Positions 1-64,000 of a stretch of DNA of 64,000 nucleotides are shown piece after piece. Source of the DNA: Candidatus Heimdallarchaeota archaeon (lineage in GTDB: Archaea > Asgardarchaeota > Heimdallarchaeia > Heimdallarchaeales > Heimdallarchaeaceae); assembly GCA_016839945.1 (NCBI GenBank), contig JAEOTE010000007.1, positions 115,799-179,798 of the forward strand, written 5' to 3'. The translations under genes and the position numbers were made by a program. Under the pieces are notes generated by a model. It saw only the letters and a program-made list of their open reading frames with translations, was not told where the DNA came from and did not search any database. Position 1 is the first letter of the stretch; the number at the start of each line of letters is the position of its first letter.

Positions 1-3000
1 TTTGTGCAAAAATATCCCAAAGTGTATGAATATTGTTCTTATGAAGTTCAGCTACACTTTGTGGATTGTCACTAATTATATCACTTAGATAATAAAATGG
101 TAAATCTAGATTTCGTTTTATCCTTGAAACCTGAATACTATTCAACTTTGAGGTTTTCACAATCAGTTCTTCGGAAACATTCAAATGTGCTATAGTTGTA
201 TATCCCGATTTGATTAACAGTTTTCTAATATTAGCATCAAATAATCCTATTTTCTTGACACTGTAACTCTTACTCTTCAATGTTTCATTGACTAACTGGC
301 TATTCATCTTATCTTGAAGAGACTTTACAATTGCTTGCTCTTGTTCAGTTAGACTTACGCTTATCGCTTTTCTTATATCTGGAATTGAAACAAAATCAAT
401 AACTTGGATTATACCTTCGTTATGGAATTTTTCCAAAAGTCTTGGTTGATTAATGAATATAAGCATTGGAGCTCTTAACTTCTCGATAATTTTCACAATT
501 TCAGAAGAATAGTCTTTAGGATCTTTGCTTTCAATATATTCAAGTAAAATTCCTATAGTTCGAATATCTTCTTTGCGTAGGAATGATAGTATTTCTTTGT
601 CCTTTATGAACGAACTAAGTCTCTTCTGTTCAGAAGACATCATCCTTTCCACTCTTGTAGAGGAAAGTTTAGGTAGAAGAGATGTACATGTTGTTTCATA
701 TTCTATTTCACTTAATGATTTACAGTAAATTAAGAAATCAAAAACAGTCTGAAGCTTCATCTTATTCATTAAGTCATAAATCTTCTTATTTTCTCTAACA
801 GGTGGAAGAGAAAAAAGATCAGTTTCTACCATGTTCTTTAATGAATCTGAGGTCTTCCAAACACTGCTTGTTTTTGATTTAGCTTGTTTATTGAATACAA
901 GCGCTTCTTCAACTGATAGGATAAAACCTTTCTTAAGGATGGAAATATTGCTTCCTGAAAGTAAATCTTTAGGTATGCTTGTTAGGCTTCCTTCCAACTC
1001 CTTCAAAGTAATTAATGAGATATTCCTTAGATTTCTTAGGAAAACTGGATCAGGGATTTGGCTCTTAATCTTATTATAATCCTCTAACAATAATTCGTCT
1101 ATACTCCTATAGGGAAGTTTTGAGATGATATCAACTTTCAACCTGTTTGGTTGAAGTAGGATTATTGTTCTTTTTAGATGATATGAGAGTTCATTATACT
1201 TCTTGCTTATCTTAGAATGAAGCTTTGAAATTGTTTTATTATAGAGTTCTTTTTCATGTTTTTGCAATAACAAAAGGTATTCTATTGAGGAATCTGACAT
1301 ATCAAGTTTTTGATCTTTTGATTCAAGATTTAATACTTGCATCAGAGTTATACCTTTATTGAAAATAGAATTAATGGCATTTTGAATATCTTCTCTTTGT
1401 TTTTTGGTTACACTTATCTTATTGAGATTCATTGATAAATATGCTAAATCTAGTAGATTGAGAGAATATTCAGTTTTTGATACTAAATCCTTAAGCACTA
1501 ACTTTTCAAATACTTTTATTTTATCAAGTAAATAATTAGGAATCTTATCTAATGATACTTCTTCATCAAAAAGATCGGAGTAATACTTGATACTTCTCTG
1601 ATTTAGAATCGCTATATCCTTTGCAGAGAATATCTTACTTTCTTTTATCACTGGATGGCTTCCAAAATTACTGCTTGTTAAAGAGTATCTTATTTTTTCA
1701 ACTTCTGCTTGTTTTAATAAGAGAATTGAAGCAAGTTCTTTGTTAGTTAATAGATAAAATTCTTCTAAATTCTTAACATAGTTCTGTATGTTTTTCCAAC
1801 TCTTAATTGTAACATCAGGAAGGAGTAAAAGCTCAATGGGTAGTTTTAGAATTCTCTTTATTTTGTTTGCCAGAGATTTGGAAAATGTGAACGTTTCTTT
1901 GTTTAAAGCAAAAATCAAATCATCCATTGTTGAATAATGTTTCTGAATTTCTTTCTTTGTTTCAGAATCGAAAATTTTCACTCTGCTTAACTGTACTTTC
2001 TTCTTAACATCTGTTTCAATTTTCTTGTAAGTTAGTGAAGAGGTAATTTCTAGGATTTTATCTTTCAATTTAGCAGGGGACAATATCATCCAAGAAGAGA
2101 TGGGTTTTATTATGAGATCTCCTATAGTGTAAATACTCTTATCTTCTAAAATCTGTAGATCTGCCTTTGTTAGAACAGCGAGTGAGGAAATGGGTTTGGA
2201 GAATGTTTGTTCAATTTTGAGACCCAAATCCGATAGTGAATCCTCTTTTTGATATAGTGTTGTTATTAAATCCAATATACTCTTAATTTTTGTTGTTTTT
2301 GTTTTCTTTGTGAACAATTCTTTAACATCGCTTTCCTCTATGTATTGATCTTTGGATATATAATTAGCTATTATACCTTCTTTTGATGCTAAGTAGTCTC
2401 CTAAGAATCCAACAATATTTGCTTTTTCTGTAGCATCACTTGTTTTCATTAAATCTCGAAAAGTTACTATTCCAGAATCTAAATAGTTGCTTTTTATTTC
2501 ATTTAGATTCTTTTGATTGATTTTTGGATAATAAAGGACAGAAGTGTTATAGACTTCTTCTGCTTTATTTTGAATTTGTTTAATCTTTTTCTCTGAAACT
2601 AACCAGTCGTAAATTGTGTTATTCATTAAATCCTCGAGATTGTAAATTCCTATAGATTTCAGATAATTTCTGTCTTGAGCTGATAGGAAGAAAATTTCTT
2701 TCAAGTTTTGTTCTGCAACGGAATCTATTCGTTGAACAATCGAATCTACTTTGAAATTCTTAATAGTATTTTGAATAGTTGTGACTTTTACTTTTGAAGT
2801 AGTTGCAATAACTTTAGGAGATAGATAGAAGATATCTGCAATAATATTAACACCTGCAGATTTCATTTTCTCTAAATCTTTAGGATCAAAATCTAGAAAG
2901 CGTAGATTCGCCAATAAATATGGAGTAATTTTCTTGAAAATGACTTCATCATCTTTGAATGTAGGTGATGTCAATATTGATTTGTATGAAGAATATCCTT

Positions 3001-6000
3001 TGTTTGATAAATCAACTTCTAATTCGGATAATGGTTCTTTAAATCCCTCTTCTTTTATACCTTTTATTAACGAGAGAGAGAGAATAATTTCATCTTGAAT
3101 ATTCTTTGGTAATTTATTAAGGAATATCAAATGCTCAATGATGGTTGTGAACCCTTTTTCATAACAATAATCTAGTGACTCTTTTGTTATTGAGGATAAA
3201 TAGCTGATATTATTGGATAATTGACTTCTGTAGTCATCAACTTCTTTTCCTTTTACTTTACTATTAGTTACGATATGACTAACAGGAACGAAGAAAAGAT
3301 GCTCAACTGTTGTTATACCTATTTGAAGGAGAGAAGTTGCTGTCTTCTTTGGTAATCCCAACATTTCAATTGAGATACCAAACTTATCAATTTTCTTCAG
3401 GTTTTTAACAAGATAATCTGGTTCTTCTTTCTGTTTTGTAATAAGCTTACTAAAACTTGCTGGCCAATTCTTCTGAGGTATAGCTAACAAATCGTTATAT
3501 GTTGTTATATTACTATTTAACAAGTCTTTAATTTCTGTATCTTTCAGCTTTAATGATTTTCCAATTAACGTTATTGGGGTTAATAAAATAGAGATGAGTT
3601 TTACAAGATTTTTCTTTTCCTCAATAGGTATTGGTATTAAATCAAGATTAAGCTCTGATGCTTGAACTAGAGATACACAACCATACTCGGAAAGAATGGT
3701 TTTGGTTTCCTTTGTTATTTCAGAGAATAGGCTTAAATCAAGACCTATTAATTTTACATTTTCTTCTAATGATTTAATATCAATAGTTGTTTTAATGGTC
3801 CTTATTTTTTCTTCTGCAACATTGATTAGTTTGGCTAAGAGTGGAGCTGGAATGAGAAGGAATTGGTAAAGGTTTCGAATGCCATTGTGTTTTAGTTTTT
3901 CTATTTGTTTGGAAGTTAGGTTACCTATATAGGATAATGGAATACTTTTTAGTGATAGAAGTAGAGGGCAAACTTCTGAGAGTAATTCTCTTTTTTCTAC
4001 AATCTTACTATCTAGTGATAAAAGCTCATCTAGATAGAGTATTTTTTCATCCTTTAATCTCTTAATAAGAGCTGAATCTGAAACAATCTTAATATCAGAG
4101 AGTTTGATCGCCCATTCTGGAGGGCTTATCTGTATAACTATACTATTAAGAACCTCTACTATTTTAGAATGCAGATCATGATTTTCCTCTTTCTCTGATA
4201 AACATAATAATCCTGATACAATGTTGTTACAATCGCTTTGAGACAAAATATTCAATTGTGCAATGTTAAGCTCAACGTTAGAAATGAGCCATGAAATTGG
4301 CTTAAACATATTTGAAGTGATTATTCTGATTAATGATTTCTCGATATCTCCAAAATCAAAAACTGGGTGAGGTATGAAATCTACTAATAATAGAGCACTT
4401 GATAATCCATATTTCATAAATTGTTCTTCTGCTTTATTTGGAAAGGAGAGAGCATGATCAATATAGTATGAAAATGTTTCTGACATTCTTGTACTCAAAT
4501 TAAATTCTCTTTGGAATATTCTTATTTGCTTTGCTACAGCTTTTGGTATACCAATTATTGTGTTGACATTTGTTGAGAGAAGTTCAATAACATGTTTAAT
4601 ACCATTATTCCATAGAACTCCTTTAGAAGAAATATCAAAACCTGGTAATGCAAGAACATTCAAACACAGAAAGCTAACTAATTGTTCAATAAATGCTATG
4701 CTTGAGATTTTTTCTATTCTTTCAGATTCTGATAGTTGTAGCAGTGCATCTGGGATAAAACCAAATATATCTTCTACAGCTTTTTTTGTTGGATCGAATT
4801 CAAGAGATTTAAGCAAGTTGATTATAGGTTCGTTAAGGGTTAATGTTCTACCTTTTGAAAGTGTGAAAGTGCCTTTCCTAGCTGAACTTATGGTTTTTGG
4901 AATTGAACCATTCAAGGCTCGTTTCAAATCCTTATCTGAACAATTAAAGAGATCAATCAACCTCAGAATTCCTTCACTAGTTAAGTTTAGTTTCTCCTCT
5001 GAAGATAACTCTGAAATTCGGTAAATTGAGATGTGACACGCGTTTAGAAAATCTCTCATATAGTCCCCAGAGACACTCAATGTAGGATATGCTTGATAAT
5101 TTGAACTATACAAATCTTGAACATGTATTTTTCCAGATTTAAGTAGAGAATTAATTTTTCCCTTTGATAAAACAAAGAAGTTTACTAACTCGACACCTTT
5201 TCGTTTAACTTCTTTCATCAAATTAGAAGGAGTGATTTTGTCCAAGTATGTTTGCACTTTTTTCTCTGACATGTTTAGTAAAAGAGAGATTGTAGAAACA
5301 TCCTCTGTAATAAAGGAGAGGATATCACCTACACCTGAATATATAAGCTTCATTACATGATGATTATCTAAACCAATAAAAGCTACAGAAGAGCGATATA
5401 GTTGCACTTCTCTAAAGATATCTAATCGAACTAGAGCAGGACGAGATTCTCTTATTTCTTCCATTCTTGATATAAAGTCTTGTACGGAGTTGATACCTAT
5501 ATCTAGTAGTTTTTCGAGATAATCTTCCTCAATTGAAGGACAAACAGTAAGAGGTATAGCAGAACTAATTCTTCTTTCTGATAACTCATCGAATGATATG
5601 AGATCTAGTGCATGAAACTCTTTGTATATTGGATTTTGCGTAATTGTAAATAACTCATCTCTATTCAATAAAGCAAGATCTATAACGGAATTTATTTCAT
5701 GATACTCCAGACGTTTAATTTCATCATAAGATAGAAAGCCTATGAATCGGATTGAGCCAGATAAGAGTTCTTTTGCTTTCTTATATACGTCAACTTGAAG
5801 TATTTCAGAGATACCTAACAAAGATGCTGAATAGAAGAGAGTTTCAATATCTGTAATCCCTAAATCTTTTAGCTCATCTAGTTTTTTCTCTGGTATTAGT
5901 TCTGATGGTCTTATTAAGTGAGATTGTGATAAACGGAAGGACACAATATCGGTGTAGGTTAGACCTTCTTTTATTTCTCTTATTTGTTTCTGGGAAAAAC

Positions 6001-9000
6001 CAGAGATTTCTGAGAGTTGCTTTTCTGGAAGTGAGAAGAAATCAATCAATGTATTAATTGAAGATTTGCTCAACTTGAGAGTAAGTTCTCTTGGAAGCCC
6101 CATGGAAGCTATTGGGATTGCTAATTCCATTATTAGTTTATTAAGAGAGTCAGTCTCCATTAAACTTGAGAAGAAAGGCGAGAGGGCAGAATGTTCCTCC
6201 AGATTTATTTCAAATACATCACCAATTATGACGTTTTTGTATTCTTCTCTACGAGCTTTTCTGATCTTAGTGAAGAAGGGTGTGATTCTAAGAGGTAACT
6301 CTAAAATTGATCGAATTAATGTTAGATTATAATGATCTGTAAGGTATTGTTTGTCTTTACCAGTTAAGTCTTTTATAACTTTTGGATCAGTAATAACATC
6401 TGATAACGTTTTATTTTCTACTTCTTGAATAACCCTGTTGAAATATGATGAATTATATACAGATGCAGGTAGTTTAGCGAAGTAATGGAAAGCTTGCATT
6501 ACTATTATTTTTGAAGAATATGTAGAAACAACTCTGTAAAGCACTGGGTCTTTAAGATCTATATCAGGAATGAAAAGTAATTGGTAAACATAATGGATAT
6601 CATTTTGTTCTAAAACCTCTAATGAAAATTCTGAAATCTCTGTAAAAATCTTCAAAGGTAAGGTGAGGTATTTCTTAACAGCTGATATCTTTATCCACAA
6701 TTCTGGATTAGAGAAATAATACTGTTCTTCTATAGTATAGAATATTTCTTGAATTGTTTGGAATCTTTCAAAGTGGAATATTGAATCTTTACTCAATAAT
6801 CTTTGTTCAAGTTTATCAAACAATTGAGTTTCAAAAGCAAAAATACCCTTTTGTTCATACATTGCTTGAATGCTTGAGGATGTCAGAGAAGTTATTATAC
6901 TTTCAGCATCCTTTGGAGAGATTTTTATGAGTTTGCTTAGTTTTTGAGATGATGCAAGAATAAACTCAGATATTGTTTTTATTCCATTTTCTCTTAGAAT
7001 TTCTGTTTGACTAAATGAGAGCGATGGTAAGAAATAAACAGGTAGTGAGAAGTAGCCAAATATATCTGAAAAGTCTAAAGCACTTTTTATTGTTTCAAAT
7101 CTTTCATCTGGTATTCCTGTTTTTTCCATCAGAACTTCAGGAGAGGATAACATAAAACCAAGTAAAGTCCTTATTTTTGCTTTTTCTAATAGTTCTATGA
7201 TTTCAGGATCTAGCATATCAGAAATATGATCCAAAGATAGATTCAAGATAGCTTTAAAGGATTCAATAACATCCCATGGTAAAATTTCCTCATTCCACTT
7301 ATCTTTTGAAGTTGAGAAGTATAAATCCTCAATTGTCATTATGTTATTTTCATCCAACACTCTGACAATTCTAGGTTCTAATATTCCTAATTCAGAAAGG
7401 TCAATTCCAGTATCACTTATTCTAACATTCCTTTGAAGAAGTATAGCTTCTTCATTATCTACTCCTAAGAAAGAAGCAATATCTTCAGATTTACTTACTA
7501 GTAAATCAATAATTTTAGTGATTCCATTATTTCTCAAAATGTTGAGTTGTTGGGTTGTCAAGGTTCTAGTTTGGACCTCTTCTATTTCTTGTGTTTCTTC
7601 GGATTCTTCAACTTGAACAGTTTTCTTGATGATTTTCTCCCATGTTACTAGTGTTAAAGGAGACCTCAGTAGCTTTCTGAACTTATCAATGACATTCCAG
7701 TTAACTACTGCTGAAGAAAAAGTGAGAGGGTGGGCTAAGTAAAAAATCTTATCCACTGTATCATAGCCAGAAAGTATTAGTGATACAATTTCGTGTGAAG
7801 AAAATCTCTCTGATTCTTCGTATTCAAATGATATTAGAGAAGTATATTTATTTCCTGATTTTTCAAAGAAATGAGTACCTTTTTTCTCAATTGCGAAAAC
7901 ATCTATTAATTGCTGGGTTTCTTGAGTAGACCTTACTAAAGTAGCTGCTAACTCATCAATAGTATATTCAAATAATTGATGAATAGCTGTTATCCCTCTG
8001 TTCCTTAATTTATCAAAATCTTCAAGAGTTAACTTACTTATTCTAGAAATTGGTAAACCTAGAGTTTGAACGAATTCATCATATTCACTAATTAGTAAGA
8101 TTTCCTTACTAAATTGATCAGTTTCTGAAAATGTTCTATTCTTGATATTATTGTGAAGCTCAATAACAAGTTTTCTTTCTTTAGCAGTGTTTAACTCAGA
8201 TTCAATAATTTCTGGAATAAGATCTAAAAATTGTCTTACTGTTACAATATTTCTTAATTTCAAACGAAGAAGAGCTTCTGTAAGCAGAGATAAATCCTTG
8301 AATTTGTCTGGATATAGTTGAGTAAGTTCGATTATTTCCATATTCGCTAATTGATTTAAATGTCGAATATTTTCCCAAAAACCTGTATTCAATGTTGGTT
8401 TTTCAGTAGGGTAAACACTGTATAGATCTTGGATTGTTAGGTTATGTTTTTCTATGAATTGAACTAATCTTGGATATTGGTTACTAAGTAAACTCAAACT
8501 CTTTCCAAATTCTGTTCTATTCTTTTTTACTTCTTCTTCACTTATTGATTGTTTTAAATCCTTTACCCTTTCTTCTGATATGTTTAATACATCAGATAAA
8601 TCAGAATTAGACCAGATTGAGAACCTGCCAATACAGTTTATTCCTATTTCTTGCAATAAATATGATTGCCTTCTTAATGAAGGAAATGCAAAAGATATAG
8701 GAGTTAATAAAAGATTTGCAGTTTCTAGATATGTTCTTTTTGCTTCTCCTGTTAGATTGTAAGCTTCAGGAGGATTGTAAAAAATTTCCTCAATAGATAC
8801 TATTCCTGCAGTTTTTAGTGTTTCTTGATGTTTTATCCATTTGAATATTGGAGTTCCAAGACTCTTTTTTATTCTCTCAACATCTTTTTTTCTCAAACCT
8901 AACTTTCTTAATTGAGGTGATGGAAATGCTAAGAATGCAGTAGTTGTAAAAATTTGAAGATTAACTAATTGTTGCTCAATATCCTTTGGTATTACTTTAA

Positions 9001-10095
9001 CGTGAGACAAATCTTTATCTTTCTTTGACTCTCGAATGTGAGATATTAATTTGTGTTTTGATTCCTTGAGTAGTAGATCACCTATCAATTTGTAATCTCT
9101 TTTCAAAATTGATGCTGTGGGTAAAGAGATTAGGTTAGTAAGAGTCTTTATACCTTTTTGAGATAGAACCTTTATGGCTTCTGTTTCCTCTTCCCTAAGT
9201 ATTTCATCAGAAATTAACTCAAATTTAGATAGTTCAATAGATTCTGAGGATTTGACTAGAGTATCTAGAAAGGTATTGTACAAATTCCTCTCTAGTTCCT
9301 TTATTACAACAAGATCATCTAGTTTAGCATTAATTAAATCCTCAATTGTTTTTATTTTTCTTCTATGAAAAGCGTTCTTAGTATAAGCATCTGTCCAATC
9401 AGGTTTCATCTTAGTTACATTGGTCTTAGAAAATGTAGGAAACTTATCACATAGTTGAGAAAAAATATTTTGCAGGTAATTAACTAAAACAGCTGTTACT
9501 TCTGTTTGATAGTTTACTGAATATGGTAATTTTGTTTGGTAAAGAAATTCTTCAATGGTTGTATCTTGAGATATCAAACCTTTAGAATTATCTTTTAGAT
9601 ACTCAAAAGTTGGAAATAGTGTATCTATTTTTATGTCATCAACTTTGGTGAGTGAAGCCAGAAGTTGTTTTCTTTTTTCTGATTTAGCTTTACTTGTTTT
9701 ATCCTTGGTTAGTAAGTACTGATGAAGGAGCTGTTCTTTTTTATTTTCGAAAAGTTTCTCTAGTAATCCAGTAACTGTTTGTAGTTTGTTAAAATCTGTA
9801 GCGAAATAATGGTAACTGTTTTGTATCCATCTTCGATATAAAGCCTCTTTTAATGTGATTATAGTTTTTTCATTTTGAGTAAATCTTCTTTCTATAGTTC
9901 TACTTACAAAGAGTTTAGGATCAAAACTAGGGCTCATTCCCTCTCTATCAAGTTCAGATATCGTTCTAAGTTTGATATTGTAGATATCTTGTTTAGTAAG
10001 TTCTAACAGTTTTGCTATATTATCAGATGGTGTTATGAGAAAATCAGAAATAGATTCAATATTGTTTGTTCGAAGAACTGATTGAATTCTTGATG
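1..10095 (-). repeat. Tandem degenerate helix-hairpin-helix-like protein repeats
   Basis: These repeats form the C-terminal part of the giant topoisomerase VI B gene. At least about twenty units can be read by eye with the pattern hydrophobic-x-x-x-GI-x-[TS]-[IV]-x-[DE]-[LF], followed by a second helix often containing L..L..IS. Examples are LRNNGITKIIDLL, LLQIGITTVEHLF and LKHNGIRNLYQFL. Spacing is irregular, about 50 to 150 residues, and nucleotide identity between units is low, so they are old repeats rather than recent tandem copies. The pattern resembles HhH and DUF4332 units, which bind DNA non-specifically or mediate protein contacts. The exact fold is inference. Confidence 0.7.
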
Positions 10096-11839
10096 GACAC
10101 CATACATTAGCACCAAATAATCTTCTTCCCAAAGGCATGAAGAGCTTAACTTTTTTTGTTGCACCATGAGCCAAGGCCGCAGCAATTCTGTCAGTTTCTA
10201 ACCTAAAATCAGTATAATTAACTGCTTCATCTTCTAAAATTTTTGTTAGATTATCTATGATTATTGGTGCAGATCTTACAAAGCGTGATAATCTTGCATG
10301 CTCTCTTCTTCTTCTTTTAGCTCTGCTTAAAAATGTCTTTAGTCTTCTCCCCAACTGCATTAATGCTAATCGTATCTCTTCCTCAATCTCAGGAACAATG
10401 GATATATATTCTTTACTTGTTTCTGGAAAAGGAATCTTAGTACTTACTACTGATACAGCTACAGCTAGAGGATCAGATTGCCTTGTTAACCCATATTCAT
10501 TCCATCTTATTGAAGAAACAGTATGAGAAATAACATCGTTCCCTGCTCCAAATATGAGTGGGATACGATTTGCGTACCTATAAATTATTTTATTATCTTG
10601 AACGGTAGCTCCCTTTACTTGCGAAGCTTCATTTACTCCCCCTCCATAACCTATTGCTACTTCTACAACAAAGGGATGACCAGAATAAGCTTTAGGAGCT
10701 CTTGTTACAGCTTCTACAAATTTAGGTTCCAGTTCTTTTTCTAAACCCCTCCTTAATCTATTCGATCCTAATGGTGATAAAGCAGTACCTTTTGGATCAT
10801 CAAACTGAAATATTCTATCTCTTTTTCTTTTAACATCTTTCGCTTCTTGGTAAGCTTTTACAAAACCTTCATGAACTATTCTTCTGATTTCGTGAGAGGT
10901 AATATCTTTTGGAGATTTGTTTGGATCAATCTCTAAAAGTTGGAAGAAACCTTCTGCTATTTCCTCATTTACTCCCATGAATTGTGTTGCTAGAAATTGC
11001 TTGAGTGTTTTGCTTTGACTTGCAGTTAATTCTGCCTTGAACTGAGTAATATCACACCCCCATGGATGAATTTTAACTGGTTGAGGAGGGGGAGGCATAT
11101 CATCTACAACACTAAGAAAGTCCAGATCTTCATATTCACCTTCTTTATCTGCAGGAACTTTGATTTTAAAACTGGAATAAGGGGTAATAATTGCTAATTG
11201 CTTAAAATATTCTTTTACGCTATTCTTAGCAAGCCTCCATGCTCCTGTAAAAGTGATTGATATTTCTGTTCCAGGTTCTTCAAGATAGTTTGGATCTCCT
11301 GGTAGGTACTCACGTTGTTCCATGATTACAGGTTCGTTCTTTTCAAGATTTATCATTAAATGAAGCTCATGGGTAATATCATCCATAAAGTATCTGCTTC
11401 GTATTTTTGCAGGTAAGTCAACAGATGACATAGAGTATAGCAAACACATTTTTGCTCCTAAACCAAAACGACCTCGTGTTTGAATTACTCCGTATTTTGT
11501 TCCAGTCAATACTCTCCCAAAAAGTTCAGCAATCTGGTGTCCAGGAACTCCTATCCCATTATCTTTACAGGTTAGTTGTAGAAAATCTAGATGCTTTTCT
11601 AATTTTCTGTATTGCGTAACATCAAGCAATTCATTTATTTCTCTGCTGGAAAGTTTTCTTAAGTCTAAATCAATAACAGGATTAATTCCTCTTTTTTCTG
11701 CTGCATCTAGTCCATTCTCAACTAACTCTCTGATACTTGTGAAAACAGCTCTCATTGAATTACCAAAACCAGCAATGGCTCTGTTTTCATTAAAGAAAGC
11801 AGCAGCTGACATTTTTTTTGTAACTGTATCTTCTGACAC
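1..11839 (-). CDS. Giant topoisomerase VI subunit B with tandem HhH-like repeats (3' end off window)
   Basis: The frame is open from a GTG at 11839 to the left edge, at least 3,946 codons, so the C terminus is missing. Residues 1 to about 570 are a DNA topoisomerase VI B subunit. They carry a GHKL ATPase with N box ELVENGLDA (38-46), G1 box DNGIGV (93-98) and G2 box GRFGLGAK (123-130), then a transducer domain with GTALSPLG, GHPFVVEV and the ATP-sensing lysine in STKIPF (near 467). Normal family members end at about 530-670 residues. Here over 3,300 further residues follow, mostly degenerate helical repeats with a core like L..NGI.TI.DLL. GTG is preferred over the ATG at 11812 because AAGGTG lies 8 bases upstream. 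No subunit A gene adjoins the start. A role as an ATP-driven DNA clamp or strand-passage partner is inference; the N-terminal family assignment is firm. Confidence 0.9.
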   Translation of the reverse strand, partial: MSEDTVTKKMSAAAFFNENRAIAGFGNSMRAVFTSIRELVENGLDAAEKRGINPVIDLDLRKLSSREINELLDVTQYRKLEKHLDFLQLTCKDNGIGVPGHQIAELFGRVLTGTKYGVIQTRGRFGLGAKMCLLYSMSSVDLPAKIRSRYFMDDITHELHLMINLEKNEPVIMEQREYLPGDPNYLEEPGTEISITFTGAWRLAKNSVKEYFKQLAIITPYSSFKIKVPADKEGEYEDLDFLSVVDDMPPPPQPVKIHPWGCDITQFKAELTASQSKTLKQFLATQFMGVNEEIAEGFFQLLEIDPNKSPKDITSHEIRRIVHEGFVKAYQEAKDVKRKRDRIFQFDDPKGTALSPLGSNRLRRGLEKELEPKFVEAVTRAPKAYSGHPFVVEVAIGYGGGVNEASQVKGATVQDNKIIYRYANRIPLIFGAGNDVISHTVSSIRWNEYGLTRQSDPLAVAVSVVSTKIPFPETSKEYISIVPEIEEEIRLALMQLGRRLKTFLSRAKRRRREHARLSRFVRSAPIIIDNLTKILEDEAVNYTDFRLETDRIAAALAHGATKKVKLFMPLGRRLFGANVWCPSRIQSVLRTNNIESISDFLITPSDNIAKLLELTKQDIYNIKLRTISELDREGMSPSFDPKLFVSRTIERRFTQNEKTIITLKEALYRRWIQNSYHYFATDFNKLQTVTGLLEKLFENKKEQLLHQYLLTKDKTSKAKSEKRKQLLASLTKVDDIKIDTLFPTFEYLKDNSKGLISQDTTIEEFLYQTKLPYSVNYQTEVTAVLVNYLQNIFSQLCDKFPTFSKTNVTKMKPDWTDAYTKNAFHRRKIKTIEDLINAKLDDLVVIKELERNLYNTFLDTLVKSSESIELSKFELISDEILREEETEAIKVLSQKGIKTLTNLISLPTASILKRDYKLIGDLLLKESKHKLISHIRESKKDKDLSHVKVIPKDIEQQLVNLQIFTTTAFLAFPSPQLRKLGLRKKDVERIKKSLGTPIFKWIKHQETLKTAGIVSIEEIFYNPPEAYNLTGEAKRTYLETANLLLTPISFAFPSLRRQSYLLQEIGINCIGRFSIWSNSDLSDVLNISEERVKDLKQSISEEEVKKNRTEFGKSLSLLSNQYPRLVQFIEKHNLTIQDLYSVYPTEKPTLNTGFWENIRHLNQLANMEIIELTQLYPDKFKDLSLLTEALLRLKLRNIVTVRQFLDLIPEIIESELNTAKERKLVIELHNNIKNRTFSETDQFSKEILLISEYDEFVQTLGLPISRISKLTLEDFDKLRNRGITAIHQLFEYTIDELAATLVRSTQETQQLIDVFAIEKKGTHFFEKSGNKYTSLISFEYEESERFSSHEIVSLILSGYDTVDKIFYLAHPLTFSSAVVNWNVIDKFRKLLRSPLTLVTWEKIIKKTVQVEESEETQEIEEVQTRTLTTQQLNILRNNGITKIIDLLVSKSEDIASFLGVDNEEAILLQRNVRISDTGIDLSELGILEPRIVRVLDENNIMTIEDLYFSTSKDKWNEEILPWDVIESFKAILNLSLDHISDMLDPEIIELLEKAKIRTLLGFMLSSPEVLMEKTGIPDERFETIKSALDFSDIFGYFSLPVYFLPSLSFSQTEILRENGIKTISEFILASSQKLSKLIKISPKDAESIITSLTSSSIQAMYEQKGIFAFETQLFDKLEQRLLSKDSIFHFERFQTIQEIFYTIEEQYYFSNPELWIKISAVKKYLTLPLKIFTEISEFSLEVLEQNDIHYVYQLLFIPDIDLKDPVLYRVVSTYSSKIIVMQAFHYFAKLPASVYNSSYFNRVIQEVENKTLSDVITDPKVIKDLTGKDKQYLTDHYNLTLIRSILELPLRITPFFTKIRKARREEYKNVIIGDVFEINLEEHSALSPFFSSLMETDSLNKLIMELAIPIASMGLPRELTLKLSKSSINTLIDFFSLPEKQLSEISGFSQKQIREIKEGLTYTDIVSFRLSQSHLIRPSELIPEKKLDELKDLGITDIETLFYSASLLGISEILQVDVYKKAKELLSGSIRFIGFLSYDEIKRLEYHEINSVIDLALLNRDELFTITQNPIYKEFHALDLISFDELSERRISSAIPLTVCPSIEEDYLEKLLDIGINSVQDFISRMEEIRESRPALVRLDIFREVQLYRSSVAFIGLDNHHVMKLIYSGVGDILSFITEDVSTISLLLNMSEKKVQTYLDKITPSNLMKEVKRKGVELVNFFVLSKGKINSLLKSGKIHVQDLYSSNYQAYPTLSVSGDYMRDFLNACHISIYRISELSSEEKLNLTSEGILRLIDLFNCSDKDLKRALNGSIPKTISSARKGTFTLSKGRTLTLNEPIINLLKSLEFDPTKKAVEDIFGFIPDALLQLSESERIEKISSIAFIEQLVSFLCLNVLALPGFDISSKGVLWNNGIKHVIELLSTNVNTIIGIPKAVAKQIRIFQREFNLSTRMSETFSYYIDHALSFPNKAEEQFMKYGLSSALLLVDFIPHPVFDFGDIEKSLIRIITSNMFKPISWLISNVELNIAQLNILSQSDCNNIVSGLLCLSEKEENHDLHSKIVEVLNSIVIQISPPEWAIKLSDIKIVSDSALIKRLKDEKILYLDELLSLDSKIVEKRELLSEVCPLLLSLKSIPLSYIGNLTSKQIEKLKHNGIRNLYQFLLIPAPLLAKLINVAEEKIRTIKTTIDIKSLEENVKLIGLDLSLFSEITKETKTILSEYGCVSLVQASELNLDLIPIPIEEKKNLVKLISILLTPITLIGKSLKLKDTEIKDLLNSNITTYNDLLAIPQKNWPASFSKLITKQKEEPDYLVKNLKKIDKFGISIEMLGLPKKTATSLLQIGITTVEHLFFVPVSHIVTNSKVKGKEVDDYRSQLSNNISYLSSITKESLDYCYEKGFTTIIEHLIFLNKLPKNIQDEIILSLSLIKGIKEEGFKEPLSELEVDLSNKGYSSYKSILTSPTFKDDEVIFKKITPYLLANLRFLDFDPKDLEKMKSAGVNIIADIFYLSPKVIATTSKVKVTTIQNTIKNFKVDSIVQRIDSVAEQNLKEIFFLSAQDRNYLKSIGIYNLEDLMNNTIYDWLVSEKKIKQIQNKAEEVYNTSVLYYPKINQKNLNEIKSNYLDSGIVTFRDLMKTSDATEKANIVGFLGDYLASKEGIIANYISKDQYIEESDVKELFTKKTKTTKIKSILDLITTLYQKEDSLSDLGLKIEQTFSKPISSLAVLTKADLQILEDKSIYTIGDLIIKPISSWMILSPAKLKDKILEITSSLTYKKIETDVKKKVQLSRVKIFDSETKKEIQKHYSTMDDLIFALNKETFTFSKSLANKIKRILKLPIELLLLPDVTIKSWKNIQNYVKNLEEFYLLTNKELASILLLKQAEVEKIRYSLTSSNFGSHPVIKESKIFSAKDIAILNQRSIKYYSDLFDEEVSLDKIPNYLLDKIKVFEKLVLKDLVSKTEYSLNLLDLAYLSMNLNKISVTKKQREDIQNAINSIFNKGITLMQVLNLESKDQKLDMSDSSIEYLLLLQKHEKELYNKTISKLHSKISKKYNELSYHLKRTIILLQPNRLKVDIISKLPYRSIDELLLEDYNKIKSQIPDPVFLRNLRNISLITLKELEGSLTSIPKDLLSGSNISILKKGFILSVEEALVFNKQAKSKTSSVWKTSDSLKNMVETDLFSLPPVRENKKIYDLMNKMKLQTVFDFLIYCKSLSEIEYETTCTSLLPKLSSTRVERMMSSEQKRLSSFIKDKEILSFLRKEDIRTIGILLEYIESKDPKDYSSEIVKIIEKLRAPMLIFINQPRLLEKFHNEGIIQVIDFVSIPDIRKAISVSLTEQEQAIVKSLQDKMNSQLVNETLKSKSYSVKKIGLFDANIRKLLIKSGYTTIAHLNVSEELIVKTSKLNSIQVSRIKRNLDLPFYYLSDIISDNPQSVAELHKNNIHTLWDIFAQ

Positions 11840-11894
11840 GATTGCTACACCTTACATTAAACCTTAAATTAGTTTCTACTATTTTATGATATAT

Positions 11895-11906
11895 GTTATT
11901 TATAAC
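11895..11906 (-). promoter_or_regulatory. TATA box of the giant topoisomerase VI B gene
   Basis: Read on the minus strand the site is GTTATAAATAAC, a good archaeal TATA element. Its expected start of transcription (about 27 bases downstream) leaves a leader of some 35 bases before the GTG at 11839. AAGGTG in that leader is a plausible Shine-Dalgarno site. Confidence 0.55.
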
Positions 11907-11983
11907 TAGTATGTTTATATTAAACGTATTAGTATTTAAAGATAAATTTTACCGGCAAAAACTCTGAAAAGGAGGAAAGAGGT

Positions 11984-12003
11984 AAAAAGAAAAATAGAAA
12001 AAG
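11984..12003 (-). terminator. T-rich terminator after the CD36-like gene
   Basis: Directly after the TAA stop the minus strand carries three runs of five T separated by single or double other bases. Such oligo-T stretches are the usual archaeal intrinsic terminators, and the next gene downstream has its own TATA box. Confidence 0.5.
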
Positions 12004-15000
12004 TTATTTCTTTTTCAATTTAAATTCTGGAGAAGTTCTATGAAGTACAACTGAAGTTATAGCAAAACCTATTGTAACAAAGAATAATGCACCAAAAGCT
12101 CCTATAGTTCTTGAAGTATCAACTTTATCTATTTCATCCAAGAATTGACCTTTTATGTCATCATAATATACTTCAGTAGCTATAGTTCTGTCATACTGCC
12201 AGAATAGACTACTCATGTCACCAGCAAAACCTGGATTTCCTTGATGCCATGTAGGATATTGATGAACTTTATCAACATGCATTGGATTACTGCCATATTT
12301 TGATGGATTTAGGAGTGAGAACATTTCTACGTGTTGTTCAGCTCTAGAGTTATAGTCTAATCTGTCCTTTCTATCAACAACAGTTCCAGTTTCTCCTTCT
12401 ACTAGCATTTCAAGCTTGTGTTGAGGATCAGTAGTTCTTCCAGGTAAGGAGTTTGTTAAATGCACATCAGAAGGTTTCAAACCCATATTATGCATTTGAT
12501 CCCAAATACCTGTGTAGATAAAGGTTGTATTAATAAAATTAGCTGCGGTCATCCAATAGGTTTGTTCATTGTATGTTTCTTTTACTGGAAAATCAGATTG
12601 ACAGAAGTAATAAAACACTACTTCATCATAGTACAAAGCGTAATCGTTTGCTAGATAAACAAAAGGTCTAAAGAAAGATTCAAACCATTGATTTCGTTCT
12701 CCTCCTTCTATTTGAGGATAACCTATGAATGAATCATATGTTGAATTGTAAACTGCTTCTTCTTGTAAATAAGGCCAATATTCAAATTGAACTTTCGAAT
12801 GGGCATACCAACATTCTAAGTATGTATGAAGCTCATCTTTATTTTCGAGAGTGAATGTTTCTGATACTGGTTCTATTTGGTAGTGGATTAAACCTTCAGA
12901 ATAATCTGCTAGGTAAAGTTCATTTCCATCTGCATAAACTCCATAAGCTTTTCCTAGGTGATCAGATCCATTAAGTCGATAAAGCTCCGATGGAGAGCTT
13001 TTTGATGACACATTAACTACTGTGAGCCCATCTTCTCCTTGTGTTAGGAAAACTTTGGTTGAATCAATGTAGAGATTATTGTAATATGATTCACTTGGAT
13101 CGAAACCATACTTCCCTTCTAGTGTAAGGTCAGCTCCAATACTGAATATAAGTAATCCTTCTACTTCATCAAGTACATAGAGATATGAACCTTCAACCTT
13201 TAAATCAAGGATATTATTAAGTTCAGTGAAGTTTGCTGAATCATAATGCTGATACAGTTCATCAGGTTCGAAAGTCAGGCTGTCTAATCGGACGATATCT
13301 ATTCCATCAGTCCCCAAACCAACATAAGCATTTGTTCCACTTACAGCAATAGATAATGCATCTCCTGAAGTTTCATTAAATGTAGAAAATGTGTTACTTA
13401 GCGTACCATCATCTGAAATCCCTACAGATGTAATACCATACTCCCCATTGGCAATATAAAGATAATAAGTAGGACTAGTGGTGCCAAATAAACCATAATC
13501 AATATCGTGCATATCAGCTCTTCCATAGTTAGTCCATTGTTCCAATTCTTCGATGAATACAGGTTCAGTTGCATTCAGGACTTCTAAACCTCGTTCTCCT
13601 TCAGTTGCATAAATAATAGAGTCAATAACTGTAAGTGAAGTTACTTCTCCTGAATAGTCTCCATATTGTCCTACTGCTAAGAAAAGTGGATGAGTTGTAT
13701 TTACAATTTTAATATCATTTTTACCTTCAATTACATATGCCATTCCGTCTTTAACAAAAACATCCATTGATTTTGATCTCTCAAAAGAAGGAATATTGCC
13801 AATTGCCAAGATTTTACCTACATCTTGAATATTATTTACTCCAGTTCTATGAGCATAATAAAGATCGTTGTTCCAATCGACATCTGTTGATTCAAGAGTT
13901 TGATTAACAATCAGTGGAAACTTTTTATTTCCTAGAAGGACATCTTCAACACCAGTTAACCATTCTAGTGTTGTTCTTCTACAAACGTATGAGATTTGAT
14001 TTTCAAATAACCAGTTGAGTGAAGGTTTTCCTAAGAGGAAATTCATATATTCAGCAAATGATTTTGCATGAGTTTTTTCAATTTCAGTGTCAATACCATA
14101 TATATCTGTTAATAATTGCTCTACATCAACTATTAAATCATCAACAGCTGTATAATCCAACCCTCTAACTAGATCTAAGAAGAATTTAGCAGATCCTTTA
14201 TCACCAGTTAAAATTGAATAATCTTTACCATTATATGTAGCATTGTATAAGATCCTGTAACTTGTTGCTCTGTCAAAATCTAAATCTGGAAAAGCAGGAC
14301 GAACACTAATCCAATTGTGTGGTATGTAAGTTCCTATATCTATTAAATTTTCTTCGTTTGCAAAGGTTTGGTTTAATACAATAGAAGCTAAATCTTGATC
14401 GCTATAACCAAAACTATCTTTAAAACCAAGTAGTTCTTGTTGCAGAAGATAAGAAGCAACATAAGCTTGGAAACCGTATTCGGTTCCATTTCCAAGATGT
14501 TCTAGATAATAAGGCCACATATAATTGAAATTTAAAACATATTCGTTTCCAGTTAATTCTGATGAATCTTGGTTTAAGATATATTGTTTTCTTTTAGTAA
14601 AAACAACATAATCATCTTGTCCCTCTACTGAACTAAATTCTTTAACGGTTTTGTTAATAATAACATCGAATGTTAAATCTCCTTGAACCGTTATGTATCC
14701 TATACGAGCATTATAGTCTACAAATGCTTCCCTATCACTCACATTATAAAAAGTAAAAGTAGCTGTATTATAATATCTTGATTCATTGTTTTGAACTCCC
14801 ATATACATCCAATCTGAAAAATCGTCGGATCCTGTATAGGGTACAATATCATCTTCACTAATTATTCCATAAGCAAAAATTCTTTCAGTAATCTCTGCCA
14901 TGCTGATTTTTGATCTTAAAGGTAGTAAGATACCCATTGCTATTGAAGATCCTAATGTTACAATAATAATCATTGCTCCTAATGCGGTTCTTAATCTAGC

Positions 15001-15006
15001 TTGCAT
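12004..15006 (-). CDS. CD36/LIMP-2-like two-helix surface protein with inserted LVIVD beta-propeller
   Basis: A 1,000-residue protein with one membrane helix at each end (about 8-30 and 966-992) and a large outside domain rich in N-glycosylation sequons. This topology matches class B scavenger receptors. Residues 83-160 (FTFYNVSD, then VQGDLTFDV, then YVVFTKRKQY and VLNFN) follow the order of the CD36/LIMP-2 beginning (F.F.NVT.P, V.E.GPYTYR, a hydrophobic strand, TLN). GKDYSILTGD (260-269) resembles its GDYVFLTGED segment, and VEGETGTVV (near 869) its D..P.TG.V segment. Residues about 410-730 are LVIVD-type propeller repeats (SMDVFVKDGMAYVIEG and similar). ATG start; TATA box about 50 bases upstream. 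The CD36 relation is by eye only; an unrelated propeller surface protein is the alternative. Confidence 0.6.
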   Translation of the reverse strand: MQARLRTALGAMIIIVTLGSSIAMGILLPLRSKISMAEITERIFAYGIISEDDIVPYTGSDDFSDWMYMGVQNNESRYYNTATFTFYNVSDREAFVDYNARIGYITVQGDLTFDVIINKTVKEFSSVEGQDDYVVFTKRKQYILNQDSSELTGNEYVLNFNYMWPYYLEHLGNGTEYGFQAYVASYLLQQELLGFKDSFGYSDQDLASIVLNQTFANEENLIDIGTYIPHNWISVRPAFPDLDFDRATSYRILYNATYNGKDYSILTGDKGSAKFFLDLVRGLDYTAVDDLIVDVEQLLTDIYGIDTEIEKTHAKSFAEYMNFLLGKPSLNWLFENQISYVCRRTTLEWLTGVEDVLLGNKKFPLIVNQTLESTDVDWNNDLYYAHRTGVNNIQDVGKILAIGNIPSFERSKSMDVFVKDGMAYVIEGKNDIKIVNTTHPLFLAVGQYGDYSGEVTSLTVIDSIIYATEGERGLEVLNATEPVFIEELEQWTNYGRADMHDIDYGLFGTTSPTYYLYIANGEYGITSVGISDDGTLSNTFSTFNETSGDALSIAVSGTNAYVGLGTDGIDIVRLDSLTFEPDELYQHYDSANFTELNNILDLKVEGSYLYVLDEVEGLLIFSIGADLTLEGKYGFDPSESYYNNLYIDSTKVFLTQGEDGLTVVNVSSKSSPSELYRLNGSDHLGKAYGVYADGNELYLADYSEGLIHYQIEPVSETFTLENKDELHTYLECWYAHSKVQFEYWPYLQEEAVYNSTYDSFIGYPQIEGGERNQWFESFFRPFVYLANDYALYYDEVVFYYFCQSDFPVKETYNEQTYWMTAANFINTTFIYTGIWDQMHNMGLKPSDVHLTNSLPGRTTDPQHKLEMLVEGETGTVVDRKDRLDYNSRAEQHVEMFSLLNPSKYGSNPMHVDKVHQYPTWHQGNPGFAGDMSSLFWQYDRTIATEVYYDDIKGQFLDEIDKVDTSRTIGAFGALFFVTIGFAITSVVLHRTSPEFKLKKK

Positions 15007-15050
15007 ACTTTATCACGATATCGTCTAATTTATTGTTTCGTCTCACAAGA

Positions 15051-15060
15051 TATATTTAAA
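15051..15060 (-). promoter_or_regulatory. TATA box of the CD36-like gene
   Basis: Minus-strand TTTAAATATA lies about 45 bases before the ATG at 15006, leaving a leader of roughly 20 bases. The gene therefore probably has its own promoter although it follows the degenerate tubulin-like gene in the same direction. Confidence 0.45.
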
Positions 15061-15138
15061 GGTAATGACTAGAGCATTACTTCTGAGACTGAATTGAAAG
15101 AAGGAAGATTTGTGCTATTATATATTTTGTGCAATGTA

Positions 15139-16395
15139 TTAATTTTCGCTATTTTCTGCTCTTACTTTAATAAGATAGTTAGGTTTTTCCCATATAACAT
15201 CCAAATCTGAAAGGTCTATGGTTCCCATACTCTCCTCATTTTCACCATAAATTTCTACAAAAATCTTCGAAAACAAATCATATTTACCCAAGATTTGATT
15301 TGGTAACATGTTACTTGTGAAAATTCCTCTAATAAGCGCACCATTTGTTCTCTTAGGAAGGATTGAGAACATTACATCAAGGTTCGAGTAATTTCTTCTA
15401 ATCTTCTGATATTCCTTTGTAATTAATCCTTGGTTACCTGGCTGGATTACTAGGAAACCTCTAGTGGATTGATCCTCTGTTATGAAGTTCCAAGCAAGTT
15501 TATTATTTTCTATTAACTTCGATAATACAGGATTATTGTCATAAACATCGACTGAATATATTAAGCAAGGTCCTTTTGTTTCGTTGAAGATTCTTAGAAA
15601 ATTACTTAAATCTATATGGTAGAACTCTGAGGGTGTTTGTGATGCAATAAGAAGATCTGAAATAATATGAGCCTCTCTATCATATAGTTTAGATTTCAAG
15701 ATATCTAAATCTACATTCGTATTGGCTTTTATTAAGCTATTTTCATCATACAAAATAAAGGGTACATCAATATCTGTTGATTCTTTCATTAACCTATGAA
15801 TGGTTGTAAGAACATTGAATTCTTGGATTATCTCTATCTCATGTGGTGGAATATGAAAAGACAAGATAGGCTGAAGGTTTTTTTCTTTTAGGTATTCAAC
15901 TATTTTAGTTATTAACCCAATAGTAAAAGCATCGTTTTCTACAAATATGAAAATAAGAGAGGTATCTTTAAATTGTTTGTTTAATTCTTGTGTTACTTTT
16001 TCTTTATTCTCCTCAAACCATGCAATTCCTCTTGAAAAAGTATTTTCCAACAATTTCAATGTAGGAGTCTCAAGAAAAGGAATGTTAGCACCTAAATCTT
16101 GTGATAGGTTTGAACGAGAAATCAAAAGTGAGGACGGAAACTTATCTTTAATTTGATTATTCATCGCTTTAAGAATCTCAAACCCATAATTTTCAGTAAA
16201 TATTAAACCAGAGGAGATTTTATTAATCTCAGCTTCTACAAAAAGTGTGTCTGATGATTCGCTTCCAGATAATTGTTTATCTGTCGTTTTGCTTTGTTTT
16301 ATTATTGATTCAAAATTAAAACTATAAAGTGCATTATATTTTTCAGGAGGATCTCCCTCTATTTTTTTTCCTTTTTTTCTGAATAGCGCTTTCAT
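15139..16395 (-). CDS. Degenerate tubulin/FtsZ-superfamily protein lacking GTP-binding motifs
   Basis: A 418-residue soluble protein that can be aligned by eye along its length with the FtsZ-like GTPase at 19344-20483. The strand LIFIFVENDAF (147-157) sits where that protein has LIVGSGGGTGS, so the glycine-rich T4 loop is lost. The T1 region (near 66-72) also lacks GxGNAG. The following elements correspond: VPFILYDENSL to CPVILFDNEKL, then a helix, then CLIYSVDV to GVIVSLD, then TRGFLVIQPGNQ to LGYLTISTPTTY, and LIRGIFTSNM to TIRGILTGIH. The first 60 residues are basic and low in complexity. It probably cannot bind GTP and may act as a partner or cap of the active paralogue (inference). ATG start. 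Confidence 0.6.
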   Translation of the reverse strand: MKALFRKKGKKIEGDPPEKYNALYSFNFESIIKQSKTTDKQLSGSESSDTLFVEAEINKISSGLIFTENYGFEILKAMNNQIKDKFPSSLLISRSNLSQDLGANIPFLETPTLKLLENTFSRGIAWFEENKEKVTQELNKQFKDTSLIFIFVENDAFTIGLITKIVEYLKEKNLQPILSFHIPPHEIEIIQEFNVLTTIHRLMKESTDIDVPFILYDENSLIKANTNVDLDILKSKLYDREAHIISDLLIASQTPSEFYHIDLSNFLRIFNETKGPCLIYSVDVYDNNPVLSKLIENNKLAWNFITEDQSTRGFLVIQPGNQGLITKEYQKIRRNYSNLDVMFSILPKRTNGALIRGIFTSNMLPNQILGKYDLFSKIFVEIYGENEESMGTIDLSDLDVIWEKPNYLIKVRAENSEN

Positions 16396-16482
16396 TTTAC
16401 ATCACTTTTTCAAATACAGATATTTCACCTTTCTTTTAAGACTTTTTCATTGATGATTTGGATAAATTGTTTATTCATTAAA

Positions 16483-17907
16483 TTAATGTTTCCCAGCTAA
16501 TGTTTCTTGAACATTGAGAATTTGTATAGTGTTAGTTTTACCAGCTAAACCAACTATGGAACCTGCAACAAGAACAACATTATCTTCAGGATTAATTAAT
16601 TCTTCAGATTGAAGTTTGTGAATAGAGCTATATACAAGTTGTTCATATTCAGTTTCATAATGATGCAAGATAGGCTTAACTCCCCATAATAACCTTGTAG
16701 ATCTCAAAGTTGTTTGAGCTGGAGTTACTACATATATTGGAATTGGAATTCTATTTCTTGAAACCATTCTTGCTGAATAACCTGTTTGAGTTAGTGCGAT
16801 TATTGCTTTGGCAGACATTCTCTTTCCTAAATTCACAGCAGCTTGGCCTGTTTCAAAACCAATTGGATTCTCTTCACTTATCAAATCTGGAACTGTACAA
16901 TTGAAGTTCTTTTCTGCTTCATTAATAATATCTTTCATTACTCTTACTACTTGAAGAGGGTATTTTCCTGTTGCCGTTTCTGAAGACAGCATGAGAGCAT
17001 CAGCTCCATCAAAGACAGCATGTGCAACATCACTAGCTTCTGCTCTTGTTGGTATTGATTCTTTGGTCATAGATTCAAGCATCTGAGTAGCAACTATTAC
17101 AGGTTTGGCATAAGACATTCCTAGATTAATCAGATTTTTCTGAACAACAGGAACTTTAGCAGGACCAACCTCAATAGCTAAATCACCTCGAGCCACCATT
17201 AATCCATTACTATATTTTAAGATCTCTTTGATATTTGTCAATGCATCTTGATGTTCAATTTTTGCAATAAGTGGAATTGGTTTCTTTAATGATGTTTCAA
17301 CAATTTCATTCACTTTCTTCAAGTCATCAATACATCGTACAAAAGAAACAAAAAGGAAATCAGTTTCCAAACTGCATGCTTTTTCTATATCTAAGAGATC
17401 TTTTTCAGTTGGTACATGAATAGATAAATCAGCATCGGGAACGTTAATTCCCTTATGAGAAGAAATTTCCCCACCATCAATAACAACACAATCGATTAGA
17501 TTATTTTCTATTGATTGGACTTTTAGTTTTATAAAACCATCATTTATGAAGATGAATGAACCTTTCTTAACCTCTTCTGGAAGTGATGGATAATTAACTG
17601 GAAGAAGTGTTTTTGTACCAACAATTTTATCTGAAGTTAGTTGAATTCTATCATTTTCAACAAGGTCAAATTTTTCTTCTAATTTACCAAGACGGATTTT
17701 GGGACCACTTATATCAATAGCTATAGCTAAAGAATCACTTAGTTCTCTTAATTTGTTAAAAACTGTTTCATGAGTATTATGGTCACCATGCGAGAAATTT
17801 AATCTTGCAATATCCATCCCCTCAGAAATCAATTGCTGAAGTGTATCTTCTGAACTAGAAGAAGGCCCTATTGTGCAAACTATTTTTGTTAATCTCAAAT
17901 CTATCAA
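16483..17907 (-). CDS. pyk: Pyruvate kinase
   Basis: Catalyses phosphoenolpyruvate + ADP to pyruvate + ATP, the last step of glycolysis, in the cytoplasm. The 474 residues match the usual length. Visible family motifs are TKIVCTIGPSS at the N terminus, ARLNFSHG, the metal and substrate site MVARGDLAIEVG, ATQMLESM, and MLSSETATGKYP; a C-terminal allosteric-type domain ends the protein. The start is TTG at 17907 or TTG at 17898, since the first ATG would remove the conserved TKIVCTIGP strand. The gene is divergent from the FtsZ-like operon, with only about 80 bases between them, and sits between the two tubulin-like genes. A functional link with them is not implied by the sequence. Confidence 0.95.
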   Translation of the reverse strand: MIDLRLTKIVCTIGPSSSSEDTLQQLISEGMDIARLNFSHGDHNTHETVFNKLRELSDSLAIAIDISGPKIRLGKLEEKFDLVENDRIQLTSDKIVGTKTLLPVNYPSLPEEVKKGSFIFINDGFIKLKVQSIENNLIDCVVIDGGEISSHKGINVPDADLSIHVPTEKDLLDIEKACSLETDFLFVSFVRCIDDLKKVNEIVETSLKKPIPLIAKIEHQDALTNIKEILKYSNGLMVARGDLAIEVGPAKVPVVQKNLINLGMSYAKPVIVATQMLESMTKESIPTRAEASDVAHAVFDGADALMLSSETATGKYPLQVVRVMKDIINEAEKNFNCTVPDLISEENPIGFETGQAAVNLGKRMSAKAIIALTQTGYSARMVSRNRIPIPIYVVTPAQTTLRSTRLLWGVKPILHHYETEYEQLVYSSIHKLQSEELINPEDNVVLVAGSIVGLAGKTNTIQILNVQETLAGKH

Positions 17908-17957
17908 AATAAAGTTCTCAATTAGTAATAAAATTCTTCCGCAAAAAGATAGAAAGC

Positions 17958-17967
17958 ATTAAAAATA
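17958..17967 (+). promoter_or_regulatory. TATA-like box of the FtsZ-like operon
   Basis: ATTAAAAATA is centred about 28 bases before the ATG at 17991. This predicts a leaderless transcript and supports that ATG over the GTG at 17973. Confidence 0.45.
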
Positions 17968-17990
17968 AGCGAGTGCTATATTTTTTTGTT

Positions 17991-19343
17991 ATGGACTCCA
18001 ATTCTTCAAAACCTGTTTCTGTTAAAGCAAATTATGTTGTTCCAGATGACGTTGAACTCCCCAATTTTGATTTCGAGAACCTTATAATAGAGCACTATAA
18101 GAAATATCCTAGAACAGCTGCTCTAGTGGAGAATCCCACATATGTTAAAGCTATAATGCAACCTTTTAGAAAGTTTTACTTGGTCCCTTTAGCTTTATTT
18201 AAACTAAAACTAAACACAATTCTTTCCTTGAGATGGAAAGAATATCTCAAGTTATGGATATATGTTGTAATAATGTTTATACCAACATTACTTTTTACAA
18301 TCATACCTTTAGAAAAAGCTTTTGAAGGTTTTTCAACAAGTAGATGGATTGCTGATATACTTTTTAATGTAGGAATACCTATACTTATTGCTATTCTACT
18401 CTCATTGTTTTATTTGAAATACACACATGATGGATTTTTGGGATTAACTTTGGCAAAAAGAATTGAATGGCTAGAGAAACCTGTAAGGGAATATTATACA
18501 AAATATTATGATCGAAAACTTCCTAAGAACCCATTTATTATTTTAGCATCTCTTGCTACAGGAATTGGAATACAAATTCCATTGATACAGTTTTCAAATG
18601 CAAATGGGTATAATGCAGCTGCGGCTTTTGGAATCATTGCTTGTATCTTTAACCCTGTACTATTCTATATTTTCTTCGTAGCCTCTTATTATATGATTAT
18701 CAACACAAGATTGTATTCAAAAGTTCTCAAACCTATTAAGGATAGAATTAAAACATATATGAAAGAATATGGAACTCTATTGAACAGAGAAAATTATGAC
18801 ATTATTTGGTCTTTGGGAGACAAATGGAGTAAAGGTCGTTCAATTCGTCAACTAGAAAACATTCCAACAGCAGGTATTCTATCTACTTTGATAATAATAA
18901 TAGCTATGGGGATGGGTAATGCAAATGAACTAATTTATGCCTTAGCTGGTGAAATGCCTTTAGTTAATTTTGAATTTCTTTTCATCCATGTGGGGCAACC
19001 TGTAACAGTACTAGTAGTAACGATTTCAGCGCTTGTAGCTGCATTAATGGTATTAGTCGTTTTGTTACCTCTAATTATATTTCATTCTAGAATGAAGAAA
19101 TTCAAAATCAAAGCTTTAATGGAACTTGATAATTATATTTTCGCAAATGTTGTTGAGTTTGAAATAAGGTATGCTGAAGTGGCTAAGCAAGAAAATGTAA
19201 CAATGTTTCAGCTTCGTGAATACATAGCTTCAATGCGAACGTTTCCTATTTCAACTTCAAAGTTGTTTAGAACAATAATGGCGGTAATTATCTGGATCTT
19301 GAATATGTTGAAGATTATCAGATCAGTAGGAGGAGGATTATAG
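17991..19343 (+). CDS. Polytopic membrane protein coupled to the FtsZ-like gene
   Basis: About 450 residues with six or seven hydrophobic segments. Examples are LWIYVVIMFIPTLLF, the paired helices around 115-140, ILASLATGIGIQIPL, a long one ending FYIFFVASYYMII, GILSTLIIIIAMGMG, and VLVVTISALVAALMV. The soluble N terminus (about 70 residues) and a middle basic loop probably face the cytoplasm. I do not recognise a named family. Its TAG stop is directly followed by the ATG of the FtsZ-like gene, so the two are translated together and it is the likely membrane anchor or target of that GTPase (inference). The start is the ATG at 17991, because a TATA-like box sits 28 bases upstream; an in-frame GTG at 17973 would add six residues. 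Confidence 0.75.
   Translation: MDSNSSKPVSVKANYVVPDDVELPNFDFENLIIEHYKKYPRTAALVENPTYVKAIMQPFRKFYLVPLALFKLKLNTILSLRWKEYLKLWIYVVIMFIPTLLFTIIPLEKAFEGFSTSRWIADILFNVGIPILIAILLSLFYLKYTHDGFLGLTLAKRIEWLEKPVREYYTKYYDRKLPKNPFIILASLATGIGIQIPLIQFSNANGYNAAAAFGIIACIFNPVLFYIFFVASYYMIINTRLYSKVLKPIKDRIKTYMKEYGTLLNRENYDIIWSLGDKWSKGRSIRQLENIPTAGILSTLIIIIAMGMGNANELIYALAGEMPLVNFEFLFIHVGQPVTVLVVTISALVAALMVLVVLLPLIIFHSRMKKFKIKALMELDNYIFANVVEFEIRYAEVAKQENVTMFQLREYIASMRTFPISTSKLFRTIMAVIIWILNMLKIIRSVGGGL
19328..19337 (+). promoter_or_regulatory. Strong ribosome binding site of the FtsZ-like gene
   Basis: AGGAGGAGGA lies six bases before the ATG at 19344, inside the last codons of the membrane protein gene. It is stronger than most sites in the window and supports coupled, high-level translation. 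Confidence 0.6.
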
Positions 19344-20483
19344 ATGTCTTGGTTAAAACGCAAACTTTTCAAGAAGAAGATTTCTGTAGCTATTATTGGA
19401 GTAGGTAATGCTGGATGTAGAATAGGAGAACAAATTATTCATCACCTTAGGGAGAGCAAAATCACAGTAAAATCATTAGCTATAAATCATGAAGATAATT
19501 TTCATCCAAAAATCAATAATTATTCAGATGAATTCTGGTTTGGATCAAAGAAGAATCTATCATCAAACTATGAGTTAGAAGATGCAATGAGTGATTTGAA
19601 GAAAAAGGAAATAGATTTACGAGACAAACTTGAGAAAGTTGTTTTTTACAAACGAGATGATAGAAGAAGTGATGATGATTTAGCTTTGCATCTTATTGTA
19701 GGAAGTGGAGGAGGTACTGGTAGTGCAGGATCTATGATTGCTAGTAATCTAATTACTGATATAGTAGGTGATCCCCCCACTGTAATCTTTGTAGTTCCTG
19801 AAAAAGATGAACCATCACTAGTTCAATATAACGCTGCAAAAGCTCTCTTCCACTTAGGATTCGACTTAAAAGGTCCTTATTGCCCAGTAATTCTCTTTGA
19901 TAATGAAAAACTATTGAATTTTTATTCAGATGAACAGATTGAGCAAGCTCTTGAAAAGAGTAATGAAATACTAGCAGAGACTTTAACAACTACAATTCTT
20001 GCTGCTTTACAAGAAAGCACTCATGAAGAGTATAATGCTAATCTCAAAGATTTCTTTAGCTCCTTCACAAGAGAAGCTAGAGGATTAGGAGTGATTGTTT
20101 CTCTTGACAAAGAATTTGAAACTTTAGAAATAGCTCAAAATATCAGATTTTCTGATCTTTTCTTCGGTGAATTAGATGAAAATTCAAGCTTGACAGCTGA
20201 TGTAACAAGGGCAAAACTTGGATATTTAACAATTTCAACACCAACAACTTATCAATCAACGTTCGAAACAAGAAAAATAGTAAAGAAATTTGAAAGAGGA
20301 GATATTAAAGCAGCTCTCAACTCGATAGATGAACCATTTCTTACAATTAGAGGAATCTTAACAGGTATTCATCCGGATTATGTTGATCGGTTCTGGGAAA
20401 TACTGGAAAAGGGAAGAGATAGCAGAAAAAATATTCTAGAAATTGAATCAAAAATAAGAGAATCCTATATAAGTTTAACATAG
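19344..20483 (+). CDS. FtsZ/tubulin-superfamily GTPase of a divergent FtsZ-like type
   Basis: A 379-residue cytoplasmic protein with the tubulin/FtsZ GTP-binding fold. It has the T1 loop GVGNAG (19-24), the signature T4 loop GSGGGTGS (120-127), a strand VIFVVPEKDE, and CPVILFDNEKL with a following SNE.. helix. The T7 region reads NLKDFF (233-238) where FtsZ has N-x-D-F-A-D, so the second catalytic acid is uncertain and hydrolysis may be slow. It lacks the usual FtsZ C-terminal tail. Divergent FtsZ-like families of this sort, encoded beside membrane proteins, have been proposed to remodel membranes rather than to form the division ring. The neighbours here fit that: a membrane protein immediately upstream and a zinc-ribbon membrane protein downstream. 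A filament-forming role is inference. Confidence 0.85.
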   Translation: MSWLKRKLFKKKISVAIIGVGNAGCRIGEQIIHHLRESKITVKSLAINHEDNFHPKINNYSDEFWFGSKKNLSSNYELEDAMSDLKKKEIDLRDKLEKVVFYKRDDRRSDDDLALHLIVGSGGGTGSAGSMIASNLITDIVGDPPTVIFVVPEKDEPSLVQYNAAKALFHLGFDLKGPYCPVILFDNEKLLNFYSDEQIEQALEKSNEILAETLTTTILAALQESTHEEYNANLKDFFSSFTREARGLGVIVSLDKEFETLEIAQNIRFSDLFFGELDENSSLTADVTRAKLGYLTISTPTTYQSTFETRKIVKKFERGDIKAALNSIDEPFLTIRGILTGIHPDYVDRFWEILEKGRDSRKNILEIESKIRESYISLT

Positions 20484-20498
20484 ACGAAAAGGAAATCT

Positions 20499-20507
20499 CT
20501 TATAAAC
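20499..20507 (+). promoter_or_regulatory. TATA box of the zinc-ribbon membrane protein gene
   Basis: CTTATAAAC, preceded by a purine-rich BRE-like stretch, is centred 31-32 bases before the ATG at 20535. It gives this gene a promoter of its own with a very short leader and decides against the upstream TTG at 20526. Confidence 0.5.
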
Positions 20508-20534
20508 CACTTTGATGATAGAAAATTGAACATA

Positions 20535-21509
20535 ATGAGTGATAAGAGTATTTGCCCTAGTTGTAATAGGGAAATTAAACCTACATCAAAATTTTGTAAA
20601 TTCTGTGGAGTAACACTGAAATCTTGCCCTTCATGTAATGAGTTTAATAAGGTGGAAGATGCTTTTTGTGGGTCATGTGGAGAAGATATTAGCAAATTGA
20701 TTATACCCATACCTCATAGAAAGGAAAGTGAAGATTCAGCTTATGCGCCAATAATTGAAGAAATAGAAGAAGGTGAAAAAAGACCAAAATTAGTAGTTTG
20801 GCCACCACAATATGCAGAGGCTAGACCACAAATACAACCAAAACCTACTCCTGAATTATTTGAAGAGGGAACCCAATATGAACCTACAAAAGTTCAATAT
20901 CAGTATAGTAAAGTTAAACCAATTGGATTTTTAGGAGGACCATTACCAACTTCGAATGTTCTAAGTGTAACACTTGAAGCTTTTGGACTAGCGTTAGCTC
21001 TTGTGGCAGCTGGAATTGTGATTGTAAGCATTGGTTTTGCATTCTTCGAGTATCTAGTGTTTCCAGTAATAACTGGAATTTTGGGAGGAGCTCTACTCTT
21101 ATCCGCACCATTTTTTGGAATCTATTATGTGAGTTCTAACTGGCTTTACAAAGCTTTTCAAATCAAGAGACCTGTAAAAATAAGAACAGTAATCCTGAAT
21201 TATACATTAGGAACATTGTTATTTGCCATATTTGGTATGATGTTAGCACCAATCTTTATACAAGGAGGAGCACTAGCTATTACTTTTTCAGTAGTAGGTG
21301 GAATAGTATATCTTATGGGATTAATAGTAATTCCATTAAAAGCATATCTTGCTGATTTGGTTTATGTTAAAGCTGCAATGAAGCATAGAGATAAAGAAGA
21401 GGAAGATAAAGCACAAGAAGAAAAAGACGTTGAAGAAATAGAGAAAAAAGAAGAGAAGGGAAAAAAGGAAGTTAAAACTTCTAAGAAGAAAAAGGAGAAG
21501 AAAAAGTAG
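20535..21509 (+). CDS. Double zinc-ribbon membrane protein with lysine-rich tail
   Basis: A 324-residue protein. The N terminus has two zinc ribbons (ICPSCNREIKPTSKFCKFCG and CPSCNEFNKVEDAFCGSCG), four CxxC pairs, as in DZR domains. A proline- and glutamine-rich linker follows to about residue 125, then four membrane helices (about 145-265), then a charged tail of about 50 residues dominated by E and K. Both ends should be cytoplasmic. It lies 51 bases after the FtsZ-like gene and has its own TATA box. The zinc ribbons and charged tail suggest protein or filament contact at the membrane, but no function is known. The ATG at 20535 is chosen over the TTG at 20526 because of promoter spacing. 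Confidence 0.8.
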   Translation: MSDKSICPSCNREIKPTSKFCKFCGVTLKSCPSCNEFNKVEDAFCGSCGEDISKLIIPIPHRKESEDSAYAPIIEEIEEGEKRPKLVVWPPQYAEARPQIQPKPTPELFEEGTQYEPTKVQYQYSKVKPIGFLGGPLPTSNVLSVTLEAFGLALALVAAGIVIVSIGFAFFEYLVFPVITGILGGALLLSAPFFGIYYVSSNWLYKAFQIKRPVKIRTVILNYTLGTLLFAIFGMMLAPIFIQGGALAITFSVVGGIVYLMGLIVIPLKAYLADLVYVKAAMKHRDKEEEDKAQEEKDVEEIEKKEEKGKKEVKTSKKKKEKKK

Positions 21510-21576
21510 AATATCATAATAGTCATATTCATCGAAAAAAATAAATAGGTTTTACCTTTGAATGGAGTGAGTAAAA

Positions 21577-22146
21577 ATGAGTGAAAACACTTCTGATGCA
21601 ATTTATAAAATAATTAAAGAAAGAAGAAGTATTAGATCCTTTAAGGATCAAGAAATTCCTGAAAGTAACATCAAAAAAATCTTAGAAGCGGGTTGGATGG
21701 CTCCTAGTGCAGGAAATAGACAACCTGTGGAATTAATTATTGTGAAAGATAAAGCAACAAAACAAAAATTATCAGCACAAAGATTTGTAGATGAATCTCC
21801 TTTACTAATTGCTGTAGTTGTTAATCTGGAACGAACAAAGTCTAGATATGGTGAAAGAGGACAAAGGATGTATATTTATCATGATTCAGGAGCTGCAATT
21901 CAGAACATGTTACTTATGAGTAAATCATTAGGTTTAGGATCATGTTGGATAGGAGCTTTTAATGACGAAAGAGTATCAAGGTTTCTTGAATTACCTGAAC
22001 ATGTTTTACCTATGGCCTTGATTACTATTGGTTATCCAAACGAAGATCCAGATCTTCCTAGAAAGATACCTTTAGACAAAATAACACATGAAGAAAAATA
22101 TGAGGAGCAAAAAATCAAAGATTATCTAATGTCTCTTGTTGATTAG
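21577..22146 (+). CDS. Nitroreductase-family FMN oxidoreductase
   Basis: A 189-residue protein of the NADH oxidase/nitroreductase family, which uses FMN and NAD(P)H to reduce varied substrates. Visible motifs are the FMN-binding start RRSIRSF (RRS.R.F), EAGWMAPSAGNRQP, the middle DSGAAIQNMLLMSKSLGLGSCWIGAF and the C-terminal IGYPNEDP. Length is typical. ATG start, preceded by GGAGTGAG. It follows the zinc-ribbon gene by 67 bases and is convergent with the coiled-coil protein. The natural substrate cannot be told from sequence. Confidence 0.9.
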   Translation: MSENTSDAIYKIIKERRSIRSFKDQEIPESNIKKILEAGWMAPSAGNRQPVELIIVKDKATKQKLSAQRFVDESPLLIAVVVNLERTKSRYGERGQRMYIYHDSGAAIQNMLLMSKSLGLGSCWIGAFNDERVSRFLELPEHVLPMALITIGYPNEDPDLPRKIPLDKITHEEKYEEQKIKDYLMSLVD

Positions 22147-22158
22147 CTTTGAGTTTTT

Positions 22159-22743
22159 TTACCCTATTTTTTGCAAAAGTTTTACTTTCTGAGCGGAATC
22201 ATCAGTTTCCACAATTCCATTATTGCGTAAATCATGCAAAGCTCTGATGATAGCTGCAGGGGTAAAACCTGTTGTTTTAACTAGTTCATCTCGTGTCCAT
22301 TCTTCTTTATCAGCAACACCTTGAAGGAGAAGGAGAATTTTAGTATGAGGATTTGCAGCAAAAACTTTCTCAAATAGAATTGTATAAATTGCTAATAACT
22401 CTTGGAGATCTATTTCTTGTGCTCTTTCTTGAGTCATTTCTTCATACATTTTTCTAAGACCTGACATCTGCTCTTCAACGCTTTGTAGCTGTGCTTTATA
22501 TTCTGCTGCTTCTTTTTGTAACCCTGTTACTTTACCGTCTTTTGAATTGTATTCATCTTGAAGTTGTGTAAACTTATTATCGATTTCCTTTAGTCTATTT
22601 TTTAAATCAGCATTTTCTTTTACTATGTCGTCAGAGAAATTTGATAGTTTTGAGAGAACTGAAGGTAATTTTTCAAACTTATCTTTGATTTGTGAATAAA
22701 GCTCAATGAATTCTTCTAGAGGAGTTTTACCAGTTGCTTCCAT
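22159..22743 (-). CDS. Coiled-coil protein with C-terminal winged-helix domain
   Basis: A 194-residue protein. Residues about 25-115 form a long coiled coil rich in E, K, Q and L (VKENADLKNRLKEIDNKFTQ and onward). Residues 120-190 look like a winged helix: TKILLLLQG, then a helix WTRDELVKTTGFTPAAIIRA and a wing NNGIVETDD. It could be a DNA-binding regulator with a dimerising coiled coil, or a protein-contact module. The specific family is not recognised. ATG start; divergent from the nucleotidyltransferase with about 100 bases between. Confidence 0.7.
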   Translation of the reverse strand: MEATGKTPLEEFIELYSQIKDKFEKLPSVLSKLSNFSDDIVKENADLKNRLKEIDNKFTQLQDEYNSKDGKVTGLQKEAAEYKAQLQSVEEQMSGLRKMYEEMTQERAQEIDLQELLAIYTILFEKVFAANPHTKILLLLQGVADKEEWTRDELVKTTGFTPAAIIRALHDLRNNGIVETDDSAQKVKLLQKIG

Positions 22744-22844
22744 AATGGTTACTTATTTCATAAAACACTATTTTAACTTTATGTCCGTTTAATGGATTCT
22801 CACATGCGAAAATTTATTATAGAATCTTTTTTAGCAGTTGAGAT

Positions 22845-23549
22845 ATGGATACAATTATTCTTTGTGGGGGTCTAGGCACACGAATCAGAACTATAACAAA
22901 AGATAGTCTACCTAAAGCTATGATTCAATTATCAGGTAAAACGATTTTAGAATGGGAACTCAATTGGCTGAGAAAGAATAATATTCAGCATGCAATTTTA
23001 GCTGTTAGGCACCTTGCTGCATATATAGAAGAGCAATTTGGTAGAGTATATGAAACTGAATATGGTGAGATAGAGATTAGTTATAGTATAGAAAGGGAGA
23101 AATTGGGATCAGGAGGAGCAGTTCTTTTAGCTAATCAATTTGTCTCAAGCAAAAATGCAATCATAATGAATGGAGATATAATTACAAATTTTGATCTTTC
23201 TGAGATGATAACGATGCACATTACTAGTGAAATTGAAGGAACTATTGCAGTTGTAAAAATGCGAAGTCCTTATGGCATCGTTGAAATAGAAGATAAGAAA
23301 AAAATATCGGAATTTAGAGAAAAGCCTATTCTTGATCATTGGATTCATGCAGGGGTGGATGTTTTTGCCAAAGATGTTCTTGAATCATTCCCAGAGAAAG
23401 GTCAAATGGAAGAGACTATTTTTGTAGAAATGGCTGAAAAGAAGGAACTTATTGCTTATAGAGTAAACCCAGAATATTATTGGAGAAGTATAGATAATCC
23501 AAAAGATCTGCAAGAAGCAGAGAAAGAGTGGAAAGGATTAGATGGATAA
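22845..23549 (+). CDS. Sugar-1-phosphate nucleotidyltransferase
   Basis: A 234-residue NTP transferase with the N-terminal signature CGGLGTRI and the PKAM motif that bind the nucleotide, then SGGAVLLAN, the metal-binding MNGDIITNFD, and FREKP. It converts a sugar 1-phosphate and NTP to an NDP-sugar, as in mannose-1-phosphate guanylyltransferases or the HddC type, supplying sugars for glycans or lipids. No left-handed hexapeptide domain follows, so it is the short form. Its last 12 bases overlap the convergent GNAT gene. The sugar specificity cannot be read. Confidence 0.88.
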   Translation: MDTIILCGGLGTRIRTITKDSLPKAMIQLSGKTILEWELNWLRKNNIQHAILAVRHLAAYIEEQFGRVYETEYGEIEISYSIEREKLGSGGAVLLANQFVSSKNAIIMNGDIITNFDLSEMITMHITSEIEGTIAVVKMRSPYGIVEIEDKKKISEFREKPILDHWIHAGVDVFAKDVLESFPEKGQMEETIFVEMAEKKELIAYRVNPEYYWRSIDNPKDLQEAEKEWKGLDG

Positions 23550-24371
23550 TAACGGACTATTTTGAGATGGATCCCAATCAAACCTTTTTTGATAAAAAGA
23601 GTTCTTAAATCCTAAATTTTGATAGAGTTTTTCAGCTCCACTTCCCCTTTGAACCTGCAAACAGAAATTTGCTGAAGGATTATCATCTATTACTGATTTC
23701 ATATAGTTGGACATCATAATCTTAGCATACCCTCTTCTACGATAGCGGTGTCTAGTACCAACACCATAAAAACCGTGAAATGGGAGATTTTTATGTGTAC
23801 AAAAGCATCCAACATCTTTTCCATCAACATATCCTATGTAGAATTCTACTTGGTTTTCAATTTGAGTTGTAACCATTTGCGAAATATATTTTCGAAGATG
23901 TTTTGGATAACTAAAAGAATCAAAAAAAACATCAACCCATTTACTCAATTTCTTGGAAGAGAGTAATTCTAATTCCAACAGATTATTAGGGATTAGGAAT
24001 GAATTCTCATCACTTTTCCAAGTCATCAGAGAGATGTCTTGATAAAACGCTATGAATTTTTTCTGACGAAGTATCTTCGAATTAGTCTGAAATAAATCAT
24101 CAACATAGTGCTTAATTATAAAATATTCCTTACCATCAGAAAAGAATGAAAAAGAGAAATTAAGGAATTCTGAGAAGTTCTTTTCTCCATATAATGTAGG
24201 AGTTACATAACTGTAAGTTTCAATTGATTTATTCTTGATAAAATAGCCTAATTCATTTTTTACACTTTCAGAGTCTGGCATGAAGTAATAGAACTCATAT
24301 TCATTTAAATCAAGAAACATCCTATCTTCATTTAAGTTTTCATTATTTTTCATTCTTCTAATCTTTATCAT
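23538..24371 (-). CDS. GNAT-family N-acetyltransferase
   Basis: A 277-residue protein. The C-terminal half is a GNAT fold: VEFYIGYVDGKDVGCFCTH, a strand with FYGVGT, the acetyl-CoA loop RYRRRGYAKIMMSNYM (motif A, R.RGYA) and motif B YQNLGFKNSF near the end. The N-terminal half (about 130 residues) is probably a degenerate second GNAT or substrate domain. It transfers an acetyl group from acetyl-CoA to an unknown amine. The tail overlaps the convergent nucleotidyltransferase by 12 bases. ATG at 24371, with another in frame at 24353. Confidence 0.82.
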   Translation of the reverse strand: MIKIRRMKNNENLNEDRMFLDLNEYEFYYFMPDSESVKNELGYFIKNKSIETYSYVTPTLYGEKNFSEFLNFSFSFFSDGKEYFIIKHYVDDLFQTNSKILRQKKFIAFYQDISLMTWKSDENSFLIPNNLLELELLSSKKLSKWVDVFFDSFSYPKHLRKYISQMVTTQIENQVEFYIGYVDGKDVGCFCTHKNLPFHGFYGVGTRHRYRRRGYAKIMMSNYMKSVIDDNPSANFCLQVQRGSGAEKLYQNLGFKNSFYQKRFDWDPSQNSPLLSI

Positions 24372-24471
24372 TTTCTGGAAAAATAAATGTATCCTTTCAT
24401 TTCAAATTAGAAGTTTTTTTCATTTAGCAAAAAACATTTAAAGCAACAAATTCTTTGCAGTTTGAAATCGT

Positions 24472-24771
24472 ATGAGTTCTAAATGGAAAGAAGAAACCAG
24501 AAAGGATTTCATTAAAAACACTGTTCGTGGTGTCATAGGAGTTTTAATTCTAGTTATTCTATTGGTTATTAAATTAACTTGGGAAGGAATATATAATTGG
24601 TTTTATACAAAAGTAGCTCCAGGTGCAAACACATCAGGGGGAATGTGGCAAGATCCACTCTTATTATTTAGTCTATTACTACTTATTCCTGTTTTAGCCT
24701 GTGGAGTGGCTTTAACTATAAGTGGAGGATGGAAGGCATATAGATTAGCTGTTCCACCAAAAGAAGAATAA
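24472..24771 (+). CDS. Small two-helix membrane protein
   Basis: A 99-residue protein with membrane helices at about 18-38 (VRGVIGVLILVILLVIKL) and 63-86 (PLLLFSLLLLIPVLACGVAL). Between them is a short loop with a GANTSGGMWQDP stretch, and both ends are charged. N and C termini are probably cytoplasmic. No family recognised. The start is the ATG at 24472 after a T-rich promoter-like region. It stands alone between the GNAT and the hotdog protein. Confidence 0.65.
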   Translation: MSSKWKEETRKDFIKNTVRGVIGVLILVILLVIKLTWEGIYNWFYTKVAPGANTSGGMWQDPLLLFSLLLLIPVLACGVALTISGGWKAYRLAVPPKEE

Positions 24772-24838
24772 ACTTACTTTAGGTTTTAAATCTATTTCAT
24801 ACAGAAAAGTAATTATTTTTGATTTTTTAGCATCAAGT

Positions 24839-25288
24839 ATGGAAAGAATAGATAAGAATCTGGAGTATAATGAATTCTGCTTTGGTTGCGGAGAAGACAA
24901 CCCAATAGGTGCAAAACTTGATTTTTTCAAAATTTCTGATGATAGTGTAAAATCTAATTTTCTTGTTCCAGATACTTGGTGTGGTTGGGGAAAAATTATT
25001 CACGGTGGTTTACAGACCGTCTTACTAGACGAAGTATCTGCATGGGTTATTGTAGCATTACTTAAAGAACAAGGATTAACAATTAAGGCTCAAATAGAGT
25101 TTTTCAAACCTTTATATGTGGAAGAAGAAGTGGAAATTCTAGGTAAGGTTGAAAAAGTAGATGAGCGAGACATAACAATAACTAGTGTATTAAAAAACAA
25201 AACTGGAGAAACATGTACTAAAGGGACATTTGTTTATAGAAAAGTTGAGATGGATAAAATCAAAAAAGTTGCTAAGATCCCGCTTTAG
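24839..25288 (+). CDS. PaaI-type hotdog-fold thioesterase
   Basis: A 149-residue single hotdog domain. The motif IIHGGLQTVLLDEVSAW (HGG...LDE) is the active-site region of PaaI/acyl-CoA thioesterases. The N terminus CFGCGEDNPIGAKLDF (C.gCG...P.GL/A) is typical of a subgroup that hydrolyses acyl-CoA. A chain ending with hotdog strands (VEEEVEILGKVEKVDER, GTFVYRKVE) completes the fold. Cytoplasmic, substrate unknown. Its last four bases overlap the convergent ferredoxin gene. Confidence 0.85.
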   Translation: MERIDKNLEYNEFCFGCGEDNPIGAKLDFFKISDDSVKSNFLVPDTWCGWGKIIHGGLQTVLLDEVSAWVIVALLKEQGLTIKAQIEFFKPLYVEEEVEILGKVEKVDERDITITSVLKNKTGETCTKGTFVYRKVEMDKIKKVAKIPL

Positions 25289-25497
25289 CAACTATCATGA
25301 AATATAGCTACAGTTGGACAGGATGTTACACATGCGCAACATTCTATACAATCATCTACGTTATCTGCATAGGATTTACCATCCTTAATAACAAATACAT
25401 CTGAAGGACAAACATCCACACAATCAGCAGCTCCTGTGCATTTATCAAAATCGATTTTTATTACCCAATCATCTGAAACAAATTCTTTAACTGACAT
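25285..25497 (-). CDS. Seven-iron-type ferredoxin
   Basis: A 70-residue dicluster ferredoxin. The first motif has C20, A23, C26, C30 followed by P, so the second cysteine of C..C..C...CP is replaced by alanine. The second motif has C50, C53, C56, C60 complete, with an extra C54. Loss of one ligand in motif one predicts one [3Fe-4S] and one [4Fe-4S] cluster, as in known 7Fe ferredoxins. It carries electrons in the cytoplasm. The partner is unknown; the nearby nitroreductase and SDR are not in its operon. ATG start. Confidence 0.9.
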   Translation of the reverse strand: MSVKEFVSDDWVIKIDFDKCTGAADCVDVCPSDVFVIKDGKSYADNVDDCIECCACVTSCPTVAIFHDSC

Positions 25498-25557
25498 AAT
25501 TATCAGAATGTGTTCTGTTTCCTTGCTTTTATATTTTCCTCCATGTCGTATAGATTT

Positions 25558-25977
25558 CTAGCAAAGACCGCAAGGAACTAGTGTAGGTACTGTTGCTGCA
25601 AGAATGGTGAAAATTATCTGTAGAATAGAAATTACAAGTAAACTGTAAAGCAAAATCTTAGAAATAGGTAAAGTGAATTCTTCATTTCCTTTCTTAATAA
25701 AATATGTATGTATTGAAAAAGCGAATATACCTCCTAGTGATAAAACAAAGGAGAATATTGCACCAATTACACTTGCTAGATAGAATTCTATCATTCCATA
25801 TAAGATCAAAGCAAGCATTGGAATGTGGATAATAACAAAGAGAGTAATTCCTCCTTTCATTTTGAATAATTCCCACTCTTTCCAATATGCTGATTCAATC
25901 TCATGACAGATTAATAATATTGCATTAACGAAATATAACCAAAAAGCAATTATCAGGGCAATTTCTGAAAAAACCAT
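25558..25977 (-). CDS. Four-helix membrane protein, possibly DUF6713-like
   Basis: A 139-residue protein with four membrane helices (about 5-25, 44-64, 67-92, 108-130). The segment CHEIESAYWKEWELFKMKGG between helices 1 and 2 recalls the HEID.AYWKEWELF pattern of a small-membrane-protein family (DUF6713), but I give this from memory and with limited certainty. The C terminus is PCGLC, with two cysteines. Function unknown. ATG start. Confidence 0.65.
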   Translation of the reverse strand: MVFSEIALIIAFWLYFVNAILLICHEIESAYWKEWELFKMKGGITLFVIIHIPMLALILYGMIEFYLASVIGAIFSFVLSLGGIFAFSIHTYFIKKGNEEFTLPISKILLYSLLVISILQIIFTILAATVPTLVPCGLC

Positions 25978-26059
25978 AATATAAGATAACTTTACTAAAA
26001 AATAAGTTTTACTTAAAAATGCGCAAAGTATTTGATATCATACATAATATGTTATATTT

Positions 26060-26812
26060 ATGAGATTTGAAGATAAAAAAGTAATAATAACTGGGGCTAG
26101 TTCAGGAATAGGAAGAGCAACAGCAATCAAATTTAGGAAAGAAGGTGCAGAAGTTCTCCTAGTTGCAAGATCAGAAGATGTATTGAAGGATTTAGCATCA
26201 GAGTTAAATTCTATGTCTCTAGCAATGGATCTTACAGCAAACAAAGCCGCGGAATTGATTATTGGTGAAGCAACTCTCCTTTGGGGTAAAATTGATGTTT
26301 TAGTTAATGCTGCAGGAATTATTAAATCTGGAACAATTCTTGATACAACCATTGAAGATTTTGACTATATGATGAATTTAAATCTCCGTTCAATTTTCCA
26401 TTTAATGCAAACTGCTATCCCTTTTCTTAAAGAAACAAAGGGGAATATTGTGAATATATCTAGTGTAACTGGAATCAGAGCTTTTCCAAACATATTAGCT
26501 TACTGTGTTAGTAAAGCCGCTTTAGATCATCTTACAAGATGTTCAGCATTAGAACTAGCTCAGTTTGGAGTCAGAGTTAATGCAGTAAATCCTGGAGTTG
26601 TAATAACTAATTTGCACAAAGCAAGTGGAATGTCTGTAGAAGATTATGCGAAATTTTTAGTACATAGTGAAACAACCCACCCACTTGGAAGAGCAGGGAC
26701 AGCTGAAGAAATAGCAGATTTGATTCTGTTTTTAGCATCAAATAAGGCTAGTTGGATTACTGGAGAAACAGTTAGTATAGATGGAGGAAGATTCCTTACT
26801 TGTTTACGTTAG
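26060..26812 (+). CDS. Short-chain dehydrogenase/reductase
   Basis: A 250-residue classical SDR. Visible are the NAD(P)-binding TGASSGIG (11-18), NAAG, the catalytic serine in NISSVTG, the catalytic YCVSK (near 149-153) and the C-terminal GETVSIDGG. It oxidises or reduces an alcohol/ketone with NAD(P), in the cytoplasm. Lower-case details such as VARSED after strand 2 fit an NADP-preferring FabG-like form, but the substrate is unknown. The last four bases overlap the convergent RNase J-like gene. Confidence 0.92.
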   Translation: MRFEDKKVIITGASSGIGRATAIKFRKEGAEVLLVARSEDVLKDLASELNSMSLAMDLTANKAAELIIGEATLLWGKIDVLVNAAGIIKSGTILDTTIEDFDYMMNLNLRSIFHLMQTAIPFLKETKGNIVNISSVTGIRAFPNILAYCVSKAALDHLTRCSALELAQFGVRVNAVNPGVVITNLHKASGMSVEDYAKFLVHSETTHPLGRAGTAEEIADLILFLASNKASWITGETVSIDGGRFLTCLR

Positions 26813-28260
26813 CTTAAACTAAACTTTACTCCTAAGCCTTTTTGTATTACATCAGAATGAAATGAATTGAATTCATCAGGCTTTTCAGTATGTATAGGCA
26901 TAACATATTTAGGATTAATTTTCTGAATCATTTCCTTAATATCATAACCAGAAGCATGTCCTGAACAATGAACTTGTTCATAAGGATGCATTCCAAAGAA
27001 CATCAACCAGTTTATAGCTTTTTTAAGGTCTAACTCCATTTCTTCATCGACAGGTTCAGTTACAGATCGAATGAAAATGGATCCTTCTTGAGGATTAATG
27101 TCAAACAAATTTTTTAATTCAAAGAAATCACATCTATATACGAAATCCTTAGGATTTTTACTTATATCATCAGCTGTGACACTATTTGTTCTATCAATAA
27201 GCTTATTTTCCCAATACAGGTAATCTCTCATTTGTATCTCTACAGGATAATTAATATCGTTTAGAATACCCCATCTCTTTTTAGGTATAAAGATACTAAT
27301 TTCATCAATAGTTGGCATATTTTTTACACCATTCTCCTCAAGAACTCCTAATGTGTAAGCTTGTTTTAGATTAACAACTAAGGATCTATCAGCATGTTTA
27401 GCTGCTTCAATAAATGAACGCATACGATCCATATCTCGAACAGGAAAATTGACTGTTATTAATCCAGGAACATTTTCCACTAATGAAAATAGTTTTTGTT
27501 GAAGATCCATTTCACCGAAAGAAGTTGGTTCTTCAATATTAGTTCCTTCACTAATGATTAGAACAGGATCAAAGGATTTAGCTTTTTCTACAAAAAAGTC
27601 ACTTTCAGTACCTCTACGTCCATGAAAACGGATATCCCCTGTATAAACAATAGCTCCTTCACTGGTTTCAATAATAAAAGAATTAGCTCCAGGTACAGAA
27701 TGATCAACAGGATAAGTATGAATAGTAAAATCATCAATTTTTGTCGTTGTTTCAAGGATATTAAATTCCCTTTTTATCCTAGAATCTTTATCTTTAACTA
27801 GTTTCGAAGAATCTCTTTTACTAGGTCTGAGTTTGAAAGCTTCTTTGATAAAAGTATATTCATGAAAACCAAAAGCAGTTTCCTCAAGTGCTTGAAGAAT
27901 AGCTTTACAGCCTATAGAACAGAAAACAGGAATATCAGGTCTGATGAATGATAGAAAACCTGCATGATCTAAATGAGGATGCGAAAGAACAATTCCATCA
28001 AATTTAGGTTCTTTTGAACTTTCTCGCAAACGTCTTTCATAGTCTGGCCGATATAAACCATCTAAATCAGGTAACAAACCTAATTTTAGAAAATCACTAA
28101 TATAATTCCATTTTCGTGGTTGAAGATAGGGTGTAAAAAAATCTCCCCATCGTCCAAAACTTAAACCAAAATCAAAGAAGATTCTGGTATCTCCATCTTC
28201 TATTAGAATCTTATTTCCACCAATTTCTCCTACTGCACCATGAAGTGTTATTTGTGTCAT
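26809..28260 (-). CDS. RNase J-like metallo-beta-lactamase/beta-CASP nuclease
   Basis: A 483-residue protein from the ATG at 28260, where the conserved start MTQITLHGAVGEIGGNK lies; upstream in-frame codons reach 28422 but encode a hydrophobic stretch that is not part of the family. Motifs are HGAVGEIGGN, the metal-binding SHPHLDHAG, a later metal-ligand histidine in VDHSVPGA, YTGDIRFHG, the beta-CASP segment HCSGHASGYDI and the final PIHTE (PIHGE in RNase J). The protein is likely an RNA exo/endonuclease in RNA decay. It is convergent with the SDR and has divergent neighbours upstream. Confidence 0.85.
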   Translation of the reverse strand: MTQITLHGAVGEIGGNKILIEDGDTRIFFDFGLSFGRWGDFFTPYLQPRKWNYISDFLKLGLLPDLDGLYRPDYERRLRESSKEPKFDGIVLSHPHLDHAGFLSFIRPDIPVFCSIGCKAILQALEETAFGFHEYTFIKEAFKLRPSKRDSSKLVKDKDSRIKREFNILETTTKIDDFTIHTYPVDHSVPGANSFIIETSEGAIVYTGDIRFHGRRGTESDFFVEKAKSFDPVLIISEGTNIEEPTSFGEMDLQQKLFSLVENVPGLITVNFPVRDMDRMRSFIEAAKHADRSLVVNLKQAYTLGVLEENGVKNMPTIDEISIFIPKKRWGILNDINYPVEIQMRDYLYWENKLIDRTNSVTADDISKNPKDFVYRCDFFELKNLFDINPQEGSIFIRSVTEPVDEEMELDLKKAINWLMFFGMHPYEQVHCSGHASGYDIKEMIQKINPKYVMPIHTEKPDEFNSFHSDVIQKGLGVKFSLS

Positions 28261-28351
28261 CAGTAATATATAAATTAAGTAAATATAAAAAATATAGCTA
28301 GAAGAAGGATTCCAAAAAGTTCTAATATAATCCATACTTAAAAGGACTAGA

Positions 28352-28600
28352 ATGAAAGGAAGAAAAAAATCTATTGAAGATTTTTGGAAAAGAAATAGAA
28401 AACATATTGTTATGGCATTCATAATCCTTCTAGGTATTATGCTCAGTCTTTCAATTTTTGGTATTATTTTTACAATTACAAGAAGGCATGAACTCTCTGA
28501 TATTGATGTTATAGCAAATTTGGTGATTTATACAGGGAATGCAATTGTAATGAGTATTCTTCTCTTTGCAACCTTCAGATTTAGAATTCGTGGAATATAA
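28352..28600 (+). CDS. Small two-helix membrane protein
   Basis: An 82-residue protein with a basic N terminus (about 17 residues, many K and R), a membrane helix at about 19-42 (HIVMAFIILLGIMLSLSIFG) and a second at about 56-75 (NLVIYTGNAIVMSILLFATF), ending in RFRIRGI. No family recognised. It begins 92 bases from the divergent RNase J-like start and precedes the zinc-ribbon protein by 59 bases, possibly as one transcript. Confidence 0.6.
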   Translation: MKGRKKSIEDFWKRNRKHIVMAFIILLGIMLSLSIFGIIFTITRRHELSDIDVIANLVIYTGNAIVMSILLFATFRFRIRGI

Positions 28601-28659
28601 AATTATCTAGATTTTTGGAAATTCTCAAAATTTTAATAGACTAAAACAAGTGTTTTCAT

Positions 28660-28947
28660 ATGAGAATGCTAAAATGTCCAAATTGTAATACTTTGCTTGA
28701 TATATATGTTGGAGCACTTCGACCTATGGAAGCAGTAGCTGCAGAAATGTTACAGAAAGGTGTAATACTTCATTGTCCTAGTTGTCATTCACGTAATTTT
28801 GATATTTCAGAGATAGCATGTCCTCAATGCAATGAAAATAAACTTCAATCTTCTATGTTAGAACAAACTGTTACTGCACAAATTCCTCAAAAATTAGAAG
28901 GAAGAATCCACTGCACTAACTGTGAGTTTAAGATACATGTTTGGTAA
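28660..28947 (+). CDS. Small zinc-ribbon protein
   Basis: A 95-residue cytoplasmic protein with four CxxC pairs: CPNCN at the start, CPSCH, CPQCN and CTNC near the end. It therefore has two zinc ribbons or a single rubredoxin-like knuckle set around a middle part. No catalytic motif. It may bind RNA, DNA or protein; the family is not recognised. The ATG at 28660 starts MRMLKCPNC. A strong bidirectional hairpin terminator follows at once. Confidence 0.7.
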   Translation: MRMLKCPNCNTLLDIYVGALRPMEAVAAEMLQKGVILHCPSCHSRNFDISEIACPQCNENKLQSSMLEQTVTAQIPQKLEGRIHCTNCEFKIHVW

Positions 28948-28988
28948 AAAAAATCAATCCTGAAAAAGGATTGAAATCTGAATTTTTT
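28946..28988. terminator. Bidirectional hairpin terminator between zinc-ribbon and DRG genes
   Basis: An eight-base perfect stem, TCAATCCT (28954-28961) with AGGATTGA (28967-28974), closes a GAAAA loop. Eight A before it (28946-28953) give a U run on the minus transcript, and six T after it (28983-28988) give a U run on the plus transcript. It therefore serves both convergent genes. Such a bacterial-looking intrinsic structure is less common in archaea than plain U tracts. Confidence 0.65.
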
Positions 28989-28992
28989 ACTG

Positions 28993-29976
28993 CTATCTTT
29001 TTTCAACAATGATTTCTACAACATCAGTATCATTAAGTTCATGATCTAAGCCAACTTGTTGTCCTTCAAATTCAGCGGAAGGTCCCCAAACTCGGGCATA
29101 TTTGAATCTTTCAACAAAACTACTATGAATTTTCCTTGTAACATCTAATACAGTTGAACCTTCTGCTAGAACAAAAGGTTGTTCAAGATCAGCTTTTTGT
29201 CCAGGTTTCTTTGTGTAAACCCGAACCATCTCAAGTTGTTCAACAAGTGCTTTTTTAAGATTTTCCAGTGAGTCTACATGCATAATCGATATAGGGATTA
29301 TTGGAAAAGGGCTAATTTCCTGAACTATCTTGAAATTCTCTTCAGTCCCAGGTAAATCTCCTTTAGTAGCGATAATCACAAACTTATATTGAGACTCACC
29401 ATCTACAAGTAATTTGGAATCTTCAAGTTGCTTGATAAGAAAATCATACTGCCTTTGAATATCCATAGATAAATCTATGACTAGCATTATAGCATCACTA
29501 GTTCTGGCTACTCGAACAATTTGTCGATTGATATTCCAATCTTCTCTCCAGTCAAGAAATCCAGGGACATCAACTATCTGTATTCTCAAATCTTCATACT
29601 CAAGTGTGCCAGCATGAGCAATGCGAGTTGTGTGGAGATATGCACCTACTTTGACATCTGTATTTGTTATAGCATTCATCAGAGTACTTTTACCAACATT
29701 AGATAAACCAAAAAGTGCGATTCGACCATCTCCAGAGGAGGGAATGTGAAATGGATCATATATCCTGCCTTTTTGTTTAGGTTTCTCTTTAATTTCAGCA
29801 ATCATTCCTTCTAGTTCTCGAAGTTGAAGTTTGAATACACCCATCTTGTCTAATTTCTTATTGTAAATATCTTCGATAATGTCCTCTAATTCAGCAATGA
29901 GAGCTTCTCCTTCAAGATTCCTTATCCTTCTGGCTATATTGAATCTATACCACTTTATTTTGGTGTAATTACTCAT
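28993..29976 (-). CDS. DRG/Rbg-family translation-associated GTPase
   Basis: A 327-residue GTPase of the OBG/DRG group. An N-terminal helical region precedes the G1 motif GLSNVGKST (90-98), TT in switch I (HTTRIAHAG), G3 DVPG, G4 TKGD and a C-terminal TGS domain (VLDVTRKIHSSFVERFKYAR, ending in VEIIVEKR). DRG proteins bind ribosomes and ribosome-linked partners in archaea and eukaryotes. It is a little shorter than the usual 360 or so residues. The ATG at 29976 is set by a very strong SD site, GAGGTGG, four bases upstream. A structured element lies 150 bases upstream and might belong to its leader. Confidence 0.92.
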   Translation of the reverse strand: MSNYTKIKWYRFNIARRIRNLEGEALIAELEDIIEDIYNKKLDKMGVFKLQLRELEGMIAEIKEKPKQKGRIYDPFHIPSSGDGRIALFGLSNVGKSTLMNAITNTDVKVGAYLHTTRIAHAGTLEYEDLRIQIVDVPGFLDWREDWNINRQIVRVARTSDAIMLVIDLSMDIQRQYDFLIKQLEDSKLLVDGESQYKFVIIATKGDLPGTEENFKIVQEISPFPIIPISIMHVDSLENLKKALVEQLEMVRVYTKKPGQKADLEQPFVLAEGSTVLDVTRKIHSSFVERFKYARVWGPSAEFEGQQVGLDHELNDTDVVEIIVEKR

Positions 29977-29980
29977 TATA

Positions 29981-29987
29981 CCACCTC
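29981..29987 (-). promoter_or_regulatory. Strong Shine-Dalgarno site of the DRG GTPase
   Basis: Minus-strand GAGGTGG four bases before the ATG is nearly the full complement of the archaeal 16S rRNA 3' end. It is one of the strongest sites in the window and fixes the start of this gene. Confidence 0.7.
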
Positions 29988-30127
29988 ATATTTTCTTTTT
30001 TTATTACTTCAATTTTACGCAAATCAGCGATTCATTTTTTGATTACGATATATTTTCGAAAACTAGCAGCAAGTTTGTTAAAATGAATTTAATAGAAAGA
30101 AATTAAGACTTTCTCGAAAAATCATCA

Positions 30128-30232
30128 ATAACAATGTAGACTACTCGCTACTAATCTTAGTACAAACATGATTAGAGCGCGAGATCCCCTCGCATGAAGT
30201 CATACACAAAGTACAGGGATTGACATTGTTAT
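30128..30232. ncRNA. Candidate structured RNA or leader with alternative pairings
   Basis: A 105-base element in a 386-base gap. A perfect 10-base stem closes it: ATAACAATGT (30128-30137) with ACATTGTTAT (30223-30232). Inside, CTAATC (30151-30156) pairs with GATTAG (30170-30175), extended by CTCGC (30144-30148) with GCGAG (30179-30183). The same GCGAG can instead pair with CTCGC at 30189-30193, around an ATCCC loop. These GC-rich patches stand out in AT-rich DNA. Length and loops do not fit tRNA. On the minus strand the element is followed by a TTTTT run and, 150 bases on, by the DRG gene. Strand and function are unknown. Confidence 0.4.
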
Positions 30233-30362
30233 CAGGATAGGATAAATTAATACAATTAAAAAACTTTTGACATGAAATAGTGTTTGAAAAATTATTTAAA
30301 ATTTAAAAATGCTAAAATGTATTTTAAGGATTTAGATATAGAAATTGAAGAAAAAGAGAGAA

Positions 30363-30596
30363 TTATTGATCTACACAGATCATTGTCATTGTAGAACGAA
30401 CTTTCTCCAACACTCTGAGGTTTTCAGTAACGATTTTCTTCAAAGAATCAGTATCTTCAGCTTCAATTTTGGCTATCAAATCGTAAACACCATAAACGAT
30501 GTGAACCTCTACTACATTGGGCATGGTTTTAAGTTGTTCCATAACGCTGCTTTCCTCTCCAATCTCACAATTTATTAAAATGTAAGCTGATGCCAC
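30363..30596 (-). CDS. Stand-alone Lrp/AsnC ligand-binding (RAM) domain
   Basis: A 77-residue protein made only of the RAM domain of Lrp/AsnC regulators, without the helix-turn-helix. It starts with AYILINCEIGEE, has the typical VVEVHIVYGVYDLIAKIEAED (G.yDl) core and ends MICVDQ. Stand-alone RAM proteins bind amino acids or other small effectors and form rings; in archaea they may act with full-length Lrp proteins. The start is the ATG at 30596. The 386-base gap with a candidate structured RNA lies downstream. Confidence 0.85.
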   Translation of the reverse strand: MASAYILINCEIGEESSVMEQLKTMPNVVEVHIVYGVYDLIAKIEAEDTDSLKKIVTENLRVLEKVRSTMTMICVDQ

Positions 30597-30703
30597 TTTT
30601 ATTTCACCGGGCTGAAAATGATTAAAGGTTTATAAAAAGATTCCGCATTTTGTTTAGTTTAAAGAGATTTGTTATCATACAGAAGAAATAAGGTGTGTAT
30701 AGA

Positions 30704-31420
30704 CTATTTTTCTACAAGTTCCTTTAGTTTTTTAGCTGATTTGATATTATGTTCTAAATCACTAGGATTAGGAACCATTCCATCCCAACCAGATTTTTCT
30801 ACAAACGTTTCGAAATGTTCATACAATTCTTCAGCAGTAAATTTTGCTATCTTTGTTGGAGTGTCAAAACCAGCAGAATGGTATAATTTAGCCAATTTTG
30901 ATTTTACATATCCAATTCTAGTGATATCTGAAAGTTCTACCAATTCTAAAATACCTTTTTCTGGAATATCTAATTGTTTTGCTAGCTCTTTTCTTTGTTT
31001 TATTGTTTTTCCTACTTCAAGCATTTGTTCTACATTTTTAATACCAATACTTGCTAGTTTTCTAACATATTCCAGGTTTACTTGATAGAAATTTTTGAGA
31101 GGAAAAATCCTTCTGGATTTCTTAGTTCTTACTTCTCTAAGTTTTGCGGTATGACTCAATAGTTCTCTGTTTTCAATAAATTTGAAATAATTCATTAAAA
31201 CATATAAAGATCCTTTCGCTGAAGTTTTCAGGACTTTTTCAATTTTCTCTACATATAAATCGATATCAGTTTTGTTTATATCAACTAGTCCCTTTTCCAT
31301 TTCTTCCTTCAGGAAATTTGCGAATTTATTAACAGCTGCAACATTCCTGTCAATAACTTCATCCTTTTTTCCTTTCCTCTTAAGAAATTTCCTAAACTCC
31401 GCTTCATTCAATAAAAGCAC
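30704..31420 (-). CDS. DUF4332 (HhH-like) protein with N-terminal helical domain
   Basis: A 238-residue protein. Residues about 1-100 are helical (FRKFLKRKGKKDEVIDRNVA and onward) and recall the SAM-like core-binding domain of tyrosine recombinases, without a catalytic part. Residues about 115-238 match DUF4332: a helix-hairpin-helix unit LASIGIKNVEQMLEVG, a middle LVELSDITRIGYVKSKLAKL, a second unit AGFDTPTKIAKFTAEELYEH and the ending with VPNPSDLEHNIKSAKKLKEL. It may bind nucleic acid. Its repeat unit resembles those of the giant topoisomerase gene. GTG start at 31420, only 12 bases after the stop of the metallo-hydrolase gene, so the two are likely one operon. Confidence 0.7.
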   Translation of the reverse strand: MLLLNEAEFRKFLKRKGKKDEVIDRNVAAVNKFANFLKEEMEKGLVDINKTDIDLYVEKIEKVLKTSAKGSLYVLMNYFKFIENRELLSHTAKLREVRTKKSRRIFPLKNFYQVNLEYVRKLASIGIKNVEQMLEVGKTIKQRKELAKQLDIPEKGILELVELSDITRIGYVKSKLAKLYHSAGFDTPTKIAKFTAEELYEHFETFVEKSGWDGMVPNPSDLEHNIKSAKKLKELVEK

Positions 31421-31432
31421 CCTATTCTTTAT

Positions 31433-32332
31433 TTACTGCTTTTTCTTCAAAAATCTATGCCATCGAGTTATTTCATTTTCCAACCAATTACCTTCAGGTC
31501 TGCAACTGAAGGACCAATTTGTAGAGCCAATATCAAAATACTTAGGTAAATCTTCATCTTTCAATATTTTACTAATCGATATTTTTTGTTTGATTTTTGT
31601 TTTCAAAAAGCTGATTAAAGAATCATAATATAATCTGACAGATTGTATATAGTCTTTCTTAACTGGATTACCATGACCAGGGATGAACAGATCAATATCC
31701 ATATTTTCCCAAGTTTTGTACATTTCTGGAGTATCATAGGAAGTTCGTGTTAGTTGTGGATATGTTACAAGTAGATTATCCCCAGTGCACATTATTTTTT
31801 CTCCGGGAATAAGAACAATAGCTGATTCAGCTGTATGATTACCTATAACTTTGAATATAATTTTACGTTCTTCTTCTCCAATTTCTAATTCATCTTTTAC
31901 GGTGATATTGGGGATAAACAAATCTGCGTTTTCTATATCTTCTGCTATCTCAGAATCTTCTTCCCTATAGTCTTTTGCTCTTTCCTTTCTTTCCTTTGTG
32001 CTTAAATAACCCGAATAGCTTCTTTTTAGACCTGTTATTCCCCTCTTAGCAATCACAACATCCACATCTTTGAAAACTTTCATAGCTAGAATATGATCCC
32101 AATGGATGTGTGTTAGCAATAGATAACTAGTTTTTCTTTGAAAATGCTCTTCCATTTGTTTTCGGAATTCCATAATAGCTTTACTATATACTCCGCAATC
32201 AACAAAAATGAGCTGATCTGGTAAAGCGATACAAGTAATAGTAACTGTTTGAGGAGCGTCATTTACTATGCTTCTTTTTTTGTCTAAGAAATTAGCAATG
32301 AAGATGTTGTCAGTTATTTTCTGAACTTGCAT
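31433..32332 (-). CDS. Metallo-beta-lactamase-fold hydrolase
   Basis: A 299-residue MBL-fold protein with the metal-binding THIHWDH motif, a later metal-ligand histidine in GNHTAESAIV, CTGDNLL (ligand aspartate) and FIPGHGNPV (last histidine). These are the five standard blocks. Substrate is unknown; glyoxalase-II- or lactonase-like members share this arrangement. It is upstream of, and probably co-transcribed with, the DUF4332 gene. ATG at 32332. Confidence 0.87.
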   Translation of the reverse strand: MQVQKITDNIFIANFLDKKRSIVNDAPQTVTITCIALPDQLIFVDCGVYSKAIMEFRKQMEEHFQRKTSYLLLTHIHWDHILAMKVFKDVDVVIAKRGITGLKRSYSGYLSTKERKERAKDYREEDSEIAEDIENADLFIPNITVKDELEIGEEERKIIFKVIGNHTAESAIVLIPGEKIMCTGDNLLVTYPQLTRTSYDTPEMYKTWENMDIDLFIPGHGNPVKKDYIQSVRLYYDSLISFLKTKIKQKISISKILKDEDLPKYFDIGSTNWSFSCRPEGNWLENEITRWHRFLKKKQ

Positions 32333-32422
32333 AGTAGATACAAGTAATAAGAACTAATAAGCATTAGGTCTAGAAGTTCAAAACTACGAAACAAAAATAA
32401 AGGGTTAATTCGAAAAGAAGAT

Positions 32423-33601
32423 ATGGTAGAATTCTCTCTTAATCATGTTAATCAATTCATTCTTAGAAAACAGCATTTTACCAATGAAACGAAAACAGAC
32501 GATATATTAGCTATAGCTAAGGACATTGGTGGATTACATAGCACCAGTCAAACTTCACCTTACCTATCTTTGTACAGCCGGACTAATAATTTTACAAAAA
32601 ACCAATTAGATGAAGAAGCATACAAAAAGAAGAATCTGGGAAAGGTTCGATGCGTAAGAAAAACTATATTCATACTACACAAAGATGTTTTGCCATGGGT
32701 AATTAATGCAACAAAAAAACAGCATGCTAAACGTCATATAGACTATCTAGCAAATCTTGGAGTAAAAGAGGAGAAATATCAGAAGATAGTTGATGATATG
32801 CTAAACGTTCTCAAAGGAAGAAATCTATCGGTTTCTGAAATAAAGGAAGAGCTCAATAGTCAAGAAAATATCTCTGCTATGGTGAACCTTGCGTGTGATA
32901 AATTTCAGATTATTAGAAACAAACCCATCAAAAGTTGGAGAGATAGAAGACACACTTACTCATCTTTTGAAGAGTATTTTCCAAATATGAATCTAAAACA
33001 ATATAGTGAAGAGGAAAGCAGAAAATTACTTGTTAAGTACTATCTAGAAAGTTTTGGTCCTGTAACAGAAAACGATATTGTTTGGTGGACTGGTTTTAAT
33101 AAAACTGAAACAAGAAAAGCTTTAGCAGAATTAGAAGGAAGTATTACTGAAATCTCTATATCAAATGATGATAAAGTGTATATTATACTTCAATCCAATC
33201 TAGAGAAATTACAAAAAATGAGTGTAACAGATGAACTAACCCTAAGCATTCTACCTGATTTAGATCCTTATACTATGGGATACAAAGATAGAGACAGATA
33301 CATCGATGAAAATTATTATGATTATATTTATGATCGTTCTGGAAATGCAACGACAACAATATTAGCAGATGGTAAAGTTATAGGAGTTTGGGATTTCGTA
33401 GGAACAAAAATACCAATGATTAAGTTTCACTTTTTTGAACAACAAAAGAAAGAAACCTATGAGAAAATAAAATCACAATTAAAAAAAGTTGGATCTTTTA
33501 TTTTCGATACAGAAGTTCCTCTAAAGGAGTGTAAGGAAATGGATCCATTGAAAACTAGAACTCCAGGTGAAGTACAAACTCCTCTTAAACACTGTAAATA
33601 G
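32423..33601 (+). CDS. AlkZ/YcaQ-like winged-helix DNA glycosylase
   Basis: A 392-residue member of the HTH_42 (AlkZ/YcaQ) family. These proteins excise alkylated bases and unhook interstrand crosslinks with three tandem winged helices and a catalytic loop. The segment IGGLHSTSQTSPYLSLYSR (36-54) is the typical N-terminal block (GLQ...P..SL..R), though the usual Q.D or Q.Q loop is altered here to HSTSQ. VKYYLESFGPVTENDIVWW (a winged helix) and LPDLDPYTMGYKDRDRY are further family blocks. Function as a base-excision enzyme is from the family; activity is unproven. ATG start. Confidence 0.8.
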   Translation: MVEFSLNHVNQFILRKQHFTNETKTDDILAIAKDIGGLHSTSQTSPYLSLYSRTNNFTKNQLDEEAYKKKNLGKVRCVRKTIFILHKDVLPWVINATKKQHAKRHIDYLANLGVKEEKYQKIVDDMLNVLKGRNLSVSEIKEELNSQENISAMVNLACDKFQIIRNKPIKSWRDRRHTYSSFEEYFPNMNLKQYSEEESRKLLVKYYLESFGPVTENDIVWWTGFNKTETRKALAELEGSITEISISNDDKVYIILQSNLEKLQKMSVTDELTLSILPDLDPYTMGYKDRDRYIDENYYDYIYDRSGNATTTILADGKVIGVWDFVGTKIPMIKFHFFEQQKKETYEKIKSQLKKVGSFIFDTEVPLKECKEMDPLKTRTPGEVQTPLKHCK

Positions 33602-33691
33602 ATCCAGAATATTGAGAACTCTTCCAAAAAAATAAATATGTTAAACTCCCTTATAGTTATTGAAGTCTTTCAGCACAATGGTGAAGGGGTT

Positions 33692-34630
33692 ATGAAAAAA
33701 AAGACAATATATTTTGGATTTACAATAGTTGTTTTTATTTTGTTAACAAACACAGTCTCTAGAGCTGGTTCGCTACAATATGTAGGCGTAAAAGTTGGGG
33801 ACACGTTCAAATACAAGATCACGGATGGACATATTTTAACAAAATTTAATGATACTGTTTATCTAAATGACAGTGATTTAAACATTCAGGGAAAGAAAGT
33901 GGACATTCGAATTACAGCAATAGGTGAGATTCTATTAGAATCATTCTTTGGGTACCCAATGGAAGAAATAATAGTAAATGTAACAGAAACAATTGATGGA
34001 GAAGAATATGAAGGTTATACACTCTTAGATGAATGGTATCAGATGTTCTCAGTAATTTTCTTATCTTATATTGGAATTACTCTTTCTTTTGATCCTGAAT
34101 ACTATGAATTTCATCCTCCAGATTCCAGTACAACAGATGTTGAGGAGTTCTTGATGTTACCCATTTTCGCTACAACTAATTCAAGTTTTTATCAAGAATT
34201 GGTAGATCAAGGAGGAATCTCAACTGCACCTCTTCAACCTCAAGGGGGAGCTCCATCAAAAATGGTTTTAGAAGGAATTCAAATAACATTTGACGGAGAA
34301 AGCAAATTTACGTTAAACGCAACAATGGAAGACTCGACATCAGGAACAATAAACGTAGATGTTGAGTGGAACACAAGTGCAATACTAGAATTTTATGTGT
34401 TCATAGATACTCAGAATGGAGTGGTAAAGGAATTTTATCTTAATTTCGAAAATGATATCATAATTGGACCTAATACTACAATTAATGAGATTACATATGG
34501 GTTTAAAGAAGAAAAAACTTCAGGGAATGGAAATACTTTTACCCTAGATTACTCCTTAATGTTATCAATTTATGTTAGTGCAAGTCTCTTAGTAGTTTTT
34601 GTAATTGTAAAGAGAAAAAGAAATAAGTAA
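33692..34630 (+). CDS. Secreted protein anchored by a C-terminal helix
   Basis: About 312 residues from the ATG at 33692, chosen because a signal peptide (KKKTIYFGFTIVVFILLTNT) follows at once and a GGTGAAGGGG stretch precedes it; an in-frame ATG at 33638 would put 18 polar residues in front. The outside domain has many N-x-S/T sites and starts with YVGVKVGDTFKYKI, a pattern seen in several surface proteins of this genome. Residues about 285-307 are a single membrane helix ending in KRKRNK. Topology is outside domain, one helix, short basic tail. No enzyme family recognised. Confidence 0.7.
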   Translation: MKKKTIYFGFTIVVFILLTNTVSRAGSLQYVGVKVGDTFKYKITDGHILTKFNDTVYLNDSDLNIQGKKVDIRITAIGEILLESFFGYPMEEIIVNVTETIDGEEYEGYTLLDEWYQMFSVIFLSYIGITLSFDPEYYEFHPPDSSTTDVEEFLMLPIFATTNSSFYQELVDQGGISTAPLQPQGGAPSKMVLEGIQITFDGESKFTLNATMEDSTSGTINVDVEWNTSAILEFYVFIDTQNGVVKEFYLNFENDIIIGPNTTINEITYGFKEEKTSGNGNTFTLDYSLMLSIYVSASLLVVFVIVKRKRNK

Positions 34631-34646
34631 TTTTTCTCTTCTTTAT

Positions 34647-35399
34647 CTATTTTTTCGCAATAATCATAAAGCGTGAATCTCTAACTTCTATGAATCCTTT
34701 AACCATGATTATCTCATGGAGTTCGAAAAGCTTTTCCTTATATTTCTCGATGGAAAAATCTGGAATTGCCCAAGGTATGATTTTACAATAATAAGCAATA
34801 GCACCTACATCAAAAAATCGAACAATTGGAAAGGCTTCATACTTCTCTAATACAGTGAACCCAAATTCTTCTAACTCTTGAGATGCAAACTCCAAATGCC
34901 AATCATTTTCCTCAAAATGAGCTCCTAAAAGATCTGCAAGATCCTTGTCATTCTCTCCACCAACTTGCTTATTCACAAATTCTCCATCTTTCTTTAGAAT
35001 TCGAAAAACTTCCTTTGGATCATAAGATTCATGCTGATTTATTATTAACTCAAATTCTTCATCTTTGAATGGTAAATTGCTCTCATCTTCTATTTGAAAA
35101 ACTTTAACTCCTAAAGGCTCGAGTCTTTGCTTAGCTACAGGAACGTTAGGCAAATATGCTTCTGTAGCACAAGTATGCTTTGGAAAAGGTTGAAAGTTTG
35201 TTGCTAGAAATTCTCCTCCTCCGGTACCCATGTCAAGGAGAGATTTAACTCTTCTAATCCTTGGTAAAATCTTGCTAGGATAGCTCCAAGGCAAAGGGGA
35301 CGATACCATTCTATCTCTGATATGAGAAAAATCCCAGCCCGTAAATGGGTGTTCATATTCATGAATCATGAATTCCATTAATTCATCTTTTGAAAACAT
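34647..35399 (-). CDS. SAM-dependent methyltransferase
   Basis: A 250-residue class I methyltransferase. Motif I SLLDMGTGGGEF (53-64) binds S-adenosylmethionine; the acidic motif (ATEAYLPNV) follows, then FELIINQHESYDPKEVFRIL (motif IV) and a FVNKQVGG stretch. The C-terminal part lacks a recognisable substrate domain. It is likely to methylate a small molecule. It is convergent with the secreted protein gene, 16 bases apart. ATG at 35399. Confidence 0.85.
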   Translation of the reverse strand: MFSKDELMEFMIHEYEHPFTGWDFSHIRDRMVSSPLPWSYPSKILPRIRRVKSLLDMGTGGGEFLATNFQPFPKHTCATEAYLPNVPVAKQRLEPLGVKVFQIEDESNLPFKDEEFELIINQHESYDPKEVFRILKKDGEFVNKQVGGENDKDLADLLGAHFEENDWHLEFASQELEEFGFTVLEKYEAFPIVRFFDVGAIAYYCKIIPWAIPDFSIEKYKEKLFELHEIIMVKGFIEVRDSRFMIIAKK

Positions 35400-35466
35400 T
35401 AAAGCAACCTAATGATATGTAAAAATAACCATTATTTATTTTTTTCATTATCCTTTCTTTTGGGTA

Positions 35467-35477
35467 AATTTATTAAG
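35467..35477 (+). promoter_or_regulatory. TATA box of the beta-helix protein gene
   Basis: AATTTATTAAG is centred about 44 bases before the ATG at 35516 and only about 8 before the ATG at 35480. The predicted start of transcription near 35499 rules out the upstream ATG. Confidence 0.45.
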
Positions 35478-35515
35478 ATATGACTTTTACTCTATTCTGC
35501 AAGCGAGATGTAAAG

Positions 35516-36676
35516 ATGAGTGGATTAAAGTCTTATATCATGAAAAACAAACAAATGTTTACTTTTCTTGTAGCTGTTCTACTTTGTGCAGCAATTCTCA
35601 TACCAATTATAGTCAAACAGACCTCAAAAGACAAGACAATTATTATAAGATCTAATAGAGATTTTAGGAAGTATAATTTACCAGGTTCTGGTACATCAAT
35701 TGATCCATATATCATTGAAAATAACACAATTAAGACCTCAAATGATTATGCCATTCTTATTGCAGATGTAACAGAATACTTCATTGTAAGAAACAATAAT
35801 CTACAAGCAGCAACCGCAAGTATTTCCATTTCTTTGGTTGCATCTAATAGAACTCAACTTATTAATAACACTTGTACAAATAGCAACATAGGGATTTATA
35901 TCTCAAATTCTCCTGGATGCTACATTTTTGGAAATAATTGTAGTAACAATTTTATTGATGGAATTCAAGTAGAGTCTTCTGGATATGAAGATACCTCAAG
36001 TTACTGTACTATAGCAAACAATACTTGTATAAATAATGTTGAAAATTCCATTGTTATTTGGGAAACACCATATACTTTACTAGAGAACAATACATGTATA
36101 ATGCCAAATAAAAATGTGATACAAATATATCACAAATGTGGAATAGTTCTTTTTAAATCAGGTAATGCTATTGTTCGCAATAATGTAATTATAAACACCG
36201 GAATTCAATTCGGTAATCATCCTGTTTATCTGATAACTTCTATAATTGAAGATAACTTAATTAATGGAAAGGAATTTGGTCTTTTTTATAATACAAAGAA
36301 TTTAACTATAGATTCATCTAATTATGGACAACTGTACTTCTTTAATTGTTCAGACATTGAAATCAGAGATCAGAATATTATAGACAACTATACTCCTCTA
36401 GAATTAGAAAATTGTACAAACATACAAATAGTAAATAGCTCTTTCAATTATAATTACAAGTATGGTATTGTTCTTAGAGGATGTCACGATATTCTGATTG
36501 AAAATACAGAGAGCAGCTATAATTACATGGGTGCATATGTATGGTATTCTACAAATGTTACAATTGATTCCTGTATCTTTACTAATAATTATCTAGGGTG
36601 CTTTGTCGATCAATCTACCTATACATTGACAGATAACATCTTTAGTGACAACGAAGAAGATTTTATAGAAGTTTAA
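35516..36676 (+). CDS. Membrane-anchored right-handed beta-helix protein (NosD/pectate-lyase-like)
   Basis: About 386 residues from the ATG at 35516, chosen because the TATA box at 35467-35477 would make the ATG at 35480 fall before the transcription start. A short cytoplasmic start is followed by a membrane helix (MFTFLVAVLLCAAILIPIIV). The rest is a right-handed parallel beta-helix with short repeats such as NNTCTNSNIGIYISNSPGC and ENCTNIQIVNSSF, typical of NosD/PbH1 repeats. Many N-x-S/T sites suggest glycosylation at the cell surface. It has no C-terminal helix, so it is anchored at its N terminus. No catalytic residues recognised. Confidence 0.8.
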   Translation: MSGLKSYIMKNKQMFTFLVAVLLCAAILIPIIVKQTSKDKTIIIRSNRDFRKYNLPGSGTSIDPYIIENNTIKTSNDYAILIADVTEYFIVRNNNLQAATASISISLVASNRTQLINNTCTNSNIGIYISNSPGCYIFGNNCSNNFIDGIQVESSGYEDTSSYCTIANNTCINNVENSIVIWETPYTLLENNTCIMPNKNVIQIYHKCGIVLFKSGNAIVRNNVIINTGIQFGNHPVYLITSIIEDNLINGKEFGLFYNTKNLTIDSSNYGQLYFFNCSDIEIRDQNIIDNYTPLELENCTNIQIVNSSFNYNYKYGIVLRGCHDILIENTESSYNYMGAYVWYSTNVTIDSCIFTNNYLGCFVDQSTYTLTDNIFSDNEEDFIEV

Positions 36677-36705
36677 TAACTAAATTTCTCTCTTAAAACT
36701 AGAAA

Positions 36706-37245
36706 CTATTTATTCATTCTTTCATAGAATTTTTGTATCATTTTAGCGGTTTTGTGTGGGGACTTAACATCTTCTGTGGTTTCATTAAAGCAGTAGAGTT
36801 TAATGATTATTCTATCACCGTATGAAGTAGTTATTTCACATCTAATTGAACCTAATTCTTTAGCATAAAGTCCTTTAATTTTAAACTTAGAGATCTGTTC
36901 CCATGCAATACTTTTTTCTGTATTATCTTTAGCTACAATTTTCAAACCTTTATTAGTAAATATGTATGTATTTTTATCTCTTGAAATTCTTTTACGATCA
37001 TAACCAAAGATAGTAAGACCTACTAAGAGAAAGAAACCTTCTACCATCATTAAAATAATGGAGCCTATACCAAAATAGAATACAATAGTAAGAATAATAG
37101 TTGTTGTGGAAGGAAAACAAAGAATTATTGGCCATTTTGTTACTTTGCCTAATGTTTGTGGTTCTAATTTGATAACATCCAGTTTATCTTCTGTAACTTT
37201 AGAGAATGTTGAAAAATTATCATTAGTAGCTTCGTTACCAGTCAT
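36706..37245 (-). CDS. Two-helix membrane protein with bacterial PH-like domain
   Basis: A 179-residue protein. Two membrane helices (about 39-60 and 63-83) are followed by a basic, beta-rich C-terminal domain: YIFTNKGLKIVAKDN, KSIAWEQISKFKIKG, GSIRCEITTSYGDRIIIKLY. This looks like a bPH2/DUF304 pleckstrin-like domain, which lies on the inner membrane face. The N terminus (35 residues) is polar. Function is unknown. ATG start. Confidence 0.65.
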   Translation of the reverse strand: MTGNEATNDNFSTFSKVTEDKLDVIKLEPQTLGKVTKWPIILCFPSTTTIILTIVFYFGIGSIILMMVEGFFLLVGLTIFGYDRKRISRDKNTYIFTNKGLKIVAKDNTEKSIAWEQISKFKIKGLYAKELGSIRCEITTSYGDRIIIKLYCFNETTEDVKSPHKTAKMIQKFYERMNK

Positions 37246-37314
37246 TATTTATTGCAGATATTATTCAACATTTAAATCTAATGCAAAAGATGAGAGTTGG
37301 AAATTAAGAATTAT

Positions 37315-37758
37315 CTAAGAACATTCTGGTTGAAATTTTTTATTAATAACATCATACAATGCAGGGACAATTTTAACAAGCATATCCTTAGTTAAATTAC
37401 CTTTGGATTCGAATTTTTTCAATATTTTTTGTATCATCTTATAGTAGGGAATAGGGTTTGTATCTTTTGGAATCAATAATCCCAGAGATGCATAGGTTTT
37501 ATCTCTGAAAGTATTTTTTTCAAAATTGGGAATTAAACGTGTTACACAAACTGCCTGGAGATTGCCAATATGAGTGACTAACATATCTCCATCTTCACAA
37601 GCCATAGGCATGCTCTTTAAACAGATATCTCGATTGACTGTTTCACCTATTTTTACTTCAGGGTAAAAGTGCAATAGTTCGTTACCTATGTCTGTCATTC
37701 CAGTTAGAAAAACAGCTCTAGTCTGAAAATCCTTTGAATCGCTTGACTTTGGCTTCAA
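37315..37758 (-). CDS. Small longin/uDENN-like domain protein
   Basis: A 147-residue soluble protein. AVFLTGMTDIGNELLHFYPE, then ICLKSMPMACEDGD, and FRDKTYASLGLLIPKD followed by an amphipathic helix YYKMIQKILKKFESKG, resemble the longin/uDENN layout of FLCN-, FNIP- or NPR2-type proteins (GPE...YP, iRsLsc, R.YSl). In eukaryotes such domains act with small GTPases; archaeal members are known from Asgard genomes. The relation is by eye and remote. It lies next to the PH-like gene in the same direction (69 bases apart). ATG start; the last residues are QPECS. Confidence 0.45.
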   Translation of the reverse strand: MKPKSSDSKDFQTRAVFLTGMTDIGNELLHFYPEVKIGETVNRDICLKSMPMACEDGDMLVTHIGNLQAVCVTRLIPNFEKNTFRDKTYASLGLLIPKDTNPIPYYKMIQKILKKFESKGNLTKDMLVKIVPALYDVINKKFQPECS

Positions 37759-37894
37759 TTTCGAACCCCCAAGTTCTATAACATTTTTGTTGATGAGCTT
37801 TAATAAAGGTTACTCACATAGCTTTTCTAAAAAAACTGAATTACTATTATAAAAAATGATGAGATAAAGAAAAAAAAGAGTTCAGGAATTACTC

Positions 37895-38449
37895 TTATTC
37901 TTCACTAATTTCTCTCCTGTCTGCTTCTTTTTTAATAACGATAACTTCTGCTAGAAAAGCTAAGAAAAAGATTAACGTAACAATAGCTGGAACAAAACAA
38001 AGCAAACCTATATAGAACAGATTTAAAACAAGCCAGAGCCAAAAACCTCCAAACATCAAACTTACTGTTACAACAAAAAGGAGAGCTGTTAAGATAATTA
38101 TTCTTCTATTGGATACATCAATTTGTGTATCAGTAAGACCTTTAATCTGTTCTTCAATTTTCCTTTCACCTGTTTTTTCCCTAATTAAAAGTACTACTTT
38201 TCTGAAATAAGGAACTATGAAATAAAGTAACACAAACAGTGCAGAAAGTGTTAGTATTGTAAAAGGAATACCTAATGCTAGAAAGACGCTATCACTGTTC
38301 TTCACAGTGTAATAATAACCCATGATTGAAGTAATAACAAAAATCAGAAAATGAATTATCCATACAAATACAAGGAGTGTAAGTCGATTTCTTCTTTCAA
38401 TTAGAATGAATGGAGAATAATCTTCCAACCACCAGAATCTCTTTGTCAT
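37895..38449 (-). CDS. Four-helix membrane protein, paralogue family
   Basis: About 184 residues with four membrane helices in two pairs. Between the pairs is a cytoplasmic basic-acidic segment containing RKVVLLIREKTGERKIEEQIKGLTDTQIDVSNRR. The same design, with a central L(T/A)D(T/E) element before the second pair, is seen in the genes at 38545-39123 and 61146-61694, so the three form a paralogue family with low identity. Function unknown. I take the ATG at 38449; a GTG at 38467 also lies in frame, but it overlaps an AGGTG that may be the SD site. Confidence 0.65.
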   Translation of the reverse strand: MTKRFWWLEDYSPFILIERRNRLTLLVFVWIIHFLIFVITSIMGYYYTVKNSDSVFLALGIPFTILTLSALFVLLYFIVPYFRKVVLLIREKTGERKIEEQIKGLTDTQIDVSNRRIIILTALLFVVTVSLMFGGFWLWLVLNLFYIGLLCFVPAIVTLIFFLAFLAEVIVIKKEADRREISEE

Positions 38450-38544
38450 TTTTGAAATATTAATCACCTTTTCCTAAACATAACCTTATCGTTTTTTAAC
38501 ATTTATATTTTTTGGGGAGAGGATTTACGTATTGTTTTGTTTGT

Positions 38545-39123
38545 TTAATTTGGAGATTTCCTCTTCTTACTTTCTCTTTGTGCTGCAAGAAAATATGGAA
38601 GACCATAATATCCGATAACGAAAGGTAAGAAGGAACTTAGAGCAGAACTAATTACTGCAATATTTAATGACAGAACACTCATAGTGATAGTATTGTTCCA
38701 CCAAGCCCATATTGCTGCAGCCAATAATAAATCGTAGAAGATACTCGCTAATAGCAGTAGTAGTCTGCTTCTTTTTAGTTCGGACAATAGAAGATCATCA
38801 GTGAACTCTTTTAATCTATCATATCTAGTAAATATCGTGTCTGAATCTGTTCTTCTTCTATATCTTTCCTTAGAAAGAAGTCTAAAGTAAGGTAAAAAGA
38901 GAAACATAAAGAGAAATGAAAAAATTTCGAAGGCTAGAGCACAAACTCCTGGGAGAATAATATAGCCATCACCTACAAAATAGGCCATAAAAGCGAAGAT
39001 AGTGACAAAGAATAAAGCTATAAGACCTATACCTATCATAGAATAGGAAACACTAAGGACAGAGAATCGAGTTTTTAACTCTTCATCAGTTAAATTTCTT
39101 ATCTTTTCATATCTAACTGCCAT
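38545..39123 (-). CDS. Four-helix membrane protein, paralogue family
   Basis: A 192-residue protein with four membrane helices in two pairs and a central cytoplasmic loop (LLSKERYRRRTDSDTIFTRY, then LKEFTDDLLLSELKRSR). The N terminus MAVRYEKIRNLTDEELKTR repeats the same LTDEEL element found between the pairs, so each half may be a TDEEL segment plus two helices. It shares its design with the neighbour at 37895 and with 61146-61694. ATG with AGGTG eight bases upstream. Function unknown. Confidence 0.68.
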   Translation of the reverse strand: MAVRYEKIRNLTDEELKTRFSVLSVSYSMIGIGLIALFFVTIFAFMAYFVGDGYIILPGVCALAFEIFSFLFMFLFLPYFRLLSKERYRRRTDSDTIFTRYDRLKEFTDDLLLSELKRSRLLLLLASIFYDLLLAAAIWAWWNNTITMSVLSLNIAVISSALSSFLPFVIGYYGLPYFLAAQRESKKRKSPN

Positions 39124-39254
39124 TAAAGTACACCTTGCACTTAAATAAATATTAGAGTGTTCAGATATTTATTATTTCTGTATTATTTCGCAATAAAATA
39201 TGAACCCTTTTAGAAATGAATTCTTGGAAAATTATAATAAAAAAAATTAATCAT

Positions 39255-42200
39255 TCATTTTGCTTCTTCGATTGCAGCTAGAATGATTTGAGCTGTTCTT
39301 TGACGGATAGCATATATTTGTTCCTTAATTTCAGCCAAAGATTTTTGTGATTTTAGTTTAGAAATAAGCTCATCAATTTCATTATAAATAAACTCGCTGT
39401 AACTTAAAAGATAATTACCAAAATCAGCTTGAGTAAGCATAATAATTGATAAATTTTCATACCCTCCTCTTGCAGTTTCTTTCTCAATTTGAATAGCATG
39501 AACAAAACCAATAAGGCCTTCATTAGGAAGATTCATAGCACTAATTTTCCTTCCTTGATGAACATCCTCAAAACCTAAGGCAGAATAAGATTGATCACAT
39601 ATTTTAAGTAAGAAATTCTCTGTTCCTACATTGAACATCCCTCCATAATCGTACTCAAAAGAATGATCACTAATCAAAGGAATTGGACCTTTTTTCTGTT
39701 CAAAGATACTTAAAACTACTCCAGGACAAATTTCATTTAATCTCCTTATAAGGTCCTGTGATTCCACTTTTTCAAGATATTTTTCAAATGGTTTTCTCTT
39801 TGTAGCTTTATAGACTATAAACGATACTAAAGCAAGAAGAAGAATACTTGCACCAATCATAGAATAGAGTAAAACAGGGGATAATCCAGCTTTTATTGTT
39901 TTAACAATTTCTTCATATTCAAAATGTACATCCCCCAATATTTCTGAACCTTCGAAAGTTGCAGAAATTGCTATCTGTTCGATTTCTTCAGATAAAAGAA
40001 AGTCAACTGATGCTATTCCATCTGAACTTGTTATATCAGATTTAGTAACAAATTCATCGTATCCTTCTATAAGTGCATTCACAGTTCCTCTATCAGATTT
40101 ATAGAAGATAAAAATGATAAAGGAAACTTCAAAACCAGCAACAGGGGTACCATTGAGAAATGTTAGATTTCCAGTAATAACAACTGAGCTACCAACAACT
40201 ATTTCTAAATTGGAAACAGAGATAGATAATTCTAAAGGAATTGGATTAATAGTTATTTCATAGCTTTGACTCTTATTTGTACGACCAAAATAGAAGGCAG
40301 ATTCAGCTTCAATAAGTAGAGTGAAATTCCCTTTGTAATCAACAAGAGTTGAAGGAAAACAAAACTGATAAATGAAATCACTTAGCTTTTGGAAATACAT
40401 CAATGTTCCATTTGCGATTATTTTTGTTACTTCAAGTTCATTCATTAATTCATCTAACAAATTTATAGTAATAGTGATATTTTCTCCATAAATACATGAA
40501 TTTTCACTAGCTTCTAGTACAGTTAGACTTCCTTCTTTCTTAATTGTAAATGAAAGAACAAGCTCAATCTCATTTGGTGAAGTTCCTTCGCCTGTATTGT
40601 CTCTTAGAATGATTGTTAGATTGTATAATCCAACTAAAGCTGGAACTTGAATTAGCCAAGGATCGTTCAAAATCTGTCCTGTATCATTATTCCAATAATA
40701 AATAAATAATGATAAATCAAGGGTAGTTGTATTATCATACCAGAGTTCTGATCCAGCTTCAAGATAGTTAAAAGTTGAAGCATCAACATATTCTCCTAAA
40801 TCATCATCGAAAACGTAAAGAGTTGATTCAGGAGGAGTAAAATCAACCTCAAAATTAAAGAGATAGGTATTATTGTTTCCAACTACATCTTCAGCAAAGA
40901 TTGCTAAGATTGCAATCTCACCTGTTGAATAAAGTGGCATAAGGTTTACTTCAAAATCACCACTACTATCAATAATAACCTCAAGTGGGAATCCAGGGAG
41001 AGCATCCCAATAAAATTGAATAAATTCTATAGTTTGTTTTGAAACATCAGCAGCATTGAAAAGAAGGCTTGTATCATCGTTAATTGAAGAGTATTCAAAT
41101 GGGAAGGTGAGTGTGATTTCTGGTGCTTGGCTATCGATTGTTAGCTCATAAATTATAATTTCTTCATTACCTAATGAATCACTTGCGTTTATGATAAGTA
41201 CACCATACCCATCACTATAATCTAAAATTATTGTATCAGTAAATATCAAATACCCAGATCCAGCCCAAGAGTATGTTGACATAACACTAGAATCATCATC
41301 TGTTATAGAAAATTGAATAGTAGAATTGTACGAAACAAATATAGAACCACTAGGTAGAGTTACTAATCCTTCGAAGCTGATAATTGTTATAACTGGAGCA
41401 TTTGAATCAACTAAGAAATAGATAAACTGGATTGCACTATTTCCTGCTATATCAAATACATAAAGTGTGAAATTGTGATATCCATCTAACAAAGAAGATA
41501 GAACAATTTCAAATGGGGAAACAAGAGTAATATTATCCTGTCCATCAATAGAAACTAAAACATATAAGTTCTCAACTAAAGTAGCATTATCAGAGAGAAT
41601 AAGATTAAGCACATCTGAATTCTTAAAACGCCCACCATCATAATCCAGAATTGAAGAGTCTATTACAGGATTTTCTTGATCTATTCTAAACTCAAAGACA
41701 AAAATATATTCTTGATGATCTATAGAACCAACAATAATAGTAAGGTAGTGAATTCTGCTAGAATCAGTTGGAAGAGCATTTATACCATCCAATGTAAGAA
41801 TTTGTCCTCCAACAAGATATGGATTGCCATTTTGAAAAGAGTCTTCATTCCATTTGAAAAGTAGAGTACCATTTGTGCCACTTATTGTCACTTCAACTTC
41901 ATTCCCCCCTTGATACCATGATTCATTCAGCATATCTCTCAACTCTACAAGAAGAGTACCGCTACTAACATTGAATCTATAAAATTGGGAAGAGAAGTTA
42001 TTAAACACATCTTCAGCTGTAACTGTAAGATTATGATATCCTTCAGTTTCAGGTAAGTATGTTCGGTAGATGGTTTCTTCGCTAGGAGACCAAGGTAAGA
42101 AGATATTATCATCCCATTTATAATAAACATCTAAACTTTGAGAAAAATCTGTGATATTTACTTCTATCAGCTTTCCAGCTGCTTGAACAGTATCATTTAG

Positions 42201-43658
42201 AACATTATCAAGAGAGATAATTGGAGAATTAGAATCAATACCAAAATAATAGAAATAATATTCTGTAATAAAGGTGTCATTCATGCAAATAGAGAGCTCA
42301 TGATAACCTTCATCAAAGGGAACAGACAAATTATTACCAGGTAGTGCAAGTAAGTCAATTATTGTTCCATTGTTATCCCATTCTGCCGTAAGATTATTTG
42401 CTCCAAATACTGTGAAATCAAGAAATGAGGTTGATTCTATAATTGTATCATTAGAAGGATTATTTAGTATAAGATAGCTTTCTGTTGGATCATAACCTAT
42501 GTCATATACTTCAATTGCAGTATTATTATAATCATCATTCGCTCTTACTTCGAGATAATGCCAACCTTCTGTTGTAGGTAAGGTTGTATTACATGTATCA
42601 GTAAATGGTGTGTAACTATCTAAATCCCATCTATAAGAGCTACTTGTTGCTCCAGAGACAGTTATTTGGATATCTCTTTCTTCATAATAATAAGAGGAAT
42701 TTGTTATGCCTATAACTTCAATCTCAGGGTAAGTAGCACTCTTATGATAAATCTGCATTCCTAAAATTCTATCATATGCGCTAAAACTATAACTATTAGA
42801 ATACACACCATCGATAATATCCCAAGAATATTGTCCGCCTGATTTGTGGCTAGAAGTTAATCCTACTTCTGCCCAAGCACTTAAATCTGAAACTTTCCCT
42901 TCAAACGTAAGTTTTAATCTATTTCCAGAAGGTATTATGTATGTATCATTGAGTGTTAGTTCAAAGACTTTCTTATTTGCCATTGACATCCCATGAGGAA
43001 GAATTTCTTCATGCGATGCGATTTCTGTAATATTACCAATAGTTGGGTTGAATATAGATACCCTCACTCTAATAGTAAAATCAACAGTATCATAATAATA
43101 AGTAGATATATGAGAAAGGACATGTATCTTTCCTTTTATATTTGTAGATTCAGAGAAAACAGGTGAAAACATACTAGAGTTAATGTAAGGGGAAGTTTCT
43201 TCAGTAAGAGGATAATAGGTGTCAACTTGATCTGGCCAAGTTTGAGGTTCTGTTTCATCCATAAGGAAAGTAGTAGTGAGTGTTGAAGGAGCATTATTTC
43301 TCATAGTTTCATATTTTTCGAGAACATAGACAGATCCATCGTTGTCTAAATCCACAAATTCGTTATGAGTAAAAAAACCATTGAGAATATAATCTCCTTC
43401 AATAAATGTACTTGATAGTACACCTGGAGGTTTACCTTTATATCCAGTTTTAATTGAATCCACATTACTGATAGGATTTGATGATACAATCTGGTCATCT
43501 TGAACTATTGATATTTCATCTAGTTCAGGAAAAGATAGTTCATAGTAAACTAATGAGTTAAAAAAAGAAAAAATGATAATAAAAGCAATAATTGTGTTTA
43601 AATTCCTCTGCATTCTTGAACGCCTAAATTGTGGCTTTATCCCCAGTTCCTTTGTCAT
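39255..43658 (-). CDS. Large Ig-like repeat surface protein with cytoplasmic longin-like tail
   Basis: About 1,467 residues from the ATG at 43658 (a TTG at 43676 is in frame). A membrane-spanning signal (about 20-37) leads to roughly 1,200 residues outside, made of Ig/cadherin-like beta repeats. These have recurring motifs such as EGYHNLTVTAEDVFNN, IDSNSPIISL and VDSNAPVITI and very many N-x-S/T sites. A single helix (LYSMIGASILLLALVSFIVY) follows, then about 180 cytoplasmic residues. This tail has GVVLSIFEQKKGPIPLISD, RKISAMNLPNEGLIGFVHAI and RGGYENLSIIMLT, then two helices. Strand order and the GP..L start resemble longin/roadblock domains. The protein may link an outside contact to inside GTPase regulation; this is inference. 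Confidence 0.75.
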   Translation of the reverse strand: MTKELGIKPQFRRSRMQRNLNTIIAFIIIFSFFNSLVYYELSFPELDEISIVQDDQIVSSNPISNVDSIKTGYKGKPPGVLSSTFIEGDYILNGFFTHNEFVDLDNDGSVYVLEKYETMRNNAPSTLTTTFLMDETEPQTWPDQVDTYYPLTEETSPYINSSMFSPVFSESTNIKGKIHVLSHISTYYYDTVDFTIRVRVSIFNPTIGNITEIASHEEILPHGMSMANKKVFELTLNDTYIIPSGNRLKLTFEGKVSDLSAWAEVGLTSSHKSGGQYSWDIIDGVYSNSYSFSAYDRILGMQIYHKSATYPEIEVIGITNSSYYYEERDIQITVSGATSSSYRWDLDSYTPFTDTCNTTLPTTEGWHYLEVRANDDYNNTAIEVYDIGYDPTESYLILNNPSNDTIIESTSFLDFTVFGANNLTAEWDNNGTIIDLLALPGNNLSVPFDEGYHELSICMNDTFITEYYFYYFGIDSNSPIISLDNVLNDTVQAAGKLIEVNITDFSQSLDVYYKWDDNIFLPWSPSEETIYRTYLPETEGYHNLTVTAEDVFNNFSSQFYRFNVSSGTLLVELRDMLNESWYQGGNEVEVTISGTNGTLLFKWNEDSFQNGNPYLVGGQILTLDGINALPTDSSRIHYLTIIVGSIDHQEYIFVFEFRIDQENPVIDSSILDYDGGRFKNSDVLNLILSDNATLVENLYVLVSIDGQDNITLVSPFEIVLSSLLDGYHNFTLYVFDIAGNSAIQFIYFLVDSNAPVITIISFEGLVTLPSGSIFVSYNSTIQFSITDDDSSVMSTYSWAGSGYLIFTDTIILDYSDGYGVLIINASDSLGNEEIIIYELTIDSQAPEITLTFPFEYSSINDDTSLLFNAADVSKQTIEFIQFYWDALPGFPLEVIIDSSGDFEVNLMPLYSTGEIAILAIFAEDVVGNNNTYLFNFEVDFTPPESTLYVFDDDLGEYVDASTFNYLEAGSELWYDNTTTLDLSLFIYYWNNDTGQILNDPWLIQVPALVGLYNLTIILRDNTGEGTSPNEIELVLSFTIKKEGSLTVLEASENSCIYGENITITINLLDELMNELEVTKIIANGTLMYFQKLSDFIYQFCFPSTLVDYKGNFTLLIEAESAFYFGRTNKSQSYEITINPIPLELSISVSNLEIVVGSSVVITGNLTFLNGTPVAGFEVSFIIFIFYKSDRGTVNALIEGYDEFVTKSDITSSDGIASVDFLLSEEIEQIAISATFEGSEILGDVHFEYEEIVKTIKAGLSPVLLYSMIGASILLLALVSFIVYKATKRKPFEKYLEKVESQDLIRRLNEICPGVVLSIFEQKKGPIPLISDHSFEYDYGGMFNVGTENFLLKICDQSYSALGFEDVHQGRKISAMNLPNEGLIGFVHAIQIEKETARGGYENLSIIMLTQADFGNYLLSYSEFIYNEIDELISKLKSQKSLAEIKEQIYAIRQRTAQIILAAIEEAK

Positions 43659-43748
43659 AAAGAAAAGGTAATACAATTTTAACTATAGACTCATAGATAA
43701 TTTAAGTAATATTATAATTGCAACTAGAAAAATAGAATACAATAAATA

Positions 43749-45791
43749 TCAAACTAGCTTTCTTCGATATGAACGAGACCATTGTTGTTTAAATTTCTCA
43801 ACATCATCTACACTTACAAAAAGATCATAACTTATGAGAAAATCCTTATCATTACTCTCAAGTTTTGCTTTAGTTAGAGCTCGAGCCTTTGAATTCTCTT
43901 TAATAACTTGCATATCTTTTTTAGATTTTAATTCTGCTTTTGCTGGATTTTTATTTGATACCATAAATACAGAATCTTCATTGAAAACAACTTCTACACC
44001 ATCTTCAGGTATTCCCCCCACTTCTCCTTTACTGAATTCGAGTGTTGTTAAGTCTTCTAATTGATTATAAATTAAGCGTGATTTAGTAGGCTTTGGTTTA
44101 CTTGTATATCTGTCCATCGGCATTTCTATATCACCAAAGATAGGTGCAGCTTTAGGGTCACTTTCTGGTACAACGGGCAATATCAAACATGATTCGTGTT
44201 CTTCTCCCCACCATATCGTGTTTTCAGCAGGAGAAGGTGAAGGCCATATGTTAGGAAAATCAGAACCAGCAAAAACTAACTTCAAACAATGTCCTGGTTT
44301 AAATATCCATGAAGTAGTGTCAAGCTCAATATCTAACTTTACTTGTTTTCCAGGAGTTAGAGGTTTGGGTTCTGTATGTGATTCACGATGAGTAACATTA
44401 AGTACACCCCAAGTAATCAAATCTGAAGAACCATCAGGAGCAAGGTCGAATAATTTCGTAACTATATTTACGACTGGTGCTGTAGCACTGAAAGTTAATC
44501 GTACTTGAGGTCTCCCCATAATTTCTATCCTCTCTGTTAAAGGATCTGTAATGTAAGCTAGAGATTTAGTATCGTCAAAATCACGAGCATAATCACCACC
44601 AAAAGCGATAGTTTTATTCCAACTAGGATACCCCATTCCTACCGATGCAAAATAGGTATAATTATCACAACCACTTCCCTCAAACTCTTTCTTCAATGTT
44701 TTTTTAGAACATAAGTAGAAGTTTTCCTTGCGAGAATCTTTTATAGGCCATGTAGGAATATTTCTCCAATAACCAGAAGAAATTTGAGGAATTGATTCTC
44801 GACCACTTGTTTCCCTCATATATGCTATGAAATTTGGTTCTTCTAAGATCCCTGTATCTATTCTTTTTAACCAATGATCAAACCAACGTACTGCTTGTGG
44901 CATGAAATTTATTGCTGGACCAGGATAACCCCAATCTGGAAATACATGTCCCCAAGGACCCATAAGTAATTTCTTGGGGGCCTTTAAATTTTCGAACATC
45001 CTAATAGCACAGTTACGATACATATCTAACCAAGCTCCAATGATGAAAACAGGACATTCTATCAAATCATAATTTGGACGTAGAGAAGCTGGTCTCCAAT
45101 AAGGTTCATCATGTTGGTATTCTAACCAATTTAACTGATAGGGAGAATTACCTGCAAGATGTTCATCCCAGATTTTCTCAAAACTCTCACCAATATATTC
45201 AGGAGGAGGTAGAGCATTCATAGAAACCATCATAGTTGCCCATCCTGCTAAATCATCAATCGCACTTAAAGCTCCCCCAACATAATGTACATCATCTGTG
45301 TAACGATCATCAGTTCCATAGAGTGGTATAATTGTTTTCAGATGAGGTGGACGGTGCATTGCTACTTGAGTAGCAGTGAAAGCTGCGTAAGAAGTACCCA
45401 TCATCCCTACGTTTCCATTACACCAAGGTTGAGCTGATACCCATTCAACAGCATCATAACCATCTTCTTGTTCCTGCAAAGGATATTCATCAGTTACTGT
45501 ACCTTCTGAACCATCAGTTCCACGAACACCAAGATGTATGAAGACATAACCATGTCTAGCAAGATAATGAAAAAAGTTACCTCGCCAGATTGTACGGAAA
45601 TCAGAAGAACGATAGGGATCATAGTTGATAACAGCAGGAAAAGGACCTTCTCCCTCTGGATACCAAGCTTTAGCAAATAGACGAATTCCATCTCGCATTG
45701 GAATTTGCCAATTCTTCACCTTAAGATCATAAATTGGTTTAGAATGAGGTTTAGGTAAATGATTCATCCATGAATTGGGATTGTCTTTCAT
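43749..45791 (-). CDS. S15/CocE-family X-Pro dipeptidyl-peptidase-like hydrolase
   Basis: About 680 residues from the ATG at 45791 (a TTG at 45800 is in frame). The N-terminal alpha/beta hydrolase has MRDGIRLFAKAW, RGTDGSEG and the nucleophile motif GMMGTSYAAF (GxSYxG type, serine near 134). The C-terminal jelly-roll domain has ITDPLTERIEIMGRPQVRL and LFDLAPDGSS, both typical of PepX_C. Members are serine hydrolases cleaving X-Pro dipeptides, cocaine-like esters or acylated antibiotics. No signal peptide, so it is cytoplasmic. Substrate unknown. It is divergent from the PadR regulator. Confidence 0.92.
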   Translation of the reverse strand: MKDNPNSWMNHLPKPHSKPIYDLKVKNWQIPMRDGIRLFAKAWYPEGEGPFPAVINYDPYRSSDFRTIWRGNFFHYLARHGYVFIHLGVRGTDGSEGTVTDEYPLQEQEDGYDAVEWVSAQPWCNGNVGMMGTSYAAFTATQVAMHRPPHLKTIIPLYGTDDRYTDDVHYVGGALSAIDDLAGWATMMVSMNALPPPEYIGESFEKIWDEHLAGNSPYQLNWLEYQHDEPYWRPASLRPNYDLIECPVFIIGAWLDMYRNCAIRMFENLKAPKKLLMGPWGHVFPDWGYPGPAINFMPQAVRWFDHWLKRIDTGILEEPNFIAYMRETSGRESIPQISSGYWRNIPTWPIKDSRKENFYLCSKKTLKKEFEGSGCDNYTYFASVGMGYPSWNKTIAFGGDYARDFDDTKSLAYITDPLTERIEIMGRPQVRLTFSATAPVVNIVTKLFDLAPDGSSDLITWGVLNVTHRESHTEPKPLTPGKQVKLDIELDTTSWIFKPGHCLKLVFAGSDFPNIWPSPSPAENTIWWGEEHESCLILPVVPESDPKAAPIFGDIEMPMDRYTSKPKPTKSRLIYNQLEDLTTLEFSKGEVGGIPEDGVEVVFNEDSVFMVSNKNPAKAELKSKKDMQVIKENSKARALTKAKLESNDKDFLISYDLFVSVDDVEKFKQQWSRSYRRKLV

Positions 45792-45930
45792 TTTAATCAA
45801 TCATTTTGAATAACCATCGAAATAATTTAAAGATTTACTCTAATATCGTTGAACTAAATCCGTAAAATGTATATAAGTGAGACTTGAGATTTAGTAGATT
45901 AATTTTTTAATTTCGATATATCACAATTTT

Positions 45931-45938
45931 TATATATA
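45931..45938 (+). promoter_or_regulatory. TATA box of the PadR-ABC exporter operon
   Basis: TATATATA is centred about 25 bases before the ATG at 45959, so the transcript is expected to be leaderless. A likely PadR operator would overlap or flank this box, but I could not define one by eye. Confidence 0.5.
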
Positions 45939-45958
45939 ACAATAATTTCATATTCGTC

Positions 45959-46516
45959 ATGAAACCGATTTTTTCACCAACCAAAATGCTTGATTCTTTA
46001 ATTTTAATGCAGATAGTGATTGAAGGACCTCAGCATGGTTATGCTCTAGCATTATCAATTGAAGAGGATTTTGGATGGAAACCTAGTCAAACTGCAGTCT
46101 ACAACTCATTGAAATCAATGGAGAGCGAAGAGTTGGTAATGGTAGAAGAAAAAATAGAAAGTGGGCGTGTTCAAAGAATTTATTCAGTTACAAAAAAAGG
46201 TCGAGAAGTTTTCAGAGAGACTGGAAGACGTATGAGGGAGCATATGATTAGAAACATGTCACATTTTTATTCGTTTATGCAAAAGGTAGGTAGTATTGAA
46301 AACTTGGAAGAATCGGAAGCACTTCAAAGAAAAATTCATGCCATGTTTGGAAATTTAAGAAGAATCTCTCATTTGACTTTAATGTTACAAAGAGAGGCTC
46401 CTAAAGAAACTCAAGAAGTTATTGAGAATACACTTACATCTCTCGAAAAAATTGCTAAGAAATTTGATATTGAATGTCCTGATATGGAGGAATTGAAGAA
46501 AGAAACTAAGGAGTAA
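45959..46516 (+). CDS. PadR-family transcriptional regulator
   Basis: A 185-residue protein with a PadR winged helix (residues about 1-90: LDSLILMQIVIEGPQHGYAL, then QTAVYNSLKSMESEELVM and a wing with GRVQRIYSVTKKGREVF). A helical C-terminal dimerisation part follows (about 95-185). It is six bases upstream of the first ABC exporter gene and probably controls that exporter by binding a substrate, as other PadR proteins do. A TATA box at 45931-45938 gives a leaderless start. Confidence 0.9.
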   Translation: MKPIFSPTKMLDSLILMQIVIEGPQHGYALALSIEEDFGWKPSQTAVYNSLKSMESEELVMVEEKIESGRVQRIYSVTKKGREVFRETGRRMREHMIRNMSHFYSFMQKVGSIENLEESEALQRKIHAMFGNLRRISHLTLMLQREAPKETQEVIENTLTSLEKIAKKFDIECPDMEELKKETKE

Positions 46517-46522
46517 AAAACA

Positions 46523-48760
46523 ATGTTAAAATTACTAAAATTTTCAAAACCTTACTTATTATTAATTGTATTTTCAGTTGGTTTGTTATTTGCACAAGCT
46601 AACTTGGAATTAGCATTACCTGATTATCTATCCAATATTGTTGACACTGGAATCCAACAAGGGGGAGTAGATAGTTCAGTTCCTGAAGCTATTCGCGAGA
46701 CTGAAATGGGAAGGATACTTATCTTCATGAGTTCTGAAAACCAATCGATTTTATTAGAAGATTATACTCTAATCAACGATACTTCTTCTGATTATGATAC
46801 GTATCTAGAGAACTATCCGATATTGGAAAATGAATCAGTTTATGTCCTCAATGATCTAAAGAAAGCTGAAATAGAAGAATTAGAATCTATAATAATAAAA
46901 CCTATAGTGGCAGTTTTCACAATCGAACAACTTGTAGCTACAGGTAATGTAACACTAATTAACGAAACTCTTGGAGTAGATCTTTCTTTATATCCTCCTG
47001 GAACAGATGTTTTTGATATCTTGAGTGTTTATCCAGTTGAAATCATAGATATAATCCTTGATGGTATCACTCTTAACTTTGAAGCAATTGGAGAAACGAT
47101 GCTTGATCAAGTTGCAGTTGTAGCTGTTAAGAGGGAGTATGAAATCATTGGTATGAATACGGATAGAATACAGAACAGGTTTATCTACAAATCTGGAGCT
47201 TTGATGATACTGATGACATTGCTAGCAGTAATCTGTACAATTTCAGTCAGTTTTTTGGCATCTAGAACAGCTGCAGGGATGGCACGTGATATACGAAGTG
47301 ATTTGTTTAGGAAAGTTGAAAGTTTCTCCAGTATTGAATTTGATAGTTTCTCTACTGCATCTCTAATTACTCGTTCAACCAATGATGTTACTCAAGTGCA
47401 AGGTGCTATTTACATGATAGTGCGTCTTGTTGCTTATGCACCTATACTAGGTATAGGAGGGATTATTCGAGCTCTCCAGAAAAGCAGATCTATGTGGTGG
47501 TTAATTGGTGTTGCAGTTCTTGTGCTGATAGTGCTTATAGGTATTGTTTTTGTTTTAACTCTTCCAAAGTTCAAAATTATGCAAAAACTAACAGATCGTC
47601 TCAATCTTGTTGCCCGAGAGAGTCTTTCTGGTATGCTAGTTATCAGAGCATTCAATATGGAGAAATATGAAGAAAACAGATTTGATAAAGCTAATATAGA
47701 TTTAACATCTGTTAGTCTATTTGTTACTAGAGTTTTTGTAATCATGATGCCTTTTATGATGCTTATTATGAATGGTCTTGTGGTAGGTATCATCTGGGTC
47801 GGATCACATAAAGTTTCTGAAGCAGCTATGCAAGTTGGTGACATGATGGCCTTCATGCAATATGCTATGCAAATAGTATTTGCTTTCCTTATGCTAACCA
47901 TGATGTTTATTATGATTCCTCGTGCATTTGTAGCAGGTAATCGTATCCAAGAAGTATTAGCAACAGAACCAGTAATCAAAGATCCTCAAGAACCTGAAGA
48001 ATTTGATAAACCATTCAAAGGTAAAGTGGAATTCCGCAATGTATCTTTCCGTTATCCAGGAGCAAAGAAAAATGTTCTTCAAGATATTAGTTTTACTGCT
48101 GAATCTGGTCAAACTACAGCTTTCATCGGTGCAACGGGCTCAGGAAAATCAACAGTAATCAATCTGGTTCCAAGGTTTTACGAAGTGACGGAAGGTTCCA
48201 TATTAATTGATGGTGTGGACATAAGAGATGTAACGCAACATGATCTTCGAGAAGTGGTTGGTTATGTACCACAAAAGAGCTTCCTTTTCTCTGGTACGAT
48301 TGAAAGCAACTTACGATTTGCTGATGAAGATGCGAGTGATGAAGCTCTTCATTCATCAATAGATGTTGCTCAAGCTGCAGAATTTGTATACTCAGAGGAT
48401 GTAGGTATAGAAAGTGAAATTGCTCAAGGTGGTATGAATGTCTCTGGTGGTCAAAAACAGAGACTTTCAATAGCTAGAGCATTAGTTAAGAAACCACCAA
48501 TCTACATATTCGATGATAGTTTTTCACAATTAGATTTTAAGACTGATGCAAACTTACGAAAAGCTCTAAGAAAACAAATGGGAGATAGCACACTCTTAAT
48601 CGTTACACAAAGAGTTTCAACTGTTAAAAATGCTGAACAAATCATTGTATTAGATGATGGTAAAATTGTTGGCAAAGGGACACACGAAGAGTTGCTTGAA
48701 ATAAATGATATTTACCGAGAAATTGCCACATCACAACTTGAACTGGAGGATCAATCATGA
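46523..48760 (+). CDS. ABC exporter subunit with degenerate catalytic site
   Basis: A 745-residue half-transporter, a membrane domain followed by an ATPase domain. After TM1 (about 10-35) there is an insert of roughly 175 residues (about 46-220) with N-x-T sites, before TM2 (about 225-245). Similar long TM1-TM2 inserts occur in a bacterial exporter subfamily. Walker A GATGSGKST is near 536 and the signature NVSGGQKQR near 639. In Walker B the catalytic glutamate is replaced (YIFDDSFSQLD), so this subunit holds the weak ATP site in a heterodimer with the next gene, whose ATG overlaps this stop. Substrate, probably lipophilic or a peptide, is unknown. Confidence 0.9.
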   Translation: MLKLLKFSKPYLLLIVFSVGLLFAQANLELALPDYLSNIVDTGIQQGGVDSSVPEAIRETEMGRILIFMSSENQSILLEDYTLINDTSSDYDTYLENYPILENESVYVLNDLKKAEIEELESIIIKPIVAVFTIEQLVATGNVTLINETLGVDLSLYPPGTDVFDILSVYPVEIIDIILDGITLNFEAIGETMLDQVAVVAVKREYEIIGMNTDRIQNRFIYKSGALMILMTLLAVICTISVSFLASRTAAGMARDIRSDLFRKVESFSSIEFDSFSTASLITRSTNDVTQVQGAIYMIVRLVAYAPILGIGGIIRALQKSRSMWWLIGVAVLVLIVLIGIVFVLTLPKFKIMQKLTDRLNLVARESLSGMLVIRAFNMEKYEENRFDKANIDLTSVSLFVTRVFVIMMPFMMLIMNGLVVGIIWVGSHKVSEAAMQVGDMMAFMQYAMQIVFAFLMLTMMFIMIPRAFVAGNRIQEVLATEPVIKDPQEPEEFDKPFKGKVEFRNVSFRYPGAKKNVLQDISFTAESGQTTAFIGATGSGKSTVINLVPRFYEVTEGSILIDGVDIRDVTQHDLREVVGYVPQKSFLFSGTIESNLRFADEDASDEALHSSIDVAQAAEFVYSEDVGIESEIAQGGMNVSGGQKQRLSIARALVKKPPIYIFDDSFSQLDFKTDANLRKALRKQMGDSTLLIVTQRVSTVKNAEQIIVLDDGKIVGKGTHEELLEINDIYREIATSQLELEDQS

Positions 48761-50655
48761 CTCACGGACCAGGACCTGCAGGAAGAAGACCAAGAAGAGG
48801 AGGACCCGGTCGAGGTGGACCAGTAGTTGGAATGATGAAAGGAGACAAAGCAAGTGATTTCAAAGGAACGATGCGTAAGCTAATCAGATATCTTGGCAGA
48901 TATAAGGTAGTGATACTTATTGCAATTTTTATTGCAGCAGTATCCACAGCAGCGAGTATCTTTGGTCCAAAAATCCTTGGTCGAGCTACAACTACATTGT
49001 TTGAAGGTTTAATCGAAACAGTGAGAGGAACAGGTGAGATTGATTTTGATGCTATCAAGATGTTCATTTTCATCACACTAGCACTATACATTGGATCAGG
49101 TATATTCGCTTATATTCAAGGTTGGATAATGGCTAGAGTCTCAACAAGTATTGCTTATCGATTTCGAAGAGATATTTCTTTGAAAATTAACAAAATGAAA
49201 CTCAAATATTATGATAAGACCACACAAGGTGAAATTCTTTCTCGTATCACAAATGATGTGGACACAATCAATCAAACTTTGAGTCAGAGTATCTCACAGA
49301 TAATCACTTCTGCTGTAACAGTTGTAGGAGTACTAGTAATGATGTTTACTATCAGCTGGATGATGACATTAGTAGCAATAGTAATCATTCCTATATCTGG
49401 ATTGGTAGTTGCGTTTATTGTAAAGAAATCTCAAAAGCATTTTGACAAACAACAAGAATACATTGGACATGTAAATAGTCATGTAGAAGAGATGTATGGT
49501 GGACACGTTGTAATGAAAGCCTTTAATGGAGAGGAAAAAAGTCAAGAAAAGTTTGAAAAATTCAACACCACACTTCATAAATCTGCATGGAAATCACAAT
49601 TCTTCTCAGGATTAATGATGCCTGTAATGAACTTTGTTGGTAATCTAGGTTATGTAGGAATTGCCATTATGGGAGGATGGTTAGCTATTCAAGATGTAAT
49701 TGGTGTAGGAGATATTCAAGCTTTCATACAATATGTACGTTCATTTACAAGACCAATTGCTCAACTAGCTAATGTATCCAATGTTCTACAACAAACAGCT
49801 GCAGCTGCAGAAAGAGTATTTGAATTTATAGAAGAACCTGAAGAAGTAGCAGAAACAACAGAACCAGTTAAACTAGAAGAAGTAAAAGGTCTAGTGGAAT
49901 TCCGCAATGTGAACTTTGGTTATTCTCTAGAAAAAACTGTCATTCACGACTTTTCAGCCATAGCAAAACCAGGACAAAAAGTTGCAATCGTTGGTCCAAC
50001 CGGTGCAGGAAAAACTACAATGGTTAAACTGCTTATGCGCTTCTATGATATCAATGATGGTGCAATCCTTGTAGATGGTTCAAACATCTATGATTTCACT
50101 CGTTTAGATTTACGTAATATGTTTGGTATGGTCCTTCAAGATACTTGGTTATTTAATGGAACTATACTAGAAAATATCCGTTATGGACGTCCAGATGCAA
50201 CAGATGCAGAAGTCGTAGCAGCAGCTGAAGCAGCTCATGTTGATCAGTTTGTTCATACACTAGCAGGAGGTTACCATATGGAGCTTAACGAAGAGGTGAC
50301 AAATGTGTCTGAAGGGCAGAAACAGCTTCTAACAATTGCAAGAGCAGTGTTAGCTGATCCTCCTGTCCTTATTCTTGATGAAGCTACTAGTTCAGTTGAC
50401 ACCAGAACAGAAATACTAATTCAACGAGCAATGGATGAGTTGATGAAGAACAGAACAAGCTTTGTTATCGCTCATAGATTATCAACTATTAGAAATGCAG
50501 ACTTAATACTTGTAATGAATGAAGGAGATATTGTAGAACAGGGCACACATGAGGAATTACTTGCAAAATGTGGATTCTATGCTGAACTGCATAATAGCCA
50601 ATTTGAAGTTACTGAGGAATTACCTGAATTTGCACAAATAGAAGCATGTGATTAA
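48757..50655 (+). CDS. ABC exporter subunit, catalytic half
   Basis: A 632-residue half-transporter. The first 40 residues are a Gly/Pro/Arg-rich tail (RRPRRGGPGRGGPVVGMM), probably cytoplasmic. Six membrane helices follow (to about 340). The ATPase domain has Walker A GPTGAGKTT near 413, the signature NVSEGQKQLLTIARA near 516, and an intact Walker B glutamate in LILDEATSSVD. It overlaps the partner gene by four bases (ATGA). In heterodimeric exporters of the TM287/288 type, one canonical and one degenerate site drive transport; this pair fits that rule. Confidence 0.93.
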   Translation: MTHGPGPAGRRPRRGGPGRGGPVVGMMKGDKASDFKGTMRKLIRYLGRYKVVILIAIFIAAVSTAASIFGPKILGRATTTLFEGLIETVRGTGEIDFDAIKMFIFITLALYIGSGIFAYIQGWIMARVSTSIAYRFRRDISLKINKMKLKYYDKTTQGEILSRITNDVDTINQTLSQSISQIITSAVTVVGVLVMMFTISWMMTLVAIVIIPISGLVVAFIVKKSQKHFDKQQEYIGHVNSHVEEMYGGHVVMKAFNGEEKSQEKFEKFNTTLHKSAWKSQFFSGLMMPVMNFVGNLGYVGIAIMGGWLAIQDVIGVGDIQAFIQYVRSFTRPIAQLANVSNVLQQTAAAAERVFEFIEEPEEVAETTEPVKLEEVKGLVEFRNVNFGYSLEKTVIHDFSAIAKPGQKVAIVGPTGAGKTTMVKLLMRFYDINDGAILVDGSNIYDFTRLDLRNMFGMVLQDTWLFNGTILENIRYGRPDATDAEVVAAAEAAHVDQFVHTLAGGYHMELNEEVTNVSEGQKQLLTIARAVLADPPVLILDEATSSVDTRTEILIQRAMDELMKNRTSFVIAHRLSTIRNADLILVMNEGDIVEQGTHEELLAKCGFYAELHNSQFEVTEELPEFAQIEACD

Positions 50656-50658
50656 AAC

Positions 50659-51363
50659 TTATTGAATATACTTGAGGATATCAGAGAATTCTCTAACTAT
50701 TATGATATCCTCAAAGTTATGTTGCTCTAACGGATCAAAGAGGATTGGAACCATTCCAACTCTCTGAGCCATCTTTACATCTAATTCGTAGTCATCACCA
50801 ATGTGAACAATTTTCTCTGGATGTTCTGTTTTCATTTTTTCTAATGCAATTTCATATATCTCAATCTTATTTTTGTGGTAACCTACTTCTCTCGTGTGGA
50901 CAAATATGTCAAAGAATTCCAATATTTCCAATCTCTTCATTACAGATAAGAACAAATCTGGAGAAGCATGAGTTAATAATCCCATCTTAATTCTTTGAGT
51001 ATAAATATGCTTTAGAGTTTCTTTGCATTCAGGATATAATCGAAAGGTTGAGCCAGTACTGAACTCTTGATCAAATTCTTCACGAACTACATCTTGAGAA
51101 CCTTCAGGATCAATTCCTATTGTTATAAGTACTTGAGAGTTTAGCCTGTGTCTATCAGCATCTGATAAATCAATAAAAAATTTATTTATCTTATCATACT
51201 CTCTGTTTTGTCTAAGCATTCCTTCCCATATCCTTGGATCATCATGGGAGATTTCTACTCCTAACCTTTTAGCAATTTTTGACCAGATATTAGTTAATGC
51301 ATAACGTGAATCTATTAATGTTCCAAAGAAATCAAAATAAACACCTTTAATTTTTTTTGACAT
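50659..51363 (-). CDS. HAD-superfamily hydrolase
   Basis: A 234-residue haloacid dehalogenase-like protein. Motif I is YFDFFGTL, with the nucleophile D11 and phenylalanine in place of the second aspartate, as in dehalogenase-like members. Motif II (LLTHASPDL) and the C-terminal motif IV IGDDYELDVKMAQ (acidic metal ligands) are present, and a helical cap lies between motifs I and II. It is likely a small-molecule phosphatase or dehalogenase. The 3' end contains a 12-base inverted repeat (50672-50714). It is 20 bases from the next minus gene (51383). Confidence 0.85.
   Translation of the reverse strand: MSKKIKGVYFDFFGTLIDSRYALTNIWSKIAKRLGVEISHDDPRIWEGMLRQNREYDKINKFFIDLSDADRHRLNSQVLITIGIDPEGSQDVVREEFDQEFSTGSTFRLYPECKETLKHIYTQRIKMGLLTHASPDLFLSVMKRLEILEFFDIFVHTREVGYHKNKIEIYEIALEKMKTEHPEKIVHIGDDYELDVKMAQRVGMVPILFDPLEQHNFEDIIIVREFSDILKYIQ
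50672..50714. terminator. Twelve-base perfect inverted repeat after the ABC operon
   Basis: TTGAGGATATCA (50672-50683) pairs exactly with TGATATCCTCAA (50703-50714). The 19-base loop contains a second palindrome, GAGAATTCTC. The repeat lies inside the 3' end of the HAD gene, starting 17 bases after the stop of the second ABC gene. It may end ABC transcription or bind a protein; there is no clear U tract behind it. Confidence 0.35.
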
Positions 51364-51382
51364 TTAGTTCACTCTGTCTGAA

Positions 51383-52102
51383 TTATTCTTCTTGAATAAC
51401 AAAATCATCTCTTTCTTCAGGGGGCCATCCTCTAGGAGTCGAACCTCCTTTTCTGAAACGAAAGTCACAGTAAGGACCTCCGCCAGCAATAGTCTGTGTT
51501 CGTTTAAATTCTACATTCTTCAGAACATTAAATGGAGCATAATCTGTCATGCAGATATATGGGAGTAACTCTTCTCCTCCATGTTTACTGAAGAACTTTT
51601 GTACAGCACATTCATGGAAATTAACTCCCCAGTCAAATTCTTCTCCATCTCCATCAACAAATACCATTTTCCAATTCTCTGGATATGCTTTTTTTATCAT
51701 CAAATCGATTTTCTTCTTATAGCTGTTCTTAATATAGGAAGAGAATAATAATTTAGATGTTAAGAATTTCATAAGTTTAGATTGTTTGAAAGATTGCCTT
51801 TCTCTTATTTCATACATTATTTGAGCAATATTTCTAACAGAAGATCCTTTCCTTCTTAATACTTTAAATAATGCTAAGATCATAATTGAATCAAAAAAAT
51901 CGTTTAGAGAAAAATTTTCTTTTCCACCAATGTAAGGGACATGAGTTAGAAGAGTCTCTACTTCTTTGATAGTCTCTAAAATAATTGAATCGATTTCACT
52001 AGCTGAATAATAATTGGAAAGAATTTTAGTAACAATCTTAGATGATTTGTTAAATCTTCTAAATAACTTCTTTTTTTTGTAGCTATATTGAGTTTCAGAC
52101 AT
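51383..52102 (-). CDS. ATC-hydrolase-like (L-2-amino-thiazoline-4-carboxylic acid hydrolase) protein
   Basis: A 239-residue protein. The C-terminal region has YICMTDYAPFNVLKN, then RTQTIAGGGPYCDFRFRKGG. The R-T-x-T-I-A-G-G-x-x-x-C-D-F-R motif is the mark of the ATC-hydrolase family. The middle has MYEIRERQSFKQSKLM, also typical. Members open a thiazoline ring to cysteine in some bacteria, but most are uncharacterised. The long basic N terminus (KKKKLFRRF) is not membrane-like. It lies just upstream of the HAD gene and may be in one transcript. Confidence 0.75.
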   Translation of the reverse strand: MSETQYSYKKKKLFRRFNKSSKIVTKILSNYYSASEIDSIILETIKEVETLLTHVPYIGGKENFSLNDFFDSIMILALFKVLRRKGSSVRNIAQIMYEIRERQSFKQSKLMKFLTSKLLFSSYIKNSYKKKIDLMIKKAYPENWKMVFVDGDGEEFDWGVNFHECAVQKFFSKHGGEELLPYICMTDYAPFNVLKNVEFKRTQTIAGGGPYCDFRFRKGGSTPRGWPPEERDDFVIQEE

Positions 52103-52248
52103 AATTGGTATATAGAATCATTCAGTATAATATATTTTTGCCTTAAAGTAATAGAATCTTGAGCTAAATAGGTGATTTACTAAATATGATCCTCAATTTT
52201 GTGCGGAGACTTTTTAAGGAAACATTACCTACCCTTTTTTTGATACAA

Positions 52249-53190
52249 ATGAACAGAATCAATAAAGTTTTGGTAATTATATTGATAACAATCCTATTTA
52301 CATCCAGTAATGTAAGGAGTGCCACAGCACCAAATCTGCTCGAAGTATATACAGGAATAAGTATAACTGGAGACCTTAAACAACAGGCTATTCTTGGAAC
52401 TATGGAGTTTAGTATAGGCAAGGTTTGGTATGATCCTTATACTGATGAAAATCTTGTAGAAATGGCTAGAAATATGACAGATTCAACACCAGACCCACCC
52501 TATAATGTCACGAAACAAATAGCAACTTCTTGGATTGTGGAAGATAATAGAACAGTACTCTTACCAGCTATCAGTTTATACACAGAGACCGTAGAAGACG
52601 CAGTATTAGTTTTCTTAAACATAACGGATTTAACGAACGTTCAAGAAGAAGATTTAATAGTCACATATCATGGAGTGAATTACACTTACATGGACATAGA
52701 TACTATGTCACAGCTTTATGCAAATGTTAGTTTTTTCGTTCTAAGTTTTCTACTTGGAAATGCTCTTGAACTGCAATTAATGCCTTTGTCTAGATATGCA
52801 ATTTCACCTCAAGCAACAATAGGTCAGGAGATTGACTATGGCAATTATACAGGAGAAGTTATGGGATTCAAGGATTTTTATATCAGTGAGACAGAAAAAT
52901 ATGAAGTTATTGAGGTGCATCATGAAGAAGAAACTGTATGGGTTGACTTTGGAGGGATTCCTGAACCATACATATTGGGTGAAACAACTTTCCTTTATGA
53001 AAAACAAACGGGTATTGTCATGTATTGGCTTGAATATAATTCTTCAGCAGATATTTACTATTATTTCAATGCGACAAAAGTTGTTGGAATCGCTCCAGTT
53101 GTATCAGAATTTACAACATCATCCTTAATCTTTCTTAGTACTATTCTAATTGCTATACCAATTATCATATACAGAAAAAAGAAAAAATAA
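52249..53190 (+). CDS. Secreted protein anchored by a C-terminal helix
   Basis: About 313 residues from the ATG at 52249, chosen because the signal peptide (NRINKVLVIILITILFTSSN) begins there; an in-frame ATG at 52186 would place 21 residues before it. The outside domain has N-x-S/T sites but no domain that I recognise. A helix near the C terminus (SLIFLSTILIAIPIIIY) ends in RKKKK. Topology matches the proteins at 33692 and 58405. Its stop codon is immediately followed on the other strand by the end of the next gene. Confidence 0.7.
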   Translation: MNRINKVLVIILITILFTSSNVRSATAPNLLEVYTGISITGDLKQQAILGTMEFSIGKVWYDPYTDENLVEMARNMTDSTPDPPYNVTKQIATSWIVEDNRTVLLPAISLYTETVEDAVLVFLNITDLTNVQEEDLIVTYHGVNYTYMDIDTMSQLYANVSFFVLSFLLGNALELQLMPLSRYAISPQATIGQEIDYGNYTGEVMGFKDFYISETEKYEVIEVHHEEETVWVDFGGIPEPYILGETTFLYEKQTGIVMYWLEYNSSADIYYYFNATKVVGIAPVVSEFTTSSLIFLSTILIAIPIIIYRKKKK

Positions 53191-54762
53191 TCATTTTTCT
53201 ATTTCTTTTTTTTTTCTTATTAAAATCACTTCTAAACTTATGAGTGATGAAAAAATAATCAATGTACTAGTTAAACTATATTCCACCGATTTCGTTGTTG
53301 TTTCAAAAGTTTCATCTGAAAACTCTATTTCATATATAACATATTTCAATTGATCTTCAGCTAAGTTTATCGGCATATAAGGAGCAGGTTCTCCAGCCAT
53401 AACATCATCTTCCGAAAGTACATTTATGCCACTAACATAACCTTGTGGACTTACAGGAGTTAAGAAATGTATTGGATCACCATCTTCTTCTGATCCAAAA
53501 ATAGGTAAGAGTATTTCAACAGATACAGCTGAAGTTGAATTAGCAAAGGGACTACATTCGATTTCATATAAATCAAAATGACCAGAAGCATCATCCCAAT
53601 GGGATATGTTGAAGAAGATTATATCACTGGGATCTTCAGTGGGATTTATACCTGCACGAGTTATATTAGCTCTAATGGTTGAAAACACCACATGAGTTCC
53701 AAAGGGGTTAACCCTGCAAACTAACATCTCAGATGTAGCACTTTGTAAGCTGTTTGCTTCCTTCCCGAGAATTAAGATTAAATCACTTATATGAGTATCC
53801 CCCTCTTCTTGTTGAATTTCTAAATGTATTAGCAAATCATCTCTGTCATTAGCAAAAGAACAAGTTACTGTTTTTGTTTTAGGATCTGCAGAATTTAGTA
53901 AGGATCCAGCAGCTGTTTTACAAATGAGTACAGTAGGGACAGGATAGGAAGGTACACTATCCCAAAAATACTCTTCTTTCTTACCATCAAGAACATATTC
54001 AAGTTTAGATGTGAAATGAGATTTCAAGATTACTTCAGATAATTGAGTCATATCACCAGGATACACTAACTCAATTGGCACTCCAGTATCATGATTGATA
54101 GATAATCTGAGATAATTGAAATTATTAACAACAGTGCTGAAATTAGGTCGATTAGTCAAATCTTTGACTTTGTTGCCCCACACTTGGAAAACAACAGCTA
54201 CTGAATCACCATCATCGAATTCCCATTCTGAATCTAAGTCACTCTCAGGATATCGAATATCATCAACGATCACATAAAACTCATCTTCTCCCACATCAGT
54301 TTGTTGCACATTTACATCTTCATAACCACCAAGATCAGTATCAAAAGCAACATGAGTGATATTAACATAAGCAACATCCCTAGCTTCACGAAGAGATGAA
54401 TCTACAATTATACCATCGAAGATACCATTGTTTCCAATGAAGATTATCTCTAGCCCATAAACAACAATATCCTGTTTGGGGATATAGATCCCGATGTATA
54501 GTTTTGAATCATTATAAGCAAAATAAGCAAGTAGTACAATAGTCTCACCAGTTCTATCCATATTATCAAGAGTAATAGTTATTGGTGTAAGATCAGACCA
54601 TTGAGAAAAACCACCATCTAAGGTAAGATAATCAATCTCTGGTGCAACATACTCCCACTTCGATGCTAATCCACTACTAACTTCTATTCTCATAACAAAC
54701 AATGTTGTTACTAAAGCTAGAATTAGGAAGATAGAAAAGAAATATTTGTTCGATGATTTCAT
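53191..54762 (-). CDS. Anchored surface protein with CBM9/DOMON-like beta domain
   Basis: About 523 residues from the ATG at 54762 (TTG and GTG codons lie in frame just upstream). After a signal peptide (YFFSIFLILALVTTLFVM) comes a beta-rich domain: EIDYLTLDGGFSQWSDLTPI, then LLAYFAYNDSKLYIGIYIPK, then GLEIIFIGNNGIFDGI. This is the DGxxxxW and NxxxLYV pattern of CBM9-like and DOMON domains, which bind sugars or haem. A second beta domain (LDGKKEEYFWDSVPSYPVPT and onward) resembles it. A C-terminal helix (STLIIFSSLISLEVILI) ends in RKKKEIEK. Ligand unknown. Confidence 0.7.
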   Translation of the reverse strand: MKSSNKYFFSIFLILALVTTLFVMRIEVSSGLASKWEYVAPEIDYLTLDGGFSQWSDLTPITITLDNMDRTGETIVLLAYFAYNDSKLYIGIYIPKQDIVVYGLEIIFIGNNGIFDGIIVDSSLREARDVAYVNITHVAFDTDLGGYEDVNVQQTDVGEDEFYVIVDDIRYPESDLDSEWEFDDGDSVAVVFQVWGNKVKDLTNRPNFSTVVNNFNYLRLSINHDTGVPIELVYPGDMTQLSEVILKSHFTSKLEYVLDGKKEEYFWDSVPSYPVPTVLICKTAAGSLLNSADPKTKTVTCSFANDRDDLLIHLEIQQEEGDTHISDLILILGKEANSLQSATSEMLVCRVNPFGTHVVFSTIRANITRAGINPTEDPSDIIFFNISHWDDASGHFDLYEIECSPFANSTSAVSVEILLPIFGSEEDGDPIHFLTPVSPQGYVSGINVLSEDDVMAGEPAPYMPINLAEDQLKYVIYEIEFSDETFETTTKSVEYSLTSTLIIFSSLISLEVILIRKKKEIEK

Positions 54763-54918
54763 TCTTATCACCAACAGTCTTATCTAGATACTTATACATT
54801 GGGACATTTAAATCATTGGTGAAAAATAAGAATTCATAGAAAATTTATAAGTGTTTTAAAATGCCTTTAAATGTTAAAATCATTTAATAACAAAATTAAC
54901 TTTTAAGGAAGTAAAAAA

Positions 54919-55227
54919 ATGGCACATGATGTAAAAATAACAGTTGTAAAGCAGTTTGGACCAAAGGATATCATAGGAGAAGAATTCATTCGTGAATCAG
55001 GGAGACCAATAACAAAATGCTATATGAAGGAAGGCAGAGAATTTCAAGTAAAAGAAACAGGTGACATGCCAGATGATTTCTGTCATCACGCTTGGTATGG
55101 CATATACAAGAATGTTAATCTGCTTAGATATGGGGCAAAGTTTGAAGATTGGACTGGTGAAGATACAATCTATGGAGTTTGTCCAGATGGAATAAGACCT
55201 GTGATTTTTAAGATAGAAAGAATCTGA
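54919..55227 (+). CDS. TIGR04076-family small protein
   Basis: A 102-residue soluble protein. Family features are the N-terminal VKITVVK strand, C35 before an EGREF (x-G-x-x-F) turn, DDFCHHAWYGIYKNV (C-HHAW, conserved FC..AW) and a C-terminal VCPDGIRPVIFKIERI (CPDG..PV.F..ER). The three or four conserved cysteines may bind metal. Function of the family is unknown. ATG with AAGGAAG nine bases upstream. It is convergent with the serine hydrolase gene, one base apart. Confidence 0.85.
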   Translation: MAHDVKITVVKQFGPKDIIGEEFIRESGRPITKCYMKEGREFQVKETGDMPDDFCHHAWYGIYKNVNLLRYGAKFEDWTGEDTIYGVCPDGIRPVIFKIERI

Positions 55228-55228
55228 G

Positions 55229-57181
55229 CTAAGCGTAGAATGAACCTAAAATATTCCAATGGATCATCCACCAAACGAACACGATGGATATAGCAGCTAT
55301 TATCGAAGCGTTTATTCTGATATTAATAGATCCTTGTTTTTTTATCCAAAGGAACATAATTAATCCAATTAAGACTAGAAGACTAAATGCTAAAATATAA
55401 GGTATAACAAGAAGTACTCGCGTAATTGGGAAGACAGCTTCTGTTACCAGCAGAATTCCAGAAAAACCACCATACAAGACTATAAAACCTATGAATCCCC
55501 ATCCAGTAATTAATGTTGCAAGTTTTGTGAATCTCTCAATTTTTGTTTCTGGTAAATATTTCTCTTCTTTCATGATTTTCCTTCTTATTGGTAAATATGC
55601 CAAAGAGATCAGTATAGTTAGAACTATAACCGAACAAATACTCCAAGCAATTGGAGGATTATCAGCACCACTTAATCTTTCTAATGCATTCGCTGGAACA
55701 TGACTATAAAACATGTGAGTTATCTTTCCTTCAGTATCTTCTTTAAACGCTAAGTAGAAACCATACTCTGGTTCTCTAAATAGCAACTCACCTACCTGTA
55801 CATATTGAATTCCAGAAACAACTAGATATCCATCTTTATCTATAGTTACATGTTTGTATTCGATAAGATAATTTATCACAGCAGGAGTACTATAAGGACC
55901 ACGTGTCCATCTGTAGTTTCCAATGAATTTCTTGCCAGTTTGTTTAAAATTGGGATCAGGTTCTAATTCTGAAATTGGTTCAGCAGGATAAAAATAGTCC
56001 ATAAATTCGTAAACCACATCCCAAATTGGATCGATATGATATGCATTATAACTTACAAAAAATCCAATCTGCTCTTCGGGTATTAGTACTAACTCAGATC
56101 GGGTGTAGGAAACAGAACCTCCATGATTTAGTATTCTTTTTCCATTTATTGTCAATTCAAAAAATCCATGGGCGAATCCATCAAGATTAGGATGGTGAGA
56201 GAAATGACGTGTATGCATTTCTTGAGTAGTTGCTTCTTCTAGAATACGGTTAGAATTGAAACTACCATTATTGAGATGAGCTCGCATAAAATAACTAATA
56301 TCTAGAGCTGTTGTTTTTAATGATCCTGCTGGATCATATCCCATACCATATGGATCAATGACTAAAGGGTGTAGATTAGAGTTTTTATCTATTGAATACT
56401 CTGTTACAAGATCTTCTTCTAAACCAGCAGATAAATAATTCCAAAATGTTGAACGTTTCATTCCAAGGGGAGTTAGTATTTTTTCTTCTACATATGGGGG
56501 AAAAGGTTTTCCTGCTATTTCTCCGACAATGTAACCTGCTAAAGAAGCACCATAATTGGAATAAGCTGATACTTCTCCCGGCGGTCGAACGCATTTAGGC
56601 ATATACTCTATGAGAAAATCTTCTAATGAGAGATAAATATCTTTGTTAAATGACCCAGTATAAAAGAAATAGTCTTCAAAACCCAGACTATGACTCATAA
56701 GATCATACATAGTTATGGGACCATAAGGCATTGGAATTTTGAACGCTGTAAGATAGTTATTAATATCTACATCAAGATCTAGAAGACCTTGTTCATAGAG
56801 TTGCATGACAGCTGTCCAAGTGAATAGTTTAGAAACTGATGCTATTCGAAATATAGTTGAATTTGGAGAAACAGCTTTAGATTCCTCTATGTTTGCATAA
56901 CCATATCCTTTGAGATACAATATATCGGTTGCATTAACAACTGATAAAGTAACACCAGGAAGAGTATAATCAATTATTTGATTCTCTAAAAGGTTATCAA
57001 AAAACAGTTGTAGTTCTGTTTCATTGTTGGGATCTTTGACGAGTGTTGGTTGATGGTTGTTATTTTTAAAACTTAAATCATTAAGAGATGAGTTATTATA
57101 GTATTCAGCATTTGTATTGGAAAGGAATGGAATGGAAATTATACTAAGAATAAAAAAGCAAATGAAGATTATTTTTTTCAT
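55229..57181 (-). CDS. Beta-lactamase-fold (class C) serine hydrolase with membrane tail
   Basis: A 650-residue protein. A signal peptide (KKIIFICFFILSIISIPFLS) is followed by a beta-lactamase/penicillin-binding-like domain with the SVSK nucleophile motif (115-118), YSNYGASLAGYIVG (YxN) and a later HGG, so all three catalytic blocks are present. After about residue 500 there are four membrane helices (ICSVIVLTILISLAYLP and others), with the C terminus at FYA. Similar proteins hydrolyse D-peptides or esters outside the cell. The substrate in an archaeon without murein is unclear. Confidence 0.88.
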   Translation of the reverse strand: MKKIIFICFFILSIISIPFLSNTNAEYYNNSSLNDLSFKNNNHQPTLVKDPNNETELQLFFDNLLENQIIDYTLPGVTLSVVNATDILYLKGYGYANIEESKAVSPNSTIFRIASVSKLFTWTAVMQLYEQGLLDLDVDINNYLTAFKIPMPYGPITMYDLMSHSLGFEDYFFYTGSFNKDIYLSLEDFLIEYMPKCVRPPGEVSAYSNYGASLAGYIVGEIAGKPFPPYVEEKILTPLGMKRSTFWNYLSAGLEEDLVTEYSIDKNSNLHPLVIDPYGMGYDPAGSLKTTALDISYFMRAHLNNGSFNSNRILEEATTQEMHTRHFSHHPNLDGFAHGFFELTINGKRILNHGGSVSYTRSELVLIPEEQIGFFVSYNAYHIDPIWDVVYEFMDYFYPAEPISELEPDPNFKQTGKKFIGNYRWTRGPYSTPAVINYLIEYKHVTIDKDGYLVVSGIQYVQVGELLFREPEYGFYLAFKEDTEGKITHMFYSHVPANALERLSGADNPPIAWSICSVIVLTILISLAYLPIRRKIMKEEKYLPETKIERFTKLATLITGWGFIGFIVLYGGFSGILLVTEAVFPITRVLLVIPYILAFSLLVLIGLIMFLWIKKQGSINIRINASIIAAISIVFVWWMIHWNILGSFYA

Positions 57182-57384
57182 TTTTACACCAATACAGAAA
57201 ATCAGCCACTTACATTTATAAAATTTTGCAAAAACAGTATAAACTTCAAAATAGAAAGGTAGCTTAATAAGTGCTCAAGAGTGATTGAGAAAGATTAAGA
57301 TTAAAATTTATTCTTAACTTTTATAGGAGTTAAAGAAGTCTATTTATTGTGTATGATTAAACATAGAAGGGTGTATATTCAGAA

Positions 57385-57390
57385 AAGGAG
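57385..57390 (+). promoter_or_regulatory. Shine-Dalgarno site of the second GNAT gene
   Basis: AAGGAG nine bases before the ATG at 57400 is a clean ribosome site that fixes this start. Confidence 0.55.
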
Positions 57391-57399
57391 TAAGTAATC

Positions 57400-58197
57400 A
57401 TGAATGATGATTTAAAAAATCAGAGAATAAAATTGATTGAAGACAACATTTCTGCCCTTTTAGCGAATTGGAAAGATTTAGAAGGTGCTGAATTTATTCA
57501 TGATTCTACAAAAATTCAACTTGTTACAGGTATGCCCTTCGCTTTCCTAAATTCAATTGCAAATACAAATTTTACTGGGAGTAATATTGAAAAGCAAATA
57601 GAAGATACGTTAGTTCCATATAGAACAAAAAAAGTTCCTGTCCTTTGGTGGATTGGACCAAATTCAAAGCCTGATGATTTAGATATTTATCTTGAAGATT
57701 TAAATTTCAAAAAAGGAGATGAACCACCGGGCATGTATATGAATCTAAAAAAATTAGACTTATCCTATAAGAGAATACCTGAACTTAGAGTAGAACTGGT
57801 CCAAAATGAAAAACATGTAGAAGATTGGGTTTCAGCATTCATTGCAGGTTTAGGTGGTACAGAAAATCAAAAGAAACATTTCTTTAAATCAGAAATGGCT
57901 TTACTTCAAAAAAGTGATTATGTCAGATTTATTGGTTATTGGAATGAGGAACCAGTAACAACATCTGCTTTAATTCTTGATGAAAATGTTGCAGGGGTAT
58001 ATTTAGTTGTTACTAAGCCTGACCATAGAGGTAAAGGATTAGGTACTGCTATAACAATTGCTGCTCTTAAAAACGTATATGAGAGAGGTTATCAAGAAGC
58101 AATATTACAGAGTTCTCAAATGGGGTATAACATATACAGAAGGATAGGATTTGAAGAATACTGCAAATTCAAATGGTATTTCTACAGATTTGAATAG
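57400..58197 (+). CDS. GNAT-family N-acetyltransferase
   Basis: A 265-residue protein. The C-terminal half is a GNAT fold: NEEPVTTSALIL, VYLVVTKPDHRGKGLGTAIT (motif A, with the acetyl-CoA loop HRGKGLGT) and GYNIYRRIGFEEY (motif B). The N-terminal half (about 120 residues, with a VLWWIGPNSKPDDLDIYL stretch) is probably a second, degenerate GNAT-like domain. Substrate unknown. The start is fixed by the SD AAGGAG. It stands alone, 207 bases before the next gene. Confidence 0.83.
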   Translation: MNDDLKNQRIKLIEDNISALLANWKDLEGAEFIHDSTKIQLVTGMPFAFLNSIANTNFTGSNIEKQIEDTLVPYRTKKVPVLWWIGPNSKPDDLDIYLEDLNFKKGDEPPGMYMNLKKLDLSYKRIPELRVELVQNEKHVEDWVSAFIAGLGGTENQKKHFFKSEMALLQKSDYVRFIGYWNEEPVTTSALILDENVAGVYLVVTKPDHRGKGLGTAITIAALKNVYERGYQEAILQSSQMGYNIYRRIGFEEYCKFKWYFYRFE

Positions 58198-58404
58198 TAG
58201 ATGTTTTGTTAATCTTGGTTGAAAAAAGAGAAAAAAGAGAATTTCTAATAGAAGATAAAACCTAGCCAATTCCAATATCAGTGTTAAGAATTGAATTTCT
58301 AGTAATTATTGCATCATTTAGTAAAATGATCTGTTTATCAAAGAGGATTAAAACATAAAGAGAGAAACAGTACTAACTCTGAAAAGGTATAAATAGAAGG
58401 TAAA
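58198..58404. other. Intergenic region before the secreted-protein gene
   Basis: This stretch contains GAATTTCTA twice and a small perfect hairpin (ATCATTT-AGTA-AAATGAT, 58313-58330). TATAAATA at 58388-58395 sits only about 13 bases before the GTG at 58405. I see no gene or RNA here. Confidence 0.4.
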
Positions 58405-59367
58405 GTGAATATCAAGTTGATAACCTTGTTGAAAAAGAAATTATTTCTAGATATTATTTTATGCGGATTATTAGTAACTATATTATTAGGATCCTATTTT
58501 GTTAGTTCTGAAACAACACAAGGTGACCAATGTTGGGGTACTATAAAAGATACTTACACGTACATGCATGATTTCGATTATTATAACTATAAAAAAGATA
58601 ATCCATTGACTAAAATCAGGGAGGAAATAACTTTCTGGGATGTTAAGAGTGAAGGGAATAACATATCATTTCGAACAGACTTAAAGGAAATTTTCTTAGG
58701 TATAGTAAACTGTGAGAGTGAAGAATGCTATGATGAATATCGAGAAGCATGGAAGTATGATAGCGTAACAGATAGTTTTGAAGTTACTTATAGATATGAT
58801 AATATATCTCAGAAATTAGGATTTGTAGACCCACTCAATAACGAATCAGATTTCTTGGAATTAAATGTAGATATACCTCTGAATCCTGTCGAACTTGGTA
58901 TTTACCTCATAAATTATTGGGGTGGTTTGGGATTTACTTTCCTTCCTGTATCACATTATAATTTTTCTTTTATGCCGGATTTTAGTATTTATGAAGAAGC
59001 TTATTCTGATTTTGAGATTAGTTTTAGTGAAATATTCAAATTTAAAAGAAAGAAATTTGAAGGATATAGTTATGAGTTTTCTTATACCTATGAAGATCAA
59101 ATCTATGAAGGACTTAATTTCAAGCAAGAATTGTACACTAAATTTTCTTACAATATCCAAGGAGTTCTTTATCATTTTTATCATCATGATAAGTATTTTG
59201 AAGGAAGTTCTTCATCATATGAATTGACAAGAGAAAGTTTTTTGGATTATTCAATTGAAACTTATGATGATAGTTTGGTTATTGCTACTTTTTCTGCTGT
59301 ATATGGAATAAGTGGAATCTTAGTATTTGTTATTGTTCTTATTGGCAGGAAAAAAAAACAAACTTGA
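58405..59367 (+). CDS. Secreted protein anchored by a C-terminal helix
   Basis: A 320-residue protein with a signal peptide (FLDIILCGLLVTILLGSYFV), an outside domain rich in Y, F, D and E with some N-x-S/T sites, a pair of cysteines (NCESEEC), and a C-terminal helix (VYGISGILVFVIVLIG) ending RKKKQT. The design is like the genes at 33692 and 52249. The start given is GTG at 58405 (GAAGGT upstream), but the TATA box at 58388-58395 would predict transcription starting near 58417, so the TTG codons at 58417 or later could be used instead. No family recognised. Confidence 0.65.
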   Translation: MNIKLITLLKKKLFLDIILCGLLVTILLGSYFVSSETTQGDQCWGTIKDTYTYMHDFDYYNYKKDNPLTKIREEITFWDVKSEGNNISFRTDLKEIFLGIVNCESEECYDEYREAWKYDSVTDSFEVTYRYDNISQKLGFVDPLNNESDFLELNVDIPLNPVELGIYLINYWGGLGFTFLPVSHYNFSFMPDFSIYEEAYSDFEISFSEIFKFKRKKFEGYSYEFSYTYEDQIYEGLNFKQELYTKFSYNIQGVLYHFYHHDKYFEGSSSSYELTRESFLDYSIETYDDSLVIATFSAVYGISGILVFVIVLIGRKKKQT

Positions 59368-59441
59368 ACCGCAATTGAATTTCTCAAAAATTGTTTATTT
59401 TGAAGGAAGATTTAATAGATAAACAAGATTCTGTTTTATTT

Positions 59442-60224
59442 ATGCCGTTTGTAGATAATAAAGGAATAAAAATACATTATCAAGTTGAAGGAAAAGGTTA
59501 TCCAATAATATTAATAACAGGTTTTCAAGGATCAATTGAAGACTGGTATAAATCCAATTATGTTGTTTCACTAAAGCAAAAATATCAACTTATACTGATT
59601 GATAAAAGAGGACATGGGAAAAGTGACAAACCTCACAATCCTGAGGACTATATACAAGAGAAACTTGCATCAGATATTATAGCAGTTATGGATGAGTTAG
59701 AAATTGAGAAAGCACATTTCTGGGGATATTCGTTTGGAGGATATATTGGGATAATTCTAGCTAAATATAATCCGGAAAGGTTTCACACATTTATATTTGG
59801 AGGAGTTTCTCCTCAAGAAATACAAGAAGAACAGCAAGAAAGAATGAATATGTTCTTTAATTCTATGAAAGAAGGTCTTAAAGGATATATTGACTTTCAT
59901 GATAAACATGGAATTGAAATAACTCCTGAATATAGAAAAGAGATAGAGAGTTGGGACTTTGATGCACTAAATGCAGCAACTAGGAGTGAAGATATATTTC
60001 AAAACATGGAGCCACAATTACTGCAACTAGATGCACCTGTTTTATTCTATGCGGGAGAAAATGATGAATGGTATCATCATCCAAGACAAGTAGAATTTAG
60101 CAAGAAAATGAAAAATGCTAAAGTAGTTGGAATTCCTGACCATGGTCATGGAGTTAATAGAGAAAAAGATTTAGTTCTACCGCGCGTACTAGAGTTTCTG
60201 GAAAATGTAGAAGAAAATATGTGA
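59442..60224 (+). CDS. Alpha/beta hydrolase, tandem copy 1
   Basis: About 260 residues from the ATG at 59442, chosen because the paralogue at 60316 begins with the same MPFV. The earlier in-frame TTG at 59391 adds 17 residues with no counterpart. Motifs are DKRGHGKSDKP (oxyanion region), the nucleophile elbow WGYSFGGYIG, the acid in YAGENDEWYH and the histidine in PDHGHGV. It hydrolyses an ester, epoxide or similar bond; substrate unknown. It is one of a tandem pair. Confidence 0.88.
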   Translation: MPFVDNKGIKIHYQVEGKGYPIILITGFQGSIEDWYKSNYVVSLKQKYQLILIDKRGHGKSDKPHNPEDYIQEKLASDIIAVMDELEIEKAHFWGYSFGGYIGIILAKYNPERFHTFIFGGVSPQEIQEEQQERMNMFFNSMKEGLKGYIDFHDKHGIEITPEYRKEIESWDFDALNAATRSEDIFQNMEPQLLQLDAPVLFYAGENDEWYHHPRQVEFSKKMKNAKVVGIPDHGHGVNREKDLVLPRVLEFLENVEENM

Positions 60225-60280
60225 GTTTACAAAAAAATAAATTGAATAAAAACCTGATAGAAAAACTTTCATTTAAAAAA

Positions 60281-60290
60281 ATACATTTAA
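60281..60290 (+). promoter_or_regulatory. TATA-like box of tandem hydrolase copy 2
   Basis: ATACATTTAA is centred about 30 bases before the ATG at 60316, so copy 2 has its own promoter and a near-leaderless start rather than being read only from copy 1. Confidence 0.4.
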
Positions 60291-60315
60291 GAAGGTTTAT
60301 GCTACTTATCATTTT

Positions 60316-61098
60316 ATGCCGTTTGTAGAAAATGAGGGAGTAAAAATCCACTATGTTGTTGAGGGACAAGGAGCACCATTAGTAATGCTACATGGAGGAC
60401 CTGGTAGTCACCAAGAATGGTATGCATGTAATCACGTACATACTCTAATGAACCAATATCAACTCATTCTTCCTGATCTCAGGGGGAACGGGCAGAGTGA
60501 CAAACCTCATGATTCGGAATCATATTCAACGAAGCATTATACCTCTGATATTATTGCAATTTTAGATAATTTGAACATAGACAAAGCTCATTGTTGGGGA
60601 TATTCACTTGGAGGATACTTAGCTTTTTGTCTATCTAGAGATTATCCAGAACGGTTCCTCAGTTACATTATAGGAGGAGCTCAACCTATGGGATTAAGTG
60701 CGGAAGTAAAGGAATACCAAAATTCTATCAGAGAAAAACTCAAGAGAGGAGCAGAAGGTTTAATAGAGCATCTCAAGGAGAGAGGAGATACTATTTCACC
60801 AGAAACTGAGAAACACTTTAGAACTTGGGACTTTGTAGCAATTAACGCATGGTCAGATAATGAAGATATATTTAGCAAAGTAGATGAACATCTCCCAGAA
60901 CTTGATGAACCATTTCTGCTTTATGCAGGAGAATTAGACGAATGGAATCCTTATCCCCATCTTGTAGAAATTAGCAAGAAAATGAAAAATGCAAAAACAA
61001 TCCTCTTTGAAGCAAAAGGACATACAGTACAATTCATTCCAGGAGTTGTTCTTCCTCATGTACTAGAATTTCTTGAAGGAATAGAAAAAAAGGAATAA
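60316..61098 (+). CDS. Alpha/beta hydrolase, tandem copy 2
   Basis: A 260-residue paralogue of the preceding gene, sharing the start MPFVxNxGVKIHY, the block LPDLRGNGQSDKPHD, the nucleophile elbow WGYSLGGYLA, LYAGELDEWNPYP and the closing KGHTVQF. HGGPGSHQEW near residue 27 is the usual oxyanion HG motif; copy 1 has ITGFQGSIEDW there, so copy 2 is the more standard enzyme. It arose by tandem duplication. Substrate unknown. Confidence 0.9.
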   Translation: MPFVENEGVKIHYVVEGQGAPLVMLHGGPGSHQEWYACNHVHTLMNQYQLILPDLRGNGQSDKPHDSESYSTKHYTSDIIAILDNLNIDKAHCWGYSLGGYLAFCLSRDYPERFLSYIIGGAQPMGLSAEVKEYQNSIREKLKRGAEGLIEHLKERGDTISPETEKHFRTWDFVAINAWSDNEDIFSKVDEHLPELDEPFLLYAGELDEWNPYPHLVEISKKMKNAKTILFEAKGHTVQFIPGVVLPHVLEFLEGIEKKE

Positions 61099-61145
61099 TG
61101 TTGCTTAGTTCTATTATTAATATTGTAAAACTGAAATCCAATCAT

Positions 61146-61694
61146 TTACATGCTTTTTGTACTTCTATTATCTAGTTCAGATTTAAATTTCTGTATTTGT
61201 TTATATTCGATAATTAGAAAAACTCCTGGAAAAATTCCAGGAACCATCCAAATTAAGAAGTAAAGAGCGAGTAATTCTCCTGATGACATTGATATTGATG
61301 TTAATACTATAGAAAGAATCACGAAAAACATAGTTATAACTAATAATATTATTGAAAGAATTCTTTTTTTCTTAATTTTCTCTGATAATTCTTCATCTGC
61401 AAGCTTTGTTAAATCTTTGATACTTCTCTTCTTAGTACTATCTCTTCTCGAGTAAACAAATCTAAATAATGTAAATGAAAAAGCCAATATGAAGACTATT
61501 GTGCAAGGAATAGCTAAGAGAGCAAACCATTCATCAATAAATCCCCACATAAAATATCCTGCAAAAGAACCTATTAACCCCCCAGATAAAGAGATAACTA
61601 AGATTATTTTAGCTTTAGTATTATCAGTTTTAGAATAAATCTTAGACAACTTATCAACAGAATCAGGCGTTTCTTCAGTTGGAACTTGTGTCAT
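61146..61694 (-). CDS. Four-helix membrane protein, paralogue family
   Basis: A 182-residue protein with four membrane helices in two pairs, separated by a basic loop with RRDSTKKRSIKDLTKLADEELSEKIKKKR. The DLTKLADEEL element before the second pair matches the LTDEEL elements of the genes at 38545 and 37895. The N terminus (27 residues) is polar. ATG at 61694. Function unknown; the three copies lie in two places about 23 kb apart. Confidence 0.66.
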   Translation of the reverse strand: MTQVPTEETPDSVDKLSKIYSKTDNTKAKIILVISLSGGLIGSFAGYFMWGFIDEWFALLAIPCTIVFILAFSFTLFRFVYSRRDSTKKRSIKDLTKLADEELSEKIKKKRILSIILLVITMFFVILSIVLTSISMSSGELLALYFLIWMVPGIFPGVFLIIEYKQIQKFKSELDNRSTKSM

Positions 61695-61836
61695 AACAAA
61701 AAAAATTGATTAGTTTTCTATTTAAAAGTTGTTACAGAATTTAGAAAGAAAATTAAAACGCAAAAGAGATTGGAATTCTAGACTTTGGTAATGATGTTGT
61801 CGATTAAAAAGATTTAAACTAGGTAAAGGTAAAGAA

Positions 61837-63432
61837 TTAAGCCATACTCAGTATAGCTCTACTTCTTAGTTTGAAGATCCAATGACTGATAAAGGGGAAT
61901 AACACTCTTAGGGTTCTCTTACTTGCACTGAATCTATTGATTATGTGCTTAGCAGTATTCATACCTGAATAGAAACAAGGAGGTAATCCTCCACTTACTA
62001 TATTTGCACCAGCAAAGAACAATCTTCTTATTGGAGTTTTTCTACCTATTCTTCCTGAACCTTCTCTTGCTCCATACCAAGCTCCTTCAGTATTCAGAGT
62101 ATATCTTTCAAAAGTTAAAGGTGTTGCAATAAGTTTTGAGGTAATATGCTTAGACAAATCAGGGATCATATTCTCTGCTAGCTTAATGAGTTTATCAGCA
62201 TAATACTTCTTTATTCTATTGTACTCTTTACGATTTTCAAACTTCCATTTATTTCTCCAATTATAAGGAGCAAATGTGAACAATATAACTGAAGATTTAC
62301 CCTTGTTTAGCAATCCTCGATCGATTTTAGTTGGAATTCTAAGTAAAACTTCTTTTGGGTTGAAATCGTTTTCAAGGTATCCTCTAACACATTCTTCTGG
62401 ATCTAAGTTATAGACTAGATGTGATGGATAGTCTTTAAGTTCCTTATCTAATCCTAAGAACACTGAAAAACCTGAAATAGATTGATTTAGTTTGGCTATT
62501 TTAACCAAGTATCTATTGGGTATTTTCTTGTAATCCACATACTCAAATATGGTTCTTTTTAGGTCAGCATTAGAGATAATCCATTTTCCTTTAATAAAAG
62601 TCCCGTCTGATAGTTCTACCCCTATTGCTGTTCTTCTCTTTGTTATTATTCTTGATACTTTGCTTTTATATCGAATCTCTCCACCTTTGTTCTCGTATGT
62701 ATTTACCATGCTTTCTGCGAAATTTAGCATTCCACCTCTAGGGTAAAAATACCCATCGAAAACAGGAGAGAAAAACATTATAGCTGCTGCTGTTGCTTTT
62801 ATTGAAGCTGATGGTATTCCATACCACAGAATATAGACTGAGAGTACTTTTTTCAGCTGTTCATTGGATATGAATTTGGTAAGGAAATCTTTGTATGACA
62901 TAAAAGCATATTTTCTCATCTGAGGACATTTCAATCCTATTTTCAGGATATCCTTAAATGATGGATCTACTCCTTCTTTTACAGCATTGTTAAATTCATT
63001 ATGTATCTTCCTAAGTACTTTGAAAAGTTTCTTGATTTCATCTTCATTCTCTGGAAATTTCTCAATGAGTTCTTCTTCATACTTAATAGGATCTGCATAC
63101 ATTGTAACAGTCTTATCTGGAAAATGTAAAACTTCTAAGGGATCAACTCTGATATATTCAGGATTAATACCCAAACTAGCTATCGATTGTCGGAAGTTTT
63201 GATTTTCTCCGCACATAACTAAGCCTTCGGCTCCAGAATCAAAGTAGTAACCATTGTGTCTAAATCCACTTATGTATCCACCTGGTGCATTATGTTGTTC
63301 TAAAATCAGTGATTTCATCTCGGGTTTTAATGTCTGCAAAGTAAGACCTGCAGAGAGACCACCAATTCCTGAACCAATGATTATAACATCGTAAGTTGCT
63401 ACTTGTTTTGGCATACTATCATCGAGATTCAC
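61837..63432 (-). CDS. CrtI/phytoene-desaturase-type FAD oxidoreductase
   Basis: A 531-residue protein. Near the N terminus the FAD-binding IIIGSGIGGLSAGLTL, then LEQHNAPGGYISGF, and near the C terminus RRLFFAGANIVSGGLPPCFYSGMNTA (second FAD-contact block) are typical of phytoene desaturase, CrtISO and related retinol saturase-like enzymes. It acts on isoprenoids, possibly saturating or isomerising them. No isoprenoid genes are adjacent. The start is GTG at 63432 or ATG at 63414, because an archaeal TATA box (minus-strand TATAAT-like) lies near 63473-63480. Confidence 0.87.
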   Translation of the reverse strand: MNLDDSMPKQVATYDVIIIGSGIGGLSAGLTLQTLKPEMKSLILEQHNAPGGYISGFRHNGYYFDSGAEGLVMCGENQNFRQSIASLGINPEYIRVDPLEVLHFPDKTVTMYADPIKYEEELIEKFPENEDEIKKLFKVLRKIHNEFNNAVKEGVDPSFKDILKIGLKCPQMRKYAFMSYKDFLTKFISNEQLKKVLSVYILWYGIPSASIKATAAAIMFFSPVFDGYFYPRGGMLNFAESMVNTYENKGGEIRYKSKVSRIITKRRTAIGVELSDGTFIKGKWIISNADLKRTIFEYVDYKKIPNRYLVKIAKLNQSISGFSVFLGLDKELKDYPSHLVYNLDPEECVRGYLENDFNPKEVLLRIPTKIDRGLLNKGKSSVILFTFAPYNWRNKWKFENRKEYNRIKKYYADKLIKLAENMIPDLSKHITSKLIATPLTFERYTLNTEGAWYGAREGSGRIGRKTPIRRLFFAGANIVSGGLPPCFYSGMNTAKHIINRFSASKRTLRVLFPFISHWIFKLRSRAILSMA

Positions 63433-63491
63433 TAGGAGTCATTCATAAAGTACTGCTTTCAACAAAAATCATTATATGCAGATAAATTAGG

Positions 63492-63629
63492 TTAGAGAGG
63501 TTTTAGTTGCATTTTAGAAATTGACTCGTGAAATTTGACACTATCACTACTGAGACTAGCTTGAATATTTACTTGGCTAAATATCAAGATAAAGAGGAAT
63601 AGAACGAAATAGAAAGGTTTCATTTTCAT
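63492..63629 (-). CDS. Small 45-residue secreted peptide or remnant
   Basis: A 45-codon frame starting ATGAAAATGAAA, with an excellent signal peptide (KPFYFVLFLFILIFSQVNIQ) and then about 20 polar residues to a stop. TTATAAAC at 63645-63652 (minus strand) or a further T/A-rich box may be the promoter. It could be a real small secreted peptide, or the first exon-like remnant of a decayed surface protein. No similarity recognised. Confidence 0.35.
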   Translation of the reverse strand: MKMKPFYFVLFLFILIFSQVNIQASLSSDSVKFHESISKMQLKPL

Positions 63630-64000
63630 ATGTATCCTATAACGGTTTATAATCTCAAAAGTAAATTTTGTCCTTCCATTTTAAATAAGAGTTCTTTTTT
63701 CACCTTGTAAGAAGATATCTAAGTCTATTTTTAAGCCTTCTATTTCCTTTTTAGAAACTGAACACCTTTTTGGAAGATATGTCTGGAAGACAATAAGATA
63801 GGTTATTAGAAAAACCTTCTTATGAGAATAGCTGTTTTAAATTGATATCAATGACAATATATAGTTAATCAAGTACAATTACTTATTTGTAGAATTAACG
63901 ATTCATTATACTTTGCATCTTTCATCTAAAAGAAAGGAAAATGAGAGACTTAATACAGCTCTGGCATCGTTAGAATTAATTTCCTCATTCTTTGCATGTG
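63630..64000. other. Non-coding right end of the window
   Basis: No open frame of useful length, RNA, repeat or convincing promoter was seen here on either strand, apart from the possible promoter of the small peptide near 63645-63690. Confidence 0.4.

Follow-up and report, generated by a model that had tools for sequence, protein, structure and literature searches.

A probable divergent CD36/LIMP-2-type protein with an inserted LVIVD β-propeller in a family of Heimdallarchaeota

Introduction

Does a Heimdallarchaeota gene encode a relative of the CD36 scavenger receptors, and if so, what is a β-propeller doing in the middle of it? These questions are raised by a locus in a 64,000-nucleotide stretch of DNA from a Candidatus Heimdallarchaeota archaeon (the window), for which the original prediction, made from the sequence alone, had proposed a CD36/LIMP-2-type receptor with an LVIVD propeller inserted. 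Both lipids and protein ligands bind to the apex of CD36 proteins, and hydrophobic ligands are thought to reach the membrane through a tunnel inside the protein (PMC5712522, PMC4912623). A survey of class B scavenger receptors (SR-B) from 2023 traced CD36 back as far as the last eukaryotic common ancestor, leaving archaea unmentioned (PMC10715195). Here we support the proposal of an archaeal relative with a propeller in its middle at the level of sequence, both for homology and for architecture. The window protein is probably, with about three chances in four, a divergent member of the CD36/LIMP-2 family of class B scavenger receptors that is helix-anchored at both ends, carries a propeller after the equivalent of strand β9 and has an enlarged apex.

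Results

The gene is an open reading frame with an ATG start encoding 1000 amino acids, and its features are collected in Table 1. Only two parts of the protein, residues about 5-32 and about 967-990, exceeded 1.6 on the Kyte-Doolittle scale in 19-residue windows, bearing out the hydrophobic helix that had been predicted at each end. The ectodomain is hence flanked by two membrane helices, as in the operational definition of SR-B proteins (PMC10715195), and there are no further helices. Since Arg4 and Arg6 lie ahead of the first helix and a Lys-rich tail follows the second, the positive-inside rule suggests that both short tails are probably cytosolic, leaving about 930 residues outside. This outside domain had also been described as glycosylated. 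The protein contains 15 N-glycosylation sequons compared to 7.8 expected from its composition, and all orthologues (21/21) show an excess; since the ratio in other genes of the window ranges from 0 to 3.5-fold, the excess lends modest weight to a glycosylated domain on the outside and does not prove glycosylation.

Table 1. Features of the CD36-like gene, with positions in the window and residues of the encoded protein (residue 1 = position 15006).
Feature	Window position	Strand	Residues	Evidence or remark
Whole gene, CD36-type receptor with inserted propeller (probable)	12004..15006	-	1-1000	Open reading frame and full-length orthologues
N-terminal membrane helix	14917..14985	-	8-30, within about 5-32	Hydropathy
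CD36 N-terminal barrel segment	14512..14910	-	33-165	FTFYNV at 84-89; orthologues match Pfam CD36 model positions of about 56-134; hhalign
Enlarged apex region	13999..14511	-	166-336	Aligned to Asgard CD36; flanked by CD36 segments
RTxEW(L/V) segment, counterparts of LIMP-2 strands β8-β9	13798..13998	-	337-403	hhalign P 3.4e-6
Inserted seven-bladed LVIVD β-propeller	12868..13782	-	about 409-713	Pfam LVIVD and blade alignment
CD36 C-terminal barrel segment	12133..12858	-	717-958	hhalign; Pfam CD36 top family; genome profile search
CD36 hallmark block VEGETGTVVDRKDRLDYN	12349..12402	-	869-886	
C-terminal membrane helix	12037..12111	-	966-990	Hydropathy; Lys-rich tail after

A Pfam scan with the window copy as a single sequence identified LVIVD repeats only, at 25.1 bits compared to the curated cut-off of 20.2, and LVIVD was also matched in 16 of 18 full-length orthologues. 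Blade alignment resolved seven units, the last of which is short, as would fit a propeller closing on itself. The presence of the inserted propeller was thus confirmed, while its bounds needed correction: it occupies about 305 residues at about 409-713 rather than the 400-730 originally given. LVIVD-like propeller proteins are numerous in G000 and related genomes.

Searched on its own, the window copy had no CD36 match in Pfam and no match in the PDB. PDB searches with the family profiles gave chance matches only, none of them CD36, and nothing relevant was found in a scan of NCBIfam. Among the full-length orthologues, 13 of 18 matched Pfam CD36 (PF01130), with a best E of 1.9e-6; one of them (L021), which shares 51% identity with the window protein, scored above the curated cut-off (27.1 versus 26.5 bits) and the other 12 were sub-threshold. 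Membership of the window copy in PF01130 would accordingly be by orthology, at about 50% identity over the full length. The Pfam matches are colinear in the orthologues, with protein residues 86-171 corresponding to model positions 56-134 and residues 857-908 to positions 346-398, and when the N and C halves were scanned separately CD36 was the family matched by most members in either half (7/21 and 8/20, respectively).

Profile-profile comparison, which had been proposed beforehand as a check, gave CD36 rather than unrelated surface proteins as the best matches. With the propeller removed, hhalign probabilities were 92-96%; with the membrane helices removed as well, P was 5.9e-7 in local and 1e-9 in global mode at a score of 63.4, whereas the reversed profile scored 20.8 and none of 60 column shuffles exceeded 26.7. 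The C-terminal segment by itself gave P 6.7e-7 including the C-terminal membrane helix and P 7.6e-5 without it. In single-sequence comparisons, all full Asgard CD36 proteins (10/10) scored 26.7-48.9 and true decoys 25.0 or less, the four entries of the decoy set that exceeded 25.0 (L003, L041, L052, and L061) being CD36 fragments and not true decoys. Furthermore, when the C-half profile was run over 228 genomes of the phylum, the sole match outside the window's family was a CD36 protein (E 3.6e-6). The reverse search, in which a profile of Asgard CD36 was run against the 23 family genomes, gave seven matches at E <= 1, five of which, including the two best, were the propeller-bearing gene. The N, middle and C segments align colinearly with CD36 on both sides of the apex, in agreement with the predicted order of CD36-like segments. 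On these sequence comparisons, the resemblance to CD36 is far above chance and homology of the propeller-bearing proteins to CD36 can be regarded as established.

Two of the individual motifs that had been singled out, F.F.NV (residues 84-89) and E..TG.V (870-876), align with their CD36 counterparts. The latter lies within the hallmark block, for which the consensus is VEPxTGSVVERxDRVQYN in the propeller-bearing proteins compared to VEPITGAVMNAxERIQVN in Asgard CD36. The assignment of DY..LTG at 262-268 is probably wrong, as profile alignment puts the counterpart of DYVFLTG at 381-389 (DLYYAHRTG); the segment at 262-268 is invariant or nearly so among the propeller-bearing proteins. GPY itself is lost, the window protein reading VQGDLTFD at 107-114. 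GPY, which is a conserved motif outside the published operational SR-B definition, occurs in LIMP-2 and in most CD36 proteins of Asgard archaea, whereas VQGxLxFD replaces it in the propeller-bearing proteins. Of their cysteines only Cys342 is invariant, indicating that a pattern of disulfides as in mammalian CD36 is not conserved.

The site of the propeller insertion could be located from its upstream flank. Residues 325-408, just before the propeller, align with a segment of LIMP-2 and Asgard CD36 (hhalign P 3.4e-6), pairing RRTTLEWLTGVEDVLL with THTVDELLWGYKDEIL and DLYYAHRTGVNNIQDVGKIL with DYVFLTGEDSYLNFTKIV. With the LIMP-2 register fixed by K205 and D272 (PMC5712522), this segment spans strands β8 (212-216) and β9 (226-231), and the propeller is therefore inserted at the start of the β9-β10 loop (232-265 in LIMP-2 numbering). 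The stretch directly after the propeller gave no significant alignment alone (P 0.73), leaving the point at which CD36 resumes uncertain, and the match is firm again towards the VEPxTGxV block. In LIMP-2, the β9-β10 loop is reported to flip away and thereby make room for cholesterol in the lower tunnel (PMC5712522). Long expansions were always found in the apex in the survey of 279 eukaryotic SR-B proteins (PMC10715195). The propeller-bearing proteins have two enlargements, the propeller in the barrel and an apex of about 170 residues, compared to about 40 between the flanking motifs in LIMP-2.

Orthologues with 41-84% identity over full or partial length were found by protein search in the window's genus and family, the nearest named record being from Candidatus Heimdallarchaeota archaeon YT1_048 (L037). 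With a profile built from the region C-terminal to the propeller, an orthologue was detected in 22 of the 23 family genomes sampled, demonstrating that the gene is a stable feature of this family and no assembly accident. Profiles of both halves revealed no further gene of this kind outside the family among the 228 phylum genomes, and the viral contigs searched contained no relatives of either the propeller-bearing family or canonical Asgard CD36.

In 18 of 23 orthologous loci, the start of a topoisomerase VI-B-like gene adjoins the CD36-like gene, a conserved neighbour that gives no clue to the function of the latter. In the window, a giant open reading frame on the minus strand (2-11839, at least 3946 aa) runs past the window edge and encodes topoisomerase VI subunit B at its N terminus (transducer domain E 1.9e-54), with long stretches of helix-hairpin-helix-type matches thereafter. 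Between the CD36-like gene and a pyruvate kinase gene, a 418-aa protein without a Pfam match is encoded on the minus strand (15139-16395), the middle of which looks tubulin-type by eye only, and a Tubulin/FtsZ-family protein is encoded on the plus strand at 19344-20483 (35 bits compared to a Pfam cut-off of 33).

The genome searches also revealed canonical CD36 in Asgard archaea. Pfam CD36 was above cut-off in 12 of the 228 phylum genomes, spread patchily over 8 genera; all 23 genomes of the window's own family lacked such a match. The canonical proteins (L057-L070) comprise full proteins of 607-1165 aa with terminal helices, most with an enlarged apex, and contain Pfam CD36 pieces of 50-238 bits; one of them matched human LIMP-2 with E 3.5e-51 and CD36 with E 3.8e-47. 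Their genes are located on contigs of up to 504 kb in genomes up to 99% complete, and several have neighbouring genes common to different genomes, arguing against eukaryotic contamination. We found no treatment of CD36 in Asgard archaea in the open-access literature, where these canonical genes are apparently unreported. The CD36 family may thus predate eukaryotes, or there may have been exchange of it between eukaryotes and Asgard archaea.

Discussion

From the analysis as a whole, we infer that the window protein would act at the surface as a receptor, either for a hydrophobic ligand or for a partner carrying lipid, and that its propeller would serve in docking or gating. In this reading the CD36 part would still fold into an asymmetric barrel enclosing a hydrophobic tunnel, an extracellular partner such as a lipid, a membrane vesicle or a protein may be captured by the apex and/or the propeller, and the hydrophobic ligand would travel down the tunnel to the membrane. 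Taken together, these steps are possible at slightly under even chances. Since the propeller is in the β9-β10 loop, which is displaced in LIMP-2 on cholesterol entry, it could couple partner binding to the opening of the tunnel. A fold prediction by AlphaFold2 with L037 as the sole homologue reached a mean pLDDT of 26 for the full protein and 29 for the propeller, values too low to yield a usable fold.

The main rival of the receptor reading is a CD36-derived scaffold without transport, in which the tunnel is lost and the barrel presents propeller and apex as a surface adhesin or docking receptor. We consider this conceivable but doubtful. Loss of hallmarks such as GPY, the unconserved disulfides and a divergence so strong that the window copy lacks a Pfam CD36 match are all in line with a scaffold, as is the history of the inserted module, the first description of LVIVD repeats having come from surface proteins of archaea and bacteria (PMC2447325) and further LVIVD-like genes being abundant in these genomes. 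In contrast, mean column identity is 73% in the N and 63% in the C segment of the CD36 part while the propeller has few invariant positions, which suggests that the CD36 part is under a constraint of its own and still doing essential work.

That the gene encodes an unrelated archaeal surface protein, with CD36-like motifs arisen by chance or convergence, is very improbable; the missing single-sequence match of the window copy and the sub-threshold scores of most orthologues point that way, but both halves match CD36 independently and colinearly, the searches are reciprocal, the shuffled and decoy controls score lower, and L021 exceeds the curated cut-off. A chimeric assembly or eukaryotic contamination of metagenome-assembled genomes has a negligible probability although most genomes involved are fragmented drafts, since the same fused open reading frame is intact in about 20 genomes including the single-contig genome G030, which refutes an artefact for the window gene, the topoisomerase VI-B-like start lies alongside in most loci, and the canonical Asgard genes have the large contigs, near-complete genomes and common neighbours described above.

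The presence of CD36 in 12 Asgard genomes and of a propeller version in almost every sampled genome of one Heimdallarchaeota family makes it testable whether eukaryotes inherited this lipid receptor from their archaeal ancestor or whether the gene moved sideways. Through the site it occupies, the propeller also amounts to a natural experiment on the mobile loop of the tunnel. The wider scenario, in which Asgard archaea already had a CD36 family before eukaryotes arose and a propeller placed on the tunnel-guarding loop turned it, in one lineage, into a ligand-gated lipid receptor, is speculative and in our judgement unlikely.

Compared to known systems, the propeller-bearing proteins resemble CD36, SR-BI and LIMP-2 (PF01130) in having two terminal membrane helices and a large outside domain, and share with them the segment order FxNV, RTxEWL, DY...TG...KI before β9, and VEPxTGxV..R.Q.N. 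They differ from these receptors in the propeller after the β9 equivalent and the longer apex, in not keeping GPY and the disulfide pattern, and in a divergence that places them at the edge of Pfam detection. Their nearest detectable relatives, the CD36 proteins of other Asgard families, likewise combine a CD36 core with an enlarged apex and terminal helices, but have no propeller and are clearly over the Pfam cut-off. Lineage-specific expansion of the outside domain is also known from apex-expanded eukaryotic SR-B proteins of up to 2,294 aa (PMC10715195). However, the eukaryotic expansions are in the apex between motifs M4 and M6, whereas the larger insertion described here is in the β9-β10 loop of the barrel, a site not seen in that survey, and consists of a known β-propeller repeat family. 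Finally, the LVIVD-repeat surface proteins share with the window protein repeats of about 42 residues, which form seven blades in the latter; unlike them, the window protein nests a single propeller, without an anchor of its own, inside another domain.
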